NCBI RefSeq assembly: GCF_026723765.1
Contig: NZ_CP113524.1
Location: 62,001 to 126,000 of the forward strand
DNA: 64,000 bases
Reading direction: 5' to 3'
Origin: Lacrimispora xylanolytica
Lineage (GTDB): Bacteria > Bacillota > Clostridia > Lachnospirales > Lachnospiraceae
The translations under genes were made by a program, and so were the position numbers. Each line of letters opens with the position of its first letter. Within the stretch, counting starts at the first letter, position 1. Under the pieces are notes generated by a model. It did no database searches. It saw nothing but the letters and a program-made list of their open reading frames with translations, and was not told the origin of the DNA. Shown here in pieces: positions 1 to 64,000 of the stretch.

Positions 1-599
1 GTTCTGCGGAAGAAATCAGCCACGTCGTATTTTACACCCATAGCCGCAAAAACGACTGCGAATTTTTCGCTGGAATCCGCATCATCACCTAAGGATGCCT
101 GCTGAACGATCTGAGCCGCCAGTTCATCGTGGGGAAGACCATTACCGGAGAAAATCGGAAGCTTCTGCCCCCGGATTAAGGTCATCAGTCCATCAATGGC
201 CGAGATTCCGGTACGGATATAGTCTCTGGGATATTCTCGGGTTACGGGATTTAAAGGCTTTCCATTGATATCAAGTAAATGGTCGGAGCCGATATCACCA
301 AGTCCGTCGATGGGAACGCCGATTCCATTAAAGGTACGTCCAAGCATATCTTCGGATACGGAAAGCTCCATCGGCCTTCCCGTAAGCCGGGTGTGTACAT
401 TTCTTAGTGCCAGTCCATCGGTGCCCTCAAATACCTGAATGATGGCCTTATCCTCATATACCTCAATAATTCTTCCAAGCTTTTTTGTCTTGCCGGCCAC
501 GGTCATTTCCACAATTTCATCAAAAGCAGCATTCTGGACGCCTTCCAATACGACCAGGGGGCCGTTGATGGCACTTAAGCCTAAATATTCGATTGCCAT
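1..599 (-). CDS. ntpB: V/A-type ATP synthase subunit B (3' end outside window)
   Basis: This is the N-terminal 199 codons of the non-catalytic nucleotide-binding B subunit of the V1/A1 head, which alternates with subunit A in the hexamer. The start (MAIEYLGLSAINGPLVVLEG) and the following VYEDKAIIQVFEGTDGL stretch are typical of the beta-barrel domain of the family. The ATG at 599 follows a GGAGGCAG ribosome site and lies 14 bases after the stop of subunit A, so the two are cotranscribed. The rest of the gene, and probably subunit D, lie to the left of the window. Identification is confident; only the truncation limits it. Confidence 0.95.
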   Translation of the reverse strand, partial: MAIEYLGLSAINGPLVVLEGVQNAAFDEIVEMTVAGKTKKLGRIIEVYEDKAIIQVFEGTDGLALRNVHTRLTGRPMELSVSEDMLGRTFNGIGVPIDGLGDIGSDHLLDINGKPLNPVTREYPRDYIRTGISAIDGLMTLIRGQKLPIFSGNGLPHDELAAQIVQQASLGDDADSSEKFAVVFAAMGVKYDVADFFRR

Positions 600-613
600 A
601 ATCTGCCTCCTTT

Positions 614-2380
614 CTAAGCGTTTCGTTCAATGACGGAATCATAAAAGGCATCAACCTGCTTTTTATAGTCATCAAATAAATCCAGCCGGTCATTGGGGAC
701 GTCGTATTTTAAGGAAATAATCTTATCGAAAATGGGATCCTCCCTTAATACAGACATAGGCATTCCCATGGAGATCAGGGAACGTGATTTCTTATATAGA
801 TACAGGATTAAATCCATCATTAAAAACTGTTTTTCCATGGGGACACAGGTATCCTCTTTATGAAATGCGTTTTGCTGAAGGAAACCAATGCGGATGACCT
901 TTGCTATTTCAAGAATCAGCTTTTGGTCATCGGGCAGCATATCTCCGCCGATGAGCTTTACGATTTCCATCAGGCTGCTTTCCTGAGTCAGTATGAATAC
1001 GAGACGGTTTCTGTAGTCCACAAATCGTTTATCCACGTAGTCCACGTACCATGGGGCTAAATCGGTTAAATATTCTGAATAGCTGCTAAGCCAGTGAATG
1101 GCAGGGAAATGGCGTTCGTTTGCAAGGTTACGGTCAAGGCCCCAGAAGCAGCGGACGAAACGCTTGGTGTTCTGGGTGACAGGCTCAGAGAAGTCGCCGC
1201 CCTGTGGGGAAACTGCTCCGATGATGGTAACAGAACCTTCCGTGCCGTTTAAGTTCTGAATCATGCCGGCTCTTTCATAAAAGGCAGATAAGCGGGAAGC
1301 CAGGTAAGCCGGGAAGCCCTCCTCAGCTGGCATTTCCTCAAGACGTCCGGATAACTCTCTGAGCGCCTCGGCCCAACGAGAGGTGGAATCCGCCATAATG
1401 GCAACATGGTATCCCATATCTCTATAATATTCTGCCAGGGTAAGACCGGAGTAAAGGCTGGCCTCTCTGGCGGCCACGGGCATATTGGAGGTATTGGCAA
1501 TGAGCGTGGTACGGTCCATTAGTGGATTGCCGGAACGGGGATCCACTAGCTCTGAGAACTCCTCCAGAACCTGAGTCATCTCATTGCCGCGCTCGCCGCA
1601 GCCGATATAGATGATGATATCCGCGTCAGACCATTTGGCGATCTGGTGCTGAGTCATAGTCTTACCGGTTCCAAATCCACCAGGAATACAGGCAGTGCCT
1701 CCCTTTGCCAGAGGGAAGAGAGTATCAATGATTCTCTGTCCGGTAATCAGGGGCTTGGCAGCAGGGTAACGCTTTAGAGTTGGCCTTGGAATCCGGATAG
1801 GCCATTTCTGGGTCATGGTAAGTTCCTTTACGGTCCCGTCTGCCAGCTTAAGGGTAAGAATTGGCTGGTCAATGGTGTAGGAACCATCTGGGACCACGCT
1901 CTCTACAAAGCCCTCCATATCCGGTGGAATCATGACCTTATGGGTAATGGCCGGAGTTTCCGGTACCTCTGCAATAATAGAGCCAGGGAAAAGATGATCC
2001 CCCCTCTTAACGGTGATATGAGTATCCCACAGCTTCTTCGTATCAAGGGAATCGACCTGAATCCCCCGGTCAATATATGGGCCGCCTGTTTTGGCGATTT
2101 CCCTTAAGGGACGTTCAATTCCGTCAAATATGTTATTTAAGATACCAGGGGCCAGGGTAACGGACACAGGAAGTCCGGTTGAAATGACGGCTTCTCCCGG
2201 TTTTAATCCGCTGGTTTCCTCGTATACCTGAATGGTGGTCCGCCGGTCCGTAAGGCCGATGATCTCGCCCACCAGATGGTCTTTTCCTACGTAAACCATT
2301 TCATTCATTTTAAACCCGGTATCACCCTTTAAATAGATGACAGGGCCGTTGATACCGGAGATTTTACCTGTACTAGTCAT
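614..2380 (-). CDS. ntpA: V/A-type ATP synthase catalytic subunit A
   Basis: Catalytic subunit of the rotary V/A-type ATPase, 588 aa, the normal family length. The N-terminal barrel domain ([18 protein letters not shown]) is followed by the bulge domain, a P-loop GGFGTGKT near residues 233-240, and the [14 protein letters not shown] segment typical of A subunits. An in-frame GTG at 2389 is possible, but GGGAGGTGA is placed correctly for the ATG at 2380, which gives the usual MTSTGKI start. The start overlaps the end of subunit E by 8 bases. The operon gives the membrane ion-translocating V/A complex, working either as ATPase pump or synthase. Confidence 0.97.
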
Positions 2381-2975
2381 TGGCCTCACCTCCCATAATA
2401 TCCTTTATATCAAAGCGGAAGTCACGCTTCGCTTCGGAAAGCTTGGTCTGGAACGAATTATCGATTAAAATATGTCTTGATGGGATAACGGCCCGGATAC
2501 CGCCCATAAAGGAGTATTCACTCACTAAAAGCTCCGCACTTTGGGGAATGCTTAAATCCTTAAGCTTTTCCTCATCCTGAGGATCAATGTAGATTGTGAT
2601 AAAGTCTTTATCAGCCAGCTCTAAGGCTTTTCGCGCCTGATTATTTAGTAGCGCTTTATATTCCGGGGTCTTCCTATATTCTGTGAGCCGGTCTAAAAGT
2701 TCCTGAAACAGCTTTTCCTTTAGTTCGTCCTGCTTCTTTCCGAATTCCCGTCTGATATTAATCTGTTCCAGTGACAGCTTTTTGTTGGTTTCCCGCTCGA
2801 TCTGCTTTTTCTCCAATTCCACCTGCTGTTCGGCCCGCCGGATGGCGTTTTGCTGATGCTCTGTAAAGGCCTCTTCCAGAGCGGCAGTATATTCATCAAG
2901 CATCTTCGCACTTCGGGATCTGGCATCTTCCATACAAAACTCCAGAAAATGCTGTAGTTTTTCCTCAGTTGTCAA
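2373..2975 (-). CDS. ntpE: V/A-type ATP synthase subunit E (peripheral stalk)
   Basis: About 200 aa peripheral stalk subunit. The N-terminal half is a long charged coiled coil (AEQQVELEKKQIERETNKK region) and the C-terminal half is the globular domain that contacts the A/B head, ending with ILIDNSFQTKLSE and a short tail. A GTG at 2984 is in frame, but AGAGGTGG precedes the TTG at 2975 at a normal distance and the GTG lies inside that ribosome site, so TTG is preferred. It pairs with the small G/H subunit at the head of the operon to form the stator. Confidence 0.93.
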   Translation of the reverse strand: MTTEEKLQHFLEFCMEDARSRSAKMLDEYTAALEEAFTEHQQNAIRRAEQQVELEKKQIERETNKKLSLEQINIRREFGKKQDELKEKLFQELLDRLTEYRKTPEYKALLNNQARKALELADKDFITIYIDPQDEEKLKDLSIPQSAELLVSEYSFMGGIRAVIPSRHILIDNSFQTKLSEAKRDFRFDIKDIMGGEAND

Positions 2976-2991
2976 GATGACCACCTCTTTC

Positions 2992-3300
2992 TTATAGTTT
3001 TAATCCGATAGCTTGGTTTACATAATCTGTGATAAAGTTGGGCTTGCGGCCGGTACCGTGGCGGTCAGGAATTTCAATGATCAGAGGCAGTTTCCGGTTT
3101 AATTTCACATCGTCAATGATGTCAGGAAACTCCCTGCCGAATTTTTCCGTCAGGAGTATGATCCCGATTTCCTTATCGGCCAGTACTTTATCCAGTTCAT
3201 TTTTAAGCTCAGCTTTTTCATGTACGACAGCTCCTTCCACTCCTGCCAGCCGCATGCCGGCCCAGGTGTCTAAGTTGTCGCTGATTAAGTACATTTTCAT
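2992..3300 (-). CDS. V/A-type ATP synthase subunit F
   Basis: Small central-stalk regulatory subunit, 102 aa. MKMYLISDNLDTWAGMRLAGVEG and the later GIILLTEKFGREFPDI match the Rossmann-like F subunit, which binds the D subunit rotor. An upstream in-frame start at 3351 would overlap the K gene by nearly 50 bases and gives an atypical N-terminus, so the ATG at 3300 is chosen; it follows the K stop by two bases. Gene letters for this subunit differ between organisms (F, or ntpG in Enterococcus), so no symbol is given. Confidence 0.9.
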   Translation of the reverse strand: MKMYLISDNLDTWAGMRLAGVEGAVVHEKAELKNELDKVLADKEIGIILLTEKFGREFPDIIDDVKLNRKLPLIIEIPDRHGTGRKPNFITDYVNQAIGLKL

Positions 3301-3302
3301 GA

Positions 3303-3740
3303 TTAAAGCTTTCCAAGGATCATGAAGGAAATGATCAGACCGTAAAGACAAACACCTTCGGCAAGACCTACGAAGATGAGTGATTTACCTAAAATAGTAC
3401 TGTCTTCGCTGATGGCACCAAGTGCAGCACTGGCTGCAGCAGATACGGCAATACCACCACCCACACAGGCAAGACCAGTAGAAAGGGCAGCAGCCAGATA
3501 ACCCATGCCAGCAACACCGGCAGTGGCTCCTGTGGCAGCAGCGGCTGCGGAAGCTTCCGCCTGGCCCTGGAACATTAAAACACTGGAAACGATGAGAGTG
3601 CCGAAGAATAAGAGTACATTGACGGATAATGCTGTTTTATAGCGTCCTTTTGTTTTTTCACCCATGGCGAATACAAAGAGGGGAAGAGCGATGCTTAAGG
3701 TTAATGCAATAGCTAAGGTAATTTTTACTAATATAGACAT
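3303..3740 (-). CDS. ntpK: V/A-type ATP synthase subunit K (membrane ring proteolipid)
   Basis: Rotor ring subunit of 145 aa. Hydrophobic helices lie near residues 4-26, 38-57, 76-108 and 119-143. The last carries VGLAEGVCLYGL, with Glu128 as the ion-binding carboxylate. The Gln residue that ligates Na+ in the middle of the Enterococcus hirae NtpK hairpin is not visible at the matching place, where the sequence reads GIAVSAAASAA, so H+ rather than Na+ coupling is possible; this is inference from motif alignment by eye. A strong AGGAGGTACC ribosome site precedes the ATG. Confidence 0.93.
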   Translation of the reverse strand: MSILVKITLAIALTLSIALPLFVFAMGEKTKGRYKTALSVNVLLFFGTLIVSSVLMFQGQAEASAAAAATGATAGVAGMGYLAAALSTGLACVGGGIAVSAAASAALGAISEDSTILGKSLIFVGLAEGVCLYGLIISFMILGKL

Positions 3741-3764
3741 AATAGGTACCTCCTGATATGTTTT

Positions 3765-5693
3765 TTATATTTTTTTTCCGTATGGCTTAAATGCGCGGCC
3801 GGTTCCCCGGTAAAAGCGGCTGAATAATTCATAATATTCCAAACGCAGCACCTGGATACCAACAATCAGTCCCTCCATGCCGCAGACGAATAGATTGCCC
3901 AAAACCACAACGAGCCAGTTTACAGTTCCGGCTTCATGGCCGGAGAGCATTAGTACCACTTCCATCATGGCCGCATGACTGACGGCAAAAGCCCCCACAC
4001 GGACAAAGGATAGTGTATTGGAAAAATAGCTTAAAAGCACTTCAAAGAGTTCAAAAAAGCCCTGAACTACAAACATGCCCTTTTCCTTAGGCATAATCCT
4101 TGACTTTCGCTCCACCAGATGGGTAAGAGGTTCCTTAAAGAACATGATGACAAGGGGAAGACCGAACATAATGACCAGTAAAGCAGAAGCTGGTATGGGG
4201 TTCTCGGTCATATAAAGTACAATTGTGAGCACCAGACCGGCATAAAATACAAATCCAGCCAGGCCATTGGTATCAAAAAAGGTTCGTTCCGGGTCTCTGG
4301 AACGGTAGCTGTTTATGATGTTTAGAATCATGGTAAGGAGTATAATTCCCATACCTAATAAGACTGCAACGATAAATACAGTGTTCAGACGTCCGATAAA
4401 CGGAAGGTTCGTCATATGCTGCATGGGTCTTAGCCACACCGGATGGATGATATCTTCAAATCCGAAGATACTTCCAAACAGGAACCCGAATATGGTGGAG
4501 AAGAATCCGCAGCAGGAGACGATGGCTCCCAGGCTTAATTTCTTCATCCGGTAGAGGAGAAAGCCTCCGATTAATAGGCATAGTCCCTGTCCCACATCTC
4601 CAAACATGAAACCAAAGAGGAAGGAATAGGTGAGACCGATTAATATAGTAGGATCAATCTCATTATAGGCAGGAAGCCCATACATCCGGATAAACAGCTC
4701 AAAGGGCTTAAACAGTCCGGGATTTAAAAGCTTTGTGGGAGGACGGCTGATGATATTTTCATGGTTCTCCTCAACGATGCAAAAGGTCTTTTCATCCTCG
4801 GAAATGTCATTTTGAAAGGAATCGGCATCCCGGTGGCTCATCCAACCGCAAAGAATATAAAAGGTATTCCTGCTCTGTCTCGTACAGGCCGCTAATTTTC
4901 TTACATTAAAGTTGGTTGAAAAGCTTTCCAGCCGGTCTCTGGCGGATAGAAGATCATCCCGCTTAGATTCCAGAAAGGTTGAAAGCTGCTTTCTTAAATC
5001 ATTAATCTCCAATTGGACTGTCTTCATATTATCTTCCAGTGTTTTGGTCGCCTCAAAGGGGGTACCCTTATACTCGTCCGGAACGGTAATCTGTTCGAAA
5101 TGCATGGAAGCATAAATAGCATCAATCCGGTTTGAAATCGTATCCGGTACAAAATAGACCAACCAGACATATTCATCATCTTCTCTGCATTTGTATAAAA
5201 CCGTATCAATGGTATCGTACACATAATCCTCAAACTTATGGTAATACTCGTGTGAAATGCGGCCAAAGCGGAATTTGATGTACTTAAAATGAAGGATGGA
5301 GCTTAAGTCGTAATTCAGTGCGGTAAATGGAAGAATCCGTTGCAGTGATTCCTTTAAAGAATCCCGCTTGGCTAACAAGGTCTCTTCTCTGGCTTTTAAT
5401 TCTTCTGTTTCGTTCCCAATCGCTTCAATGATATCAGCTGCCTGAGAAACGGTCATTTTTTTGTGGCCCGTCTGTTCTCCGTCTGGAGAGAGAAGCTGGG
5501 AAAGCTCTTCGGCTCGCTGACTGATATCCTTGTATGGATTGGTCTCAACAAAAGGCCTTAAGTCTTGCACCGTTTTAAGTTCTGACAAGGCATTTTCCAG
5601 ATGGATCTCATATTTGGATAGGTAGGTGTCTACTACCCGGTCGATATCCTCCTTGGGCCCGGTGATACTTAAGAATTTCATCTTTTCTATCAC
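3765..5693 (-). CDS. ntpI: V/A-type ATP synthase subunit I (membrane subunit a)
   Basis: The 642-aa stator membrane subunit that forms the ion half-channels against the K ring. The first 330 or so residues are cytosolic and coiled-coil rich; the rest holds about seven or eight transmembrane helices, including the family signature stretches GFMFGDVGQGL and SFVRVGAFAVSHAAM. The start is a GTG with an AGGGGG ribosome site at a slightly long distance (11 bases). It sits 17 bases after subunit C and 24 bases before the K start. Confidence 0.95.
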   Translation of the reverse strand: MIEKMKFLSITGPKEDIDRVVDTYLSKYEIHLENALSELKTVQDLRPFVETNPYKDISQRAEELSQLLSPDGEQTGHKKMTVSQAADIIEAIGNETEELKAREETLLAKRDSLKESLQRILPFTALNYDLSSILHFKYIKFRFGRISHEYYHKFEDYVYDTIDTVLYKCREDDEYVWLVYFVPDTISNRIDAIYASMHFEQITVPDEYKGTPFEATKTLEDNMKTVQLEINDLRKQLSTFLESKRDDLLSARDRLESFSTNFNVRKLAACTRQSRNTFYILCGWMSHRDADSFQNDISEDEKTFCIVEENHENIISRPPTKLLNPGLFKPFELFIRMYGLPAYNEIDPTILIGLTYSFLFGFMFGDVGQGLCLLIGGFLLYRMKKLSLGAIVSCCGFFSTIFGFLFGSIFGFEDIIHPVWLRPMQHMTNLPFIGRLNTVFIVAVLLGMGIILLTMILNIINSYRSRDPERTFFDTNGLAGFVFYAGLVLTIVLYMTENPIPASALLVIMFGLPLVIMFFKEPLTHLVERKSRIMPKEKGMFVVQGFFELFEVLLSYFSNTLSFVRVGAFAVSHAAMMEVVLMLSGHEAGTVNWLVVVLGNLFVCGMEGLIVGIQVLRLEYYELFSRFYRGTGRAFKPYGKKI

Positions 5694-5710
5694 AGAAAAT
5701 GCAACCCCCT

Positions 5711-6757
5711 TTACTGGTTTTCCACATAGGAGATAATTTCATCCGGACTTAGACGGTACCGGATGCTCTCTATGAGGGTAATAACTTTTTGAATCTCGGC
5801 CTCTTTAAAATAGAGGTAAGAATTCAGTGTTGCAATGGAGTACGGATTTTGCTGGCTGGTGGAACGGTAGATCTTGTCAAGTACCTCCTTTGTAAGCTTT
5901 TCCAGATCCGGCAAATCGAAAACCTCTATATCCGCTTTCCGGCCATAGTAGGTGGTTTTAAGCACCCCGTAGAATTCTTCTATGGAACCGGCCTCTGCCA
6001 TTTTTGTAATCTGCTCCTTGTTTAGATGATAATTGGTGGGAATGAGAAGGGAATAAATGTCCGTAGATTGTAGATTGTAGTACTTTTTGGAGCGATAAAT
6101 CCACTGGATATTAAGCAGGTCCAGCTTGCTGCCAAAGCAGCGGGAGAGCAGTTCTTTTTCTTCCTTCTTTAAATGTTTCCCCATAACCTTCCAAATCGAC
6201 TTAAAATACAAAAGATCCAGATGGACCTCATAATCAAATAAGGTAGGTTCCCTTGTATCTGACAATCCTTGGAGAAAGTCATAATAAATAGAGCCTTCCA
6301 GGTTTGATAAGAAGTCAGAAAGACTTCTGGATGCGGACAGTTTCATTAAGTCCAGCTTGGAATGAAGCTTGAAAAAATCCTCAAAAACAGAAAGATCGAT
6401 ATCCACATGATTGTTTCCAATGGCGTTACGCAGACTTTTTTTCAGAATATCGATTTCAAAGTGCATAAAATAAAGATCAAGAAACTTTCGTTGGTTCAAG
6501 TTTGCAAATCGGTATAGCTTGGCAAAATCCTTGTAAAGGGAAAGGATCAGTTTTTGCTCAATGGCACCCCGGTGCAGACTGGTGCCTTCCAGGTCCGTAA
6601 AAAGACCTTCATAGGCTTTTAAGTGGCTTAAGTAATCCACAGCCTCGGCAACCGTTGACAGCCCGGCCATTTCTCGAAACTGATTCTCTGAGATCAGATG
6701 GCTTTCCATCGCCCTTACTTTGGTGGTAATGCCGCTGTAGGACAGCAGGTCCCCCAT
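5711..6757 (-). CDS. ntpC: V/A-type ATP synthase subunit C (d-type socket subunit)
   Basis: A 348-aa soluble, all-helical protein that links the central rotor shaft to the membrane K ring. The MGDLLSYSGITTKVRAMES start and the repeated LDLYFMHFEIDILK-type helices match the vATP-synt_AC39 family, and the length is normal. It begins 4 bases after the stop of the small G/H gene and is followed closely by subunit I, in the usual clostridial order. Confidence 0.94.
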   Translation of the reverse strand: MGDLLSYSGITTKVRAMESHLISENQFREMAGLSTVAEAVDYLSHLKAYEGLFTDLEGTSLHRGAIEQKLILSLYKDFAKLYRFANLNQRKFLDLYFMHFEIDILKKSLRNAIGNNHVDIDLSVFEDFFKLHSKLDLMKLSASRSLSDFLSNLEGSIYYDFLQGLSDTREPTLFDYEVHLDLLYFKSIWKVMGKHLKKEEKELLSRCFGSKLDLLNIQWIYRSKKYYNLQSTDIYSLLIPTNYHLNKEQITKMAEAGSIEEFYGVLKTTYYGRKADIEVFDLPDLEKLTKEVLDKIYRSTSQQNPYSIATLNSYLYFKEAEIQKVITLIESIRYRLSPDEIISYVENQ

Positions 6758-6761
6758 GAAA

Positions 6762-7073
6762 TCACTCCTTTATCATAGTTTGAAATAAATCCTCCACATA
6801 CTGGCTGTGCTGCTCTTCAAAATGGGTTTCCAGCGTGGTCAGGATTCGTTTTGAATCACTTAGCTGCTTTTCAAGCTGTCGGTTCATCTCGACTTCCAGC
6901 TGGTTCCGCAGTGCTTCAATCTTTTTATTTGTCTTTTCTTCTAAATCAGAATCGAATGCAGCCGTGCGGTCCTCCATTTCCTTGGCAAATGCTTTTTTTC
7001 GCTCGTTAGCGTTATCCATAATGGAAGTTGCTGCCGATTCGATATCAGATATCTTCTCAATAACCTTATCCAT
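6762..7073 (-). CDS. V/A-type ATP synthase small stalk subunit (G/H-like)
   Basis: First gene of the operon, 103 aa, almost entirely charged heptad-repeat coiled coil (FAKEMEDRTAAFDSDLEEK, LEKQLSDSKRI). Such a short coiled-coil protein at the head of a V/A operon is the partner of subunit E in the peripheral stalk. The ATG has TAAGGAGG 7 bases upstream. Sequence alone is low in information; the call rests mainly on length, coiled coil and position. Confidence 0.85.
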   Translation of the reverse strand: MDKVIEKISDIESAATSIMDNANERKKAFAKEMEDRTAAFDSDLEEKTNKKIEALRNQLEVEMNRQLEKQLSDSKRILTTLETHFEEQHSQYVEDLFQTMIKE

Positions 7074-7127
7074 ACCGTAGCCTCCTTAGTTATGTTTTGT
7101 TGAATAACGTATTGTATATATAATGAT

Positions 7128-7156
7128 ACTATAATTTGAAAAAAATACCATACCAA
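7128..7156 (-). promoter_or_regulatory. Probable promoter of the V/A-ATPase operon
   Basis: Read on the minus strand: TTGGTA at 7156-7151, a 17-base spacer and TATAGT at 7133-7128, about 55 bases before the first ATG at 7073. It is the best sigma-A-like pair in the gap between this operon and the upstream terminator. No operator-like repeat is obvious around it. Confidence 0.5.
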
Positions 7157-7242
7157 ATGTGGGAAAATAGACAATTTTATGAAAATTTAATCAATAAGGA
7201 CAACTTATGCATTACAAAACGCAATTATGCACCATTTATACA

Positions 7243-7281
7243 AAAACGAAGACAGGGAAAGTTTTCCGCTGTCTTCGTTTT
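7243..7281 (-). terminator. Rho-independent terminator after the SH3-domain gene
   Basis: AAAACGAAGACAG pairs perfectly with CTGTCTTCGTTTT, and the loop can extend the stem (GGAAA/TTTCC). On the minus strand it is followed by a T-run, so it ends the 7289-8398 gene and isolates it from the V/A-ATPase operon. Confidence 0.85.
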
Positions 7282-7288
7282 CTCATGT

Positions 7289-8398
7289 TTATTGACCAGC
7301 TTTCTTCGTAGTTTCCGAAGTGGCCGTTGTCTCTTTGGTGTCGGTATCCCCAGTTCCTTCTGATACCGTTAAAAATTCTGTAGCAATGTAAGCTTCTTTA
7401 CCTTCGAACGTGATGACAGTCCATGTGTCATCATATGTCTTTACAAATTCAACCTTAGTACCGGCTGCAAGGCTGCCAAGTTTGGTACCGTCGGTAGAAG
7501 GGGTGGAGCGCACATTCAGCTTGCTTTTTGTGGTATATGTCTTAGGCGCCTCTGTTTCTTCTTCTGTAACCGCCTCGGTGGTCTCCGGGCTGCTGGTGGC
7601 CTCTGTCTCGATTTGGGATGATGTCTCAGTTGGTGCCGGGTTCTGTTTTCCTCCCTTACCGGGAACCAGTTTTACAAAGATTAAAACAAGAACGAGAATC
7701 CCTAAAAATATCAATGCCGGCTTTAATAAGCCGCTGGTATCCGGCGTATTCCTTGAGGAGCGGCGTCTGCTCCGTCCTTTTGGAGTACCTCTTTGAACTT
7801 GTCTTGTTGTGGCTGTCCGATTGGCAGCTTTTCTATCCCCACTACCCTGAGGGTGTGGTCTTTGAGCTTGTCTCTGTCCCTGATGAGCATTGGCTCTTCC
7901 TTGGGTGCCTCTCCCTGCGCTGCTACTGCCGGAGCTGTTTCTTGCAGCACTGCTTCTTACGGCAGCACGATCGCCGGATGCAATGGGAACTGGCTTAAGG
8001 GGAGCGGAGCGCTGTCTGTAAGCAGCATCCTCCGGACTTTCCCTGTGAAATGTATGAGCAAAGGCATGTACTTCCGCTGCCAGAAGCTTTAAGGCTTCTC
8101 CGGCATCATAGGGACTGTCGCTGCCTTCGTGTACGGCTTTGTTGCCGATCATTCGTATTCTGTGATAATGGTCCTTGGAAGTTTGGGAAATCAGACGTCC
8201 TTCAAATAGCTGATCAATGCTGTCCGCTAAATCTCCTTCCACAATCAGGGCTTTTTCTCCTAAATAGTTTACCATATATTCCAGTGTCTGTCGGGCTTTG
8301 ATCATGGACAGATTGAACTGCTGTTGATTCATGAGTATCTCTGTCTCCCTAAGACCCTGCTGGATTCTGATCCAGAAGTTGTTGTCGGTCGTTCCCAT
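7289..8398 (-). CDS. Membrane protein with HEPN/DUF4145-like domain and SH3 domain
   Basis: A 369-aa protein. Residues 1-120 are helical and resemble DUF4145/HEPN-type domains, including MIGNKAVHEGSDSPYDAGEAL. A basic, Ser/Arg/Gln-rich linker follows, then one hydrophobic helix near 215-235 (PALIFLGILVLVLIFV), a Glu/Thr-rich acidic stretch and an SH3b-like domain near 290-345 (KLNVRSTPSTDGTKLGSL). Topology is probably N-in with the SH3b domain outside, where it could bind the wall. The ATG at 8398 has AAGGAGG in front; an upstream in-frame start at 8416 lies inside that site and is not used. Function unknown; the HEPN part is not proof of nuclease activity. Confidence 0.85.
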   Translation of the reverse strand: MGTTDNNFWIRIQQGLRETEILMNQQQFNLSMIKARQTLEYMVNYLGEKALIVEGDLADSIDQLFEGRLISQTSKDHYHRIRMIGNKAVHEGSDSPYDAGEALKLLAAEVHAFAHTFHRESPEDAAYRQRSAPLKPVPIASGDRAAVRSSAARNSSGSSSAGRGTQGRANAHQGQRQAQRPHPQGSGDRKAANRTATTRQVQRGTPKGRSRRRSSRNTPDTSGLLKPALIFLGILVLVLIFVKLVPGKGGKQNPAPTETSSQIETEATSSPETTEAVTEEETEAPKTYTTKSKLNVRSTPSTDGTKLGSLAAGTKVEFVKTYDDTWTVITFEGKEAYIATEFLTVSEGTGDTDTKETTATSETTKKAGQ

Positions 8399-8520
8399 AT
8401 ATTTCCTCCTTTGCAAAAACGGATGTATTCCAATATATAGGTATTATACCTGATTAAAAGGGTTTTGGCACCTTTTATTTTTTTACGATTTTTTTTCTTT
8501 TATTAATTTTTTTCCGTATC

Positions 8521-8550
8521 TTGCACCTGTCCCTTCTAATATGATACAAT
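8521..8550 (+). promoter_or_regulatory. Weak candidate promoter of trmB
   Basis: TTGCAC, an 18-base spacer and TACAAT lie about 60 bases upstream of the trmB start. The -35 match is poor, so this is only the best pair visible in the 210-base divergent gap between the SH3-domain gene and trmB. Confidence 0.35.
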
Positions 8551-8611
8551 CTACCTGCTATGCCAGAATGGATAGATAGAATACGATAGAACTATTTGGA
8601 GGAATTATAAT

Positions 8612-9250
8612 ATGAGGTTACGTCACATACCAGGCTCGGAAAAAGAGATTGCAGCCAGTCCATATGTGGTTCAGAACCCGGAGGAGAAAAAGGGCCGGTG
8701 GAACGAAGTCTTTGGAAATGAGAGGCCCATTGAAATAGAAGTAGGTATGGGGAAGGGCAGATTTATTATGGAACTTGCATCCCTTCATCCAGACATTAAT
8801 TATGTAGGAATTGAACGTTACCCAAGTGTTCTGTTGCGTGGGCTTCAAAAAAGAGAAGGCTTAGAGCTTGATAACATTTTCTTCATGTGCGTGGATGCGA
8901 AGAATCTTATGGATATCTTTGAGCCGGGAGAGGTACAGAAAATCTATCTGAATTTTTCGGATCCATGGCCAAAGGACAGGCATGCTAAGCGCAGGCTTAC
9001 CTCTGAGGAGTTCATGGAAGTCTATGATAAGATTTTAAAGCCAGACGGCGTGGTAGAGTTTAAAACAGACAACAAAGGCCTGTTTGATTACTCTCTGGAA
9101 GCCATTCCAGGGGAGGTGTGGGAGATTAAGGAATTTACCTATGACCTTCACCACAGCGAAATGGGTGAGGGAAATGTAATGACCGAATATGAAGAGAAGT
9201 TTTCCTCAAAAGGAAATCCCATTTATAAGCTGGTCGCAGGAAGAAAATAA
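8612..9250 (+). CDS. trmB: tRNA (guanine-N7-)-methyltransferase
   Basis: Makes m7G46 in tRNA using S-adenosylmethionine. The 212-aa length is normal. The SAM-binding loop IEVGMGKGRFIMELA is near residue 42 and the family signature NFSDPWPKDRHAKRRL near 118-133, with the acid and basic residues expected for this family all present. The ATG follows GGAGGAATTATAAT. It is monocistronic, with a terminator directly after the stop, and lies just upstream of a tRNA gene. Confidence 0.96.
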   Translation: MRLRHIPGSEKEIAASPYVVQNPEEKKGRWNEVFGNERPIEIEVGMGKGRFIMELASLHPDINYVGIERYPSVLLRGLQKREGLELDNIFFMCVDAKNLMDIFEPGEVQKIYLNFSDPWPKDRHAKRRLTSEEFMEVYDKILKPDGVVEFKTDNKGLFDYSLEAIPGEVWEIKEFTYDLHHSEMGEGNVMTEYEEKFSSKGNPIYKLVAGRK

Positions 9251-9260
9251 AAAAATCAGT

Positions 9261-9300
9261 AACCGGTGCCAGTTTTTATGAACAGGGCACCGGTTTTGCA
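9261..9300 (+). terminator. Terminator after trmB
   Basis: AACCGGTGCC (9261-9270) pairs with GGCACCGGTT (9286-9295), a perfect 10-bp stem followed by a short T-rich tail. Confidence 0.75.
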
Positions 9301-9335
9301 TATAATATAGAAAAAGAAGATTCAGGTGAATGGTC

Positions 9336-9488
9336 ATGGGAATGAAAGACAAGGTTACAAATAAGCTTCTTCAGGCAACCAGCGACAAGACTGACTTAAA
9401 TAAGAAGCTTCTTACTTTTAACAAATCATTCGTAGAAGTGAACAAAACACTGGGTGGGAATTCAGGGAAAAATAAGAAAAATAAATAA
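9336..9488 (+). CDS. Small basic hypothetical protein (50 aa)
   Basis: A short open frame, MGMKDKVTNKLLQATSDK onward, ending in a Lys/Asn-rich tail. It has an AGGTG ribosome site 7 bases before the ATG at 9336 (a second ATG at 9330 would overlap it). It reads as a small soluble helical protein, lysine-rich, with no membrane segment or cysteine. It stands alone between the trmB terminator and the tRNA promoter. I do not recognise the family; coding status is moderately likely. Confidence 0.5.
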   Translation: MGMKDKVTNKLLQATSDKTDLNKKLLTFNKSFVEVNKTLGGNSGKNKKNK

Positions 9489-9524
9489 AATCTAAAAAAG
9501 AGTAAATAATTTGTAAAAAAGGTG

Positions 9525-9553
9525 TTGACTTTTGTTGAATACGGTTATATAAT
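9525..9553 (+). promoter_or_regulatory. Promoter of tRNA-Lys
   Basis: TTGACT, a 17-base spacer and a perfect TATAAT, with the tRNA 5' end 45 bases further on. A near-consensus promoter fits a stable RNA gene. Confidence 0.8.
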
Positions 9554-9597
9554 TACACTCGTGCTTGAGACGAGAGCACAGGAAAAACGAAAGACAA

Positions 9598-9670
9598 GCG
9601 CCTTTAGCTCAGTTGGTAGAGCAGTAGACTCTTAATCTATTTGTCCGGGGTTCGAGCCCCCGAAGGCGCA
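9598..9670 (+). tRNA. tRNA-Lys (anticodon CTT)
   Basis: Acceptor stem GCGCCTT pairs with AAGGCGC, followed by discriminator A; no CCA is encoded. The D arm (AGCTCAGTTGGTAGAGC), anticodon arm with loop CTCTTAA and the T arm (CCGGGGTTCGAGCCCCCG) are all intact. Total 73 bases. It is a single gene with its own promoter and terminator. Confidence 0.97.
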
Positions 9671-9674
9671 CTAA

Positions 9675-9727
9675 AAAAGTACTGGTTTTGCAGACAGAGA
9701 GCTGCGGGGTCGGTGCTTTTCCTTTTT
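9675..9727 (+). terminator. Terminator after tRNA-Lys
   Basis: AAAAGTACTG (9675-9684) pairs with CGGTGCTTTT (9711-9720), with two G-T pairs, followed by a CCTTTTTT tail. Confidence 0.7.
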
Positions 9728-9789
9728 TGAAAAATAAAATATCGGATCGATATTTTTATCATGCAGGATATGATATGCCTGCAATAGTG

Positions 9790-9836
9790 AAACTGGCGAT
9801 GGGGAAAGTGTTCTATGACTCCATGCCGGTTTTTTA
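9790..9836 (+). terminator. Isolated terminator-like hairpin
   Basis: A 12-bp stem with one bulged G (9790-9802 with 9821-9832) is followed by six T residues. No gene ends here, so it may be a second terminator for the tRNA transcript or the end of an unseen small RNA. Confidence 0.5.
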
Positions 9837-10517
9837 TTGTTTTAATGCTATTTAGGAATCTCTTCTTACCATAATAATGGGACTTGGTTCATGCAATCGA
9901 ATAAAATGGTAGATAACAAGCATAATAGCCTTAAGAAGCTGTAATTCTCATGTGGTCATCTTGTCTTAAGAAAGAGCTATAGGGAGCATGAAAAACCAAC
10001 AAGTGAAATACTCCCTTGTAAGCACATCGAATTAAGAATTATTAAGCTGTGCTCCCGTCATTTTTTATTTCCAGTAAAATATTTATAAACAGTAAGGCGA
10101 ATTTAAGCTTATATTAATTTAAAAGGCTTATTTATGTGTTCCATTTAATAAGAAGAAAAGGTGTTAAAGCCAGTATATTTCCATAGGGAGCATTTGTAGG
10201 ATTTGTTATGGGGATGGAAAAAGTGGTGATTCATCGTATCTTTTTTTTCCATCAAATAAGTCTCTGGGATACCTTGCTTCGTAAGTAATGACGGTTAAAA
10301 TTTATGTTATAAAAAAAACATAGTCATTTTTCATAAAATATAAAACAAAAAATTGTGATAAATCCTAGAAAATTGAATCTTAAAATCGTGACTTTACTTT
10401 TTTATTACATTTTAATTAAAAATATTGATAATAAAACCCGGATTATAACTGTTTAAGTTGTTTTAAATGTTCAAACAATAACCCGCATTAACAAGATGTT
10501 ACGAAATATCTAAAAAG
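9837..10517. other. Non-coding region upstream of the F-ATPase operon
   Basis: About 680 bases with no convincing reading frame. The segment 9867-10066 can fold: TACCAT (9867) with ATGGTA (9906), and GGGAGCA (9982-9988) with TGCTCCC (10050-10056). The same GGGAG can pair instead with CTCCC at 10011, while AGCACA (10021) can pair with TGTGCT (10048). A T6 run follows at 10061. These exclusive pairings look like an attenuator or a structured RNA. From about 10080 on the DNA is very AT-rich and shows nothing recognisable apart from the promoter at 10518. Confidence 0.4.
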
Positions 10518-10546
10518 TTGACAATTTTCGCGGTTGAAAGTATGAT
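10518..10546 (+). promoter_or_regulatory. Promoter of the F-type ATP synthase operon
   Basis: A perfect TTGACA, a 17-base spacer and TATGAT, placed about 100 bases before the first gene, giving a leader of about 90 bases. This is the clearest promoter in the region. Confidence 0.8.
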
Positions 10547-10642
10547 ACACCATATACCTCAAGGAAATTGTATGTCCAAAAATACAATTTTAAAAAGAGG
10601 ATAACAATATAAAAAAGAGAAAGGCTGTCTCTAAGAAAGGAA

Positions 10643-11338
10643 GTGAGCATTACGGAGGATTTAGCAGAGAAGTTAATGGAAGAACTTAACTGCGAAACGG
10701 TATTTACCATCCCGGTATTCGGAGGAATTGGTATCTCAGAATCTGTTGTGGTAACGTGGGTTATCATGGCGGCCCTGACGCTGCTTTCCATTATATTTGT
10801 CAGGAACTTAAAGGTTGAGAACCCTGGAAGGAAGCAGCAGGTACTGGAGTTGGCGGTCGGTGGTCTTTATGGTTTTTTTGATGACCTGATTGGTGAAGAA
10901 GGAAGACGTTACATTCCCTACCTTGTGTCTGTGGCAATTTACATCGGTGTTGCGAATCTCATTGGTTTGCTAGGGCTTAAACCGCCTACCAAGGATTTAA
11001 ATGCCACCGCAGCGCTTGCTATTATGAGCATTCTGCTGATTGAATATGCAAGCTTTCACAGAAAAGGCCTTAAAGGCTTTATTAAAGGCTTTGCGGAGCC
11101 GGTCGCGATTATCGCGCCGATCAATATCCTGGAACTGTTTATCAAACCGCTTTCCTTGTGTATGCGATTGTTTGGTAATGTTTTAGGAGCGTTCGTTGTT
11201 ATGGAGCTTATTAAGCTGATCGTTCCGGCGATCATTCCAATTCCGTTTTCTATGTATTTTGACATTTTTGACGGATTGATTCAGGCGTATGTATTTGTAT
11301 TTTTGACGGCTCTTTTCATCAAGGAGTCAGTAGAGTAA
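10643..11338 (+). CDS. atpB: F-type ATP synthase subunit a
   Basis: Membrane stator subunit with the proton half-channels, about 230 aa and five or six transmembrane helices. The key arginine helix is present in LCMRLFGNVLGAFVVMEL, followed by the C-terminal helix QAYVFVFLTALFIKESVE. The start is uncertain: the GTG at 10643 lies inside an AAGGAAGTGA ribosome-site match, which is better placed for an ATT codon at 10649. Either choice changes only two residues. It is the first gene of a complete atpBEFHAGDC operon without an atpI gene visible. Confidence 0.95.
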   Translation: MSITEDLAEKLMEELNCETVFTIPVFGGIGISESVVVTWVIMAALTLLSIIFVRNLKVENPGRKQQVLELAVGGLYGFFDDLIGEEGRRYIPYLVSVAIYIGVANLIGLLGLKPPTKDLNATAALAIMSILLIEYASFHRKGLKGFIKGFAEPVAIIAPINILELFIKPLSLCMRLFGNVLGAFVVMELIKLIVPAIIPIPFSMYFDIFDGLIQAYVFVFLTALFIKESVE

Positions 11339-11368
11339 AACTAGTTCAAATTAAAAGGAGAGATTATT

Positions 11369-11587
11369 ATGTTTACAGCTATTGGAGCAGGACTCGCAGT
11401 ATTAACAGGTTTAGGTGCAGGTATTGGTATCGGTTTAGCAACCGCTAAGTCCGTAGATGCTATTGCTAGACAGCCAGAAGCAGACGGCAAGATCAGCAAG
11501 GCTCTCTTATTAGGTTGTGCTCTTGCAGAGGCAACTGCTATTTACGGTTTCGTTATTGCCCTTCTTATCATCTTATTCCTCAAATAA
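11369..11587 (+). CDS. atpE: F-type ATP synthase subunit c
   Basis: A 72-aa helical hairpin of the rotor ring. The loop carries the conserved ARQPE motif and helix 2 carries Glu54 in ALAEATAIYG as the ion-binding carboxylate. Na+-binding c subunits have Gln in helix 1 and Ser after the Glu; here the matching positions are Ile21 and Ala55, so the ring probably binds H+. A strong AAAGGAGAG site precedes the ATG. Confidence 0.96.
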   Translation: MFTAIGAGLAVLTGLGAGIGIGLATAKSVDAIARQPEADGKISKALLLGCALAEATAIYGFVIALLIILFLK

Positions 11588-11641
11588 TGCCTGAAATCAG
11601 GATTCGATTGGAAAATATAAATAGAAAGGCAGGCGGTAGAG

Positions 11642-12142
11642 ATGCTTAGACTGGATATGAACGTTGTGTTTAATATGTTGAATCTTATTGTCCTGTATCT
11701 TTTGCTAAGGCATTTCCTGATTAAGCCGGTTATGGAAGTAATGAATAAGCGGCAGGCGATGATTGAGAACAGCATTTCAAATGCCAAAAATTCTGAGGGC
11801 CAGGCAGCAGAGATGAAAAAGCAGTATGAAGATAAGCTGGCGGAATCCTCAAAAGAAGGATTAAAGATTATCGAAGAAGCAAAAAATCAGGCCAAGGTTC
11901 AATATGACCGTATTTTAGAGAATGCGGAAGAAGAGGCTGGCCGGGTGATTTCAGAAGCACAGAGAAAAGCGGAAGCCGATCAGGAAAAAGCGCTTAACGA
12001 AGCTAAGGCTCAGATTGCCGGCTTAGTAATCGCTGCGGCGGCAAAGGTAGTCAATCAGGAAGCGAGTGCCATGGCAAACAAGGCGCTTTATGATTCATTT
12101 ATAGCAGAAGCAGGTGATTCTCATGATGCAGGCAGCAATTAA
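11642..12142 (+). CDS. atpF: F-type ATP synthase subunit b
   Basis: Peripheral stalk protein of 166 aa: an N-terminal membrane helix (MNVVFNMLNLIVLYLLLRHF) followed by a long charged, Ala/Glu/Lys-rich coiled coil. Length and architecture are normal. It overlaps the delta gene by 20 bases, which suggests translational coupling. Confidence 0.94.
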   Translation: MLRLDMNVVFNMLNLIVLYLLLRHFLIKPVMEVMNKRQAMIENSISNAKNSEGQAAEMKKQYEDKLAESSKEGLKIIEEAKNQAKVQYDRILENAEEEAGRVISEAQRKAEADQEKALNEAKAQIAGLVIAAAAKVVNQEASAMANKALYDSFIAEAGDSHDAGSN

Positions 12143-12626
12143 TTACGGACGGGTTCTTTTTGAACTTTCCATTTCCCAGACGGCCATAGAGGAGACGGCT
12201 CTGGCGCTAAAGACAGTGCCGGAGCTTAAGCGTGCCTTAAGCAGTCCTGTGATTCCAAAGGGCAGCAAGCATAAGGTGATTGAGCGCGTGTTTCCAAAAG
12301 AGATGATAACCTTTTTAAAGGTAATCGTGGACCGGAGAGATATGGACCTTGCAGATGATATCTTCGAGGCGTATCGTACGCGGGTAGCGGAGGAAGAGGG
12401 AGTTTTAGAGGCTTCCCTTTACTATGTTACGGAACCGGAAGAAGCACAGCTTCAGGAAATTAAGGCGATGCTTTGCAAAAAGTACGAGAAGAAGGACATA
12501 AGACTCCGCTTGATCGAAGACCCCGGTTTAATCGGTGGATTCATCATCCGTGTAGGAGATGTGGAGACTGACTGGAGCTTAAAGGGACGTCTGAGACAAT
12601 TAGAACAAAAAATAATGCGGAGGTGA
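12123..12626 (+). CDS. atpH: F-type ATP synthase subunit delta
   Basis: About 167 aa stator subunit that joins subunit b to the F1 head. The N-terminal helical domain ([15 protein letters not shown]) and C-terminal [13 protein letters not shown] match the OSCP/delta family. A GTG at 12114 is in frame, but AGGTGA precedes the ATG at 12123 with good spacing. Its last codons, CGG AGG TGA, form the ribosome site of atpA. Confidence 0.93.
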
Positions 12627-12631
12627 AAAAC

Positions 12632-14140
12632 GTGGCTTCCATCAATTCAGATGAAATTATTTCAATATTGAGAAGTGAAATTGCAGATTATGACGCGCAT
12701 GCCAGGGACCAGGAAGTGGGAACTGTAATAAGCGTTGGAGACGGCATTGCAACGGTATATGGTATTGACCATGCAATGTACGGAGAAATCGTTGTATTTG
12801 ATAATGGAATTAAAGGAATGGTTCAGGATATCAGAAGAGAAGATATCGGATGCATCCTCTTTGGTTCTGACCGCGAAGTAAAAGAAGGTTCTAAAGTAAC
12901 AAGAACCAAAAAACGTGCAGGTATTCCGGTAGGTGATAAGTTCGTAGGAAGAGTTGTAAACTCTCTTGGAGCTCCTATCGATGGAAAGGGTGAAATCGTT
13001 TCTGACGATTACCGTCCTATTGAAAATGAAGCACCTGGCATCGTTGACCGTAAGAGCGTATCCGTTCCTATGGAAACAGGTATTCTTGCCATTGACTCCA
13101 TGTTCCCTATCGGACGTGGACAGCGTGAGCTTATCATCGGCGACCGTCAGACTGGTAAGACTTCCATCGCTATTGATGCGATTTTAAACCAGAAGGGCAA
13201 AGATGTGATCTGTGTTTACGTTGCAATCGGACAGAAGGCTTCTACCGTTGCAAAGCTTGTTAACACTTTATCACATTACGGCGCTCTGGAATATACCATC
13301 GTGGTAAATTCTTCAGCAAGCGAACCGGCACCCCTTCAATACATTGCACCTTATTCCGGAACTGCTCTTGCAGAGTACTTCATGCATAAGGGAAAAGATG
13401 TACTGATCGTTTATGATGATTTATCCAAGCACGCAGTGGCTTACCGTTCCCTGTCACTGCTTTTAGAGCGTTCTCCCGGACGTGAGGCATATCCTGGTGA
13501 CGTTTTCTATCTCCATTCCAGACTGCTGGAGCGTTCCAGCCGCTTAAAGGATGAACTTGGAGGAGGTTCCATTACCGCTCTTCCAATTATTGAAACTCAG
13601 GCAGGAGACGTATCTGCCTACATTCCAACCAATGTTATCTCCATTACTGACGGACAGATATTCCTGGAGAGTGATCTTTTCTTCTCCGGTATGAGACCGG
13701 CTGTTAACGTTGGTCTTTCCGTATCCCGAGTTGGTGGTGCGGCTCAGACTAAGGCGATGAAAAAGGCAGCAGGAAGCATTCGTATCGATCTGGCTCAGTG
13801 TCGTGAGATGGAAGTATTCACTCAGTTCAGTTCTGATCTGGATGCAGCGACCAAGGAGCAGATCCAATACGGTAGAGGACTGACAGAGCTGTTAAAGCAG
13901 CCTTTATGTCATCCATTAAGCCTTCATGACCAGGTAATCAGCCTGCTTGTTGCGAACAATCGTCTTCTTGTTGATGTTGAAGTTTCAAAGATCAAGGCAT
14001 TCCAGAGAGATATGCTTGACTACTTTGAAAATGCACATCCGGAGATTGTCAAGGAGATTGAAGAGACGAAGGCCATCTCTGATGAGCTGAAGCAGAAGAT
14101 CCTTGACACAGCGGTTGAATTTAAACAGAAACGGGTGTAA
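12632..14140 (+). CDS. atpA: F-type ATP synthase subunit alpha
   Basis: Non-catalytic nucleotide-binding subunit of F1, 502 aa, the usual length. The P-loop GDRQTGKTS is near residues 169-177 and the arginine-finger segment [13 protein letters not shown] near 365-377. The GTG at 12632 is chosen over the in-frame GTG at 12623 because GGAGGTG sits 6 bases before it and the earlier GTG is part of that site. Confidence 0.97.
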
Positions 14141-14143
14141 GAT

Positions 14144-15040
14144 ATGGCAAATGCGAGAGAGATACAAAGCAGGATAAACAGTATTAAAAGCACCATGAAA
14201 ATTACCAATGCGATGTATACCATTTCCTCGTCAAAGCTTAAAAGGGCAAGGAAAGCCCTGACTGATACGGAGCCTTATTTTTATGCACTGCAGAGCACCA
14301 TCGCAAGAATTATCAGACATACACCGGATATTAATGATCCGTATCTGGATACCCGGCCGGAGATCAAGAAAGAAGACCGTAAGATCGGATACATCGTGGT
14401 TACGGCTGATAAGGGACTTGCGGGTGCTTATAATCATAATGTATTTAAACTGGCCCAGGAGCAGATTGACAAGGGTGGTAATCCCATGCTGTTCGTCGTA
14501 GGTGAATTGGGGCATCAGTATTTTGTTAAAAAGGGAATACCAGTGGAACAGGATTTCCGGTATACCGTACAGAAGCCTAACATGAGCCGGGCCAGAATCA
14601 TTGAAGAAAAGATCGTGGATTATTTCCTGTCTGGAAAACTTGATGAGGTGTATATGATTTACACCAGAATGGCCAATGCGATGAAGATGGAGGCAGAGGT
14701 GCAGCAGCTTCTTCCTATTCCTAAAAAGCAGATCACCCGAAATGTACCGCTTAATGTACATTTGGAGGAGGTCACCATGTACCCGTCACCTCAGGCAGTG
14801 ATTGATACCATTGTGCCCAATTATATCGCAGGTTTCATCTACGGCGGTCTGGTGGAATCCTATTCCAGTGAGCAGAATTCCAGAATGATGGCAATGCAGG
14901 CTGCAACAAACAGTGCTCAGGATATGTTAAGCGAGCTGGCGATCACTTATAACCGTGTCCGTCAGGCAGCGATCACTCAGGAGATCACTGAGGTAATCAG
15001 CGGGGCAAAAGCCCAGAAAAAGAAAGCGAAGAAAGCGTAG
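14144..15040 (+). CDS. atpG: F-type ATP synthase subunit gamma
   Basis: Central shaft of F1, 298 aa. The N-terminal IQSRINSIKSTMKITNAM and C-terminal RQAAITQEITEVISGA helices, which form the rotating coiled coil, are conserved. It starts 3 bases after the atpA stop. The C-terminus has an extra Lys-rich tail (KAQKKKAKKA). Confidence 0.96.
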   Translation: MANAREIQSRINSIKSTMKITNAMYTISSSKLKRARKALTDTEPYFYALQSTIARIIRHTPDINDPYLDTRPEIKKEDRKIGYIVVTADKGLAGAYNHNVFKLAQEQIDKGGNPMLFVVGELGHQYFVKKGIPVEQDFRYTVQKPNMSRARIIEEKIVDYFLSGKLDEVYMIYTRMANAMKMEAEVQQLLPIPKKQITRNVPLNVHLEEVTMYPSPQAVIDTIVPNYIAGFIYGGLVESYSSEQNSRMMAMQAATNSAQDMLSELAITYNRVRQAAITQEITEVISGAKAQKKKAKKA

Positions 15041-15095
15041 CTTCATCGTGTTTTCAATAAATTGAGAGAGGAGGAGTCCTCACGACTGTGAGTAA

Positions 15096-16496
<1,401 letters not shown>

Positions 16497-16512
16497 CTTG
16501 GAGGTGCTGCCT

Positions 16513-16938
16513 GTGGGTAAGAATACATTTTTCCTTCAGGTTCTTGCCAGCGACAAAGTCTTTTACAGAGGCTCATGCCAGGAACTTGTAATTCCCCTGG
16601 CGGATGGCGAAAAAGCGGTTCTTCCCCACCATGAAAATATGGTCATTGCCGTAGCGATTGGTGAGATGCGCATGCTTGACGGAAACGGTCAGTGGATCAG
16701 CGGTGTGGTTGGTAATGGGTTCGCCCAGATTATCAACAACCGTGTCACTGTTCTCGTGGACACAGCCGAGCGTCCGGAGGATATTGATGAACGCCGGGCC
16801 GAGGAAGCAAGGGAAAGAGCAGAGGAACAGCTTAGACAGGGCAAGAGCCTTCAGGAACATTCTCATTTTGAGGCGTCTTTAGCCAGATCACTGGCAAGAC
16901 TGCGTACAAAACAAAAAATGGGATCTGATAGGAAATAG
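16513..16938 (+). CDS. atpC: F-type ATP synthase subunit epsilon
   Basis: A 141-aa rotor subunit with the N-terminal beta sandwich (FYRGSCQELVIPLADGE) and C-terminal helical hairpin (DERRAEEARERAEEQL). The GTG at 16513 is preferred because GGAGGTG lies 7 bases upstream; an in-frame TTG at 16498 overlaps that site. It is the last gene of the operon and is followed by a strong terminator. Confidence 0.94.
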   Translation: MGKNTFFLQVLASDKVFYRGSCQELVIPLADGEKAVLPHHENMVIAVAIGEMRMLDGNGQWISGVVGNGFAQIINNRVTVLVDTAERPEDIDERRAEEARERAEEQLRQGKSLQEHSHFEASLARSLARLRTKQKMGSDRK

Positions 16939-16947
16939 ATAGGTTAG

Positions 16948-16987
16948 AAAAGATATCCGGCAGGCAGCTGCTTTGGATATCTTTTTT
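16948..16987 (+). terminator. Terminator of the F-ATPase operon
   Basis: AAAAGATATCC (16948-16958) pairs with GGATATCTTTT (16975-16985) and runs into seven T residues. Confidence 0.9.
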
Positions 16988-17030
16988 TATACGATAAAGA
17001 CAGTGAGCCAGCTTGTTATGGCAGAATAAA

Positions 17031-17070
17031 AGGCGCATGGATCAGTGACAAAGACTGATACCATGCGCCT
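17031..17070 (-). terminator. Terminator after the ZIP transporter gene
   Basis: AGGCGCATGG plus ATCAGT pair with ACTGAT plus CCATGCGCCT to form a long stem with a 7-base loop, placed directly after the stop of the minus-strand gene and followed on that strand by TTTATT. Confidence 0.75.
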
Positions 17071-17088
17071 GTTACATAATTATATTTA

Positions 17089-17895
17089 TTAACCCAGAGC
17101 CACATCAAGGATCATCATGATCAGGAATCCCACCATGACCCCAAGGGTTCCTATGTTGGAGTGTTCGCCTAAGTGTGCCTCGGGAATCAGTTCCTCAACG
17201 ACTACATACATCATGGCTCCGGCTGCAAAGGACAGTAACCAGGGCATGAGAGGGGCGATATTTCCTGCGATCAAAACAGTTAAGATACCAAAGATTGGCT
17301 CAACAATTCCGGATAAACTGCCTTTGATAAATGCTTTTTTGGCAGAAAGTCCTTCTTGCCTGAGAGGCAGGGATATGGCAGCGCCCTCAGGAAAGTTCTG
17401 AATGCCGATACCAATGGCAAGTGCCAGTGCAGATGTATAAAGTGCCGGATCATTGCCGTGCTGGGCTGCTAAGGCGAATGCCAGGCCCACGGCCATACCT
17501 TCGGGAATATTGTGCAGGGTAACTGCCATTACTAAAAGTGTGGTACGTTTCCAGGTTGATGAAATTCCTTCGGCCTCATTGCCCTTAGGATTGCTCATAT
17601 CAGCATGAAGATGAGGAAGCAGAGAATCCAGAATAATCAGGAAAAGAACTCCTAATACAAATCCTCCTGCGGCCGGGATCCAGCCAATGCCTCCGGCTGC
17701 TTCTGCTTCTTCAATCGCAGGTATTAAAAGTGACCAGATGGAAGCGGCGATCATTACGCCGGCAGCAAAGCCAAGAAAGGTCCGCTGAACAGACTGATTT
17801 ACTTCCTTCCGAAAGAAAAACACCAGGGATGCTCCTAAGGTAGTCATTAAAAAGGTGAAGCCAGTGCCTCCGGCAGCCCACAAAATCGGTGTCAT
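17089..17895 (-). CDS. ZIP-family divalent metal transporter
   Basis: Membrane protein of 268 aa with eight predicted helices. Metal-binding helices IV and V carry the family motifs HNIPEGMAVG and QNFPEGAAISL. A His-containing cytosolic loop (LLPHLHADMSN) lies between helices III and IV. It probably imports zinc or a similar divalent ion. The ATG follows GGAGGG in the upstream gap. Monocistronic between two terminators; no metal-regulator site is evident. Confidence 0.92.
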   Translation of the reverse strand: MTPILWAAGGTGFTFLMTTLGASLVFFFRKEVNQSVQRTFLGFAAGVMIAASIWSLLIPAIEEAEAAGGIGWIPAAGGFVLGVLFLIILDSLLPHLHADMSNPKGNEAEGISSTWKRTTLLVMAVTLHNIPEGMAVGLAFALAAQHGNDPALYTSALALAIGIGIQNFPEGAAISLPLRQEGLSAKKAFIKGSLSGIVEPIFGILTVLIAGNIAPLMPWLLSFAAGAMMYVVVEELIPEAHLGEHSNIGTLGVMVGFLIMMILDVALG

Positions 17896-18059
17896 AAAAA
17901 TCCCTCCTTTTTATTTCTTATCCTTTCAAATGGGAGTCCATTTGATGGTTTTACTATATCATAAGCAGTCTTTGGGCGCAATGAGATAATTTCCCTTTCC
18001 CTTTCTGACAAAATTATGCTAAAATAGACCTGATTTTACATATGAAAGGAATTCATTCA

Positions 18060-19598
18060 ATGAACATAAAAATAATATGGAGAAAGCGTGTGATCCGTTC
18101 CTTTTTTCTGGCTGCGACAGCAACAACTTTTTTATCTGCCTGCACCAGCACGGAAACGTCTACCAATAAAAGCTCTGCAACCCCTTCCACAGCCACTGTC
18201 TCTGAAGCGAAAAAAGAGTACCAGCCCATTGCCAGACTGCTTCCAGGAGAGGTGCTGCTTCCAAAGCTTAATGGGGTGCCGGATTTAAAAGAAAACCCCA
18301 TTCCTGAATATTTGAGAAACGGCGTGGAGCACCCCGTGGTTGCAAGTCTTCAGGAACGTCTGATGAAATTAGGCTTCATGGATAACGATGAGCCGACCCA
18401 GTTTTTCGGTAACGTAACAGAAGCAGCCATAAAGGTTTATCAGCGCCAGAACGGTCTTGCTCAGGATGGAATCGTAGGTCCTGAGACCTTCACCTCCATC
18501 ATGTCACCGGCAGCGAAGTATTACGCCGTTGCAAAAGGCGTTTGCGGTGATGATATAACGAGAATACAGACTCGTCTGTATGAGCTTGGTTATCTGGCCG
18601 ATGCAGCCCAGGTAAATGGAACCTTTGGAGATGAGACAGAGGTAGCGGTAAGAAAACTTCAGGAAGTCAATGGTCTGAACATCGACGGAAAAGTAGGCCG
18701 TCAGACCATCAATCTTTTATACAGTGAGGAAATTAAGCCCAATCTGGTGTCCTATGGGGAAAAGAGTGATGTGGTCTTAGCCAGCCAGAAACGGTTAAAA
18801 GAGCTTGGTTACCTGATGACAGAAGCAGACGGTGCATACGGCAATGATACAGTAACCGCAGTAAAGCAGTTCCAGGCACGTAATGACCTTGTAGTAGACG
18901 GATACTTAGGACCATCTACCAGAGTGGCTTTAAACAGCAGGGAAGCCCAGCCAAACGGAATGACACTGGGGGAACAGGGAGACTCTGTTACGAATGTTCA
19001 GAAGCTCCTTAATAAGTATGGTTATCTTGCTTCCTCCAATGTAACTGGTTATTACGGAGAATTAACCGTAAATGCCGTAAAAGCTTTCCAGAGCAACAAC
19101 GGCCTTTCTGCAGACGGTTCTGTAGGTAAAGATACCCTTAACAAGCTTTCAGGAAGCGGAGTAAAGAGTGCTGGCTCTAAAAGCAATACCGGAAAAGGCG
19201 GCAGCGGTAACAGCAGTGGCCCTGTAAAGGGTGGTTCTGGTGTTAACGGACTTTTATCCATTGCAAGGTCTAAGCTTGGTAAGCCTTACGTATGGGGTTC
19301 TAAAGGCCCTGGTTCCTTTGACTGCTCCGGATTTATTTATTGGTCCTTAAATCAGGTAGGGGTAAGACAGAGCTACTTAACGTCAGCTGGCTGGAGAAGT
19401 GTTGGAAAGTATACAAAGATCAGCAGCTTTGGAGACTTAAGAGCAGGAGATATCGTAGTCGTTAGCGGCCATGTTGGAATTGTAGCTGGCGGTGGTAATG
19501 TAATTGATGCTTCTTCAAGCCATGGAAGAGTCGTGGAGCGTTCTTTAAGTAACTGGTGGAGAAACAACTTCATCTGCGGCTGGAGAATCTTCGGATAA
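18060..19598 (+). CDS. Lipoprotein-like NlpC/P60 peptidoglycan hydrolase with PG-binding repeats
   Basis: A 512-aa exported protein. The N-terminus has an Arg/Lys-rich start, hydrophobic core and FLSAC lipobox, so it is probably a lipoprotein. Four PG_binding_1 repeats follow (about 75-135, 155-210, 230-285 and 305-365; for example VYQRQNGLAQDGIVGPET). A Gly/Ser linker leads to an NlpC/P60 domain with catalytic Cys in SFDCSGFIYW and His in VSGHVGIVAG. It likely cleaves cell-wall stem peptides. The ATG at 18060 has AAAGGAA at a normal distance; a second ATG at 18042 overlaps that site. Confidence 0.93.
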   Translation: MNIKIIWRKRVIRSFFLAATATTFLSACTSTETSTNKSSATPSTATVSEAKKEYQPIARLLPGEVLLPKLNGVPDLKENPIPEYLRNGVEHPVVASLQERLMKLGFMDNDEPTQFFGNVTEAAIKVYQRQNGLAQDGIVGPETFTSIMSPAAKYYAVAKGVCGDDITRIQTRLYELGYLADAAQVNGTFGDETEVAVRKLQEVNGLNIDGKVGRQTINLLYSEEIKPNLVSYGEKSDVVLASQKRLKELGYLMTEADGAYGNDTVTAVKQFQARNDLVVDGYLGPSTRVALNSREAQPNGMTLGEQGDSVTNVQKLLNKYGYLASSNVTGYYGELTVNAVKAFQSNNGLSADGSVGKDTLNKLSGSGVKSAGSKSNTGKGGSGNSSGPVKGGSGVNGLLSIARSKLGKPYVWGSKGPGSFDCSGFIYWSLNQVGVRQSYLTSAGWRSVGKYTKISSFGDLRAGDIVVVSGHVGIVAGGGNVIDASSSHGRVVERSLSNWWRNNFICGWRIFG

Positions 19599-19650
19599 GA
19601 CTTTAATATGTTATAGTTTGGTGTTTGAATATAATTTGTTCCAATATAGT

Positions 19651-19685
19651 AGGGAGGGGAAGCCTGAATCAGGCTTCCCCTCCCT
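19651..19685. terminator. Bidirectional terminator
   Basis: A perfect 17-bp inverted repeat, AGGGAGGGGAAGCCTGA with its complement and one central base, between two convergent genes; it serves both the hydrolase gene and the histidine kinase gene. Confidence 0.9.
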
Positions 19686-19689
19686 ATTA

Positions 19690-21960
19690 TCATTTCCTGA
19701 CAGGAAATGCAACACTTGCTTTAAATAAGTCTCCGTCAATATAAAGGTTAAACTGTCCGCCTTGAAGCTCAGTGAGGCTCTTGGCAATGGAAATTCCAAG
19801 TCCGCTACCTTCCGTGGTTCTTGCCACATCTCCACGGACAAAGCGTTCGGTCAGTTCATCCGCCTTTATGTTCAGGGGATTTTCTGAAATATTCTTCATG
19901 GTGAAAATCACCATATCGTCTTCTTTTATCATATCTACATACACCCTGCTGTGCTCCATGGCATACTTAAAGGCATTGTTGTAGAGATTTTCAAGGACTC
20001 TCCATAAGTATCTTCCGTCTGCTTCTATAAAAATAGATTCATCTGGCAGAGAAGACACAAGTTCCAGATGGCGGAGGGAAAATTTCTCTTCAAATTCACC
20101 ATTTGTCTGCTGTATCAGTTCCACAAAGTCTATATTTAGTATTTCCAGCTTTAAATTGCCAGAACTGGCCTTAGAAGCTTCTACAAGATCCTCAGTCAAA
20201 GTTTTAAGACGGTGGGACTTTTGTTCCAGTACCTCTAAGTAACCTAATATTTTCTCATCTTTAATTCCTTCTCGCTTGATGAGATCCACATAGTTAATGA
20301 TGGAGGTAAGGGGGGTTTTTATATCATGAGACACATTGGTAATAAGATCCGTTTTTAATCGTTCGCTACGCACCTTTTCCTGTAAGGCTGCTTCCAGACC
20401 GGTGCCGATGTGGTTGATATGCTCTGCCAGCTCCCGCTCTTTTCCGTTAAAGGAAGCGGTATTGATCTTATAGGTGGTGTTACCCTGTGATATATGGAGC
20501 AGTGCCTGGTTGATCTGATCTGTTTCCCATGCATGGCGGTACATTTTATGAAAGACCCACAAATCAAAGGCTAGAAATAAAATGCTGATAGCGCCCATTA
20601 AGATTCGGGATGCAAGGTCCGTATAGGTAAATAACAGGATGCAGAAGGACAGTATCATGATGATGTTAAATGCCAGGTAAAAAATATAGGCGAACATGAT
20701 TCTGGTGGTGAAGCGGTGGTTCTTAAAGTAAAGAGATAGATTTTTCCGCCACCGGAATAAAAGACTTCCGGTCCAGAGGGTGCCTGCCTTATACCGCTTT
20801 AGCAGACTTAAAGAGAACATGAGTCCTGCGGCATAGTAGATTAATACCCGTAATACCAGTTCCCCGTAATACCACTGCTCTTCGGCAAGAAACAGATGTA
20901 TGATCTTATTAAACAGCTGGTCAGCCAGAAACAGGGAGCATAAGGTAGCGGCCAGGTATATTAAAAAGCAGCCTTCCGCTGGAAGGAGCTTTACCCGTTT
21001 GATCTTAGGCTGATAAGGGCCTTTTTCTTCCAGTCCGGTTAAGCTTACCAGGACATAGAGAGTAGCGGCACTGCCTAGAATTCCAAACAAAAGACTTACA
21101 ATCCCAGAGATGTACAGCAGCCGAACCTGATTATAGGCTTCAGAGGCTGTTTCATAAGCATCGTGATAGGGATAGGAAGTATCAACCCCTATGGTCATGT
21201 GGTAATTGCCATTGTTATAGGGATTCATCTTTTCCAGCTGAGCGGAGACGTCCTTAGGGACTGTCGTTAAGTTAGAATCCACGTAAAGAGATTCCCCGGT
21301 CACATATAAGTATTTCCCCATGGCCTTAAAATCATCCACGGACTTCCCGGCAACGTTTCGGTATAGCTTATATTCCTTCTGTGAATTCTGGTAACGTACT
21401 TCGAATTTTAAGTTGCTTGGATTTTGGATAAAGCGGTAATAAAAGGAGTAATAATTGCCCAGATGGGTAAGGACTTCATACGAAAGCTGATCCATGGTAA
21501 GAAAGGCCTGTCCTGGCTCTGTAGCAACAAAGTCAGGCTCATAGGCTCTATAGTCCACCCGGACGTTTAAGTTCTTATTATCAGAGTCAGGAAGATGCCC
21601 ACCGCTGACCTTAAACTGTTCATTTAAGTAATACCCCTGGGACTTGGCCCGACGGATCATCTCATCTACGGTATACTCCTTGGTAGAATTAGGGCCGTCC
21701 GTAACTCTGACAATTGGCTTTGAGTAATCAATTCTTCCGTCTGTTTCAAAAACCTCTTTGTATTTAACGTAATTGAAGATTTCGTCAATATCAGCCCGTA
21801 GCTGCTTTGTAAACTCCGGGGTGTCTTCATAGGTTTCGTGGGTGATCCAGCTGATGCCTTCTCCGTAGTGGATGTTGTTGTACATGATGGTAACGCCTAC
21901 CACCACGAGAAAGGAGAAGATGATATGCAAAAGGACGGCTGCTTCTTTTCTCTTTTTCAT
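19690..21960 (-). CDS. Sensor histidine kinase
   Basis: A 756-aa membrane sensor. One N-terminal helix (residues 9-27), an extracellular domain to about 280, then about five more helices to 475. The kinase core follows: HisKA with TNVSHDIKTPLTSI (phosphorylated His about residue 543), the N box ENLYNNAFKYA and the G box GSGLGISIAKS. Residues after 480 may include a HAMP-like linker (LLHISQGNTTYKINT). The large extracellular part suggests an envelope signal; the ligand is unknown. It starts 8 bases after the response regulator stop, with AGGAGCG as ribosome site. Confidence 0.93.
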   Translation of the reverse strand: MKKRKEAAVLLHIIFSFLVVVGVTIMYNNIHYGEGISWITHETYEDTPEFTKQLRADIDEIFNYVKYKEVFETDGRIDYSKPIVRVTDGPNSTKEYTVDEMIRRAKSQGYYLNEQFKVSGGHLPDSDNKNLNVRVDYRAYEPDFVATEPGQAFLTMDQLSYEVLTHLGNYYSFYYRFIQNPSNLKFEVRYQNSQKEYKLYRNVAGKSVDDFKAMGKYLYVTGESLYVDSNLTTVPKDVSAQLEKMNPYNNGNYHMTIGVDTSYPYHDAYETASEAYNQVRLLYISGIVSLLFGILGSAATLYVLVSLTGLEEKGPYQPKIKRVKLLPAEGCFLIYLAATLCSLFLADQLFNKIIHLFLAEEQWYYGELVLRVLIYYAAGLMFSLSLLKRYKAGTLWTGSLLFRWRKNLSLYFKNHRFTTRIMFAYIFYLAFNIIMILSFCILLFTYTDLASRILMGAISILFLAFDLWVFHKMYRHAWETDQINQALLHISQGNTTYKINTASFNGKERELAEHINHIGTGLEAALQEKVRSERLKTDLITNVSHDIKTPLTSIINYVDLIKREGIKDEKILGYLEVLEQKSHRLKTLTEDLVEASKASSGNLKLEILNIDFVELIQQTNGEFEEKFSLRHLELVSSLPDESIFIEADGRYLWRVLENLYNNAFKYAMEHSRVYVDMIKEDDMVIFTMKNISENPLNIKADELTERFVRGDVARTTEGSGLGISIAKSLTELQGGQFNLYIDGDLFKASVAFPVRK

Positions 21961-21968
21961 AATCGCTC

Positions 21969-22664
21969 CTATTGTTTCTCGATCTTATACCCAACTCCCC
22001 AGACCACCTTTAAATAGCGGGGCTCTCTGGGATTGATTTCGATTTTTTCCCGGATGTGTCGGATGTGCACGGCTACGGTGTTGTCTGCGCCAATGGCTTC
22101 CTCATTCCAGATCTGCTCGTAAATTTCGTCAATGGAAAATACTTTTCCTGCATTCTTTACAAGAAGTAACAGGATGTTATATTCAATTGGAGTCAGCTTG
22201 ATTAACTCATCGTCAACGGTCACTTCTTTATTGTCGTCGTTGATAGAAAGGCCGCCGCATTTATAGACTGCTCCCGCAGGCTGCTGATTCATGTTTCCAA
22301 GCTGGGTGTAGCGGCGGAGCTGAGATTTTACCCTGGCAACCAGCTCTAAGGGATTAAATGGCTTTGTGATATAATCATCGGCACCGATGTTAAGACCTAA
22401 AATCTTATCGGTGTCTTCTGCTTTGGCGGACAGGATAATGATTGGGATGCTGCTTGTCTCCCGTACCTTTAAGGTGGTCCTAATTCCGTCAAGTCCTGGC
22501 ATCATTACATCAAGGATCATGAGATCCACTTCATTCTCTTCTAAAAGCTCCAGGGCCTCAAAGCCGTCATAAGCTTTAATGACCTGAAAGCCTTCTCCTG
22601 TTAAATATATATCAATGGCTTCTACTATTTGTTTGTCGTCATCACATACTAAGATATTCTGCAT
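21969..22664 (-). CDS. OmpR/PhoB-type response regulator
   Basis: A 231-aa two-domain regulator. The receiver has the acidic pair CDDD, phospho-acceptor Asp in DLMILDVMMPGLDG and Lys in DDYITKPFNPLE. The winged-helix output domain ends in DNTVAVHIRHIREKIE and VWGVGYKIE. It is the first gene of a two-gene operon with the sensor kinase. AGGAGG lies 7 bases before the ATG. TATAAT is at 22691-22686 on the minus strand, only 17 bases from the phage att core, so any -35 element lies in the core or in phage DNA. Confidence 0.95.
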   Translation of the reverse strand: MQNILVCDDDKQIVEAIDIYLTGEGFQVIKAYDGFEALELLEENEVDLMILDVMMPGLDGIRTTLKVRETSSIPIIILSAKAEDTDKILGLNIGADDYITKPFNPLELVARVKSQLRRYTQLGNMNQQPAGAVYKCGGLSINDDNKEVTVDDELIKLTPIEYNILLLLVKNAGKVFSIDEIYEQIWNEEAIGADNTVAVHIRHIREKIEINPREPRYLKVVWGVGYKIEKQ

Positions 22665-22707
22665 AAGAAAACCTCCTTTTCAATTATTATACAACGAAGG
22701 TAGTAAA

Positions 22708-22725
22708 AAAGCACTTTACTTTTTT
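22708..22725. other. Probable attL core of the prophage
   Basis: An 18-bp sequence AAAGCACTTTACTTTTTT identical to 61814-61831. It lies between the response regulator promoter and the integrase gene. The flanking bases differ on both sides, as expected of a crossover core. Confidence 0.85.
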
Positions 22726-22747
22726 ATGAAGCAAGGGAGCCCTTTAT

Positions 22748-23884
22748 TTATGCGTGTTTGAGGGCTATTATTTTATCACTTGACTGCATTTTGACTGCAT
22801 CGTAGTATGAATCCAGTTTATCCATTTTTACATCCGCGTATCCAAAATGGGTGTAAGTGTCCATGGTTGTCTTTATGTCATCGTGGCCTAAAAGGTATTG
22901 TGCTTGCTTAATATCCACCCCCGCCTTATATAGATCGCTTGCATAGGTATGACGGAAGATATGTGCGGTAATATCGTTTGATAACGGAGTTTTTGACACG
23001 GCTTGCAATTTCATAAGTATTTTATTCCAGCGTCCATTAAATGAACCTAAACCAATATAATTGTCAGTATTAGACTTGAACAAAATACCTGACTTTTCGG
23101 CTGTGTACTCAAGTAAAATATTAAGAAGAACGTTTGGTATGGGAATATATCGTTTTCCAGCCGTTGTTTTTGTGTAATCTTGTAAACAGTCGCTTAATTT
23201 TTTACTAGTGACCAATGTTTTTGATACCTCGATACGCTTCTTTTTAAAATCTATATCCGATACATTCAGTGCCAGGGCCTCGCATTTTCTCATACCTGTG
23301 TACAGAAGTAGGTTAATAAAGCAACGTTCAAAAGCATTCAAATCAGCCTTATCAATAAGTTGTCTTTCTGATAATGTTAGGGCTCGCTTTTTTGCCTTTC
23401 TCGCATTTCTAATGTCCTTCATGCCTGCTGTAATATCTCCCACCATTATTTCTTTATACACAGCGTAACGAACAATCGCTCGAATTCTTCCTAAGCACGT
23501 ATTGTAGCGGATTAATTTACCGGAAGCGATCATGGCCGCGCGGAAAGCCTCAATATGGCTTTGTCTTAAGCTCTTTGCTTTGATCTCTCCTATGTATGAA
23601 TTTATAGTTCTTAGCTCACTACGAATAACAGTAACTGATTGATCCGTAATACTACCTATTTTCTCATTGGTAAGCCACAATTCGGATAGCTCCCGGAATG
23701 TGATATTTTCCTCTTGAAGTATAATCCCCTTGTCCTTAAGGCTCATAAAGTCTCTGTAATTCTTATCCAATTCCTTTAAAGTCTCTCCATAAAGAGTTTT
23801 GCGGACAGGTTTACCATCTTTTATCCCGATGGTTACCTGCTTTGCGTATCTGCCGTCCTTTCTTTTCTTTCGTTTTTCAGCCAT
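22748..23884 (-). CDS. int: Phage tyrosine integrase
   Basis: A 378-aa tyrosine recombinase. An N-terminal arm-binding region (AP2-like, KRKKRKDGRYAKQVTIG) precedes a SAM-like core-binding domain (60-150) and the catalytic domain with Arg199 (TGMRKCEAL), Lys244, His308 and Arg311 (HIFRHTYAS), His334 (LLGH) and nucleophile Tyr344. It lies next to attL and its last codons contain the repeat thought to be an arm site. Catalyses integration and, with the excisionase at 26781, excision. Confidence 0.96.
   Translation of the reverse strand: MAEKRKKRKDGRYAKQVTIGIKDGKPVRKTLYGETLKELDKNYRDFMSLKDKGIILQEENITFRELSELWLTNEKIGSITDQSVTVIRSELRTINSYIGEIKAKSLRQSHIEAFRAAMIASGKLIRYNTCLGRIRAIVRYAVYKEIMVGDITAGMKDIRNARKAKKRALTLSERQLIDKADLNAFERCFINLLLYTGMRKCEALALNVSDIDFKKKRIEVSKTLVTSKKLSDCLQDYTKTTAGKRYIPIPNVLLNILLEYTAEKSGILFKSNTDNYIGLGSFNGRWNKILMKLQAVSKTPLSNDITAHIFRHTYASDLYKAGVDIKQAQYLLGHDDIKTTMDTYTHFGYADVKMDKLDSYYDAVKMQSSDKIIALKHA
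22781..22800. repeat. Arm-type integrase site candidate, left
   Basis: Two tandem copies of a TGACTGCAT unit in the last codons of the integrase gene. The same 20 bases occur at 61677-61696 near attR, in the same orientation, with a diverged third copy at 61706. Pairs of short direct repeats at both ends of a prophage fit the arm sites bound by the integrase N-terminus. Confidence 0.6.
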
Positions 23885-23927
23885 ATTATCATTTCCTTTC
23901 TATTTTTGAGTATAAAAATAACGCCCC

Positions 23928-23956
23928 TTGCCAGCGCGTTTCGAAAATGATATAAT
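23928..23956 (+). promoter_or_regulatory. Promoter reading away from the integrase
   Basis: TTGCCA, a 17-base spacer and a perfect TATAAT on the plus strand, in the gap between two minus-strand genes. No plus-strand gene follows; a terminator hairpin lies 60-90 bases downstream. Confidence 0.6.
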
Positions 23957-23962
23957 CTGTTT

Positions 23963-24047
23963 GGGAATGATTGTATCTTTTCGGCATATCCGGTAAGAGA
24001 AAATCTATATGTAAAGCCGTTCGGTACGCCAATACCGGGCGGTTTTT
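23963..24047 (+). ncRNA. Putative phage small RNA
   Basis: A near-consensus promoter (23928-23956) and a terminator (stem 24017-24026 with 24033-24042, then T5) define a predicted transcript of about 85 bases on the plus strand. It contains only a nine-codon open frame (MIVSFRHIR). Start point is inferred from the promoter. The hairpin might instead be the terminator of the minus-strand gene at 24058, although the T-run favours the plus strand. Confidence 0.45.
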
Positions 24048-24057
24048 GCGTACTATA

Positions 24058-24687
24058 TTAGTTTAAGTTTAAAGTTGCTTTGGTAGTCTTTTTGCTCGTA
24101 CTCCAGTCCCACAAATCTTCAAGAGTGAGAATGATATCACTTTTGTCAGAAATCTTGAACGCTTCAGCCACATTAAGGGTTATTCCGGGCATTACATTCT
24201 TGGTACGATTATTGATAGCCTTATTCTCTGCAGATGGTAGATACGCTCTGTCGCATTCAATACCATTTTGGTAAGCCTTTATATAACTTCCACTTCCCAT
24301 TGCACTTAATTCCTTATCTGATTTGTTAGTAAAATCGTAATATACAATAACACATGCATTGCCCTCATAGTCTGTAGAGATTTCATGTTTGGTATATCTG
24401 ACTTGACTGTCTTTAATGGCAAAATCAAAGAGTGGAGCCTGAATCATGGCGCCGTCTGCCCCTACTTGCTTGCCGTCAGGAGTGGTTGTGTTTGTAAGAA
24501 TATAACCAGATTCATTAAAATAGTATTGCTTTCCATCAATATCTTGCCAGGAGTTAACTGGGTATCCCCCATCCTGATTCTGATACCACCAACCGGTTGC
24601 GTCCTGCTTCCATTCTCCTGCAAAAGTTGTTATGCCCATTACTGCAGACAGTGCTGCGGTCACAAGTAGTAATCTTGTCTTTTTCAT
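24058..24687 (-). CDS. Secreted protein with wall-binding repeats and DUF5067-like domain
   Basis: A 209-aa protein with a clear signal peptide (LLLVTAALSAVMGITTFA, cut before GEW). Residues 24-75 hold choline-binding/CW_binding-type repeats (WKQDATGWWYQNQDGG, GKQYYFNESGYI). The C-terminal 110 residues form a beta-rich domain (CVIVYYDFTNKSDKELSA) resembling DUF5067. The ribosome site is GGAGG. It sits between integrase and repressor, the place where temperate phages often carry lysogenic conversion or superinfection exclusion genes. The wall-binding repeats resemble those of the endolysin at 60549. Confidence 0.85.
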   Translation of the reverse strand: MKKTRLLLVTAALSAVMGITTFAGEWKQDATGWWYQNQDGGYPVNSWQDIDGKQYYFNESGYILTNTTTPDGKQVGADGAMIQAPLFDFAIKDSQVRYTKHEISTDYEGNACVIVYYDFTNKSDKELSAMGSGSYIKAYQNGIECDRAYLPSAENKAINNRTKNVMPGITLNVAEAFKISDKSDIILTLEDLWDWSTSKKTTKATLNLN

Positions 24688-24756
24688 CCCATTACCTCCG
24701 TAATATTATTTTATTAAAAAGCCATAGGCTATTTTAATTTTTTATTTATATATAAT

Positions 24757-25308
24757 CTACTCATCAAAGAAAGCATCATCGTGTTTTTTCATTTCTTCAG
24801 TTACTTCTATATCTGTGCGCTCATGGGCTGCATTAGGAAGGAGATGTGGCTTTTCAAGAGAGGGATTTTTTTCTCTTGGTAAATGAATTGTAACATCAAG
24901 CTCCTTTACCTGCTTATTAAGTTCTGCTATGGCTTCGGTGCGGGCGGTCTCTTTGTCTAATATATAATTTACTATTTCTTTTCCGGAAGAATCAAGTAAT
25001 CGGTATTTTATTATGTGTTCTATTTCAGATGGCTTTATATTAAAGTCAGTGCCATTTACATTTATGGTATAGGTATCTGAGTCTGTAATATGTGGAACAT
25101 CTTCATCTTCCCAACCCATTAGATACGGAACTGTTGTGCGCAAAGCTTTAGCAAATTCAACTACCTTACTTTGTACGATATCATTGGTACCATTTTCTAT
25201 CTTAGCTATAGTGGATTTATTTCTGTAACCGAGCGACGTTGCTAAATCCTCCTGGGTCATGCCTATAGATTCTCTTTTTTCTTTTATTCTCTTACCAATA
25301 TCCGCCAT
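24757..25308 (-). CDS. CI-type phage repressor (HTH XRE family)
   Basis: A 183-aa protein. The N-terminal helix-turn-helix (MADIGKRIKEKRESIGMTQE, LGYRNKSTIAKIENG) is a standard XRE DNA-binding domain. The C-terminal part is acidic and helical, and I see no Ser/Lys pair of an S24 autoprotease, so induction may not follow the LexA-like self-cleavage route. The ATG at 25308 has AGAGGG upstream; an in-frame start 42 bases earlier gives an unlikely tail. It is divergent from the Cro-like gene and the gap between them contains palindromic operators. Confidence 0.92.
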   Translation of the reverse strand: MADIGKRIKEKRESIGMTQEDLATSLGYRNKSTIAKIENGTNDIVQSKVVEFAKALRTTVPYLMGWEDEDVPHITDSDTYTINVNGTDFNIKPSEIEHIIKYRLLDSSGKEIVNYILDKETARTEAIAELNKQVKELDVTIHLPREKNPSLEKPHLLPNAAHERTDIEVTEEMKKHDDAFFDE

Positions 25309-25340
25309 AAAAATCCCTCTATTTCCTAAGTGATAATATA

Positions 25341-25369
25341 AATATAACACAGAGTTTATTTTAAATCAA
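25341..25369 (-). promoter_or_regulatory. Repressor promoter
   Basis: On the minus strand, TTGATT at 25369-25364, 17-base spacer and TATATT at 25346-25341, 33 bases before the repressor ATG. The -35 box overlaps the imperfect operator at 25356-25368, so the repressor probably controls its own gene. Confidence 0.65.
25356..25368 (-). promoter_or_regulatory. Operator site 1 (imperfect)
   Basis: Minus-strand TGATTTAAAATAA, one base away from the palindrome TGATTTAAAATCA found twice nearby. It covers the repressor -35 box. Confidence 0.55.
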
Positions 25370-25397
25370 TTATTTTTGTGTAAATATGGAAAAGTAG

Positions 25398-25426
25398 TTG
25401 ACTTTGAATCACCACAATGATATATT
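25398..25426 (+). promoter_or_regulatory. Early rightward promoter (cro side)
   Basis: TTGACT, 17-base spacer and TATATT, 46 bases before the Cro-like start. One operator overlaps the -35 box and another lies just downstream of the start point. Confidence 0.75.
25399..25411. promoter_or_regulatory. Operator site 2
   Basis: TGACTTTGAATCA, a 13-bp near-palindrome with the same TGA...TCA ends and spacing as the other sites. It overlaps the -35 box of the early promoter. Confidence 0.6.
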
Positions 25427-25435
25427 ATATATAGG

Positions 25436-25448
25436 TGATTTAAAATCA
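25436..25448. promoter_or_regulatory. Operator site 3
   Basis: Perfect palindrome TGATTTAAAATCA just downstream of the early promoter start point, centred 37 bp from site 2. Identical to the site at 25683. Confidence 0.7.
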
Positions 25449-25471
25449 TCAAAAGAAGGGAGGTAGTAATA

Positions 25472-25690
25472 TTGACTAACACAGTCCTTTTAAAAGATTT
25501 GATAGCTAAAAAAGGCTTAAAAATGAAGTTCGTTGCGAATCACCTAGGACTCTCAGCATATGGATTTCAATTAAAGATTAGTAATAAGCAGGAATTTAAA
25601 ACAAGTGAAGTATCGGCTCTTTGTGATTTGTTGGGAATTAGATCGTTAAGAGAGAAAGAAGAAATTTTTTTTGTCAAACAGATGATTTAA
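25472..25690 (+). CDS. Cro-like HTH protein
   Basis: A 72-aa small DNA-binding protein, start TTG with GGGAGG upstream. The central segment MKFVANHLGLSAYGFQLKIS fits a helix-turn-helix, and the C-terminal CDLLGI matches phage Cro/ArpU-type small regulators. First gene of the rightward early transcript; expected to oppose the CI repressor at the same operators. Its stop codon overlaps operator site 4. Confidence 0.85.
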   Translation: MTNTVLLKDLIAKKGLKMKFVANHLGLSAYGFQLKISNKQEFKTSEVSALCDLLGIRSLREKEEIFFVKQMI

Positions 25691-25695
25691 AATCA
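25683..25695. promoter_or_regulatory. Operator site 4 at the end of cro
   Basis: A second exact copy of TGATTTAAAATCA, overlapping the TAA stop of the Cro-like gene and about 247 bp from site 3. A distant operator could allow looping or act as a transcriptional roadblock. Confidence 0.6.
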
Positions 25696-25850
25696 CTAAA
25701 CTATGCAAACTAAGAATAAATAATAGTAACTAAAGCTTGCAATTATAATGTTTGATTCTGCTCTATCTGTGAAAGTAGAAGAATCTAAATTCTTAGTAGA
25801 GAGATTACCAACTTTCAACACATTAAAATCTGGAGGTAACAGAAAGGGAA

Positions 25851-25973
25851 ATGAGTCTATTGTTTGCTTTAATCGCAGCCTTAACCAGTTATACAATAGC
25901 ATTAAAATATGGGTTTGGCTTAGGTCTGTTAGCATTTTCTATTTGTTTTTTTATATTTAAAATCAATAATTAA
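25851..25973 (+). CDS. Small hydrophobic peptide (40 aa)
   Basis: MSLLFALIAALTSYTIALKY followed by a second hydrophobic stretch ending KINN: two membrane segments in 40 aa. AAAGGG and a better GGAGG lie 3 and 14 bases before the ATG, so initiation is not ideal. It ends in a 3-base overlap with the convergent membrane gene. Could be a type I toxin-like or phage accessory peptide; coding status is uncertain. Confidence 0.4.
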   Translation: MSLLFALIAALTSYTIALKYGFGLGLLAFSICFFIFKINN

Positions 25974-26596
25974 AAGTTCTTTTCAAAAATCTTAAATAAG
26001 CCAAGGAAGCAAACACTTCCTAAAAGAGTAAAAATTATTTGAGTTGTTTCATTTACTGAGTTGTAAAAAAGTTTTCCTAATGCAATTAGAATTGCGAGGA
26101 TAAAAAGCGCTGCAAAAAGCGTGATAGCAAATATTATGGTTTTTATTATTAAGTAAAACACAAAGAAAAACTTGCTTTTGTATTGATTCCTGTTTAATCG
26201 GTATTCTAGAGTGCGTGTTTTTAATTGTAGTTTGCGACAGGATTTATCAAATGCTTTGTCTATGTATGAGCAAAGTGAGTTGAAGTTTTCAGTATTAGGG
26301 TTTACCTTACAGTAATAGTGCACACTTAGTAAATTTCCATCTGCTAGACTTTTGTTTGTTTCTATTATATCTAATGCTTTTGAGAGTATTTCTGGATCAG
26401 GATTTTGATAAAGAATAGGTTCAAGTATGTCAAAAAGTGGAAATATTAGTTTTTCATGACGCTCTTTTGTAAAAGAGATAGAGGTTTCAGATCTGAAAAT
26501 GTAAATAGAAACAACAACGGTAGCCAATATACCTATAAAATTCAGTGGGTCAAAGTTTGCTTGAGGATTGTTAATAAACTGCCCTATTAATTCCAT
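25970..26596 (-). CDS. Membrane protein of unknown function (accessory gene)
   Basis: A 208-aa AT-rich gene on the strand opposite to the early genes. One helix near residues 20-35 (IGILATVVVSIYIF) and two near the C-terminus (IIKTIIFAITLFAALFILAI, IIFTLLGSVCFLGLF), with a charged cytosolic domain between them. AAGGAGA precedes the ATG. Reverse orientation, base composition and a place beside the repressor suggest an independently expressed lysogenic gene, such as superinfection exclusion; that is inference. Family not recognised. Confidence 0.75.
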   Translation of the reverse strand: MELIGQFINNPQANFDPLNFIGILATVVVSIYIFRSETSISFTKERHEKLIFPLFDILEPILYQNPDPEILSKALDIIETNKSLADGNLLSVHYYCKVNPNTENFNSLCSYIDKAFDKSCRKLQLKTRTLEYRLNRNQYKSKFFFVFYLIIKTIIFAITLFAALFILAILIALGKLFYNSVNETTQIIFTLLGSVCFLGLFKIFEKNF

Positions 26597-26780
26597 TTTG
26601 AAATCTCCTTAATCCAAAATATTATTATATTTCATTATAAGCTCATAGGAATAAATTTACAAGAAAGAATGGTAGTACATATAGAAATTATACTATTATG
26701 CAAATCTTATCAGTAACTTAGGTGCCGTCCTGAATGTAGTAGAAGGCATTCCTATAAAGATTATGAAAGGAGGAATAGCA

Positions 26781-26966
26781 GTGTCAGACAGACAATTTCT
26801 ATCAATCAAAGAGTGCGTAGAGCGCCATGGAATAAGTCATAACACGATTGAAGCCTTGTTTAAGAGAAAAGGATCTCCAGCAATTCGTGTTGGACGTAAA
26901 TGGCAAGTGGACGTTGATAAGTGGGATCAGTATCTCCTTAAACTTGCAGATGAAGGTAAAGGATAG
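26781..26966 (+). CDS. xis: Excisionase-like HTH protein
   Basis: A 61-aa winged-helix protein of the excisionase/MerR type (LSIKECVERHGISHNTIE, then GSPAIRVGRKWQVDVDKWDQYL). Start is GTG at 26781 with AAAGGAGG; an ATG at 26763 lies before that site. Likely directs the integrase toward excision, or is a small early regulator; the role is inferred from family and position. Confidence 0.8.
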   Translation: MSDRQFLSIKECVERHGISHNTIEALFKRKGSPAIRVGRKWQVDVDKWDQYLLKLADEGKG

Positions 26967-26981
26967 GAAAGGAGGAAACTC

Positions 26982-27131
26982 ATGCGAAAGTACTATGACA
27001 ATTTAGACGATTATACCGACACCAGCCCATCAAAGCTGATGGAGCTTACAAAGCGGATTATGCCGGCGGTGATATTTACAAGTAGCTTATTCCTGATGCT
27101 TGCGATTTGTGGAGCGTTAGAGGTTATGTGA
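26982..27131 (+). CDS. Small single-helix membrane protein (49 aa)
   Basis: MRKYYDNLDDYTDTSPSKLM, then a hydrophobic helix AVIFTSSLFLMLAICGA. GGAAAGGAGG stands 6 bases before the ATG, a strong initiation signal, and the gene fits tightly between the excisionase and the next gene. Function unknown; conserved small phage proteins of this layout are common in the early region. Confidence 0.7.
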   Translation: MRKYYDNLDDYTDTSPSKLMELTKRIMPAVIFTSSLFLMLAICGALEVM

Positions 27132-27148
27132 GAGGAGGTGAGAGGAGA

Positions 27149-27376
27149 TTGGAAAAAAACAAAAATACAATTGCTGGCTTGAATGATTATGCTTTATCAG
27201 CGTGTGGATGTGATAAAGAGAAAATAGTAAAAGCTGTTGAGAATTGCGTGCTTGCAATGAGCGAATTAACCATTACAGAAAGTAAAATAGCGAGGACGCA
27301 TCTGGACAACGTCATGGAACGTATGTACAAACGTAGCCCAGATACAGTAATAGGTACTATTCAGCCTCGTCTATAA
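27149..27376 (+). CDS. Phage hypothetical protein (75 aa)
   Basis: Helical soluble protein, MEKNKNTIAGLNDYALSACG onward. The TTG start at 27149 follows AGGTGAGAGGAGA. The 3' end overlaps by 20 bases the end of a convergent small gene. No family recognised. Confidence 0.7.
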   Translation: MEKNKNTIAGLNDYALSACGCDKEKIVKAVENCVLAMSELTITESKIARTHLDNVMERMYKRSPDTVIGTIQPRL

Positions 27377-27605
27377 GTTTGTTTTCATGGGCAATGAAGT
27401 TATATGCAAAATTATAGGCATCAACATATACGTTGGCAATAGGGAAAATGGAATCCTGAGCTATGTAACCATCTGCAGGAAGTTCACTTGATCTAAAAGC
27501 GGATTGTATATAGGCGAGAGCAATGTTGTGCGCAGCTGTTTCTGGATTCATAGGGCGAATTTCAGATATTTCTGAAAAGGACATGCCAAATTTGTTATCG
27601 GTCAT
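27357..27605 (-). CDS. Small hypothetical protein, reverse strand (82 aa)
   Basis: MTDNKFGMSFSEISEIRPMN start with AAAGGAG at good distance; a segment HNIALAYIQSAFRSSELPAD follows. It is reminiscent of small phage proteins of about 80 aa with an early Ala-rich helix. Being on the opposite strand inside the early operon suggests separate control. No function can be assigned. Confidence 0.6.
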   Translation of the reverse strand: MTDNKFGMSFSEISEIRPMNPETAAHNIALAYIQSAFRSSELPADGYIAQDSIFPIANVYVDAYNFAYNFIAHENKLIDEAE

Positions 27606-27702
27606 TATATTTTCTCCTTTCTTTTGTACTCGACCCTGCACGGCCTGTAAGTACAGTATAAGGAGAATTGAAAAATTTTACAAGAAAGAAGGTGAAGGAA
27701 TC

Positions 27703-27873
27703 ATGATATTTGAAAAATGGATATTAGAAGAACTGGAGGACGTTCCGGTTGATGTGTTGGCAGATTCGATTGAAAAAGGAATACTCAAACCGTTGCTGAT
27801 TAACGATGGCCGCATTGCGGGCTGTGAAAAAGCAGAAACCCCAGGAGCTGCAACTCCCAGGGAATCAAAGTAA
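27703..27873 (+). CDS. Phage hypothetical protein (56 aa)
   Basis: MIFEKWILEELEDVPVDVLA, acidic and helical, with GAAGGTGAAGG before the ATG. In the early operon upstream of the recombination genes. Family not recognised. Confidence 0.6.
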   Translation: MIFEKWILEELEDVPVDVLADSIEKGILKPLLINDGRIAGCEKAETPGAATPRESK

Positions 27874-27925
27874 CAAGTAAATACTATACACCCCTATTAT
27901 AAATGGGGATCAGGAGGATTTCAAG

Positions 27926-28561
27926 ATGGATTCAAAAATTACCAATAATACAGTGGTTTTGGCAGGAGAAGTTGTCTCCGGATTCAGGTACAGTCACGAG
28001 GTTTACGGAGAGGGCTTTTATACAATGACTTTGGCTGTCAAGAGACTTAGTGGGGAGATTGACCACCTTCCGGTAATTATGTCTGATCGGTTACTTGATG
28101 TAGACCAGGACTATACTGGATTGACTATGCAGGTATCCGGACAGTATCGTTCCTACAATAATGTAAAAGGAAATAAAAAGGGATTATCCCTCAATGTATT
28201 TGTTAGAGATTTTTATTTTCTAAGCGCCGATCTGATTGACGCCACTAAGTCAAACAATATTACCCTAACAGGATTTGTCTGCAAGCCACCTGTTTATAGA
28301 AAGACTCCCCTTGGAAGGGAAATCGCTGATTTGCTGCTGGCAGTGAACCGCCCCTATGGGAAGTCTGATTACATACCTTGCATTACCTGGGGAAGAGATG
28401 CCAGATACGCCGCAGGGTTTGAGGTAGGAGCAGCCATTAAGATAACTGGTCGAATCCAGAGCCGTGAGTACTCTAAGCTCCTGGAGAACAACACTGCGGA
28501 GACTCGGACCGCTTATGAGGTTTCTGTTAATCTAATTCATGAATGGAGGATTGCAAGATAA
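27926..28561 (+). CDS. OB-fold single-stranded DNA-binding-like protein
   Basis: 211 aa with two OB-like halves: NNTVVLAGEVVSGFRYSHEV (from about 7) and NNITLTGFVCKPPVYRKTPLGRE (from about 111), the second matching the start of classical SSB domains. It probably binds ssDNA and works with the downstream ATPase and RecT. The stop overlaps the next start (TAATG), so the two genes are translationally coupled. A classical SSB is encoded again at 32129. Confidence 0.8.
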   Translation: MDSKITNNTVVLAGEVVSGFRYSHEVYGEGFYTMTLAVKRLSGEIDHLPVIMSDRLLDVDQDYTGLTMQVSGQYRSYNNVKGNKKGLSLNVFVRDFYFLSADLIDATKSNNITLTGFVCKPPVYRKTPLGREIADLLLAVNRPYGKSDYIPCITWGRDARYAAGFEVGAAIKITGRIQSREYSKLLENNTAETRTAYEVSVNLIHEWRIAR

Positions 28562-30483
28562 TGAATTTAAAATTAAAGAATATTCTTATTGAAAACTTTA
28601 AAGGAATTAAGCAGTTGGTCATTGATTTTCAGGAAAGAACTATCATTTCTGGTCAGAATGCAACCGGGAAAACTACCATTATGGATAGTTTCACATGGCT
28701 TCTTTTCAACAAAGACAGTGAGGGAAAAACTGACTTTAATATTCGTCCAAATGATGGACAAGGAGTCCCTATTGATAATCTGGTTATTAAAATATCCGCT
28801 ACACTAGAGGCGGATGGGAAAGAAATAGTACTTACTAAGACCCAGGAGCAGAACTGGGTTAAGAAAAAAGGAAGTGAAGTTTCTCAGTTTCAGGGCAATA
28901 TCAACAAGTATGAAATTAATGAGATTCCCAAGACAGAGAAAGATTACAAAGCCTACATAGATGATCTAATGAATGAGGAGCTGTTTAAGCTGATAACCAG
29001 TCCCCAAGCTTTTACATCACTGAAATGGAAGGATCAGAGAACCATTCTTTTAAAACTGGTTTCAGAAGTTACGGATCGGGATGTTATTTCTTCGAACGAA
29101 AAGTTCCTTGCACTGTCAGAGCGCTTAAAGGATTTCACAGTAGACGATCTGACCGCAAAAGCAAAGAAAGCTTTAAAAGAACTCAACAAAAGGCAGGCGG
29201 AGCTACCGGCCAGAATCGACGAAGCTAGTAAGGGATTGATTCAGGCAGATTTTACGCAGAGTGAATTACTTAAATTGGAGCTTGAAAATCAGATTCGCAG
29301 TCTTGAAGAACAGGAGTCTAATGCCTCCAAGGCGGGCGAGGTCATTTCGGGGATCAACAATGCCATTATGCAAAAGCAATTCGATCTTAGCGATTTAAAG
29401 CGTAAGGCCAATGAAAAATTAGTGGTTCAAAAGCGTGAAATACAGAAACGGATAGACGATGCTAACTACGCTTTTTCAGATGCAATGCGGGAATGTGAAA
29501 GAGTTGAAAGAGAGATTCAGCAGAAAGATGTACTTCTGGAAAGTAATAGAGCCTTTAGGGAAGCGTTGTTAAAGAATCATAAAGAAGTTCAGGCAATGCA
29601 GATAGACTCAAAAGACCTATGTTGCCCTATGTGCAAACAGGCCCTTCCAGCTGATCAGGAGGGTTCTAAAATAGCGGAGTTTCAGGCCAATAAGCTTAAG
29701 AGCTTAGAGGACATTGTAAAAAACGGAAAACAGACTGCAAGCAACATTGCAACCATGGAAACAGAAATAACGGCTCTTACCCAGCACTTGGAAAAATGTA
29801 AAGCCGATAAGATTGAACAGAATAAAAGAAAGACTGCGGCTATGGAAGAGTTGGCGGTTTTACCTCAAGAAGTGGAATTGCAAGATAATTCTGAATACCA
29901 GTCTCTACTAGCCGAAATCGAACAGCTAGAAAATCAGGTTCGTGAAATGGGTACAGGTTCTGGTTATATAAATCAGTTAAGGCAAAAAAAGGAAAGTCTG
30001 GTTCTGGAACTTGATAAGGTTAAAAATATCCTGAATGGAAAAGAAAACAATCAGAGAGTACAGGATCGTATCACAGAGCTACAGCAGGAGCAAAGAGCCA
30101 CTTCGCAACAGATTGCCAACCAGGAAAAGGATCTGTTTCTCCTAGAGGAATTCATAAAGGCTAAGATGGACTTACTTTCCTCGCGGATCAACGCAAAATT
30201 TAAACTGGTTAGTTTCCGCCTTTTTGAAACGCAGATTAATGGTGGGTATAAAGAAACCTGTGAGTGCCTTGTAAATGGTGTTCCATTTAGTTCCTTAAAT
30301 ACAGGCCATAGAGTTGTTGCTGGGTTAGATATCATTTCAGCCCTACAGGGGATTTATGAGGTAACAGCACCAATTTTTATTGATAACGCAGAATCCGTAA
30401 ATGATTTTAATATTCCTGACATGGACGGGCAGTTAATTCTCTTAAAGGTATCAGAAAACAACACATTGGAAGTGGAGGCATAA
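28561..30483 (+). CDS. Rad50/SbcC-like AAA ATPase with zinc-hook motif
   Basis: A 640-aa SMC-type ATPase. The N-terminal P-loop is GQNATGKTT (residues 31-39). Two long coiled coils flank a CPMC motif near residue 355, like the zinc hook of Rad50. The C-terminal ATPase half has FIDNAESVND. No SbcD-like nuclease is next to it, so the phage protein may act with RecT or a host nuclease. The ATG at 28561 is coupled to the OB-fold gene. Confidence 0.88.
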   Translation: MNLKLKNILIENFKGIKQLVIDFQERTIISGQNATGKTTIMDSFTWLLFNKDSEGKTDFNIRPNDGQGVPIDNLVIKISATLEADGKEIVLTKTQEQNWVKKKGSEVSQFQGNINKYEINEIPKTEKDYKAYIDDLMNEELFKLITSPQAFTSLKWKDQRTILLKLVSEVTDRDVISSNEKFLALSERLKDFTVDDLTAKAKKALKELNKRQAELPARIDEASKGLIQADFTQSELLKLELENQIRSLEEQESNASKAGEVISGINNAIMQKQFDLSDLKRKANEKLVVQKREIQKRIDDANYAFSDAMRECERVEREIQQKDVLLESNRAFREALLKNHKEVQAMQIDSKDLCCPMCKQALPADQEGSKIAEFQANKLKSLEDIVKNGKQTASNIATMETEITALTQHLEKCKADKIEQNKRKTAAMEELAVLPQEVELQDNSEYQSLLAEIEQLENQVREMGTGSGYINQLRQKKESLVLELDKVKNILNGKENNQRVQDRITELQQEQRATSQQIANQEKDLFLLEEFIKAKMDLLSSRINAKFKLVSFRLFETQINGGYKETCECLVNGVPFSSLNTGHRVVAGLDIISALQGIYEVTAPIFIDNAESVNDFNIPDMDGQLILLKVSENNTLEVEA

Positions 30484-30486
30484 AGA

Positions 30487-31452
30487 ATGGGCAATGAAAT
30501 TACTACACAGCAGAAGACAGGTATAGCAACTTTTTTAGGAAATGACAAGGTAAGAGCCAACATCATGCAGGTGGTTGGACAGAAGAATACCACGAGGTTT
30601 ATTGCGAGTGTTGTATCCGCAGTTCAGAATACACCAGCCTTGCAGGAATGTAGCAATAATAGCATATTAAGCGCAGCTTTACTAGGGGAGGCTTTGAATC
30701 TTTCCCCTAGCCCGCAACTGGGCCAAATTTACATGGTCCCTTATAAGAAAAAGGACCGTGAGGGTAACGTTATTTCCGTAGACGCTCAGTTCCAACTTGG
30801 AGCCAAGGGGTACAAGCAGCTTGCTATGAGAACAGGGCAATACCTTGATCTTGATGTCGTTTTAGTAAGACAAGGGGAATACCTGGGCAGGGACAGATTG
30901 ACAGGAAAGCATAAATTTGAATTTATAGAAGACGATGCGATTAGAGAAGAACTTCCGGTCATTGGGTATCTGGCATATTTTGAACTTCTTAACGGTTTCA
31001 GAAAGCAGATCTATTGGACCCGGACCAAAATGGAAAAACATGCAGACCAGTACTCTCAAGCATTTAACTTAAATGAGGTTAAGAGTAAAAATTCAAAGTA
31101 TGATCGGGTTTCCTATGAGGACTTTTTAGCAGGAAAGTATCCAGAGAAGGACTCATGGAAATACTCCAGCTTTTGGTATAAGAGCTTTGACGAGATGGCA
31201 GAAAAGACCATGATCCGGCAGTTAATCAGCAAGTGGGGCATTATGAGTATTGAAATGTCCGACGCATACGAGCGGGACATGGCAGTCATAAATGAAGACG
31301 GAAGCCCGCGGTATATTGACAATGAAACAATCAATCAGCATGAAAGCAATTTAAGTCAGGCAAATACGGTTGATTTTGAGGAAGTACCAGAGACAGTGTC
31401 AGAGGCAGTCAGTAATGAAGTTGTCCAGCAAACTGGTGGTGATCCATTTTGA
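30487..31452 (+). CDS. recT: RecT-family single-strand annealing protein
   Basis: A 321-aa protein. SILSAALLGEALNLSPSPQLGQ and QFQLGAKGYKQLAMRTGQY are hallmarks of the RecT/RedB annealing family. It coats and anneals ssDNA during phage recombination and replication. The C-terminal 50 residues are acidic and low in complexity. It lies 3 bases after the Rad50-like gene and overlaps the metallo-hydrolase start. Confidence 0.94.
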   Translation: MGNEITTQQKTGIATFLGNDKVRANIMQVVGQKNTTRFIASVVSAVQNTPALQECSNNSILSAALLGEALNLSPSPQLGQIYMVPYKKKDREGNVISVDAQFQLGAKGYKQLAMRTGQYLDLDVVLVRQGEYLGRDRLTGKHKFEFIEDDAIREELPVIGYLAYFELLNGFRKQIYWTRTKMEKHADQYSQAFNLNEVKSKNSKYDRVSYEDFLAGKYPEKDSWKYSSFWYKSFDEMAEKTMIRQLISKWGIMSIEMSDAYERDMAVINEDGSPRYIDNETINQHESNLSQANTVDFEEVPETVSEAVSNEVVQQTGGDPF

Positions 31453-32114
31453 GAATAACATGTTTAGGGAGCGGATCGGCAGGCAACTGCTATCTGCTCC
31501 ACAATGAAACAGAATGCTTGGTTATTGAAGCAGGAATACCGTTTAAAGAGGTCAAGAAAGCCCTGGATTTTAATATCAGAAAGATTGTAGGGATAGTGGT
31601 GTCACATGAGCATGGTGATCATGCTAAGTACCTACATGAGTACATAAAAGTTGGTATACCTGTCATGGCTCCAAGCATGGGACACATAACCGGAGCGCTA
31701 ACAGCAATAAGTAAGCCTTTCGCTGTCAGGTCGTTTCCTCTGGTTCACGATGTACCGTGTACCGGATTCCTGATTGAGCACTCGGAAGTTGGCAGGCTAC
31801 TTTTTGTTACTGATACCGAGTATGTAAGGTATAGATTTAAAAACCTAAACCACATCATGGTTGAGTGTAATTATAGCAATGAATTGTTGCAAGCATACCA
31901 TGAAAGCCTACAAGGTCGAATCAAACTAACACATATGGAGCTTAGTACCTGTAAGGACTTCATTCAGGCAAATAAAGGTCATGAGTTGAAAACGGTATGC
32001 CTGTTGCATCTTTCAGGCAGGACCAGTGATGAAGTGGTTTTTAAGAAAGAAGTCAAAGAGTTAATAGAATGTCCTGTTTATGTAGCAGATAAGGGGCTTG
32101 AATATGAACTATAG
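31449..32114 (+). CDS. MBL-fold metallo-hydrolase
   Basis: A 221-aa beta-lactamase-fold protein with the metal motif SHEHGDHAKYL (His53, His55, Asp57, His58) and further ligands FVTDTEY and VCLLHLSG. Phage members next to RecT are often annotated as nuclease-like MBL proteins, and a role in recombination is likely but not proven. Starts at TTG overlapping the recT stop, with GGTGGTGAT before it. Confidence 0.88.
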   Translation: MRITCLGSGSAGNCYLLHNETECLVIEAGIPFKEVKKALDFNIRKIVGIVVSHEHGDHAKYLHEYIKVGIPVMAPSMGHITGALTAISKPFAVRSFPLVHDVPCTGFLIEHSEVGRLLFVTDTEYVRYRFKNLNHIMVECNYSNELLQAYHESLQGRIKLTHMELSTCKDFIQANKGHELKTVCLLHLSGRTSDEVVFKKEVKELIECPVYVADKGLEYEL

Positions 32115-32128
32115 AGGAGGAATGACAT

Positions 32129-32560
32129 ATTAATAAGGTGATTTTAATAGGCAGGCTAACCAGGGATCCAGAGGTTAGATATTCAGACGGTGGTCATACC
32201 GTTGCCCGTTTTTCAGTAGCGGTTGATAGGGAATTCAAAAAAGAAAATGAACAGACTGCAGATTTCATCGGTTGCGTGGCTTTCGGAAAAACTGCGGAGT
32301 TTGTTGAAAAGTATTTCTTTCAAGGAAACAAAATTGTTATTGAAGGACGTATTCAGACAGGTTCCTACACTAACCAGGATGGACAAAAAGTTTATACGAC
32401 GGATGTAGTTGCAGAGAATGTGGAATTTGGAGAATCTAAGAATTCAAATAATACCGCAGGTGCACCCAGTGAAGCAAGGCCAGCACCCAGTAGCGCAATT
32501 GGTGATGGATTCATGAAAATTCCTGACAGTGTCGAAGACGAAGGTCTTCCATTCAACTAA
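32129..32560 (+). CDS. ssb: Single-stranded DNA-binding protein (ATT start)
   Basis: Classical SSB with OB fold (VILIGRLTRDPEVRYSDGG, FIGCVAFGKTAEF) and an acidic tail ending DEGLPFN that recruits partners. Family members begin M-N-K-V-I-L-I-G. Here the matching frame reads ATT AAT AAG GTG; AGGAGG lies 8 bases before the ATT, whereas the GTG at 32138 is 17 bases away. I therefore place the start at ATT (143 aa); a GTG start would remove three residues of the first strand. Confidence 0.85.
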   Translation: MNKVILIGRLTRDPEVRYSDGGHTVARFSVAVDREFKKENEQTADFIGCVAFGKTAEFVEKYFFQGNKIVIEGRIQTGSYTNQDGQKVYTTDVVAENVEFGESKNSNNTAGAPSEARPAPSSAIGDGFMKIPDSVEDEGLPFN

Positions 32561-32571
32561 GGAGGGATCAG

Positions 32572-33042
32572 ATGGTAATACAAATTGATTCCAGAGAGAA
32601 AGCCAGGGCAATCCGTAAAATCGTAGACGCTTTCGATCAGCAGGGAGTGCAACACTTCATTAGCAAGCTTCATGTAGGTGATTACATGAATTTTGATAAT
32701 CCACGGTTAATCATAGACCGCAAACAAAATTTAACCGAGGTAGCGTCTAACGTATGCCAGGGTCACAAAAGGTTTACTGATGAATTAAGAAGGGCGCAGG
32801 AGATAGGTGTCAAGGTGATTATTCTGGTAGAGCACAGTAACCAGATCAAGAACATTGACGATGTTCACGAATGGAATAATCCACGTCTGAAAACTTCTCC
32901 TAAGGCAGTTACCGGAGAAAAGCTGGAAAAGATATTAAAGACCATGGAACGTAAGTATGATACGCAATTTCTGTTTTGCGACAAATTACATACTGGTAAA
33001 AGGATTGTTGAACTTTTAGGAGGTGTCTCTGGTGACCGTTGA
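32572..33042 (+). CDS. ERCC4-type nuclease domain protein
   Basis: A 156-aa protein with the XPF/Mus81 nuclease pattern: IDSRE near residue 5, GDY near 37, IDRK near 49 and a later ELRRAQEIG. All acidic and basic positions of the catalytic set look present. Likely cleaves branched DNA during phage replication or recombination. It overlaps the next gene by 11 bases. Confidence 0.88.
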   Translation: MVIQIDSREKARAIRKIVDAFDQQGVQHFISKLHVGDYMNFDNPRLIIDRKQNLTEVASNVCQGHKRFTDELRRAQEIGVKVIILVEHSNQIKNIDDVHEWNNPRLKTSPKAVTGEKLEKILKTMERKYDTQFLFCDKLHTGKRIVELLGGVSGDR

Positions 33043-33562
33043 GGAAATCAAAGATACTTACAGCATGAGGGATATTGTGGCCCGGTACGGCTACCAACCG
33101 AATCGTGGGGGATTTATTTCTTGCCCGTTCCATCAAGGGGATAGGCAAGGTTCCCTCAAGGTTTACAATCGTGACTTCCATTGTCATGCCTGTGGTGCCA
33201 ATGGGGATATATTTTCCTTTGTTCAAATGATGGACAATGTTGGATTTAAAGAGGCGTTCATCGAATTGGGAGGGGATTATGGCTCCATAGACAAAGTAAG
33301 CCTGTCTCAGATATTAATGAGAAAAAGGGAACGGGAAGCAACTCGCAGACATGAAGAGGCTTTTAATGCATGGAAAAAGCGAAAGCTGATTGAAGTCTGC
33401 CGGTCACTTCGAATGTACGACGAACTGGAAATGATTTTCGAACCACTCTCGGACGAATGGGGAGTGGTAATTAATAAAAAACAAGTCTTGGTAGAAGATT
33501 ACAGTATTTTAGTATCTGGCAACCGGGAGGAGCAAGAGGAGTTGAGAAGCTTAAATGAATGA
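33032..33562 (+). CDS. CHC2 zinc-finger primase-like protein
   Basis: 176 aa. The N-terminal CHC2 zinc finger (FISCPFHQGD then FHCHACGANGDIF) is that of DnaG-type primases. The polymerase TOPRIM domain is absent, so this is either the zinc-binding half of a split primase or a template-recognition factor that works with the helicase after it. Start GTG at 33032 follows AGGAGG; an earlier GTG at 33023 lies in the spacing. Confidence 0.88.
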   Translation: MTVEEIKDTYSMRDIVARYGYQPNRGGFISCPFHQGDRQGSLKVYNRDFHCHACGANGDIFSFVQMMDNVGFKEAFIELGGDYGSIDKVSLSQILMRKREREATRRHEEAFNAWKKRKLIEVCRSLRMYDELEMIFEPLSDEWGVVINKKQVLVEDYSILVSGNREEQEELRSLNE

Positions 33563-35396
33563 ACCTTTAAAGGTGTACACCCAGGAAGAATTTAATACCG
33601 AAGAGCCTTATATGCTCCTTTACTCTCACCGGGACGATGGGTTTAAATACATGCAGCTTTTTAATGAATTAGCTGCCAATGCTGAGAAGGTAGGGTTTCG
33701 ACGTTTCGGTACCATGGTCAAGGCTTACTTCGCGCAGCATGGTGATAAAAAGAGCATGAACAGTGTTGTAAATAACGTCACTAACTTTAAGGACCAGCCG
33801 ATTGAACTTTATACCGGGGATTGGATTGCAAATGATGAAGGCATTGTAAGACGCAACGACAAACAAGGGCTTGATGTAGCCTGTACGCACCCAATTCTAC
33901 CCGTTCAAAGGCTTGTCAACATTGAAGATGAAAGCGTAAGGCTTCGGCTCATGTTCCGCAGAAATTACGGAGCCTGGGGGAGTGTGGTGGCGGCTAAGAA
34001 AGCATTGTTTACGGCAAATGGTATAAAGGATCTTGCTGACAAGGACATATCTGTATCGGACAAAAATGCTTCCTATTTGGTGGAGTACTTACAAAATATT
34101 GATGATCTTAATCATGACATTATTCCAAGAGTCCAGTCAGTAAGTCACTTGGGCTGGACGAAAACAGGACATTTTTGTCCATATACTGGAAACCTGGAGT
34201 TTGATGGTCAGGACAATTTTAGAAAAATCTTTCAGTCTGTCAGTTCAGAGGGAAAGTTGGAATCTTGGGTTACTGAGGTTAGAAAGGTACGAAAAACAAA
34301 TTCACCGGCAAAAATCGCCTTGGCTGCAAGCTTTGCATCAGTAGTTCTGAAAACCATAGGGAAACTTAACTTTATCGTACATCTTTGGGGAGGGACTGAG
34401 ACTGGTAAAACAGTGGCCCAGCTTCTTGCTGTATCAGTATGGGCCAACCCGAACGATGATGCCAGTTACCTTCAGACGTTCAACGGAACCCCGGTAGGTT
34501 TGGAGCAATTAGCAGGCTTTGTAAACAATCTTCCTCTGATACTTGATGAGTTTCAGTTGGTGAAAGACAAGAAATCCTTTGAGCAGGCAGTCTATATTTT
34601 GTGTGAGGGTATAGGAAAGACCAGAGGAGCAAAAACAGGAGGTCTCCAGAATACTCTTACATGGAAGAATTGCACCATTACATCCGGAGAATCTCCCATT
34701 ACCCATAATGCATCAGGTGGTGGATCTGTAAACCGTATCATTGAAATTGAGTGTCGGGAAAAGCTATTTAAGGATGTGCACGGGCTGTTAGAGGTTATAA
34801 GGACGAATTACGGCCATGCCGGACGGTTGTTCATGGGGTTTCTATCAACGGAAGGGGCTAAGGAAAAAGCCAAGAATTATTATAAGCAGTTCTACCAAGA
34901 ACTAGGGACTTCTTCAACCGAAAAGCAGACGATGGCAGCTGCAGCAATTCTGACCGCTGACGCTTTGGCGACAGAATGGATATTTTGTGATGGACAAGCA
35001 TTGACCGTGGCCGATATAGAAAAGCATCTTCATACCAAAGAAAACGTCGATGTAGGCGCTCGTGGTTTTGAGTATATACAGGACTTCTGCGTCAGCAATC
35101 AAGCAAAGTTTGAGAATGGTTCTGATCCCTGCTATGGATCCATTAAAGGGGACGAGGTCCGTATAATACGGAATGTCTATGAAAAGATCTGTGAAGATGG
35201 AGGTTTTAATCCTAAGGCGTTGCTGTCATGGCTTGATCAGAACGGGCGGCTCACCAAAGACAACCAGGGCAATCTGTATAAATCAACAAATGTATACGGA
35301 AAATCTGCTAGATGTGCCTGTATTAATGTGGCAGAAGGCATTCAAAAGGAAGCCGAGTTCGTGTCCGTAGGTGATGGGGAATTACCTTTTAAGTAA
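33555..35396 (+). CDS. DUF927-type replicative helicase/primase protein
   Basis: A 613-aa protein. The centre has a P-loop, LWGGTETGKTVAQLL (near residue 280), and the acidic stretch LILDEFQLV that acts as Walker B, as in DUF927 helicases of phages and plasmids. The N-terminal 150 residues resemble no domain I can name. It overlaps the primase finger gene by 8 bases. With that gene it forms the replication module, and the repeat array follows its stop. Confidence 0.88.
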   Translation: MNEPLKVYTQEEFNTEEPYMLLYSHRDDGFKYMQLFNELAANAEKVGFRRFGTMVKAYFAQHGDKKSMNSVVNNVTNFKDQPIELYTGDWIANDEGIVRRNDKQGLDVACTHPILPVQRLVNIEDESVRLRLMFRRNYGAWGSVVAAKKALFTANGIKDLADKDISVSDKNASYLVEYLQNIDDLNHDIIPRVQSVSHLGWTKTGHFCPYTGNLEFDGQDNFRKIFQSVSSEGKLESWVTEVRKVRKTNSPAKIALAASFASVVLKTIGKLNFIVHLWGGTETGKTVAQLLAVSVWANPNDDASYLQTFNGTPVGLEQLAGFVNNLPLILDEFQLVKDKKSFEQAVYILCEGIGKTRGAKTGGLQNTLTWKNCTITSGESPITHNASGGGSVNRIIEIECREKLFKDVHGLLEVIRTNYGHAGRLFMGFLSTEGAKEKAKNYYKQFYQELGTSSTEKQTMAAAAILTADALATEWIFCDGQALTVADIEKHLHTKENVDVGARGFEYIQDFCVSNQAKFENGSDPCYGSIKGDEVRIIRNVYEKICEDGGFNPKALLSWLDQNGRLTKDNQGNLYKSTNVYGKSARCACINVAEGIQKEAEFVSVGDGELPFK

Positions 35397-35400
35397 AGAA

Positions 35401-35701
35401 ATTACACTTATTTTTAAGAAATTACAATTCGAAACATGGATTTTGTAATCTGAGAATGTAGGTTTTATGCGGGCTAGAGGGCATAAATTACAAAATTACA
35501 GAAATTACAAACTTTTTATACCTTACACGTAAGCACATATATTTTTTGAAAAATTAGTAACTTACATACAACGCACGTATGAGGAAAAATAATTTGTAAT
35601 CTTGTAATTTTGTAATCTTTCTTAAAAAACGTAGGAAAACCAAGGGTTTAAGAGGTGTAAAAAGATTACAAAGCACTGCGACAAATTGTAATTGTTGTAA
35701 T
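35401..35701. repeat. ATTACA/TGTAAT repeat array, candidate replication origin
   Basis: A 320-base non-coding stretch with six ATTACA (35401, 35421, 35487, 35495, 35504, 35665) and six TGTAAT (35444, 35595, 35603, 35611, 35687, 35696). Two clusters are phased at 8-9 bp and point toward each other (35487-35509 and 35595-35616), separated by an AT-rich segment with palindromes around ACGTAAG. Position directly after the helicase gene suggests an origin with iterons, or a regulator-binding array; this is inference. Confidence 0.6.
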
Positions 35702-35715
35702 AAATCGGAGGAATT

Positions 35716-36084
35716 ATGACGGAAACAGGAATAAATGAGTATCGGTCTTTGCTTGGAACCTTGAAACGTAATAAAGAAAATATACCCCTCCAGCAGTTAA
35801 AGACCGAATATCAGAAGGGATATGACCAGCTAACACAAAGAATACAGTCCATGACCAGGGAAGTCATTCTGGATGTGATTATTGAGGGATTACGGATTGA
35901 ACGTCCCCAGGCTGATAAGTGGTACATGGAGATTAATTCAGCAACCAGGGAATCCGGATATATGAAAAAGGCAAGTCAAGCAGCTTTCCTCCAGCAGGAT
36001 GCTGATCTGGTTCTTGAATATGCCAATAAGCTGCGGGAGATTGTTCATAGCACTGTGAAAGGGTGTGAAAAAAATGCCGGCTAA
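35716..36084 (+). CDS. Phage hypothetical protein (122 aa)
   Basis: Helical, soluble: MTETGINEYRSLLGTLKRNK onward, with GGAGGAATT before the ATG. It is the first gene after the repeat array and overlaps the next gene by 11 bases. I recognise no domain. Confidence 0.75.
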   Translation: MTETGINEYRSLLGTLKRNKENIPLQQLKTEYQKGYDQLTQRIQSMTREVILDVIIEGLRIERPQADKWYMEINSATRESGYMKKASQAAFLQQDADLVLEYANKLREIVHSTVKGCEKNAG

Positions 36085-36238
36085 GAGAAAGACTAATGCT
36101 CTTCCTCCACAGAAAATCTACATCTGCTATATCTGCGGAAAAGAGATTCACGGAGATTGTGAGCACATAACAACTAGGAGGCGTACCGAGTTGCACATAC
36201 ATTTTGAGTGTGTGCCGGGAAAGGGGAATAAATCATGA
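36074..36238 (+). CDS. Small zinc-finger-like protein (54 aa)
   Basis: MPAKRKTNALPPQKIYICYI start; Cys-X2-Cys at CYIC, then a basic segment (ITTRRRTELHIHFECV) with His and Cys residues that could complete a zinc site. AAAGGGTG precedes the ATG and the stop overlaps the next start (ATGA). Probably a small nucleic acid-binding phage protein. Confidence 0.75.
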   Translation: MPAKRKTNALPPQKIYICYICGKEIHGDCEHITTRRRTELHIHFECVPGKGNKS

Positions 36239-36804
36239 AAATAAGAGTATCAATGCCAGAAGCAAGTGTTGCTATTGATTTTGAAGAAGGAAAGGCCCTG
36301 GAGGTATTTGGCAAACTGAATGAAGTCCTTCTTGCTATGAAGAAAAAGGGAAAGGTTTCTGTGCCGGAAGAAATTATCATTCCGATTAAGGCGGTAGTAA
36401 AGCCAGAAGTGAAAATTCCACCAAAACAAAATTATGAAGTCATACAAAAGCCCGTAGCCAATCCGATGCCGGATTCGGTGATTGCAGAACTGGATGCGAA
36501 AATTCCATCTTTGGACACTCCAAAATACAAAGGATTTATGTACATAAAATGTCCTGTGTGCGGAAAAGAAAAAGGACTTTGTATGAAAAAAGAAGCGGAT
36601 CACTACCACTGTGACAGCTGCGGAAAGAGATCCGAATTTGAAAAACCATTAGTCCCTTTGTTTGTAAATTGTGAATGCGGTAGGAGATTTAAGTATCTTA
36701 CTAACATGATGGAATCCTTGTTTGACATCAATTGCCTGGACTGCGGAGCTCCTGTAGCTGTGAAATGGAATGAAGACAAGCAGATTTATGAGACTATCAG
36801 GTAG
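36235..36804 (+). CDS. Zinc-ribbon phage protein (189 aa)
   Basis: N-terminal 75 residues of unknown fold, then two or three zinc ribbons: KCPVCGKEKGLC with YHCDSCGKRSEFE, and NCECGRRFKYL with NCLDCGAPVAVKW. Likely binds nucleic acid or acts as a protein-protein module in replication or late gene control. Coupled to the previous gene by ATGA. Confidence 0.8.
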   Translation: MKIRVSMPEASVAIDFEEGKALEVFGKLNEVLLAMKKKGKVSVPEEIIIPIKAVVKPEVKIPPKQNYEVIQKPVANPMPDSVIAELDAKIPSLDTPKYKGFMYIKCPVCGKEKGLCMKKEADHYHCDSCGKRSEFEKPLVPLFVNCECGRRFKYLTNMMESLFDINCLDCGAPVAVKWNEDKQIYETIR

Positions 36805-36817
36805 AAAGGAGTTTCAG

Positions 36818-37222
36818 ATGGCAGATCAGAATGAGATAGAAAAAATCGTCACCTCCATGAGGGAAGATATATGCGATCACTTATGCCGGTTTCCTAAGGA
36901 GGTTCCCGATCAGGACGCGCTGGAAGAGATATGTGCAGAGTGTCAGATGGGAAAATATGTGTGCTTGATATTAAATACATATAACGCAGCGTGTAAGCTT
37001 CAGGTCGCGGCAGAAACGGTAAGAAATGAACTCGTGGAAAAAGGCGACTGGTACGATGCGCTGGTCGAATCCATCTATGGTTATCTGCGTAGTACTGATG
37101 GTTCAGTGCCATGGCATCAGATGGCTTTAGAACTGGCGGATCAGATTGTGGGAATCGAACCATATCCCGGCCAGGGCGCAAAACAATCTTCCGAGGCTGG
37201 AGACGTTGTGGATGAATTTTGA
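36818..37222 (+). CDS. Phage hypothetical protein with CXXC-type cysteines (134 aa)
   Basis: MADQNEIEKIVTSMREDICD, with Cys residues at ICDHLC and ICAEC that could bind metal, and a helical C-terminal half. AAAGGAG lies before the ATG at 36818; an earlier ATG at 36770 overlaps the previous gene. Function unknown. Confidence 0.75.
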   Translation: MADQNEIEKIVTSMREDICDHLCRFPKEVPDQDALEEICAECQMGKYVCLILNTYNAACKLQVAAETVRNELVEKGDWYDALVESIYGYLRSTDGSVPWHQMALELADQIVGIEPYPGQGAKQSSEAGDVVDEF

Positions 37223-37235
37223 ACTACATTGAAGG

Positions 37236-37784
37236 TCATTCAATATTTCTTGAGTTTATCATAGCAGCATATTCTGTCTCTACTTTTACAAATTGTTGAA
37301 GTAGGGCGAATTTAAAACCTTCTAAAAAAGCAAGATTAACCAAATGTCCTTTAGGAGTCTCAACCTTTTCATAAAAATATCTAAGATCTATAAATGAGTT
37401 TGCTATGATATTAAGTTCTTTATCAAAATCAACAGAATCAAGTGATTTACATTCCTTTAGAAAATGGGTCTCAGTATTTTGTTGAATATTTTTTATACAT
37501 TCAGGGCTTAACACTGAATTTAATGATTGATACAAATTAAGCAAATTATGTTCATTATCAATTTCAACGTCTTTCATTGCTAACATTGATTTTAAACAAA
37601 GCTCGCATGTAAAAGCACTTAAAACAATAGAGGGAAGTATGTAAGTGATTTTTTGATTTTTTTTACTATCTTCCTGGAGACTAATTTTTTGAAGTTCAAT
37701 TGAAGCATTATTCATACCATGAATTTCGGTAAACATTGCTTTTAATTGTAACGGTGTTAATTTCTTTGTTTTCTTCTTTGACAT
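37236..37784 (-). CDS. HEPN-like protein on the reverse strand
   Basis: 182 aa, all helical. PSIVLSAFTCELCLKSMLAM, HNLLNLYQSLNS and NSFIDLRYFYEK resemble HEPN-type four-helix domains seen in defence and toxin proteins. A clear R-X4-6-H catalytic motif is not visible, so it may be non-nucleolytic. It is AT-rich, opposite in strand to all neighbours, and preceded by AGGAGG; the pattern is that of an accessory gene inserted in the lytic region. Confidence 0.75.
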   Translation of the reverse strand: MSKKKTKKLTPLQLKAMFTEIHGMNNASIELQKISLQEDSKKNQKITYILPSIVLSAFTCELCLKSMLAMKDVEIDNEHNLLNLYQSLNSVLSPECIKNIQQNTETHFLKECKSLDSVDFDKELNIIANSFIDLRYFYEKVETPKGHLVNLAFLEGFKFALLQQFVKVETEYAAMINSRNIE

Positions 37785-37895
37785 AGAACACCTCCTGCTT
37801 TTATACGATAAGAGTTTTATATATTGTATTACTAATCTAAATAATAAACAAGAGAGAACGTTTGAACATAACTATTTAACAAGAGAGGCGATAAA

Positions 37896-38096
37896 TTGAG
37901 AAAATCATCAAAAGACTGCAGAGCAGATAGAGCCAGCGTGAAAAGTCGTATACAGGCCGAAGTGGTTGCAGCTATAAAGGCCCCGCCGGTTATGAGCTTC
38001 AGTGCACGGATGCCAGCTTATACATATACAAGCCTTTGTCCGGACCGGAGCCTCAGGAAGCCTCCTGTGAGGAAGAAGGTGGAGAATGAAACTTAA
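37896..38096 (+). CDS. Possible small basic protein (66 aa)
   Basis: TTG start with GAGAGGCG, sequence rich in Arg, Ser and Pro (SFSARMPAYTYTSLCPDRSL). It overlaps the next gene by 11 bases. No recognisable family and composition is unusual, so coding status is doubtful. Confidence 0.4.
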   Translation: MRKSSKDCRADRASVKSRIQAEVVAAIKAPPVMSFSARMPAYTYTSLCPDRSLRKPPVRKKVENET

Positions 38097-38511
38097 ATAT
38101 CTCTACGAAATGTACGATAACGGAGTAAAACAGGGAGAGCGCACCTCCTTGGAATGGGAAGAATTGCTGTCAATCCCCAGACAGGCTATAAGAGATTATG
38201 CCCGTGAAGGTAGGTCGTACAAGCACCGGTATACTTTTAAGGCTGTACGGGAGGAGAACCTGGAGGATAAAACTCAGCAGGAGGAAACCGAAATTACGGT
38301 ACAGGACCTAAGGGAGTTTAGGCGGTCTTTGAAGATAGGATCCAAATTCGAGTATGAGGATTCCTGTAAGGTTATAGTCGTGAGAAAGTACCGTAATATT
38401 GTTGAGTTGGTCAGCTTAAAAGATCCGAAGAGATCAGTCACAATGACGTATATGGAACTTCTGAAACAGCAAAAAAATAAAGTGAAAAGATATATTGACA
38501 GCAGGGGGTGA
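38086..38511 (+). CDS. Phage hypothetical protein (141 aa)
   Basis: MKLKYLYEMYDNGVKQGERT, then a charged linker and a C-terminal KIGSKFEYEDSCKVIVVRKY segment of beta character. GGTGGAGA precedes the ATG. It overlaps the late regulator gene in the usual arrangement; phages of this type carry a similar protein at this place. Function unknown. Confidence 0.75.
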   Translation: MKLKYLYEMYDNGVKQGERTSLEWEELLSIPRQAIRDYAREGRSYKHRYTFKAVREENLEDKTQQEETEITVQDLREFRRSLKIGSKFEYEDSCKVIVVRKYRNIVELVSLKDPKRSVTMTYMELLKQQKNKVKRYIDSRG

Positions 38512-38515
38512 GTTT

Positions 38516-38953
38516 TTGGAGCAGGTAAAAAATTTGAATGAAGAGAAGAAGGAGTATCTTAATACGTATAAGAAATCTAGGAACCGCCTAAAATCTCTGG
38601 AGCTTCAGCTTGAGCAGATAAAAATTGATATTGTCCATGTAAGAGCTTCTCAAGGAAACGGAATGCCCAGGGGGAAAGGCGGAATAAATGATATATCAAA
38701 ATACATGGAGCAGATGGCCAACCTTGAGGAACAGATTGACAATATCCGATTGGATATTGTAGATAGGCAGATTAAGATCACCTCCGCTATTAATTTACTT
38801 AGTGATGATGACGAATGCACAATTATGACGGATAAGTACTTAAATTGTAAGACATGGGAAGAGGTTTCCGAGGATAACGGATATTCATGGAGAACTGTAC
38901 ACAGGATCCATGGTCGAGCATTAAAAAAGATAAAATTGGAAAATTTGGCATAG
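38516..38953 (+). CDS. Late transcription regulator (sigma-like, DUF1492/ArpU type)
   Basis: 145 aa: an N-terminal coiled coil, then a sigma-70 region 4-like helix-turn-helix (CKTWEEVSEDNGYSWRTVHRIHGRALKKIK). Proteins of this type stand just before the terminase in many Firmicutes phages and switch on late genes. The TTG start at 38516 follows GGGGGTGAG. A terminator and a cargo block, not the terminase, come next. Confidence 0.85.
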   Translation: MEQVKNLNEEKKEYLNTYKKSRNRLKSLELQLEQIKIDIVHVRASQGNGMPRGKGGINDISKYMEQMANLEEQIDNIRLDIVDRQIKITSAINLLSDDDECTIMTDKYLNCKTWEEVSEDNGYSWRTVHRIHGRALKKIKLENLA

Positions 38954-38994
38954 TATGGCACATTCATCCTGTGTTATAGTGTAAACAAGAAATT

Positions 38995-39023
38995 GGGCTT
39001 CCTAAAGGGAGGCCCCCTTTTTT
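38995..39023 (+). terminator. Terminator after the late regulator
   Basis: GGGCTTCC (38995-39002) pairs with GGAGGCCC (39008-39015), then CCTTTTTT. Separates the regulator from the cargo block. Confidence 0.8.
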
Positions 39024-39129
39024 ATCCTCATTAACTAATTGTAATATTTTTATGTTAAAATATTGTTTTGATATTTTATTTAAGTAAGTATTGTGTTACA
39101 ATTATTCGCTAAGGGAGCGTGTGGCATGT

Positions 39130-39612
39130 ATGAGGAAGAAAAAAAATAAAGAAGTTTTAGATGAAAAAAAAGGCGAAAAAGATATAAAAGATGAAATTAA
39201 ACTTGATAATATAAAGCAAATTCATAGTGCAGTACTTCAGTTTTCTAGTAATACTATGGAAATTAAAAAATTATTTATAAGTGTACTAATAGCGTATTTT
39301 ACTATCATGGCGGGAATGATTACTAAAATATCCATATCTACTAATTTGGCAATTAAAATATTAGCCACCATTGTTGTACTGTTTTGGATATTAGATGCAC
39401 AATCATATTATTACCAAAAAAAATTAAGACGTTTAATTACTAAATTGCAAAATGAATTAATAGAAAAAGCGGATGTTACTGAAAATACTGGAAGTAGCAT
39501 GAAAACTCTACAGCGTCTAAAAGTCTTTGCGGGACATATTTTGAAGAGCATGTTTAATATGTCGATGTTCATATACTACCTTATCATAGCTGCGTTAATA
39601 ATTGTGGGGTGA
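39130..39612 (+). CDS. Three-helix membrane protein, partner of the TIR-like protein
   Basis: About 160 aa. A Lys/Glu-rich N-terminus, two helices (LFISVLIAYFTIMAGMI and ILATIVVLFWILDA), a charged segment (YYYQKKLRRLITKLQNELIE) and a C-terminal helix (MFIYYLIIAALIIVG). The WILDAQSYYYQ motif is like those in small membrane proteins of bacterial defence loci. ATG at 39130 and GTG at 39121 are both possible. It is followed 4 bases later by the TIR-like gene, so the two form an operon. AT-rich relative to phage genes. Confidence 0.75.
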   Translation: MRKKKNKEVLDEKKGEKDIKDEIKLDNIKQIHSAVLQFSSNTMEIKKLFISVLIAYFTIMAGMITKISISTNLAIKILATIVVLFWILDAQSYYYQKKLRRLITKLQNELIEKADVTENTGSSMKTLQRLKVFAGHILKSMFNMSMFIYYLIIAALIIVG

Positions 39613-39616
39613 CCTA

Positions 39617-39928
39617 ATGAAGATATTTGTTTCATATACAACAAAAGACAAAAACATAACCAGCGATTTTTTAATGCAAGTTTATAATATGCTAAAAAAA
39701 TTCGGGGAAGTTTATATCGATTCTTTAAGCAATAATTCCATAAATATTCAAAAGGACATTTTTGATAATTTGTATAATTGTGATGTAGTGCTAGTATTAC
39801 TGCCAGATAGTAAACTTACATCTAAATGGGTGATGTCGGAAATTAGTTTAGCTAAATTATTAAATAAAAGGATAATGCAAATATATAGTTCTCAAATATT
39901 ATCATTTGATCTTCGTAATTTATTTTAG
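39617..39928 (+). CDS. Short TIR-like domain protein
   Basis: 103 aa. MKIFVSYTTKDKNITSDFLM and the later CDVVLVLLPDSKLTSKWVMS match the start and middle of TIR domains; a Glu (SEISLA) follows Trp as in catalytic TIRs. It is shorter than usual (about 130 aa), ending after IYSSQILSFDLRNLF. TIR domains in bacteria degrade NAD or make signal nucleotides on phage sensing. Ribosome site GGGGTGA overlaps the stop of the membrane partner. Confidence 0.75.
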   Translation: MKIFVSYTTKDKNITSDFLMQVYNMLKKFGEVYIDSLSNNSINIQKDIFDNLYNCDVVLVLLPDSKLTSKWVMSEISLAKLLNKRIMQIYSSQILSFDLRNLF

Positions 39929-39955
39929 GGGACACTGGAGTGTCTCTTTTCTTTT
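39929..39955 (+). terminator. Terminator after the TIR-like gene
   Basis: GGGACAC and GTGTCTC form a 7-bp stem with TGGA loop, then TCTTTTCTTTT. The following 30 bases are similar to those after 40867 (37 of 45 positions by eye), forming a repeated intergenic module. Confidence 0.75.
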
Positions 39956-39999
39956 GGTGAATTTTGGTGTATGATGGAAGAAAAAGCAGGGGGAGGCTT

Positions 40000-40833
40000 A
40001 TGTCTGATATAGAGTTATTAAAAGAAAAGTACATAAAAAGTGTATTGCTTGAAGAAGATCCTGATCTCGATCTTTTAAAGAAAATTAAACCTAAAAGTCT
40101 ATTTGTCTATAAGAGTGGTCAAGATTATCACTTAAGATCTCTGAAAGCCAGTAGAGAGTGGATGTGTGATCCTGGTAAATTTAATGATCCTTTTGATTGC
40201 TGTATCGATATAGATATAAAACATATATTTGATATGGGATTGAAGCACGATCAGCATTTGCAAGAGATTTATGAAAAAAATTCAGATAATGAAAATGCGT
40301 TAAATAATTTTATTCTTAAAAATCAAGAAGCATTATCAAGAAAATTCGAGTCAATTAAACACAGTTTATATATAACATGCTTTAGCACCAGCAATCAATC
40401 AATTCCTATGTGGAGTTATTACGCTAACAAACACGAAGGGTTTTGTGTGGAATATGATTTTGAAGAAGTTTTTGCTATGTATGGCGATTGCTTATTCCCC
40501 GTAATGTATAAAGAACGATATGATGCAGCGTTATCAATGGTTAAAAATGAAGAAAACATAGAAGACAATTGGTTGTTATCTTTTGCCACAAAATCAAAAC
40601 AATGGGAGCATGAAAACGAATGGAGAATAATGAAAGTAAAAAAATCCGCGCCATTGTTTGATAAAACAGAAGATGGCGGAGCTTTGGCAATGCCGTTTCC
40701 GACAGCTGTTCATTTGGGGTGTAGAATCAAGGCGGAATTTGAAAGGGATGTTATAAAAAATATACCTTTTAATAAAACTAAAATATCCAGAGGGTCAGCG
40801 GATAAAACTGAATACAAATTAATGTTCTCGTAA
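40000..40833 (+). CDS. DUF2971 family protein
   Basis: 277 aa. KPKSLFVYKSGQDYHLRSLK, PGKFNDPFDCC, ITCFSTSNQSIPMWSYYAN and GFCVEYDF are the ordered motifs of DUF2971, a family found in phages and in defence islands with no proven activity. The ATG at 40000 follows GGGGGAGG. It has its own terminators on both sides, so it is a separate transcription unit in the cargo block. Confidence 0.82.
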   Translation: MSDIELLKEKYIKSVLLEEDPDLDLLKKIKPKSLFVYKSGQDYHLRSLKASREWMCDPGKFNDPFDCCIDIDIKHIFDMGLKHDQHLQEIYEKNSDNENALNNFILKNQEALSRKFESIKHSLYITCFSTSNQSIPMWSYYANKHEGFCVEYDFEEVFAMYGDCLFPVMYKERYDAALSMVKNEENIEDNWLLSFATKSKQWEHENEWRIMKVKKSAPLFDKTEDGGALAMPFPTAVHLGCRIKAEFERDVIKNIPFNKTKISRGSADKTEYKLMFS

Positions 40834-40847
40834 AGTTGTTAGTCACA

Positions 40848-40877
40848 GAGACGGCCAACCCCGTCTCTTTTCTTTTG
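40848..40877 (+). terminator. Terminator after the DUF2971 gene
   Basis: GAGACGG (40848-40854) pairs with CCGTCTC (40861-40867), followed by TTTTCTTTT. The tail GTCTCTTTTCTTTTGG is identical to that after the TIR-like gene. Confidence 0.8.
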
Positions 40878-40923
40878 GCAATTTTTGATGTATTATTGAA
40901 GAAAAGATAAAGAGAGAATGTAA

Positions 40924-41625
40924 ATGAAAAAGTGGATCAAAGAAAATAAAAAAGGTATTATTATTTTTGGAATTTCAATAATAATTTTATTCCCAATCAT
41001 CATTTATTTTTTATCAACACTTCCGATTTTCCCTGCTGGAGGAAATAATGATTGGGCTGGCTTCTGGGGAGGATATCTTGGTGCAATTATAGGAGGTATT
41101 ATCACTCTTTATGTTTTATTTGTTACTCTAAATGATAATAAGAAAATACAATTAAGAAATGAGAAAATAGAGTTTCTTAATAACTTAGTAGATATGACAG
41201 CCGAGTACATATGTTTTGCAGGAGATTTTATTCAAAATACAATAATGTATATGGAGAGTAACGATACAGACATTCAAAAAACAGAGAATTATCAAAAAGA
41301 ATTAATGGTATCTCAATCAGATTTTAGAAGAATAGGAGTAAAAATAGTAATTCACTTAGAGTTATGCAAGGAAAAAAAATATAAAAGTGTAGACTTATTA
41401 TTGAATTATATTAAAGAAACTAATAGTTTAGTTTATAATACATATTATGTGATTATAAATAATCCAACCGATTTGTCCTATGAAACTTTATTAGAGGACA
41501 ATGGAAAAGTTGCAAGTGCAGTAAATATCGATAAAGTAAGACAAAATCTAAATAAGTTAAATTTAAGTTTGTCCGAATTTGAAGACAAGATAAAAGAATT
41601 CATATTCCAAAATCTTGATGATTAG
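40924..41625 (+). CDS. Two-helix membrane protein with coiled coil
   Basis: 233 aa. Helices near 11-32 (IIIFGISIIILFPIIIYF) and 46-68 (FWGGYLGAIIGGIITLYVLF), then a cytosolic helical domain (KNIQLRNEKIEFL, LNKLNLSLSEFEDK). The NDWAGFWGGYLGAIIGG motif recurs in phage and island membrane proteins of Firmicutes. AT-rich, self-contained cargo gene. Function unknown; a sensor or effector in defence is possible. Confidence 0.78.
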   Translation: MKKWIKENKKGIIIFGISIIILFPIIIYFLSTLPIFPAGGNNDWAGFWGGYLGAIIGGIITLYVLFVTLNDNKKIQLRNEKIEFLNNLVDMTAEYICFAGDFIQNTIMYMESNDTDIQKTENYQKELMVSQSDFRRIGVKIVIHLELCKEKKYKSVDLLLNYIKETNSLVYNTYYVIINNPTDLSYETLLEDNGKVASAVNIDKVRQNLNKLNLSLSEFEDKIKEFIFQNLDD

Positions 41626-41649
41626 CAGGGCAAAGAAGTTTGTTTATTC

Positions 41650-41677
41650 AGACGTACCCCAGTGTCTCTTTTTTGTT
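41650..41677 (+). terminator. Terminator before the terminase genes
   Basis: AGACGT pairs with GTGTCT around a CCCC-containing loop, followed by CTTTTTT. Shares the GTGTCTCTTTT tail with the other cargo terminators. Confidence 0.55.
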
Positions 41678-41714
41678 ATAAAAATTAGCCAGATTGGAAG
41701 GTGAGGTGAGACTG

Positions 41715-42239
41715 ATGGCATTAACAGCCAAACAGAAAATATTTGCAGATGAATACCTGATTGATCTTAATGCTACCAGAGCTTACAAGGTGGCATATCC
41801 CAAGGTTAAGAAAGATGAAACTGCTAAATCAGCGGCAAGTAGGATGTTAACCAATGTTAACGTTGCGTCTTATGTTGAAAAGCGCATGAAAGACCGAGAA
41901 AAGCGTACTGAGATCACTCAGGACATGGTTTTAAAGGAACTTGCAAAAATCGGCTTTGCGGATGTCACTGATTTTGTGACGATTGAAAACAAAGGGACCT
42001 ATAAAGCGGTACAGGTCAAAGCTACAGAAGAAATGCCGGGGGATAAGCTTGGAGCCATTGCTGGGATCAAGGAAGGTGCGAACGGAATTGAAATCAAGCT
42101 GAACGATAAAGGGAAAGCCCTGGAGCTGATCGGGCGGCACTTGGGTATGTTCAAGGAAAAGGTGGATGTAAATATCCAGACTTCCGAAAAGCTGGATGAT
42201 ATCATGTCCCAGATGGGTGGTGAGGGCCTTGAAGAGTAG
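41715..42239 (+). CDS. terS: Terminase small subunit
   Basis: 174 aa. MALTAKQKIFADEYLIDLNA, TRAYKVAYP and the helix-turn-helix region match Terminase_2 small subunits, which recognise the packaging site. The ATG at 41715 follows GAGGTGAG; an in-frame ATG at 41694 lies before this. It overlaps the large subunit by about 11 bases. Confidence 0.93.
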   Translation: MALTAKQKIFADEYLIDLNATRAYKVAYPKVKKDETAKSAASRMLTNVNVASYVEKRMKDREKRTEITQDMVLKELAKIGFADVTDFVTIENKGTYKAVQVKATEEMPGDKLGAIAGIKEGANGIEIKLNDKGKALELIGRHLGMFKEKVDVNIQTSEKLDDIMSQMGGEGLEE

Positions 42240-43617
42240 TAGCTTCCCTTTGTCCCAGAAATACCTTGATTTCATAAACACAGTAAATGGAGTTGATGCA
42301 GACTTCCTGGAGGGAACAACTGCTAGCGGTAAAACAACAGTTGGTGCCGGTGTTAAGTTCATGCGTATGGTCAGCCGGAGCAGTAAGAAGCTGCACATTA
42401 TTGCATCAAAGACAACCGGTACCGCAGAAAAGAATGTGATACAGCAGGATAATGGGATTTTGGATATTCACCCAGGGGCAAGATATTATGGGAACGGTGA
42501 CAAGGATTATAAGATTCCTCATATCGTATTTGAGGGAAAGATCATATTTGTATTGGGATATGATAATCGGGATAAATGGGAGCTGGTCCTGGGTTCCCAG
42601 TTTGGCTGTGTTTACATAGACGAGATCAACACGGCTAATATTGATTTTGTCAGAGAGATTTCAACCAGAAACGATTATCTCATGGCAACGCTTAATCCGG
42701 ACGATCCAAACCTCCCTATTTACAAAGAATTTATTAACCGCTCCCGGCCGTATAAAAAGTACGCTGCCGATGTGCCAGCGGAGATCATGGCAGAACTTAC
42801 AGAAACGCCAGTACCTAAGTGGAGGTACTGGTTTTTTACGTTTAGGGATAACCTTTCTCTAACAAAAGAAGCCATTGAGAAAAAGATCCGATCAGCTCCA
42901 CCAGGAACGAAGCTATACAAAAATAAGATACAGGGGCTACGTGGTAAAGCAACCGGCCTGATTTTCAGTAACTTTGACCGCAAGAAGCATGTGGTCACAA
43001 AGGAGCACGCAAAGCAATTTATACGGAATCAGAATGACCGCCATCAGACAGAATGGTTTGTACACTTTTCAGCAGGACTTGATACGTCTTATTCCCAGAA
43101 GTCACCGGATACCATATCCATGAGCTTTATCGGTATCACGAACCGGGGCAACTGCTATGTGCTTGATGAAAAAGTATACAACAATGCAGATATGGGAACG
43201 CCTCTGGCCCCAACAGATACGGTCCGTAACTTTATTGACTTCCTCGATCGCAACCGGAGTGAGTGGGGCTTTGCCAGAGATACCTTTATTGATTCTGCTG
43301 ACCAGGCAACTATAACAGAGTTCTTAAAGTATAAGCGCTTGAACGGTTGTGTTTACAATTTCAATGATGCCTGGAAGAAAGAACAGATCATTGACCGTAT
43401 CATCAATCAGTTAAACTGGTTTGCCGACGCAGGAACAAAGCCTTGCTTCTATATCGTGGAGACATGCGTTAATTACATTCGGGAGCTTGAGGTCTATAGC
43501 TGGTTGGAAGACAAGGACAACACACCAGAGGACAAGAATGATCACATGATAAACAGCGTGCAGTACTCATGGCTGCCATACGAAGTGAAAATTGGAACAG
43601 GAAGGAGGGGTTCGTAA
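42229..43617 (+). CDS. terL: Terminase large subunit
   Basis: A packaging motor of 462 aa. ATPase P-loop GTTASGKTT near residue 30 and the Walker B-like CVYIDEIN near 135, then a nuclease domain with Asp residues in GLDTSYSQKSPDT and FIDSADQA. The TTG at 42229 follows GGTGGTGAGG; upstream in-frame starts add an atypical segment that overlaps terS. The usual family length supports this. Confidence 0.93.
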   Translation: MKSSSFPLSQKYLDFINTVNGVDADFLEGTTASGKTTVGAGVKFMRMVSRSSKKLHIIASKTTGTAEKNVIQQDNGILDIHPGARYYGNGDKDYKIPHIVFEGKIIFVLGYDNRDKWELVLGSQFGCVYIDEINTANIDFVREISTRNDYLMATLNPDDPNLPIYKEFINRSRPYKKYAADVPAEIMAELTETPVPKWRYWFFTFRDNLSLTKEAIEKKIRSAPPGTKLYKNKIQGLRGKATGLIFSNFDRKKHVVTKEHAKQFIRNQNDRHQTEWFVHFSAGLDTSYSQKSPDTISMSFIGITNRGNCYVLDEKVYNNADMGTPLAPTDTVRNFIDFLDRNRSEWGFARDTFIDSADQATITEFLKYKRLNGCVYNFNDAWKKEQIIDRIINQLNWFADAGTKPCFYIVETCVNYIRELEVYSWLEDKDNTPEDKNDHMINSVQYSWLPYEVKIGTGRRGS

Positions 43618-45135
43618 ATGGGTTGGTTTAAGGATATGTATTTTAAATTGCTTAAGATTGTACATGCAAAAGAGAGACAGGTGGTTATAAAGGAACCGCT
43701 TTCCTTTCAAGGAAATGTCTTGAAAAATAAGATCTGGTACCGAGGAGATCCGTCAGAGTTAGAACAGTTCTTTAAACAGACTGCATACTGTGATGTATTC
43801 AAAGCAAGGTTCTGGGCTTCCGTTCCATACCGGAAAGTAAGGAAAATCCATTCCGGTATTGTGGGAATTGTAGTGGACCGCTTCAAAGATATTATAACGG
43901 CAGATCTAAACGATATCAGCTTTGGAGAAAAAGGAGATAATCAACCTTTAAAGCAGTTATGGGATGAAATTGCTGAGGATAACAACTTCGACGGCCTCCT
44001 GGGCGAAGCGGTGGCCGGTGCTCTATCAGCTGGAGATGGTGCTTTTAAAATAAGCCTAGATACAGTTAGCAATTATCCAATCATAGAGTTTTATGAGGCA
44101 GATCATGTGGAGTACAAATATCAGCGGGGCAGATTAATTGAGATTATCTTTTCCACTGTGTACCCTTACCCAAATAATGAGACAAAGGAATACCGCCTGG
44201 AAGAAACCTATGGAAAGGGTTATGTGACTTACAAGCTGTTTGATGATGGAGGAGAGGAAGTCAAGCTTAATACCCTTCCAGAAACAGCAATCTATGAAGA
44301 TACTGCTTTTGATGGTGATTATATTATGGGGGTGCCCCTTATCTTCTTTACATCAAGCAAGTGGAAGGGACGAGGCAAGGCGTTATTTGAGGGAAAGACG
44401 GACGATCTGGACGCTTTAGACGAAGTAATCAGCCAGTGGCTTGATGCCGTTAGGAAAGGAAGGGTGAACCGGTATATCCCGGAAGATATGGTTCCCAGGG
44501 ATCCAAACACAGGGCAGCTCATTGAGCCGAATGAGTTTGATAACGATTACATAGCCATTGGAGCAGTAAAGAAAGAGGGCTACAGTGATAAGATTGAGGT
44601 AGTCCAACCTCAGATATCCTACGAGGCGTACCTAAACAGTTATACCTCCTTTCTGGATCTGGCCCTGCAGGGAATCATTTCCCCGGCCACTCTTGGTATT
44701 GATCTGAAAAAGACCGATAATGCCGATAGCCAAAGGGAAAAGGAGAAGATTACCACACATACTAGGGGGACACTGGTTAAGGTGCTGGGTAAAGTTCTTC
44801 CAGAACTGGTAAGTAAGGTTATGATGACTTATGACCAGATGCAAGAAAAAACACCTGGAGAGTATAAAGTTTCCGTCAAGTTTGGAGAGTATGCAGCCCC
44901 AGGATTTGATGCTGTAGTGGAGACGGTAAGCAAGGCACGGACTAGCGGTGTCATGAGCATAGAAAAGTCCATAGATGAAATGTATGGAGATACCTTGTCG
45001 AAGAGTGAAAAAGCAGAGGAAGTTAAGCGGATAAAGATTGAGCAAGGTATTTTAGAATCAGAGGAGCCAGAAGTTGCTGGCTATGATGGAATGGAGGGCG
45101 CAATAAATGAGCCGGAAACAGGAGTCGCCCAGTGA
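43618..45135 (+). CDS. Portal protein (SPP1-like)
   Basis: 505 aa. The order N-terminal arm, GIVGIVVDRFKDIITADLND, long DDLDALDEVISQWLDAVRKG stem helices and GIISPATLGIDLKKTDNADSQ is that of SPP1-type portals. It forms the dodecameric ring for DNA entry at one capsid vertex. Starts directly after the terminase and overlaps the minor head gene by 29 bases. Confidence 0.93.
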   Translation: MGWFKDMYFKLLKIVHAKERQVVIKEPLSFQGNVLKNKIWYRGDPSELEQFFKQTAYCDVFKARFWASVPYRKVRKIHSGIVGIVVDRFKDIITADLNDISFGEKGDNQPLKQLWDEIAEDNNFDGLLGEAVAGALSAGDGAFKISLDTVSNYPIIEFYEADHVEYKYQRGRLIEIIFSTVYPYPNNETKEYRLEETYGKGYVTYKLFDDGGEEVKLNTLPETAIYEDTAFDGDYIMGVPLIFFTSSKWKGRGKALFEGKTDDLDALDEVISQWLDAVRKGRVNRYIPEDMVPRDPNTGQLIEPNEFDNDYIAIGAVKKEGYSDKIEVVQPQISYEAYLNSYTSFLDLALQGIISPATLGIDLKKTDNADSQREKEKITTHTRGTLVKVLGKVLPELVSKVMMTYDQMQEKTPGEYKVSVKFGEYAAPGFDAVVETVSKARTSGVMSIEKSIDEMYGDTLSKSEKAEEVKRIKIEQGILESEEPEVAGYDGMEGAINEPETGVAQ

Positions 45136-46402
45136 CGGTGCATACAACCTTCGGAAAGTCTTCGAGGAGATAGAACTTGATCTCATTAAGAACCTTAAGC
45201 GAAACCTAACACACCATGAAAAGGAAGAGAAAGAGGAAGGCTTCCGGTGGGAGATGTGGCAGAAAGCAAAACTCCGAAACCTCTTTAATTTCAGGAAAGA
45301 AAATCAGGATATTGTAGACAGCCACAGCTCTGAGATCAAGGAAACCATTGAAAAGACATTACAAGGCGGTTTTGACAAGGCTAAAAAGGCGTTGTATCGT
45401 CTGATCAGATCCGCTGGCCAGTCATTAAGTCTTCCAAAGCCAGTGGAAAAAGAAGATTTGGATATACCAACTAAGGCAGAGGAGAGCTTTTTTGGAATCA
45501 ATGAAGACAAAGTAAATGTGATGCAGGAAACAGCCGAGGATACATTCCACCCAGAAGGGGAAGAAAAGGTCTTAACTGGAAGAGATAATGATCAAAAGGT
45601 GGAGGATTTAAAGGCGCAGGTTAGTAAGGATATGCAAAAGGTGCAAGGAACTGTCTGGAGATACATGGATGATGTATACAGGCAGACAATCTATAAAACT
45701 GGAATGTATATGGCTGCCGGTACAAAATCATTAGATCAGGCCATTGATATGGCTACAAAGGATTTTCTAAATGCCGGAATCAACTCCATTGAATACAAAT
45801 CTGGCAGACGGGTCAATATTGCCAGTTATGCAGAAATGTCTTTGCGTACTGCTTCCCAGCGGGCGACGTTTCTTGCTGAGGGAAAGCTAAGAGATCAATG
45901 GGGAATCCACACTGTCTTTGTGTCAGCTCACGCCAATACTTGCTCAAAGTGTGCGCCCTGGCAGGGAAAGGTGCTTGTCGATGATGTATTCAGCCACGGA
46001 ACGGCAGAGGAAGCAAGGGAATTAGGCGTTCCTCTTTTGTCTGAGGCCATGAGCGCAGGATTGCTACACCCGAACTGCCGACACACCATAGCAACCTATT
46101 TTCCAGGCATAACAGTGCTCCCCACTGTACCAGATAGTAAAAAGGCAAATAAGAGGTATAAGGCAGAGCAGGTGCAACGAGCCCTTGAAAGAAAAACCCG
46201 AAAACAGAAACGTATTGTAGAAGGGGCAGCAGATAGCAATACGACAAAAGCAGCAAACCAGAAACTATCAGAGCTGCAAAATGAGATGAGGGAACATTTA
46301 GATGCTCACCCAGATCTAAGAAGAGCTCCTGAGCGAGAAAAAACACGAGGTTTATGGGAGGAACCTGGTAAAGAAAAAAAGAAACAGGGTAAGAAAAGTT
46401 AG
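45107..46402 (+). CDS. Phage minor head (MuF/SPP1 gp7-like) protein
   Basis: 431 aa. The C-terminal half carries SAHANTCSKCAPWQGK and SAGLLHPNCRHTIATYFPG, the Cys/His signature of phage minor capsid protein 2. The N-terminal 180 residues are charged and helical. The C-terminal tail is Lys-rich. It enters the head with the portal. Overlaps the portal gene. Confidence 0.9.
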   Translation: MSRKQESPSDGAYNLRKVFEEIELDLIKNLKRNLTHHEKEEKEEGFRWEMWQKAKLRNLFNFRKENQDIVDSHSSEIKETIEKTLQGGFDKAKKALYRLIRSAGQSLSLPKPVEKEDLDIPTKAEESFFGINEDKVNVMQETAEDTFHPEGEEKVLTGRDNDQKVEDLKAQVSKDMQKVQGTVWRYMDDVYRQTIYKTGMYMAAGTKSLDQAIDMATKDFLNAGINSIEYKSGRRVNIASYAEMSLRTASQRATFLAEGKLRDQWGIHTVFVSAHANTCSKCAPWQGKVLVDDVFSHGTAEEARELGVPLLSEAMSAGLLHPNCRHTIATYFPGITVLPTVPDSKKANKRYKAEQVQRALERKTRKQKRIVEGAADSNTTKAANQKLSELQNEMREHLDAHPDLRRAPEREKTRGLWEEPGKEKKKQGKKS

Positions 46403-46457
46403 GCTAATTCCCTCCGGGAAGGCGGGGTGATGCCTCCTACTGAAAGATATAGTTACT

Positions 46458-46488
46458 GGACGCGCAGGATCTCCTGGGCGTTATTTTA
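46458..46488 (+). terminator. Weak intra-operon hairpin
   Basis: ACGCGCAGGA can pair with TCCTGGGCGT with one mismatch, followed by TATTTTATT. Probably a partial terminator or processing signal before the abundant scaffold and capsid genes. Confidence 0.4.
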
Positions 46489-46509
46489 TTGCATAGAAAG
46501 GATGAGATT

Positions 46510-47115
46510 ATGAAAAAAGAAGATTTTGTTGCACTTGGATTCAGTGAGGAACAGGCCACAAAGGCAGCGGAAGCGTCTAAAAAGGAGCTGGAGTCCTATG
46601 TCCCTAAAGCAGACTATGACGCTGCCAATCAGGCAAAAGGCCAGCTTGAAAAGGATATCAAGGACCGGGATAAACAGCTGGAGGATTTAAAGAAGAACAG
46701 CGGAGACAATGCCGAGCTTCAAAAACAGATTGAAACCCTGCAGGCAGAAAACAAAGCTGCAATGGAAAAGAACGAAGCAGATATGAAGGAGCTGAAGCTT
46801 TCCACTGCTATTACGCTGGCACTTGGTGAGTCTGCCCAGGATGCAGAACTGGTGGCTGGCTTATTTGATAAATCTAAGCTAATCCTTTCTGACGATGGGA
46901 AAGTCACTGGTCTGGAAGAGCAGCTAAAGTCCATTAAAGAATCTAAGCCGTTTTTATTTAAGGAAGATAAGGCAGAACCTCCAAAAAATACGGGCTTTCG
47001 TCCGCTTGGAGCTCCTGGTCAGCAAACTCAGACAACAACCAAAACCGATGATGGTAAGGTAGATATGAAAGCAGCTATTGAAGCAAAGCTTCAGGCCCAG
47101 ATGCCATCCAAATAA
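46510..47115 (+). CDS. Scaffolding protein (GP20-like)
   Basis: 201 aa, mostly coiled coil (QLEKDIKDRDKQLEDLKK, LQAENKAAMEKNEADMK), with the KEDFVALGFSEEQATKA start and the STAITLALG hydrophobic core typical of phage scaffolds. AAAGGATGAG precedes the ATG; an upstream start adds eight residues without a ribosome site. Acts during capsid assembly. Confidence 0.9.
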   Translation: MKKEDFVALGFSEEQATKAAEASKKELESYVPKADYDAANQAKGQLEKDIKDRDKQLEDLKKNSGDNAELQKQIETLQAENKAAMEKNEADMKELKLSTAITLALGESAQDAELVAGLFDKSKLILSDDGKVTGLEEQLKSIKESKPFLFKEDKAEPPKNTGFRPLGAPGQQTQTTTKTDDGKVDMKAAIEAKLQAQMPSK

Positions 47116-47136
47116 ATTTAAAGGAGACTAAAAACT

Positions 47137-48096
47137 ATGGCTATTACGTTAGAAGAATCAAAGAAAAATGTGCAGGACGACCTGCAGATCGGGGTGATTG
47201 ATGAATTCAGAAAATCCAACTGGATCCTGGATCATATCACCTTTGATGATGCCGTTTCCCCAACTGGAGGCGGAGCAACCCCTACTTATTCCTACACCAG
47301 ATTAAAAACACAGCCTACGGCGCAGTTTCGAGAGATTAACAAGGAATATACGCCTCATGAAGTAACCAAGGAACGTCATTCCGTTGATATTAAGGTATTT
47401 GGTGGATCATATCAGATTGACCGTGTAATTGCTAATATGGGCGGTATCGTATCGGAAGTGGAGCTTCAGCAGGCGCAGAAGATTAAAGCAGCTCAAGCAT
47501 TGTTTAATGATACTTTCATCAATGGAGACAGTGCGGTGGACAGTAACGCTTTCGATGGCTTAGAAAAAGCCCTGGCTGGCAGCTCTACGGAGTACAATGC
47601 CGGAACATCGGTAATTGATTTATCAACTTCTCAGATGGTAACAGATAACTTTCAGTACTTTCTGGATATGTTAGATGAATTTCTTCGCGGCCTTGATGGG
47701 GAACCATCTTTCATTGCTGGAAACACTAAGTTGATTTCTAAGCTTAGAGCCTGTGCAAGGCGTGCGTCTATGTATCAGGTGACAAAGAGCGACTGGGGAA
47801 CCAATGTGGAGTCATACGGAAACATTCCTTTCGTGGATTTAGGGGCAAAGCCTGGAACCAATACAGAGGTAGTGGACATTGATGCTACAAAAGGAACCAC
47901 TTCCCTCTTTGCCGCAAGACTAGCGCTTGATGGACTCCACGGTGTGTCATTTGCAGGAGTGGCACCGGTTCAGACCTGGCTTCCTGACTTTACAACGGCA
48001 GGAGCAGTAAAGACCGGTGAGGTGGAAATGAATGCGGCCATTGCTTTAAAGGCTTCCAAAGCGGCTGGTGCATTTCGTAATATCAAGGTGAAATAA
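47137..48096 (+). CDS. Major capsid protein
   Basis: 319 aa, HK97-type in order and length: an N-terminal arm, then FGGSYQIDRVIANMGGIVSEV, FNDTFINGD, FDGLEKALAG and a central domain with a GSSTEYN loop. It follows the scaffold by 21 bases with AAGGAG. The most abundant head protein in a mature particle. Confidence 0.93.
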   Translation: MAITLEESKKNVQDDLQIGVIDEFRKSNWILDHITFDDAVSPTGGGATPTYSYTRLKTQPTAQFREINKEYTPHEVTKERHSVDIKVFGGSYQIDRVIANMGGIVSEVELQQAQKIKAAQALFNDTFINGDSAVDSNAFDGLEKALAGSSTEYNAGTSVIDLSTSQMVTDNFQYFLDMLDEFLRGLDGEPSFIAGNTKLISKLRACARRASMYQVTKSDWGTNVESYGNIPFVDLGAKPGTNTEVVDIDATKGTTSLFAARLALDGLHGVSFAGVAPVQTWLPDFTTAGAVKTGEVEMNAAIALKASKAAGAFRNIKVK

Positions 48097-48112
48097 TAAG
48101 GAGGAGTTGTCT

Positions 48113-48385
48113 ATGAAAGTATATGCGCCTAATGAACAATATACAGGCACATCTGCCAGTGTATCTTTTTGCAATGGTGTGGGAGAAACAAATGATCCCC
48201 GCCTGCTAAATTGGTTTCGAATCCATGGATATGAGGTTGAGGGACTACCCGAACCTGAGGAGACAGTGGAAGATGAGATGGAACCTCAGGAGGAGAATCC
48301 GGAAGTTCCAGAAGAAAATGTGGAAAAAGAACCTGATAAAGAAACAAAAAGAGGAAAAGCTGGGAACCAGAAAGCAGGTGAGTAA
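48113..48385 (+). CDS. Head-associated protein (90 aa)
   Basis: MKVYAPNEQYTGTSASVSFC followed by an acidic, Glu/Pro-rich linker and Lys-rich tail. An N-terminal beta segment followed by a disordered tail fits a capsid decoration or head-tail accessory protein of this phage group. AAGGAGG precedes the ATG. Confidence 0.75.
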   Translation: MKVYAPNEQYTGTSASVSFCNGVGETNDPRLLNWFRIHGYEVEGLPEPEETVEDEMEPQEENPEVPEENVEKEPDKETKRGKAGNQKAGE

Positions 48386-48386
48386 G

Positions 48387-48773
48387 ATGGCATATCTCTC
48401 TTACGTAACACCAGAATATTACAAAGAAAGTTATAAAGGCAGCATCGTACCAGAAGATGATCTGGAGAAAGCGCTTCGTCAAGCCAGCCGTCATATTGAT
48501 TCCCTGACCTACAACCGTATTGTGGGCCGGGGATTTTCCAATTTGACCGAGTTTCAACAGGAAGTCATTCAGGAAGTAGTTTGCTTACAGGCTGACTTTG
48601 AATATGAGAACGCTGACGAGATTAACACGATTCTTTCCAGTTACAGTCTAAATGGAGCATCAGTTACTTTTGGCAGTTCATGGAATGTGTTTACAGATAA
48701 AGGTATTGCTATGATGCGTGATGTGTACGCACAGTTATCACAGACTGGCCTGTGCTGCCGGTTAGCGAGGTGA
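48387..48773 (+). CDS. Head-tail connector protein
   Basis: 128 aa. MAYLSYVTPEYYKESYKGSI, DLEKALRQASRHIDSLTYNR and TEFQQEVIQEVVCLQADF match the helical gp6-like connector. The ATG at 48387 follows AGGTGAG; longer in-frame starts overlap the previous gene and are not used. Joins the portal to the tail. Confidence 0.85.
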   Translation: MAYLSYVTPEYYKESYKGSIVPEDDLEKALRQASRHIDSLTYNRIVGRGFSNLTEFQQEVIQEVVCLQADFEYENADEINTILSSYSLNGASVTFGSSWNVFTDKGIAMMRDVYAQLSQTGLCCRLAR

Positions 48774-48776
48774 GCT

Positions 48777-49115
48777 ATGAAATACCCGTGTTTAGTGCCA
48801 AAACGGCTGTGTAAGACAGATATTGCGTTAGTACTCCATGAAGAAGGGCTGTCCGAATCTGGCGGCCCTTTGGTGGCGGCTGAACTGTCTTTAAAATGTA
48901 ACTACCAGGACTCCACTAAGATGATTATGGATACAGAGCAGAAGTTGGTTCAGATTTCCGGGAAAGCACTACTTCCAAATGATATCTGCCCGGATCTGCC
49001 TGTCATTAGTGGTGGAGTCGCTACAATATTTGGGAAAGAAAGAACCATTATTCAGGCTCTTAAAGTCAGGAATCCAGACGGAACTGTTAATTATACGGAA
49101 TTGAGGTTGATCTAA
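48777..49115 (+). CDS. Head-tail adaptor protein
   Basis: 112 aa, beta-rich: MKYPCLVPKRLCKTDIALV, then a compact core (LVQISGKALLPNDICPDLP). Fits the stopper/adaptor family by length and place between connector and gp10-like proteins. Overlaps the next gene by one base. Confidence 0.75.
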   Translation: MKYPCLVPKRLCKTDIALVLHEEGLSESGGPLVAAELSLKCNYQDSTKMIMDTEQKLVQISGKALLPNDICPDLPVISGGVATIFGKERTIIQALKVRNPDGTVNYTELRLI

Positions 49116-49492
49116 TGAAGGTAAATGTCTCTGTCAAATTGGATCCGGGGAAGTTAAGGGAGATTCAGGAAGCAATTGAACCATCAATTCAACAGGCGGT
49201 TGCAGCAGTAAAGTCTGATATTGTAAGCAGCCAGGTGGTACCTAAAGAAACTGGCGAGTTGGAGCGTAGCGTCTTCATGAAAAAGAAGTCCAGGTCCAAG
49301 TATAGAATTATATACGATACACCTTACGCAAGGAGACTTTATTGGCATCCTGAATTTGATTTTCGCAAGGATAAAAACCAGAATGCAAAGGGGCTATGGT
49401 TACAGGAATACATAGATGGTGATAAGAAAGATCTATTTAAAACAGCTTTCAAGGCTCGTCTGAAAGTAAATACGAAGGGGCTGATAACATGA
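49115..49492 (+). CDS. Gp10-like minor capsid/head closure protein
   Basis: 125 aa. The pattern PKETGELERSVFMKK and YDTPYARRLYWHPEFDF is typical of HK97 gp10-type minor capsid proteins. It overlaps its neighbours by 1 and 4 bases. Binds the portal-connector complex. Confidence 0.85.
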   Translation: MKVNVSVKLDPGKLREIQEAIEPSIQQAVAAVKSDIVSSQVVPKETGELERSVFMKKKSRSKYRIIYDTPYARRLYWHPEFDFRKDKNQNAKGLWLQEYIDGDKKDLFKTAFKARLKVNTKGLIT

Positions 49493-49881
49493 CACTGTCA
49501 GATGTAAAAGACTACCTGAAATCAAAGACAGATTCTCCCTGCTGGTACATAGGAAAAATCAATGGGAATGATAAGCAGTGCATTGGTATTTATTCCATTC
49601 AGGGACCAAAACGTACAATTCCAATTGGTGGCTTAAAGAATAAGTCTTATGATACAAAGGCAGTTTCCGTCCTGATTCATTGGGGAGTTGATGCAGTTTG
49701 TGCAGAATCAAAAGCGCAGGAACTATACGATCTCCTGTATGGGCAGAGAGGTCTTATAGGTGGTAATGAGGTGTTTTTATTCGATATGCAAACAGATTGC
49801 CCTGTGAGCGTAGGAACAGATAATAAGGGTATCTATGAACACGTAATCAATTTTGTTATTTATTATAAGAAAGGAATGTAA
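49489..49881 (+). CDS. Tail terminator/minor capsid protein
   Basis: 130 aa. MTLSDVKDYLKSKTDSPCWY and the central HWGVDAVCAESKAQELYDL fit the tail-terminator (gp-like) family that caps the tail tube. Start overlaps the previous stop by four bases (ATGA). Role inferred from place and size. Confidence 0.8.
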   Translation: MTLSDVKDYLKSKTDSPCWYIGKINGNDKQCIGIYSIQGPKRTIPIGGLKNKSYDTKAVSVLIHWGVDAVCAESKAQELYDLLYGQRGLIGGNEVFLFDMQTDCPVSVGTDNKGIYEHVINFVIYYKKGM

Positions 49882-49886
49882 GTGAT

Positions 49887-50381
49887 ATGGATAATTTAGG
49901 CGTATTTCCAGTCTATGGTTTGGTGTTTAAGATTGGAACTAAAGGAAAAGACAGCAAAGATAGTGATATGACTGAGATTGCTGACATGGAAAGTTTTGAA
50001 ATCAGCATTGATGGGGGTGTTCAGGACTGGACGCCAATGACAACAAAGGGATGGGGACGTACTCTAATGACCTCTAAGAAATTCAAGGTTAGCTTAAAGG
50101 GAAAACGAAATATTGGAGATCCAGGAAATGACTATGTTGCTAGCGTTGCATGGAAAGATGGTCTGGAATGTAGTACCAAGGCATTGATTGAATTTCCAGA
50201 CGGGGCAACTCTAAAATACGATTGTGTATTAGACGTGAAGTCCGTTTATGGTGGAGATTCTACCAGTGTAGCTCCGTTGGAGTTTGATATGGTGGGAGAT
50301 GGTCGTCCGGTTTATACACCAGGAGACAGTGGCTCTGACAATAAATCAAGTTCTGACAATAAAGCAAGTTCCGGAAAATAA
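49887..50381 (+). CDS. Major tail tube protein
   Basis: 164 aa beta-rich protein, MDNLGVFPVYGLVFKIGT onward, with SLKGKRNIGDPGNDYVAS, in the tail tube position. The C-terminal SGSDNKSSSDN tail is Ser/Asp/Asn-rich and probably exposed. About 300-400 copies would form the tail tube. Confidence 0.88.
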   Translation: MDNLGVFPVYGLVFKIGTKGKDSKDSDMTEIADMESFEISIDGGVQDWTPMTTKGWGRTLMTSKKFKVSLKGKRNIGDPGNDYVASVAWKDGLECSTKALIEFPDGATLKYDCVLDVKSVYGGDSTSVAPLEFDMVGDGRPVYTPGDSGSDNKSSSDNKASSGK

Positions 50382-50407
50382 GAAGAGTCATTAAGGAGGA
50401 TTAAGAA

Positions 50408-50755
50408 ATGGCAAGAGCGTATGATATTGTTGCAAGATTACAGAGTGGTAATGAAAGACCTACAATCAAGATAGATGAAAGTCATGAGTTTAAAATCAAC
50501 ACAAGCAAAAGTGCAGTTCTTTTTATCCGAGCATCTACGGAGGATAAGGATAAGGACGAATTTGAAAAGATAGATGCTATTATCAAGATTGCCTTGGGAG
50601 AAGATGCCTTTGAGTATATAATGTCCCAGGATCCTCCAATGGAAAACTTAAGCCTGATTGTAAATGTCATTATGGCAGCTATCAGCAATGAGGATTTAGA
50701 AACGTTAGAGGCGCAAGCTGGGGAGGAAAAACAGGCAGGGAAGAAAAGTAAATAA
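50408..50755 (+). CDS. Tail assembly chaperone
   Basis: 115 aa, mostly helical, ending in a Lys-rich tail before the TAA at 50753. It stands between tail tube and tape measure. A frame-shifted extension into the Gp15-like frame is predicted at its end (see the recoding site). AAGGAGG precedes the ATG. Acts on the tape measure during assembly. Confidence 0.88.
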   Translation: MARAYDIVARLQSGNERPTIKIDESHEFKINTSKSAVLFIRASTEDKDKDEFEKIDAIIKIALGEDAFEYIMSQDPPMENLSLIVNVIMAAISNEDLETLEAQAGEEKQAGKKSK

Positions 50756-50762
50756 TCCCTGG
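50741..50762 (+). other. Predicted +1 frameshift site between the two tail chaperone frames
   Basis: AAG AAA AGT AAA TAA ends the first frame. The Gp15-like frame continues as AAT CCC TGG TAT GAC, with coding of NPWYDIFEDWELIEASFA before the first ATG at 50808. No start codon other than CTG exists between 50709 and 50808 in that frame. A +1 shift at AAA-TAA-T would join the frames; a -2 shift would also do so. Confidence 0.6.
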
Positions 50763-50807
50763 TATGACATTTTCGAGGACTGGGAGCTAATCGAAGCTTC
50801 CTTTGCC

Positions 50808-51083
50808 ATGCAGTATAATATTCGCCTCATAGATGCGGAGGATATGGACTGGAAAGAGTTCTGTACCCTGTTATCAGGAATCATGCCTAAAACTCCTCTT
50901 GGTCAAATTGTAAGCATTCGATGCGAAGAAAATGAGGATATGCTAAAGCAGTTTACCAAAGACCAGCATGAAATCAGGAACAAATGGAGAAGGCGTCATA
51001 ATCAAATGAAAAGTATGACTGAATCAGAAAAAGTAAAAGCAGTAGAAGAAATACAAGCAATTATTGCACGGGCATTCGCATAG
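50808..51083 (+). CDS. Gp15-like tail chaperone extension
   Basis: The 91-aa open part starting at ATG matches the later half of phage Gp15 proteins (MQYNIRLIDAEDMDWKEFCT, LLSGIMPKTPLGQIV). Family members start earlier with an NPWYDIFEDW-like segment, which is present in the same frame upstream but lacks a start codon. I therefore expect it to be made mainly as the C-terminal part of a chaperone fusion of about 224 aa, with possible internal initiation. Confidence 0.85.
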   Translation: MQYNIRLIDAEDMDWKEFCTLLSGIMPKTPLGQIVSIRCEENEDMLKQFTKDQHEIRNKWRRRHNQMKSMTESEKVKAVEEIQAIIARAFA

Positions 51084-51117
51084 GAGGTCCGTTTTTCTAT
51101 GAAGGGCAGGTGATAAT

Positions 51118-54100
51118 GTGAGTGACAGTGTAGGTAAAATAGGTTTAGACCTAGAGGTCCAGTCTGACATTGGGAGACAGATATCCGAGGCAGCCCAGAA
51201 GATCGGTACAGGATTAAAGGGAAGCCTGGAAAAAGCAACGGTGGGCGTAAATACGGATAAAATGTTTCAGGACATGGATAGTCAGGTAAAGGGTACCATG
51301 CAAAACGTTACCAGCACAATAGAAGCCGCCCTTGATAAATGTTTCGAAAGAGCAGAAGCCGGAATTGATAATTTAGGAGAACGCCTAAACGCTGCAATTG
51401 AAAAGGCGCTTTCTAGGTTTACTAATGTTAAGGCTACCCCTGGAGCTATAGAGGACGCAGATCTATCCGGTAAAAACGTCAGTCCTGCAAAACCAAGGGG
51501 GCCGCCTGTAAAAATGCCTTCCGTTAAGCTTGACGCTACCACCGACGTTTTACAAAGGCAAGCAGATCAAACAGAGGCCGTTATCAATAATTTGGGAAAA
51601 CAGATAGATGTCCAGGAAGCCAAATTATCCGGTCTGAAGGAAGCCTATGAACGCACCTTTAATGAGTCCAAAAAGTTAAAGATCCAAGAGCAGATTGTAA
51701 AAACAGAAGGAAGCATCATTAATCTGCAGGGGAAAGTTGAAAATCTGGGTGCACAGTGGGATGCGATCAATGGAAAGATTGATGAAATGGCAAGTAAGTC
51801 AGCCAATGCAGCTAAAGTTACTGCAGCCACTACCAGAGCTTCCCAAGGGCAGAATGGAAGAAGTTTTAAAGGGGTTAATGTAAAAGTTCCCCAGGTAAAT
51901 ATGGCCCCTAAAATAAGCGGTTTGCAGAATACGGCCAACAGCATTAATAATGCTAACGCACAAACTACTGGAGCTGTCAATAAAATCAATCAAACGGTAT
52001 CCCGTATCGGCACTGGAGGTGCGCTGAATGGATTAAATTTCTTGAAAAGGGGATTTACAGATCTGTTCAGGATACTTAAGGGAGGTGTTACTGGGGCGGC
52101 AAGTAAACTAACCAGTACTCTTGGTAATCTTTTTCGAACAGCGGGAAATGGTGGCATGAAGCTTATGAAGGCGGCCGGTCAGGTTGTTTTCTTTGGAAGA
52201 GCATTGAGAAAAAGTGGTAACGATGCTTCCGGTGCTCAAAATGGAATGCAGAAGATGTTAAAAACGCTTTTGATCTATCGCCTTATTATCCCCATGGTAG
52301 TAAGTGCAATCCGATCTATTGGCAAGCATCTATTTGATTCCATGAGAGCCAATGATCAATTTAATAATTCTCTAAAGCTAGTTCGCTCCAACCTAAATGT
52401 GGCTTTTACCCCAATCCTACAGGCTATCATGCCCGCTTTAAATATGCTTATGGCAGCTCTGGCAAGAGTAACTGGTTATGTAGCAGCATTTGTAAGCCTA
52501 TTGTTTGGTAAAACGCTTGCAGGTAGTGTCGCGGCAACCAAGAGCCTTGTAAAAGCAAAATCAGCCATGGGAGCCTATGGGAGCAGTGCAAAAAAGGCAG
52601 CCAAGGATGCACAAGGCGTCAGTACAGGTATTGATGAACTTAATATTCTCAAAAGTGATACAGGTGGTGATGATGGAGGTGGTGGAGCAGGGGCTCCTGA
52701 AATAACCACTCCTGATATAGATTCCAGTCAGATGGATGCGATTGGCACCGTTGCTGAAAAGGTAAAAGGTGTTCTAAGCCAGTTATTCAAACCATTAAAG
52801 GATTCCTGGGATCTGGAAGGTAAGAATGTAGTTGATGCTGCAAAATATGCCTTTACCAACGTAATTAGTTTGGCTAAATCTATCGGTTCCAGCTTTCTGG
52901 AAGTGTGGACCAATGGAACAGGAGAGCAGTTTTGCACTAATATCCTGCGCCTTGTAGCACAGATCTATTACATTGTTGGTGATATAGCCGGAGCATTTAA
53001 AAAGGCTTGGGATGAAAATGGGAGGGGAACTAATCTCATACAAAGCATTTTTGACCAGTTAAATTCCTGGCTGGCTCTCATTCTTACAATCGGGGAATCG
53101 TTCCGTACGGTCTGGAACAATGGAACTGGGGAATCCGTCATTGCCCATATACTTGAGATATTTACGAATATCAACAATACTATTACGAATATTCGGGATA
53201 ATTTCCGTACCGCTTGGGAACTCGATGGAACGGGAACAGCGGTGATTCAGAACATAATGGACCTATTAGATGGTCTGCTTGGTTCCATTGATAGAATCAC
53301 ACAATCTTTATCTGAATGGAGTAAGAATCTTGACTTCGCCCCACTTATGAAGTCTTTTGAACGCATTACTGCCGCCGTAAAGCCATTAGGTGAAAAGTTA
53401 GGAGCTGGTTTAGAGTGGCTTTTTAAAAATGTACTGGAACCACTTGGAAAATGGGCTATAGAGCAAGCAATTCCTGCGGTTTTTGATACGATATCCGGAG
53501 CCCTTGATTTTTTAAACAACGTCTTAGATGCGTTGCAGCCATTAGGAGAATGGCTCTGGAACAACCTACTAAAACCGCTGGCTTCTTGGACTGGCGGAAC
53601 CATCGTGGATATCATTAAAGGAATTACTGATGTCTTTAAGGGCTTAAGTAATATTTTCAAAGAAATCGCAAACGGCACCGATTGGGGGACCATTGGTCAG
53701 ATGTTAATGGAAGGCTTGGTCAACGGTCTTTCTTCTTTCGTTGATTGGGCTTGGGGAAAAATCAAGGAAATCTTCTCTGGTATCATTACTGTGGTAAAAG
53801 ATATTTTTGGTATCCATTCCCCATCTACCGTATTTGCTGAAATAGGTGGCTTCCTGGTTCAGGGCTTCCTGGGTGGATTTACCGATATGTGGAATACTGT
53901 CTCAGGCGTTATCAGTACGCTTGTAGGGCTTATTATTAATTTATTTTCAGGGTTTGTGGATGGGATTATACAATTAGTTTCTACGTTGTGGGATACCTGT
54001 CTTAAGCCGTTTATCTCATGGTTCATGGATACCATGCTCCCTGTGATAAAAAATGCCTTATCCGGATTAATCACTGCTTTTGGTGTGTGGTGGTCTGGCA

Positions 54101-55248
54101 TTAAGGAAACATTATCTTACGTTGTTGATGCCCTTAAAGGTTTAATTGATTTTATAGTCGGAATCTTCACTGGAGACTGGGAAAGAGCCTGGAATGGAAT
54201 TAAGGAGTTTTTCTCTGGAATCTGGAATGCTATGAAAACATTAGCGGAAACGCTGATGACAGCTATAAAAATAGTGATAGATACCATTCTTACTGCGATA
54301 AGAAGTACCTGGGAAGCTATCTGGAACGGGATTAAGACCTTTATAACTGACCTCTGGGACAACATAAAGAATAAGGCAAATGACAGTTTCTCCGCAATCA
54401 GAGATAAATTATCCGAGATATGGGATAGTGTAAAGTCTACCATTGAAGAAAAATGGAATGCAATTAAAGACTGGTTTGGAGAGATCTGGCAAAAGATTAA
54501 GGACGTATTTAAGCTAGATGAAATGACCCAGGTTGGAAAAGACGTGATGAATAGCTTATGGCGGGGCATGCAGGAAATATGGAATAGCATTACTGACTGG
54601 TTAGGTGGAATTGCAAAAACGGTGAGTGAGGCGTTTAATAACGTCATTGATGGAGCAAAGAATCTTGTTAAGGAAGCTAAGGAAGACGCAAAGGAGAAGA
54701 AGGAAAAGAAAGAAAAAGGAGACTCCTCCAGCCCTGGAAGTAGTACGGGTTATGTGAGTAGTGGGCCAGGAGTAAAAGGCCATGCTACTGGAGGTTTTCC
54801 TGGTTCCGGAAGCTTGTTTATTGCCAACGAAAACGGCAATCCAGAAATGGTTGGTAGTTGGGGAGGCAAGGCCGCAGTTGCTAACAACATGCAGATAACG
54901 GAAGGAATCACAAACGCAGTGCAATACGGTATGAGATCGGCCATTGCTCCTTTGGCTGCAAGCATGAGCGCCATTGTCAGCAGTGGAACACCTCAGCTTT
55001 CTCTGGTTGGTTCCTCTGCTCGCAATACTGGCATGGAAGATCAAGTCCAGAACATGGCCAACCAGGCTATGTCTATGCAGACCGAGTCCATGTCAGATCA
55101 TTATCTATCCATTATGGTAGATCTGCTCCGGAAGATCATAGATCTTATCGAAGCCATGGACTTAACTGTAAATATAGATATTAGGGAAATTAAAACCAAA
55201 CTTGTGGATCTTGAAAAGAGAAGTGGTTTTACAATGAAGAAAACTTAA
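51118..55248 (+). CDS. Tape measure protein
   Basis: 1376 aa. Long coiled coils at the N-terminus ([31 protein letters not shown]), hydrophobic helices near 360-470 and 870-970, Trp-rich repeats ([17 protein letters not shown]) and a C-terminal [10 protein letters not shown]-type linker. Start is GTG after AGGTGATAAT. Its length would set a tail of about 200 nm by the usual 1.5 angstrom per residue rule. It is the largest gene of the prophage. Confidence 0.95.
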
Positions 55249-55263
55249 AGGAGGCGGTGCTAT

Positions 55264-55641
55264 ATGGCAGTACTCACAATCAATGGCCGGGAGTTTCCGT
55301 CTCCGGACATTGGGGGCAATCTTGTTGTAGCAACCAATGTTAGTGACGGGAAAAATGCAAAAGGAGAATTTATTGGTCAGAGAGTAGGAAGGGATCAACA
55401 TAAATTTGAAAACTTGCAATGGAAGTTTTTAGATGCTGCCACCTGGTCAGCCATGCTGCAGGAGTTTAATAAATTTGTAGTAACTGCCCGAATCCCGGAT
55501 ATGGTAAATAACCGCATGATGACAATTCGTGTGTATCCAGGGAACCGTACAGCGACTCCCGTAGAATTTGATTCTGATGGTCTTCCCACTATGTACCAGG
55601 ATTGCAAAGTGAATATTATCGACTGTGGGGTGATTGAGTAA
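55264..55641 (+). CDS. Distal tail-associated protein (125 aa)
   Basis: MAVLTINGREFPSPDIGGNL start, beta-rich with an RVYPGNRTATPVEFD segment. Position after the tape measure and length fit a baseplate hub protein or a minor tail protein. AAGGAGG precedes the ATG. Confidence 0.78.
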   Translation: MAVLTINGREFPSPDIGGNLVVATNVSDGKNAKGEFIGQRVGRDQHKFENLQWKFLDAATWSAMLQEFNKFVVTARIPDMVNNRMMTIRVYPGNRTATPVEFDSDGLPTMYQDCKVNIIDCGVIE

Positions 55642-57878
55642 TGCAGCCAGCGAGTCAGCAATACAAGGAACTTATGCGTAGTGAGTTCCGGAATCCATTT
55701 TCCCATATTCGGGTCACTATCGGCCTGATCAACCAGGAGGCGCAGGCAGGCGCCTATGTTCCCAATCAGGATAACTACACCTATTACAGTAGTTTTAAGA
55801 TGCCCCTGGACAATTATGAGGTCCAGGAGCTATACGCCACTTGTGACCAGGATTACACGCCAGTTGATGGCAGTATGTACTTCCTTCCGAGGAAAAGAGC
55901 GGATGTAGTTCTCAATCAGGGGATCGTGTCAGAAGGACTTATGGGGCCGGTGGAAATCCGGTTCCCAGTCCAGCATGACATAAAGGGGCTGACCATTGAA
56001 TTTGGAAAGGCATATCCGGTAGATTTTACCATACAATCCGATAACAAGACTTTGGAAATCACCGGAAATGATAACGGGCATTTTGTAACTGAAGAGATAT
56101 TTAATGGGGCTACGTTCCTGCGTTTTAATCCATCGCGGATGGTAAACGGCCAGAGCCGATTCCGGATACACAAGATTACTATGGGTATCGGAATCTATTT
56201 TGATAATAGACGGATACTATCTGCCACAAAAAAGGAGCACATCAGCCCGATTATGGAGGAGCTGCCAACCATAGACTTTAACCTGTCTATAAACAATAAA
56301 GACAGAGGCTTTGACATTGAGAATGAAGAAAGCTCTGTGAATTTTTTAGAGATTGGTCAGGACATAACCATTTTATACGGTCAAGAGCTTGAAGATGGAT
56401 CTGTGGAGTGGTTGCCCGGAGCAAAGCTACAATTAAAAGAATGGTCTGCTGACGATGAGGAAATGAGCTTTTCAGCCAGTGACCGATTCGATTTCATGGA
56501 CGGGACTTACTATAGGGGACTTTATCGCCCGGAAGGTATCAGCTTGTATGATTTGGCACTTGATGTGCTTTCCGATGCCGGAATTGATAATCGTACCTAT
56601 TGGATTGACAGTTATTTAAAGTCTGTGAAGGTTTCCAATCCGATGCCAGTGGTTACTCACAAAGAAGCCCTACAGTTGATTGCCAATGCTGGGAGGTGCA
56701 TTCTTTACCAGGACCGGGAGGGGAATATCTTCTTGAAATCTAGTTTTATCCCGGACATGGAAGCTGAATCAGATAATGAGACATATTTCAGCCATGCTGG
56801 ATCTGTTCTGGATAAGGCAGAGAAGAAGCCGTATGCGTTAGCAGTCCAGGACTATACAAATGTGACTTCTACACAGTATTTCCTACCAAGGCAGGAAGAA
56901 GGAACGACTTATCTAAATGTGGGATATGTTTCAGAGGCAGTAGCGAAAAGTGACGGATACTTTGTTGTTAATCCGACTGTGGAGATCAACCTGGAGGCCT
57001 CTTTCAAATGCTTTGGACTGACCTTGGAATTTGGCAGTAATAATCCAACGCAGATGGTCTTTCATGCTTACCTCGATGGGGGACTGGTGGAAGATTACAT
57101 CGTAACAGATCTGACCGCAACAACGGTCATTAGCCACGAATTTGAAGAGTTTGACAAGCTGGTTATGGAATTTACAAAGGGCTTTCCTAATAACCGGGTG
57201 ATACTAAACAATATTACTTTCGGAGACAGTACTGATTATATTTTTGAATATGGCCATGAATTGACCAAAACACCAAAGGGAACACAGCTTGCCAAAGTAA
57301 GAGAACTGCAGATAGTAAGAACTCTATACAATCAGGCGGGAGAGAAAAAGGAACTGGCCAAAGAAACGATTGCAGTAACGGCTGCGGATAATCGGTACAC
57401 CTTTTACTTTAACAATCCCTCTTACGACTTGTCCTGCGCCCTGACAGAGCCAGGAGAGGGCCTGACTGCTACTATTATAGACAGCAGCAATTACTTTGCC
57501 ACGGTGGAAATTACAGGGGTTACAGGCGTTGTAGAGGTGTCAATATCCGGTCGGGAGCTAACAAGTGTAAAGGCTAATGTAACACGGCAGCTAAATCCAA
57601 CCGGTAGCCAGGAAGCATGGGAAAATCCTCTAGTATCAGATGCAATTCTTGCAGCCAATCTTGCAGATTGGATTGGTGATTACTTAAAGTCAGATCGTCA
57701 GTACGAACTGGAATATCGTGGAGAACCCAGGATTGATGCAAACGACATTGCGTTCCTGGAAAATAAATACGTATCAAATTTACTGCTCCGGGTATATGAG
57801 CATACACTGAAATTTAACGGGGCCATAAGCGGCTCTATCAAAGCAAGGAGGGACATGAGCAATGTGGCAGACTCCTAA
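55641..57878 (+). CDS. Large tail tip protein
   Basis: 745 aa. Duplicated beta modules (QDYTPVDGSMYFLPRKRADV near 75 and NVTSTQYFLPRQEEGTT near 420) suggest an internal repeat. Likely part of the tail tip, involved in host contact. Overlaps the previous stop (TAATG) and the next gene by 17 bases. No catalytic motif was seen. Confidence 0.85.
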   Translation: MQPASQQYKELMRSEFRNPFSHIRVTIGLINQEAQAGAYVPNQDNYTYYSSFKMPLDNYEVQELYATCDQDYTPVDGSMYFLPRKRADVVLNQGIVSEGLMGPVEIRFPVQHDIKGLTIEFGKAYPVDFTIQSDNKTLEITGNDNGHFVTEEIFNGATFLRFNPSRMVNGQSRFRIHKITMGIGIYFDNRRILSATKKEHISPIMEELPTIDFNLSINNKDRGFDIENEESSVNFLEIGQDITILYGQELEDGSVEWLPGAKLQLKEWSADDEEMSFSASDRFDFMDGTYYRGLYRPEGISLYDLALDVLSDAGIDNRTYWIDSYLKSVKVSNPMPVVTHKEALQLIANAGRCILYQDREGNIFLKSSFIPDMEAESDNETYFSHAGSVLDKAEKKPYALAVQDYTNVTSTQYFLPRQEEGTTYLNVGYVSEAVAKSDGYFVVNPTVEINLEASFKCFGLTLEFGSNNPTQMVFHAYLDGGLVEDYIVTDLTATTVISHEFEEFDKLVMEFTKGFPNNRVILNNITFGDSTDYIFEYGHELTKTPKGTQLAKVRELQIVRTLYNQAGEKKELAKETIAVTAADNRYTFYFNNPSYDLSCALTEPGEGLTATIIDSSNYFATVEITGVTGVVEVSISGRELTSVKANVTRQLNPTGSQEAWENPLVSDAILAANLADWIGDYLKSDRQYELEYRGEPRIDANDIAFLENKYVSNLLLRVYEHTLKFNGAISGSIKARRDMSNVADS

Positions 57879-58260
57879 AACAAACTGGAAAGAGGGAGAC
57901 TTCTTCAACATTGAAGATTACAATCGCATAAAGGGTAACTTAAACGAGATCCGGTTACAGGCACTAATGCTCTGGCCGGATTTTGTTTTTGAGGAAATGG
58001 GCTTAGATAAAACCTATCAGGATTACGGCTATCACGCGGATGAGATCAACCGGTTTGAGTCAAACGTGGAAAATATTCGAGCTGGGACCTATCCTTTTAA
58101 GACAGGATCCCGTCAGACCTTTTATGATAATCAGCCTTTTATTAACTGGCAGGAACTCAACCGAATTGAGGAAGCCTGTAGGCTAATCTATAGCAATATT
58201 CAAAGCCGGTACAACGGCAGGAAAACAATATCTTTTACACTAAACGGAGGTGCTTTTTAA
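57862..58260 (+). CDS. Phage structural protein (132 aa)
   Basis: MWQTPKTNWKEGDFFNIEDY and INWQELNRIEEACRLIYSNI. Tryptophan-rich, helical; in the baseplate/fibre gene cluster. The ATG lies 16 bases inside the end of the tail tip gene. Role inferred from place. Confidence 0.78.
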   Translation: MWQTPKTNWKEGDFFNIEDYNRIKGNLNEIRLQALMLWPDFVFEEMGLDKTYQDYGYHADEINRFESNVENIRAGTYPFKTGSRQTFYDNQPFINWQELNRIEEACRLIYSNIQSRYNGRKTISFTLNGGAF

Positions 58261-58261
58261 A

Positions 58262-58711
58262 GTGGGATTAAAAACAGATTATAAGGATGCCATGTTTGAT
58301 GGCCAGCGCCGGTACCGCCTGATTCCAAATGAGGACGGCACGTATAGCCTTCCTGATGAAACAACTTATACTCAGAAGGGCGATAAGTTCGGAGCCAATG
58401 ATATTAATGCAACCAATAAGGCAATCAACCAGATCAACCATGTGACGGAGATTACATTGACCGCCTCAGGTTGGACTGGTAGTGCGGCTCCATACACGCA
58501 GATTGCAGAGGTACTAGGAGCCACAGAGGACTCAGAAGCTATGGTTGTAAGTGCATTGGCTGACGGGGTCACAGAAACCGTCCAGAAAGCCTACAATAAA
58601 GCCTTTGGAATCGTAACCAGTGGTACGGCTACCCTGGGTAATGGAATCATTACCTTTAAGGCGTATAAGAAGCCTGCGACGGATATTAAAGTCGGACTGA
58701 AAGGGGTGTAA
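58262..58711 (+). CDS. Phage structural protein (149 aa)
   Basis: MGLKTDYKDAMFDGQRRYRL then a beta-rich domain with SGWTGSAAPYTQIAEVLGAT, like the immunoglobulin-ish modules of fibre-linked phage proteins. The GTG at 58262 has GGAGGTG upstream; the GTG at 58250 lies inside that site. Likely connects the fibre to the tail. Confidence 0.78.
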   Translation: MGLKTDYKDAMFDGQRRYRLIPNEDGTYSLPDETTYTQKGDKFGANDINATNKAINQINHVTEITLTASGWTGSAAPYTQIAEVLGATEDSEAMVVSALADGVTETVQKAYNKAFGIVTSGTATLGNGIITFKAYKKPATDIKVGLKGV

Positions 58712-58714
58712 TTC

Positions 58715-59497
58715 ATGGGAAAAGTATGGATGCCCGGAGGAGGCGGTGGGGCAGATCTTGATATCGTAACAGCTGGAAAGCCTGATGTTCTGGCGGGGAA
58801 GGTGATCGTCGATAAAGATGGCGAACCATTAACCGGAACTATGCCAGATCGGGGAGCTATTAGTACATTATTAGGCATTAATGGTTCTTATACAATACCT
58901 GAAGGATATCATAATGGGTCAGGTAAAGTAACACAAAGCATTGCGACCATGGGAGGCCAAACTGTTAATCCAACGGCTTCGCAACAGATTGTGTCTACGA
59001 ATGGAAAATATTTAACAGGAAATGTAACAGTCAATGGTGTAACTAATCTGTCAGCAGCTAACATTAAGAAAGGTGTAAATGTAGGGGGAATAGTGGGTAC
59101 TTTTGAGGGCTATGTTCCTACTCCGACCGATTTATATCTAAGAGGTAATAATATAGCGAATTGGGCTAGAATAACCGCCAATGTATCATTGGATAGCGGG
59201 CAAATAACACTGCTTGAAAAAGGCCCAGGTACAATATACACATATATTAATATGACTGGTTATAACTGGTTAGTCATAGAGGGTTACCATAATCGTTCAG
59301 CTGGTGAAACTAAGAGTATTAAACTATTAAAAGATAGCGCATCTAGCGATAGTCAAGTAGGTTATCTAGATTTATCATCCTCTGGAGCCGGAAATTATAC
59401 AGTAGCGTTTAATGTTAGTGCGTTACAAGTATATGCACGCTTTTATTTGCAATTTTACACATTAATGCCAGCCGTTTACCGAATTTGGTTAAGTTAA
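58715..59497 (+). CDS. Tail fibre-like protein
   Basis: 260 aa. Gly-rich start (MPGGGGGADLDIVTAGKPDV), then repeats of the type TGTMPDRGA, YTIPEGYHNGSGKV and GVNVGGIVGTFEGY found in clostridial phage fibres, and a C-terminal beta domain (SSGAGNYTVAFNVSALQ) that may bind a receptor. Compositional change to AT-rich near the C-terminal domain suggests exchange of the receptor module. Confidence 0.8.
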   Translation: MGKVWMPGGGGGADLDIVTAGKPDVLAGKVIVDKDGEPLTGTMPDRGAISTLLGINGSYTIPEGYHNGSGKVTQSIATMGGQTVNPTASQQIVSTNGKYLTGNVTVNGVTNLSAANIKKGVNVGGIVGTFEGYVPTPTDLYLRGNNIANWARITANVSLDSGQITLLEKGPGTIYTYINMTGYNWLVIEGYHNRSAGETKSIKLLKDSASSDSQVGYLDLSSSGAGNYTVAFNVSALQVYARFYLQFYTLMPAVYRIWLS

Positions 59498-59509
59498 GGA
59501 GGTTTTTCA

Positions 59510-59914
59510 ATGAAAATATATGTGAATGAAAATTATGAAATTATTTCGCTGGAAATTGAACCAGAAATTTATAGAGAAATTTTTGAAATAGAGCAAACAA
59601 GAGCGGAAATGTTTGGCACTCTTTGTGATGCCTGTGTCCAGGGGTATAGGTATGAACCGCAATATGAATTGCTTTTCAATGAAGTTGGGAGCAATGCAAG
59701 AGATGAAAAAACCGGGGAATTGCTATATAAGCTTGATGAAAACGGAGAAAAGATTCCTGCTGGGTACGCCTGTTATCCTTTTGTAGATTATAAAACTCTT
59801 ATGCTTATTCAAAAACAGTATGAGTATTCTCAGCGACAGGTACAAGCACTTGATGCTCAAATAGAATATCTGTCCATGATGTCGGGAATCGAAACGGAGG
59901 TAAGCCATGAGTAA
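59510..59914 (+). CDS. Phage protein (XkdW-like position)
   Basis: 134 aa. MKIYVNENYEIISLEIEPEI then a helical C-terminus (YEYSQRQVQALDAQIEYLSM). Located between fibre and XkdX genes, as XkdW-like proteins are. AAGGAGG precedes the ATG; the end overlaps the next gene. Confidence 0.75.
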   Translation: MKIYVNENYEIISLEIEPEIYREIFEIEQTRAEMFGTLCDACVQGYRYEPQYELLFNEVGSNARDEKTGELLYKLDENGEKIPAGYACYPFVDYKTLMLIQKQYEYSQRQVQALDAQIEYLSMMSGIETEVSHE

Positions 59915-60047
59915 GTATGAAAAGGTAAAAGGTTTTTATGAGACGGAATTATGGTCTTTAGGAATGGTTAGAAATGCCGTGGACCGCTGGATTACGGCGG
60001 ACGAGTTTCAGGAGATTACCGGTAAAGAATATGAAAAGAAAGAGTGA
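59907..60047 (+). CDS. XkdX-family protein (46 aa)
   Basis: MSKYEKVKGFYETELWSLGM, RNAVDRWITADEFQEITGKE: the compact XkdX pattern with aromatic residues and ITADEF. AAACGGAGG lies before the ATG. Common between tail fibre and holin genes of Firmicutes phages; function unknown. Stop overlaps the holin start region. Confidence 0.88.
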   Translation: MSKYEKVKGFYETELWSLGMVRNAVDRWITADEFQEITGKEYEKKE

Positions 60048-60052
60048 GGAAA

Positions 60053-60475
60053 ATGAGTATGAAAAATGTATTATGTACAACCGCAGGAGTGGTGGGGAGT
60101 TTTATAGCATCGTTGTTCGGGGGCTGGGATACCGGTATTGCAACCTTACTCCTTTTTATGGGAATTGATTTCTTCTCTGGCTTAGCAGTGGCAGGAATCT
60201 TCAAAAATAGCACCAAGACGGAAACCGGGGCTTTAGAATCAAGAGCAGGCTTTAAGGGACTTTGCCGTAAGTGTATGATATTGCTATTTGTCCTAATTGC
60301 CTACCGGCTGGATCTGGCCATTGGTACCAATTACATAAGGGATGCGGTAATTATTGGCTTCATAGCCAATGAGTTAATTTCTATCACAGAAAATGCCGGG
60401 CTCATGGGAATACCTCTCCCTGGTGTTCTTACAAAGGCTATTGATGTTTTAAAGAAGAAAGCTGTAACTGAATAA
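60053..60475 (+). CDS. Phage holin
   Basis: About 140 aa, phage holin_4/toxin-secretion family. Three or four hydrophobic helices (VVGSFIASLFGGWDTGIATL, MGIDFFSGLAVAGIF, MILLFVLIAYRLDLA, AVIIGFIANELISITEN). It opens the membrane for the endolysin. Starts at GTG 60044, ATG 60053 and ATG 60059 are all in frame; the closely spaced Met-Ser-Met-Lys could be a dual-start holin/antiholin arrangement. Confidence 0.9.
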   Translation: MSMKNVLCTTAGVVGSFIASLFGGWDTGIATLLLFMGIDFFSGLAVAGIFKNSTKTETGALESRAGFKGLCRKCMILLFVLIAYRLDLAIGTNYIRDAVIIGFIANELISITENAGLMGIPLPGVLTKAIDVLKKKAVTE

Positions 60476-60498
60476 TTTGTTGCGATGTCGCAACACAC

Positions 60499-60529
60499 AG
60501 GCCTGGGATAATCCTGGGCCTTTTCTTTT
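60499..60529 (+). terminator. Terminator-like hairpin between holin and endolysin
   Basis: AGGCCTGGGA (60499-60508) pairs with TCCTGGGCCT (60512-60521), followed by TTTCTTTT. A perfect short palindrome TTGCGA-TG-TCGCAA lies just before it at 60480-60493. May attenuate endolysin expression. Confidence 0.65.
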
Positions 60530-60548
60530 GGATTGGAGGAATAATTAA

Positions 60549-61328
60549 ATGAGAGATATTACATTGTGTCACCCACGCCTGCAGGTGCTGGCTGCCAAGT
60601 TGGTGGAGGAGTGTTCTAAACAGGGATTAAAAATTAAGATTGGAGAAACCTTCCGGACTGTAGCAGAACAGGATGCGCTTTACGCTCAGGGACGAACTGT
60701 CCCCGGCAACAAGGTAACCAATGCCCCTGGCAGTACATATAGTTCCTATCATCAGTGGGGGACCGCCTTTGATATTTACCGGAACGATGGTCAGGGAGCG
60801 TATAACGAAACAGGGAATTTCTTTGGACGTGTCGGTGCCATTGGTGTAGCCTTGGGTTTGGAATGGGGCGGTAACTGGAAATCACCAGTAGACAAACCTC
60901 ATTTTCAGTTACCGGACTGGGGCAGCTCAACTTCTGGAATCAAAAAGGTATACGACAACCCTGACGAATTTAAAAAGACATGGACTGCTGCAGCTCCACC
61001 TGAAAAGAAATCCGGCTGGAAAGAAGAGGACGGTGGCTGGCGTTACTACAACGGAGATACCGGGGAATGCGTGCGCAATGATTGGGTACAGGTTGATGGG
61101 AAGTGGTACTGGTTTAATGCTGCAGGGATTATGATTACAAATACATGGTATTGGTATAATAAAGCATGGTATTATTTAGGACCGGACGGCGCTATGTGCC
61201 AGTCGCAGCTTGTCGTAAACTCCGGAAAGATTTATGCAGTGGATAAAGATGGAAAGATGATCACTGAGCCAGTGACGCTGACGCCTGATCAGGATGGCGC
61301 GCTGCAGTGGCCGGGACTGGCAACGTAA
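60549..61328 (+). CDS. Endolysin: M15-type peptidase with wall-binding repeats
   Basis: 259 aa. The VanY/Ply500-like peptidase domain (GETFRTVAEQDALYAQGRTV, SSYHQWGTAFDIYRNDG, VDKPHFQLPDWG) carries the zinc His/Asp/His set. A linker leads to CW_binding-type repeats (GGWRYYNGDTGECVRNDW, GKWYWFNAAGIMITNTW, AWYYLGPDGAM). It cuts peptide cross-links of the wall at lysis. GGAGG precedes the ATG. Confidence 0.93.
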   Translation: MRDITLCHPRLQVLAAKLVEECSKQGLKIKIGETFRTVAEQDALYAQGRTVPGNKVTNAPGSTYSSYHQWGTAFDIYRNDGQGAYNETGNFFGRVGAIGVALGLEWGGNWKSPVDKPHFQLPDWGSSTSGIKKVYDNPDEFKKTWTAAAPPEKKSGWKEEDGGWRYYNGDTGECVRNDWVQVDGKWYWFNAAGIMITNTWYWYNKAWYYLGPDGAMCQSQLVVNSGKIYAVDKDGKMITEPVTLTPDQDGALQWPGLAT

Positions 61329-61405
61329 AGCAATATAGTGATTTTCACAACTTGTCTTGCTATAACATATTGTATAGTATACCTAATAAGAAAGGGGTGA
61401 AAATC

Positions 61406-61603
61406 ATGTGCTGCTTTAACAACTGGAACAACTGTCGTCGTAATTGTTGCTGTAACGGTCAGGGTAATGGTCAGGGTAATTGGAGTGACCGTGAGTGTCG
61501 CAGACGTGAGCGCGAAGCTTTTAGAAGAGGTTTTAGAAGAGGCTTAAGAGCTTGTCAGGATAACAATATCGAAGATGAAGATGATGAAGATCTTGATTTT
61601 TAA
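61406..61603 (+). CDS. Cysteine-rich, basic-acidic small protein (65 aa)
   Basis: MCCFNNWNNCRRNCCCNGQG, then NGQG repeats, an Arg-rich helix (RREREAFRRGFRRGL) and an acidic tail (EDEDDEDLDF). AAAGGGGTGA precedes the ATG. Seven Cys in the first part suggest metal binding or disulfides. It is the last phage gene before attR, with a strong terminator of its own, the usual place for a lysogenic cargo gene. Family not recognised. Confidence 0.8.
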   Translation: MCCFNNWNNCRRNCCCNGQGNGQGNWSDRECRRREREAFRRGFRRGLRACQDNNIEDEDDEDLDF

Positions 61604-61617
61604 TTTAAAATAAAATA

Positions 61618-61652
61618 GCGGGCAACCGGTAATTCCGGACCCGCCCTTTTAA
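61618..61652 (+). terminator. Terminator at the right end of the prophage
   Basis: GCGGG and CCCGC with an inner CCGG/CCGG stem form a two-part hairpin, followed by CCTTTT. Confidence 0.85.
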
Positions 61653-61676
61653 TATAGAAGAGATTATATCATTTTC

Positions 61677-61717
61677 TGACTGCATTTTGACTGCATGACA
61701 TCTGGTTTTGACTGTAT
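61677..61717. repeat. Arm-type integrase site candidate, right
   Basis: The 20 bases at 61677-61696 are identical to 22781-22800 (two TGACTGCAT units), and a third copy with one change, TTTTGACTGTAT, lies at 61706-61717. The next 100 bases before the core are AT-rich with repeated GGTTTT. Confidence 0.6.
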
Positions 61718-61813
61718 TTAAGTGGTAAAAGGTGGTGAGACTGAAAGGCCCCAATACCTCGGTTTTAAGCAGAAAACTACGGTTTTATAAGGTTTTCTAG
61801 TTTTCCAATAAAT

Positions 61814-61831
61814 AAAGCACTTTACTTTTTT
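61814..61831. other. Probable attR core of the prophage
   Basis: Exact 18-bp copy of the sequence at 22708-22725. The host DNA starts again after it, 88 bases before the LysM-GH18 gene. Confidence 0.85.
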
Positions 61832-61919
61832 CTAAAGAAATATGAAACCAGGCGCCTATCTGTCATGTTTTGGCATTTTTTCACATATGTTTTACCAATT
61901 CTGATTAAAGGATGCTGTT

Positions 61920-63065
61920 ATGAAAATATATGTGGTGCAGCAGGGGGACAGCGTGGATTCCATTGCCAGTTCGCAGGGTGTCTCAGTGGAGGCTCTTGTC
62001 TTTGACAATCAAATTCAGCCTCCCTATCGTCTGGCCATTGGTCAGTCGCTTTATATCCGCGGAGATGAACCTCCTGAGGACAGGACTCCTCTTTATGTAT
62101 TTGGATATGCCTATCCTTTTATTGAACCGGTAAACCTGGATAATACCCTTCCATTTCTGACGGATCTTTACGTCTTTTCCTATGGATTTACAGAAAATGG
62201 GGATCTGGTTCCCCCGATGGCTGATGATGACTGGATGATTGACCGGGCATTAGAGGCCGGAGTTCGTCCCATTCTTACTCTGACTCCTCTTGGACCTGAC
62301 GGACGTTTTAACAACAATCTGGTTACCAATGCGGTACATAACCTTCAGGTTCAGCAGCGGCTCATCTGGAACCTGGGACTTAAGATGCAGGAAAAAAGGT
62401 ATGGCGGGCTAGATATTGACTTTGAGTATATTATGGCTGAGGACCGTCTGGCTTATGCGGACTTTGTAAGCCGTACCACCCAGATCATGAACCAGTTCGG
62501 CTATCAGGTAACGGTAGCACTGGCGCCTAAGACTTCTGCGGAACAGGCGGGGCTTTTGTATGAGGGTGTGGATTATGGGCTTTTAGGAGCCGCGGCAAAC
62601 CGAGTGCTTTTGATGACTTATGAATGGGGGTATACTTACGGGCCTCCAATGGCAGTTGCTCCTATTAACATGGTAAGAAAAGTGGTGGAGTATGCCCTGA
62701 CGGAAATCCCTGTGTACAAGATAAGTATGGGTATTCCAAATTATGGATACGACTGGCCTCTGCCTTATGAGCGTGGTGTGACGAGAGCGGAAACCATAAG
62801 CAATTTGGAAGCTGTTCAAATTGCAATTGATAATGGGGCGGAAATTCAGTTTGATGAAGAGTCTATGAGCCCTTATTTTAGATATTGGAAGTTTGGGATA
62901 CAGCATGAGGTATGGTTTGAGGATGCTAGAAGTTATAAGGCGAAGTTTGATTTGATTAAGGAATATGGATTGACTGGTGCTGGATATTGGCAGTTGATGC
63001 AGTTCTTCCGGGCGAATTGGTTGATTCTCAGTCAGATGTTTGAAGCCAGGAAGGTTGGGGGTTAA
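61920..63065 (+). CDS. LysM plus GH18-domain hydrolase (spore cortex SleL/YaaH-like)
   Basis: 381 aa, no signal peptide. One LysM module at the N-terminus (YVVQQGDSVDSIASSQGVSV) followed by a GH18 TIM barrel whose catalytic motif GLDIDFEYI ends in the acid Glu. Similar proteins act on spore cortex peptidoglycan during germination. AAGGATG stands before the ATG. It is a host gene whose upstream region ends at attR; a promoter in this 88-base stretch is not obvious. Confidence 0.9.
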   Translation: MKIYVVQQGDSVDSIASSQGVSVEALVFDNQIQPPYRLAIGQSLYIRGDEPPEDRTPLYVFGYAYPFIEPVNLDNTLPFLTDLYVFSYGFTENGDLVPPMADDDWMIDRALEAGVRPILTLTPLGPDGRFNNNLVTNAVHNLQVQQRLIWNLGLKMQEKRYGGLDIDFEYIMAEDRLAYADFVSRTTQIMNQFGYQVTVALAPKTSAEQAGLLYEGVDYGLLGAAANRVLLMTYEWGYTYGPPMAVAPINMVRKVVEYALTEIPVYKISMGIPNYGYDWPLPYERGVTRAETISNLEAVQIAIDNGAEIQFDEESMSPYFRYWKFGIQHEVWFEDARSYKAKFDLIKEYGLTGAGYWQLMQFFRANWLILSQMFEARKVGG

Positions 63066-63072
63066 AGAGATG

Positions 63073-63118
63073 ATGCAGGGTAATTGGGGTGGGAAAATCC
63101 ATTATCCTGCATTTTATT
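63073..63118 (+). terminator. Terminator after the LysM-GH18 gene
   Basis: ATGCAGGGTAAT pairs with ATTATCCTGCAT (one G-T pair), loop of 16 bases, followed by TTTATTTT. Confidence 0.85.
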
Positions 63119-63287
63119 TTGCATGACATGGACAGGCACTAGTGGGTAAAAGCCACAAATAAACTTATGTAGTAGGAGACACAAAGATTAGTAATGAGGG
63201 CGTCAAACCTAAAGGGGAATTTGAAGGAACTTATAAGTAAACTCTGGTCTGATAAAAATAATAATGTATAAGGTGGCCTCCTTTTGA
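63119..63287. other. Non-coding or decayed segment
   Basis: No open frame of use. A short readable stretch (GDTKISNEGVKPKGEFEGTY) between stops hints at a gene fragment, perhaps a remnant of the same decayed element as the regulator that follows. Confidence 0.35.
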
Positions 63288-63653
63288 TATTCCGTAAAAG
63301 GTACCAAGAAAGACGGTACCTATGGGAGCATTAAGATAACCAGATATCCAACTACGGTATACTACCGTAAGAAGGCGGCTATTGAGAGACTCCAGAAAAT
63401 GCTTGAAATCAAAGAAATGGAATTACTGGAGCTTATGACACAGGCTGAGGAATATATTGAATCTGTCCCCAAAAGCGAAGTAAGGACTATGTTCCGCTTG
63501 TATTACATAGACGGGATTCCCTGGTAGAAGGTAGCACAGGCCATGAATCGAATATTTCCAAAGCAAAGGGTTAGCTTTACGGAGGATAGTTGTAAAAAGA
63601 GGAATTTAAGATTCTTTGAAAATGTCTCACAATGTCCCGATGAAAGATGGTAG
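63288..63653 (+). pseudogene. Broken phage late-regulator gene (sigma-like)
   Basis: The frame reads VYYRKKAAIERLQKMLEIKE, then VPKSEVRTMFRLYYIDGIPW, a TAG at 63525, and continues KVAQAMNRIFPKQRV and FTEDSCKKRNLRF to the stop at 63651. This is the pattern of phage sigma-like regulators, where a Gln or similar codon is expected at the TAG. No start is clear at the left end. One nonsense change, and possibly a lost start, makes it a pseudogene. Confidence 0.75.
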
Positions 63654-63811
63654 TATGCTATCAAGCAGAAGCCAGAATTAAATTCCTCCTGTAAGATGTG
63701 AACTGGAAAAACGTATCCTATTTGTGTCCTGTTAATGAATTAATAGCTGATTTACAATTATGTTATCCAGTAGTAATGGTTCTGGATAAACAAACAGAGG
63801 AGGATTTATTT

Positions 63812-64000
63812 ATGGCAGAATGTATGGAAGAAAGGAATGGATGTACTGTGATTAAACAGTATTATGGGTGTTGTGAAGGTAATGGTAATAGCGGCACAGG
63901 AGCAGAAAACGTTTATTCTACGGATGAGACTGTATGCGGAACATGGATTGACGGTAAGCCAATTTATCGAAAGGTTATTACCGGAACGCTTGCGAACGAT
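63812..64000 (+). CDS. Start of a phage structural-like gene (continues beyond window)
   Basis: First 63 codons: MAECMEERNGCTVIKQYYGC, then a Gly/Asn-rich stretch and STDETVCGTWIDGKPIYRKV. The GTWIDGKPIYRKV motif is frequent near the end of phage fibre and baseplate proteins. AGGAGG is 8 bases before the ATG. It follows a broken phage regulator, so a second phage remnant is likely. The protein is cut by the window edge. Confidence 0.7.
   Translation, partial: MAECMEERNGCTVIKQYYGCCEGNGNSGTGAENVYSTDETVCGTWIDGKPIYRKVITGTLAND

Follow-up and report, generated by a model that had tools for sequence, protein, structure and literature searches.

In this study, a block of four AT-rich genes (A to D, 39130-41625) was analysed between a phage late regulator and the terminase small subunit gene (terS) of a Lacrimispora prophage. 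We show that the block consists of three moron-like cassettes placed between a late-promoter leader and terS, at a site that holds other accessory genes in related prophages. By profile matches, cassette 1 (genes A and B) was shown to be a predicted TIR and three-helix membrane pair related to the candidate defence system PDC-M50, and cassette 2 (gene C) a predicted PDC-S31/DUF2971 protein. Phage morons and prophage defence hotspots consist of accessory genes that occupy a set position among the late genes and bring their own promoter and terminator. Positions are those of the window, the whole 64,000-nt stretch of Lacrimispora xylanolytica DNA that was analysed; all features given lie on the plus strand.

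Results

Cargo block and flanking genes

The left flank is a phage late transcription regulator (ArpU/DUF1492-like; 38495..38953; phrog_36, 5.8e-21), whose matches to DUF1492 (1.3e-3) and sigma-70 region 4 (5e-3) are both under the Pfam cut-off. The right flank is terS (41715..42239; phrog_51, 1.7e-45), and terS/terL/portal genes lie to the right of the block. The GC content of the interval is 0.299, versus 0.440 for the next 1.5 kb. These values and flanks bear out the AT-rich cargo between a late regulator and the terminase that an earlier note on this DNA had described. That the flanking genes are adjacent elsewhere was confirmed by an empty site in the viral contigs L136 and L139, where 104 bp separate a same-type regulator from a terS of another type (both genes named by eye and position). 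Because the two contigs are identical over 400 nt here, they represent one case, in which the genes that enclose the extra genes of the window are neighbours.

The right cargo edge is the terS joint (41664..41709), which comprises a T-run, TGTTATAAAAATTAGCC, and the ribosome-binding region. Of the 40 fetched genus regions, 16 gave BLAST matches to the joint (87-100% identity; at least 97% in nine), and it is retained next to differing cargo and differing terS. It also includes an extended -10 sequence, TGTTATAAA, from which terS could be transcribed with no need of read-through. Several joints have this sequence in poor form or not at all, and in L040 only about 14 nt separate the terminator tail from the ribosome-binding site.

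Promoter-like elements and terminators

A late-promoter-like stretch (38945..38985), read directly, carries two GGCA repeats 10 bp apart and then TATAGT. Right after it, a leader hairpin with a T-run (38984..39023; -17.6 kcal/mol, z -2.5) forms the left cargo edge. Across six aligned leaders of the window type, two of which are the same sequence, TGTGTTATA does not vary. At the empty site, the corresponding leader hairpin immediately precedes terS. A search of 36000-44000 of the window found no Rfam match up to E 0.5, and the leader region of locus L035 gave just matches far under the gathering score.

Promoter-like elements were found for all three cassettes, and good terminators for two of the three. 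Upstream of the A-B pair, an extended -10 promoter-like sequence, TGTGTTACAAT, was read directly (39092..39102) by comparison with the extended -10 consensus. The conserved promoter-like element (PE) of the other two cassettes is absent there. A terminator hairpin (39927..39948; -10.6 kcal/mol, z -1.95) spans the stop codon of gene B, and PE copy 1 lies next to it (39951..39984; weight-matrix score 52.1). Gene C is followed by the terminator hairpin AGAGACGG..CCGTCTCT (40847..40868; -13.1 kcal/mol, z -3.0), near-identical stems of which occur at the terS joint of other prophages, and by PE copy 2 (40872..40905; score 42.2), which shares 86% identity with copy 1 over 43 nt. The hairpin after gene D, before the terS joint, is weak (41650..41667; -2.8 kcal/mol, z -0.17). 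A terminator scan of 38900-41800 gave 4 sites, versus 0.7 ± 0.8 in shuffles. The claim that each unit ends with its own terminator therefore held after genes B and C and less clearly after gene D, where the weak hairpin gives no support for full insulation of the late genes. Expression of the cassettes in the lysogen is plausible.

The A-B pair

Gene A (39130..39612) encodes a 160-aa membrane protein with FWILDAQSYYYQ and three hydrophobic stretches, as had been read from the letters alone. It matched two PDC-M50A models of PADLOC at 2.5e-6 and 5.8e-6, which are weak scores for published models, and a profile of 15 rows, A itself among them, at 1.8e-32. K46, F85, D89, R100, and Y150 are invariant in alignment A1, and identity to aligned relatives is 14-22%. 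The predicted structure is of poor quality (pLDDT 68) and had no PDB match. Weak Pfam matches to pestivirus NS2 and Vpu were under the curated cut-off and were treated as chance. Close relatives of gene A were found neither in 25 genus genomes (searched with the A profile) nor in 150 family genomes, phage records, or viral contigs; the wider A family was reachable by profile searches only.

Gene B (39617..39928) begins four bases after gene A on the same strand (39612 to 39617), adjacent and co-directional as in PDC-M50. The earlier note had placed a short TIR-like protein at this position, and the 103-aa product indeed matched Pfam TIR_2 (9.5e-8) and ThsB_TIR (2.1e-5). NCBIfam ThcB4 (Thoeris type III) was matched at 5.6e-9 with 35.3 bits, over the TIR part only and under the curated cut-off of 220 bits. 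The match to PDC-M50B (5.1e-4) spans no more than 56 residues, from 48 to 103 of 162, and is outscored by other TIR models. Structure prediction agreed with the proposed TIR fold: the AlphaFold2 model (pLDDT 80.8) matched NDT, ThsB, SARM1, and plant TIR entries in Foldseek, so that the predicted fold is of the TIR/NDT type. Both TIR alignments (10 and 9 rows) keep Glu75, presumably catalytic as in TIR enzymes, in every row, and the second does so for Trp71 as well. Identity to aligned relatives is 17-29%. No close gene B relatives were found in phage records or viral contigs; the whole-genome search for gene B covered its own genome.

Gene B lacks the last beta-strand and helix of the fold, and its model stops after strand 4. 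It is shorter than every aligned partner TIR. Since 28 residues follow the conserved Glu, compared with 52-173 in 17 aligned partner TIRs, and its stop codon falls inside the terminator stem, gene B is possibly truncated. These features, together with the failure to find a gene B relative of the same length, are consistent with a remnant: recombination of the next cassette (terminator, PE, and DUF2971) into the locus would have removed the 3' end of a longer TIR gene and left the pair non-functional. We put this somewhat below an even chance, because the frame is open and starts four bases past the stop of gene A, the Trp71/Glu75 segment and strands A-D are retained and modelled at pLDDT 81, and the edge strand may be dispensable; a close relative for a relaxed-selection comparison was not available. 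With its C-terminal part missing, this copy may be weakened or dead.

Among 31 distinct A relatives, 19 have a TIR gene at most 100 nt away (genomes, 10 of 21; viral contigs, 9 of 10) and the other 12 do not, as counted with a profile built from gene B and neighbours chosen by eye. Ten of these 19 loci were tested with PADLOC ThsB models, which confirmed the TIR in all ten. The 31 relatives exclude six window-locus copies, L118 (the same as L006), and L125 (a match within a sensor-kinase-like frame of 429 aa), and include L094-L099 and the weak L123 and L124; the TIR match of L099 was dropped because it overlaps the A-type gene itself. In L101 and L130, the frames are open. ThsA also adjoins the pair in two loci, L005 and L122. 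The expectation that the two genes occur together elsewhere was borne out for distant A relatives.

Given the PDC-M50A match and the TIR gene beside 19 of the 31 A relatives, the pair appears to be a divergent form of the listed candidate PDC-M50. The earlier view that it is not a nameable type was not upheld, since PADLOC-DB already lists the kind. Its reading as a defence-type pair of a TIR and a membrane partner is supported by the matches to PDC-M50A and PDC-M50B, the TIR neighbours, ThsA in two loci, and the predicted fold.

Genes C and D

Gene C (40000..40833) encodes a DUF2971 protein (Pfam DUF2971, 4.1e-8; phrog_1762, 6.7e-36) that matched the PADLOC candidate PDC-S31 at 2.5e-45, residues 30-276 aligning to positions 5-255 of 259. 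Gene D (40924..41625) encodes a 233-aa protein whose N-terminal part contains two hydrophobic stretches and for which phrog_16113 (1.9e-6) was the only match; 25 genus genomes held two weaker relatives besides gene D itself. The DUF2971 protein and the two-helix membrane protein named earlier were both recovered here.

The cargo site in Lacrimispora prophages

In 17 Lacrimispora genomes, 23 regulator-to-terS intervals were collected: 22 were seen by eye in the 40 fetched genus regions, the other 18 being unused, and the window was added. Among them, L051 holds one doubtful small gene only, and for L050 and L054 an edge of the interval is incomplete. Most of the intervals have a low GC content, in 22 of 23 lower than that of the next 1.5 kb, and they carry varied cargo, with gene borders set by a simple gene caller. 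Defence-type cargo elsewhere at the site comprises TIR-TM (4.6e-72) in L040 and PDC-M11A/B in L042, together with HicA, HicB, and D12 methylase (two each) and DUF4062 (one) in a count of 50 proteins.

The window joints recur in other prophages, and at many joints a terminator is fused to one conserved 34-nt element, the PE. Cassettes 2 and 3 have the PE in common, and other Lacrimispora prophages carry it at this site too. There were 18 PE copies within 46 kb of intervals and none in 166 kb of the same regions outside, as scored by a weight matrix trained on these copies; the leave-one-out count was 13 of 23 intervals. The frequency may be overstated because the regions were selected for DNA similarity to the window, joints included.

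The PE has no TTGACA box and contains two TTTTGG repeats, a make-up that might be expected of an activator-dependent promoter. Genes A to D and the two PE copies share the direction of the late genes and follow the late-promoter-like stretch, and gene D stays joined to terS across its weak hairpin. This arrangement would fit cargo expressed late for the lytic cycle (host takeover, or late exclusion of rival phages) rather than for defence of the lysogen. We consider late expression unlikely, since a hairpin terminator lies between the late promoter and the cargo and good ones follow genes B and C. In addition, PE copies occur outside the site, for instance close to EF-Tu in L060 and close to a transposase in L066 (both genes identified by eye), which argues that the PE is not tied to phage late control.

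A terminator-like hairpin was found between the regulator and terS in every interval examined; the predicted hairpins suggest late read-through. A permissive terminator program (at least 6 pairs, -6 kcal/mol; sites inside genes counted too) was applied to 28 intervals, 26 of them distinct, L137 repeating L068 and L139 repeating L136. It gave 5 sites in the window interval, versus 3 in a stricter scan. Near the terS of the window itself it placed none, the closest being 607 nt away.

Discussion

The chances seem to us about even that the three moron cassettes run from their own promoters in the lysogen and that the PDC-M50-related pair mounts a TIR-NAD response to an infecting phage. In the lysogen, the extended -10 sequence would drive genes A and B, and the PE genes C and D; the terminators after genes B and C, and less clearly after gene D, would limit the cassette transcripts. 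Infection by another phage would activate the TIR protein, resulting in NAD turnover or an NAD-derived signal. The membrane protein would either hold the TIR at the membrane or act as an effector that opens the membrane, so that the infected cell would no longer support the phage. That genes A and B are instead a membrane-anchored TIR regulator pair or a toxin-antitoxin-like module stabilising the prophage is very unlikely: small units of two closely spaced genes are typical of addiction modules too, and HicA- and HicB-type pairs occur by sequence at the same site in L029 and L068, but relatives adjoin ThsA within Thoeris loci and have been listed as defence candidates.

A tentative and rather unlikely reading is that the site is a standard cassette slot of Lacrimispora prophages. 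Late RNA would begin ahead of the cargo with a structured leader hairpin and, by put- or Q-like antitermination, pass the cassette terminators and reach terS, while lysogen transcripts from the PE would stop at the terminators. The results of the permissive terminator program, with no site near the window's terS and 26 distinct intervals among 28, make antitermination less likely. If it holds, a gene arriving with its own terminator could be added without harm to the late operon, which would explain the defence cargo at the site. Late read-through, if true, would provide a simple rule by which temperate phages gather cargo without breaking the late operon.

The TIR and membrane unit, so far a database candidate only, is now seen in a phage context, with another listed candidate (DUF2971) next to it. 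Because relatives of its membrane half adjoin ThsA and ThsB in Thoeris loci, the role of the unit becomes a direct question. The Lacrimispora prophage slot can be recognised by the 34-nt element and the conserved terS joint, and holds many small unknown genes beside recognisable defence genes.

Comparison with known systems

Like PDC-M50 (PADLOC-DB; membrane protein M50A and TIR M50B), the window pair has a three-helix protein with an FW-LD-YY-R motif beside a TIR gene, and the order A then B is shared with the loci L007, L093, L100, and L126-L128. It differs in its weak scores and 14-29% identity to relatives, in two residues inserted in the LD-YY motif of gene A, and in a TIR that is short by the last strand and helix. 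No functional test of PDC-M50 appeared among the papers listed by a literature search.

Type I Thoeris combines ThsA (SIR2-SLOG) with ThsB (TIR). The predicted fold of gene B, a TIR protein with Glu75, matches BcThsB and ThsB-Tad3 entries, and A-family genes lie beside ThsA and ThsB in two loci, whereas the window pair has no ThsA beside it. No ThsA, whether with SIR2-SLOG or macro domain, accompanies the TIR in the block, and a search of its own genome for the SIR2 type gave no more than a partial match, to positions 77-224 of the 478 in the model, within a frame of 854 aa; a full Thoeris system was therefore rejected. In type II Thoeris, according to a review (PMC12948488), a macro-domain ThsA disrupts the membrane and the TIR makes His-ADPR. 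The window pair resembles the system so described in joining a TIR to a membrane partner and differs in that no macro or other signal-binding domain was detected in gene A. For PDC-S31 (DUF2971), gene C is a nearly full-length match, and no difference was seen.

The Lacrimispora cargo resembles phage morons as accessory genes at a fixed place in the late region. In contrast to morons, one promoter-like element set against a terminator is here common to unrelated cargo across a genus, and the site is a more novel part of the finding than the pair.

The cargo interval in prophages of the genus

The genome carrying the window is a single 4.5 Mb contig. The prophage extends at least from an integrase (22751) and a repressor (24760) to an endolysin (61325). 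Four genes lie between its late regulator (38495-38953, phrog_36) and terS (41715-42239), namely A (39130-39612), B (39617-39928), C (40000-40833), and D (40924-41625). GC content is 0.299 in this interval vs 0.440 in the next 1.5 kb. C is a PDC-S31/DUF2971 protein (2.5e-45). D matched phrog_16113 (1.9e-6) and has two weaker relatives in other genomes of the genus.

When the window was searched as DNA against 25 genomes of the genus, 20 gave matches. Short intergenic stretches of the window recur, mostly at 80-100% identity, at places without its cargo. Forty regions were fetched, and the regulator-to-terS interval was present in 22 (23 including the window) across 17 genomes. Interval length was 591-3562 bp (median 1964), and median GC content was 0.34 vs 0.45 in the next 1.5 kb, being lower in 22 of 23 intervals. 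The 50 cargo proteins outside the window, scanned at E 1e-5, included TIR-TM (1), PDC-M11A (1), PDC-M11B (1), D12/type II methylase (2), HicA (2), HicB (2), DUF4062 (1), NACHT (1), DUF3825 (2), choline-binding repeats (2), and tail collar (2), among others; Pfam gave no match at this threshold for at least 30 of the 50. Some cargo is common to several intervals. The window's leader type was found in five phage contigs. Two of these, identical here and thus one case, are empty, with regulator, late promoter, hairpin, and terS in succession. The joint before terS is constant from the T-run onward in many prophages, and the stem preceding it varies.

In another genome, the same slot holds a single 321-aa TIR-TM gene (L040:3207-4172; PADLOC, 4.6e-72). 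On the opposite strand, just ahead of the start of the late region, a gene of 182 aa, 37236-37784 (-), has a sub-threshold HEPN match (0.018). The corresponding place in loci L040 and L064 holds membrane proteins whose N terminus resembles that of D by eye; they were not among the matches of a search with D. This place may be a second cargo slot. The stretch 37885-38097 (about 210 nt) is 80-89% identical across many prophages of the genus, and the protein of the gene next to it is only about 50% identical in several; the stretch probably encodes a short conserved protein of about 66 aa. A 208-aa gene at 25970-26596 (-), in a low-GC stretch adjoining the repressor, lacks a PHROGs match; its N-terminal region is hydrophobic by eye, and it looks like a further moron.

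The A-B pair

A encodes 160 aa with three hydrophobic stretches and matched PADLOC PDC-M50A (2.5e-6). B (103 aa) starts four bases after A. It matched TIR_2 (9.5e-8), ThsB_TIR (2.1e-5), ThcB4 in the TIR part only (5.6e-9, far under the ThcB4 cut-off), and, weakly, PDC-M50B (5.1e-4). In alignments of 10 and 9 rows, Glu75 never varies, and in the second Trp71 is invariant as well. An AlphaFold2 model of B from nine sequences (pLDDT 80.8) has the order beta-alpha-beta-alpha-beta-alpha-beta. At E <= 0.001, Foldseek returned six matches for it, comprising five nucleoside 2'-deoxyribosyltransferase chains and one BcThsB; ThsB, SARM1, and plant TIRs followed, with E values reaching about 2e-2 (TM about 0.6). 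The TIR and deoxyribosyltransferase folds are relatives, so the TIR reading of B rests on sequence too. The model of A was poor (pLDDT 68) and matched no solved structure.

B stops short of the final strand and helix that complete a TIR. Only 28 residues follow Glu75, compared with 52-173 in 17 aligned partner TIRs, and the stop codon sits within the stem of the next terminator. B may be either a TIR of minimal length or a truncated one.

With M50A models and a profile as queries, A-family genes turned up in 6 of 295 genomes of the order (own genome included), 9 of 398 of the phylum, 9 of 299 of the family (own genome and one doubtful included), and 10 viral contigs. Within the genus, the A family occurred in one of 25 genomes, the window's own. 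After removal of copies, 19 of 31 distinct A relatives had a TIR gene within 100 nt (10/21 genome loci and 9/10 viral loci, one viral TIR being on the opposite strand), as judged with a TIR profile built from B and neighbours chosen by eye. PADLOC ThsB models confirmed the TIR in 10 of the 19 loci, which were all those put to them (L004, L005, L006, L007, L093, L120, L122, L129, L134, and L135). Where no A-family gene was present, the TIR profile matched at one place only (L040, the same as L019). ThsA adjoins the pair in L005 (1.1e-194) and L122 (1.6e-113), and TIR genes flank the A-family gene on both sides in L004.

Six A-family genes (L094-L099) have no accepted TIR neighbour; several have neighbours that by eye are DUF499- or methyltransferase-like. 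In the window's own genome, a frame of 854 aa (L147, 3277588-3278040) contains a SIR2-type stretch, has a partial ThsA match (2.9e-12), and is possibly another defence gene.

Promoter-like element, hairpins, and possible late read-through

The oriented regions and the window contain 27 copies of CTTTTGGTAAATTTTGGTGTATRATGGAAGAAAA, all in the same direction. The copy starts 1-3 nt past a terminator stem in 16 of 27, and its TATRAT ends 23-39 nt upstream of the next called gene start in 17 of 27, as it does for C and D (copies at 39951-39984 and 40872-40905). Eighteen copies fall within intervals, against none in the remaining 166 kb of these regions. A search of whole genomes with the 25-nt core (<=3 mismatches) gave 24 matches in 16 of 25, vs 2 matches for the reversed control. 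Ten of these matches fall outside the mapped intervals; by eye, one of the ten (L089) is beside terS/terL-like genes and some are near ordinary chromosomal genes. The element is thus promoter-like and of the genus, not of the slot alone.

With a permissive caller, a terminator-like hairpin was found between regulator and terS in all 28 intervals (the 23 and five viral contigs; 26 distinct), and in 19 of the 28 it stands no more than 75 nt from terS. The window is outside these 19, its closest passing site being 607 nt from terS; transcripts of D may therefore run into terS.

A second hairpin, CGGTTGCCGGGT-GTAACA-GCCCGGTGACTG, was present in 17 regions and is kept across phages with different regulators; in several it lies only downstream of one or more cargo genes. 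Pairing holds in 98.3% of cells, and three pairs change on both sides. The covariation score was higher than in every slid control and in 498 of 500 shuffles. The count of double-change pairs (matched or exceeded in 67/500 shuffles) and the further pair types (474/500) do not stand out. The window carries the other leader type. Antitermination is thus only a model here.

This second, conserved hairpin (12 bp; L035:4332-4382 and 16 other genus loci) shows some compensatory changes and often stands just 3' of the late promoter and ahead of a terminator; Rfam gave no match at gathering score for the L035 copy.

Proposed mechanism and nearest known systems

The observations are the gene content, the ties to known families, the sites both occupied and empty, and the common joints. 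In the proposed mechanism, the cassettes would be expressed in the lysogen, the TIR protein would trigger NAD turnover or signalling, and its partner would act at the membrane; late read-through may also take place.

The PDC candidates trace back to an embedding analysis in the Payne et al. 2024 preprint, as cited in PMC12988326, and are largely unvalidated according to that article, in which the names PDC-M50 and PDC-S31 are absent. The comparison with types I and II Thoeris drew on PMC12948488. The listed system nearest to the pair is PDC-M50.
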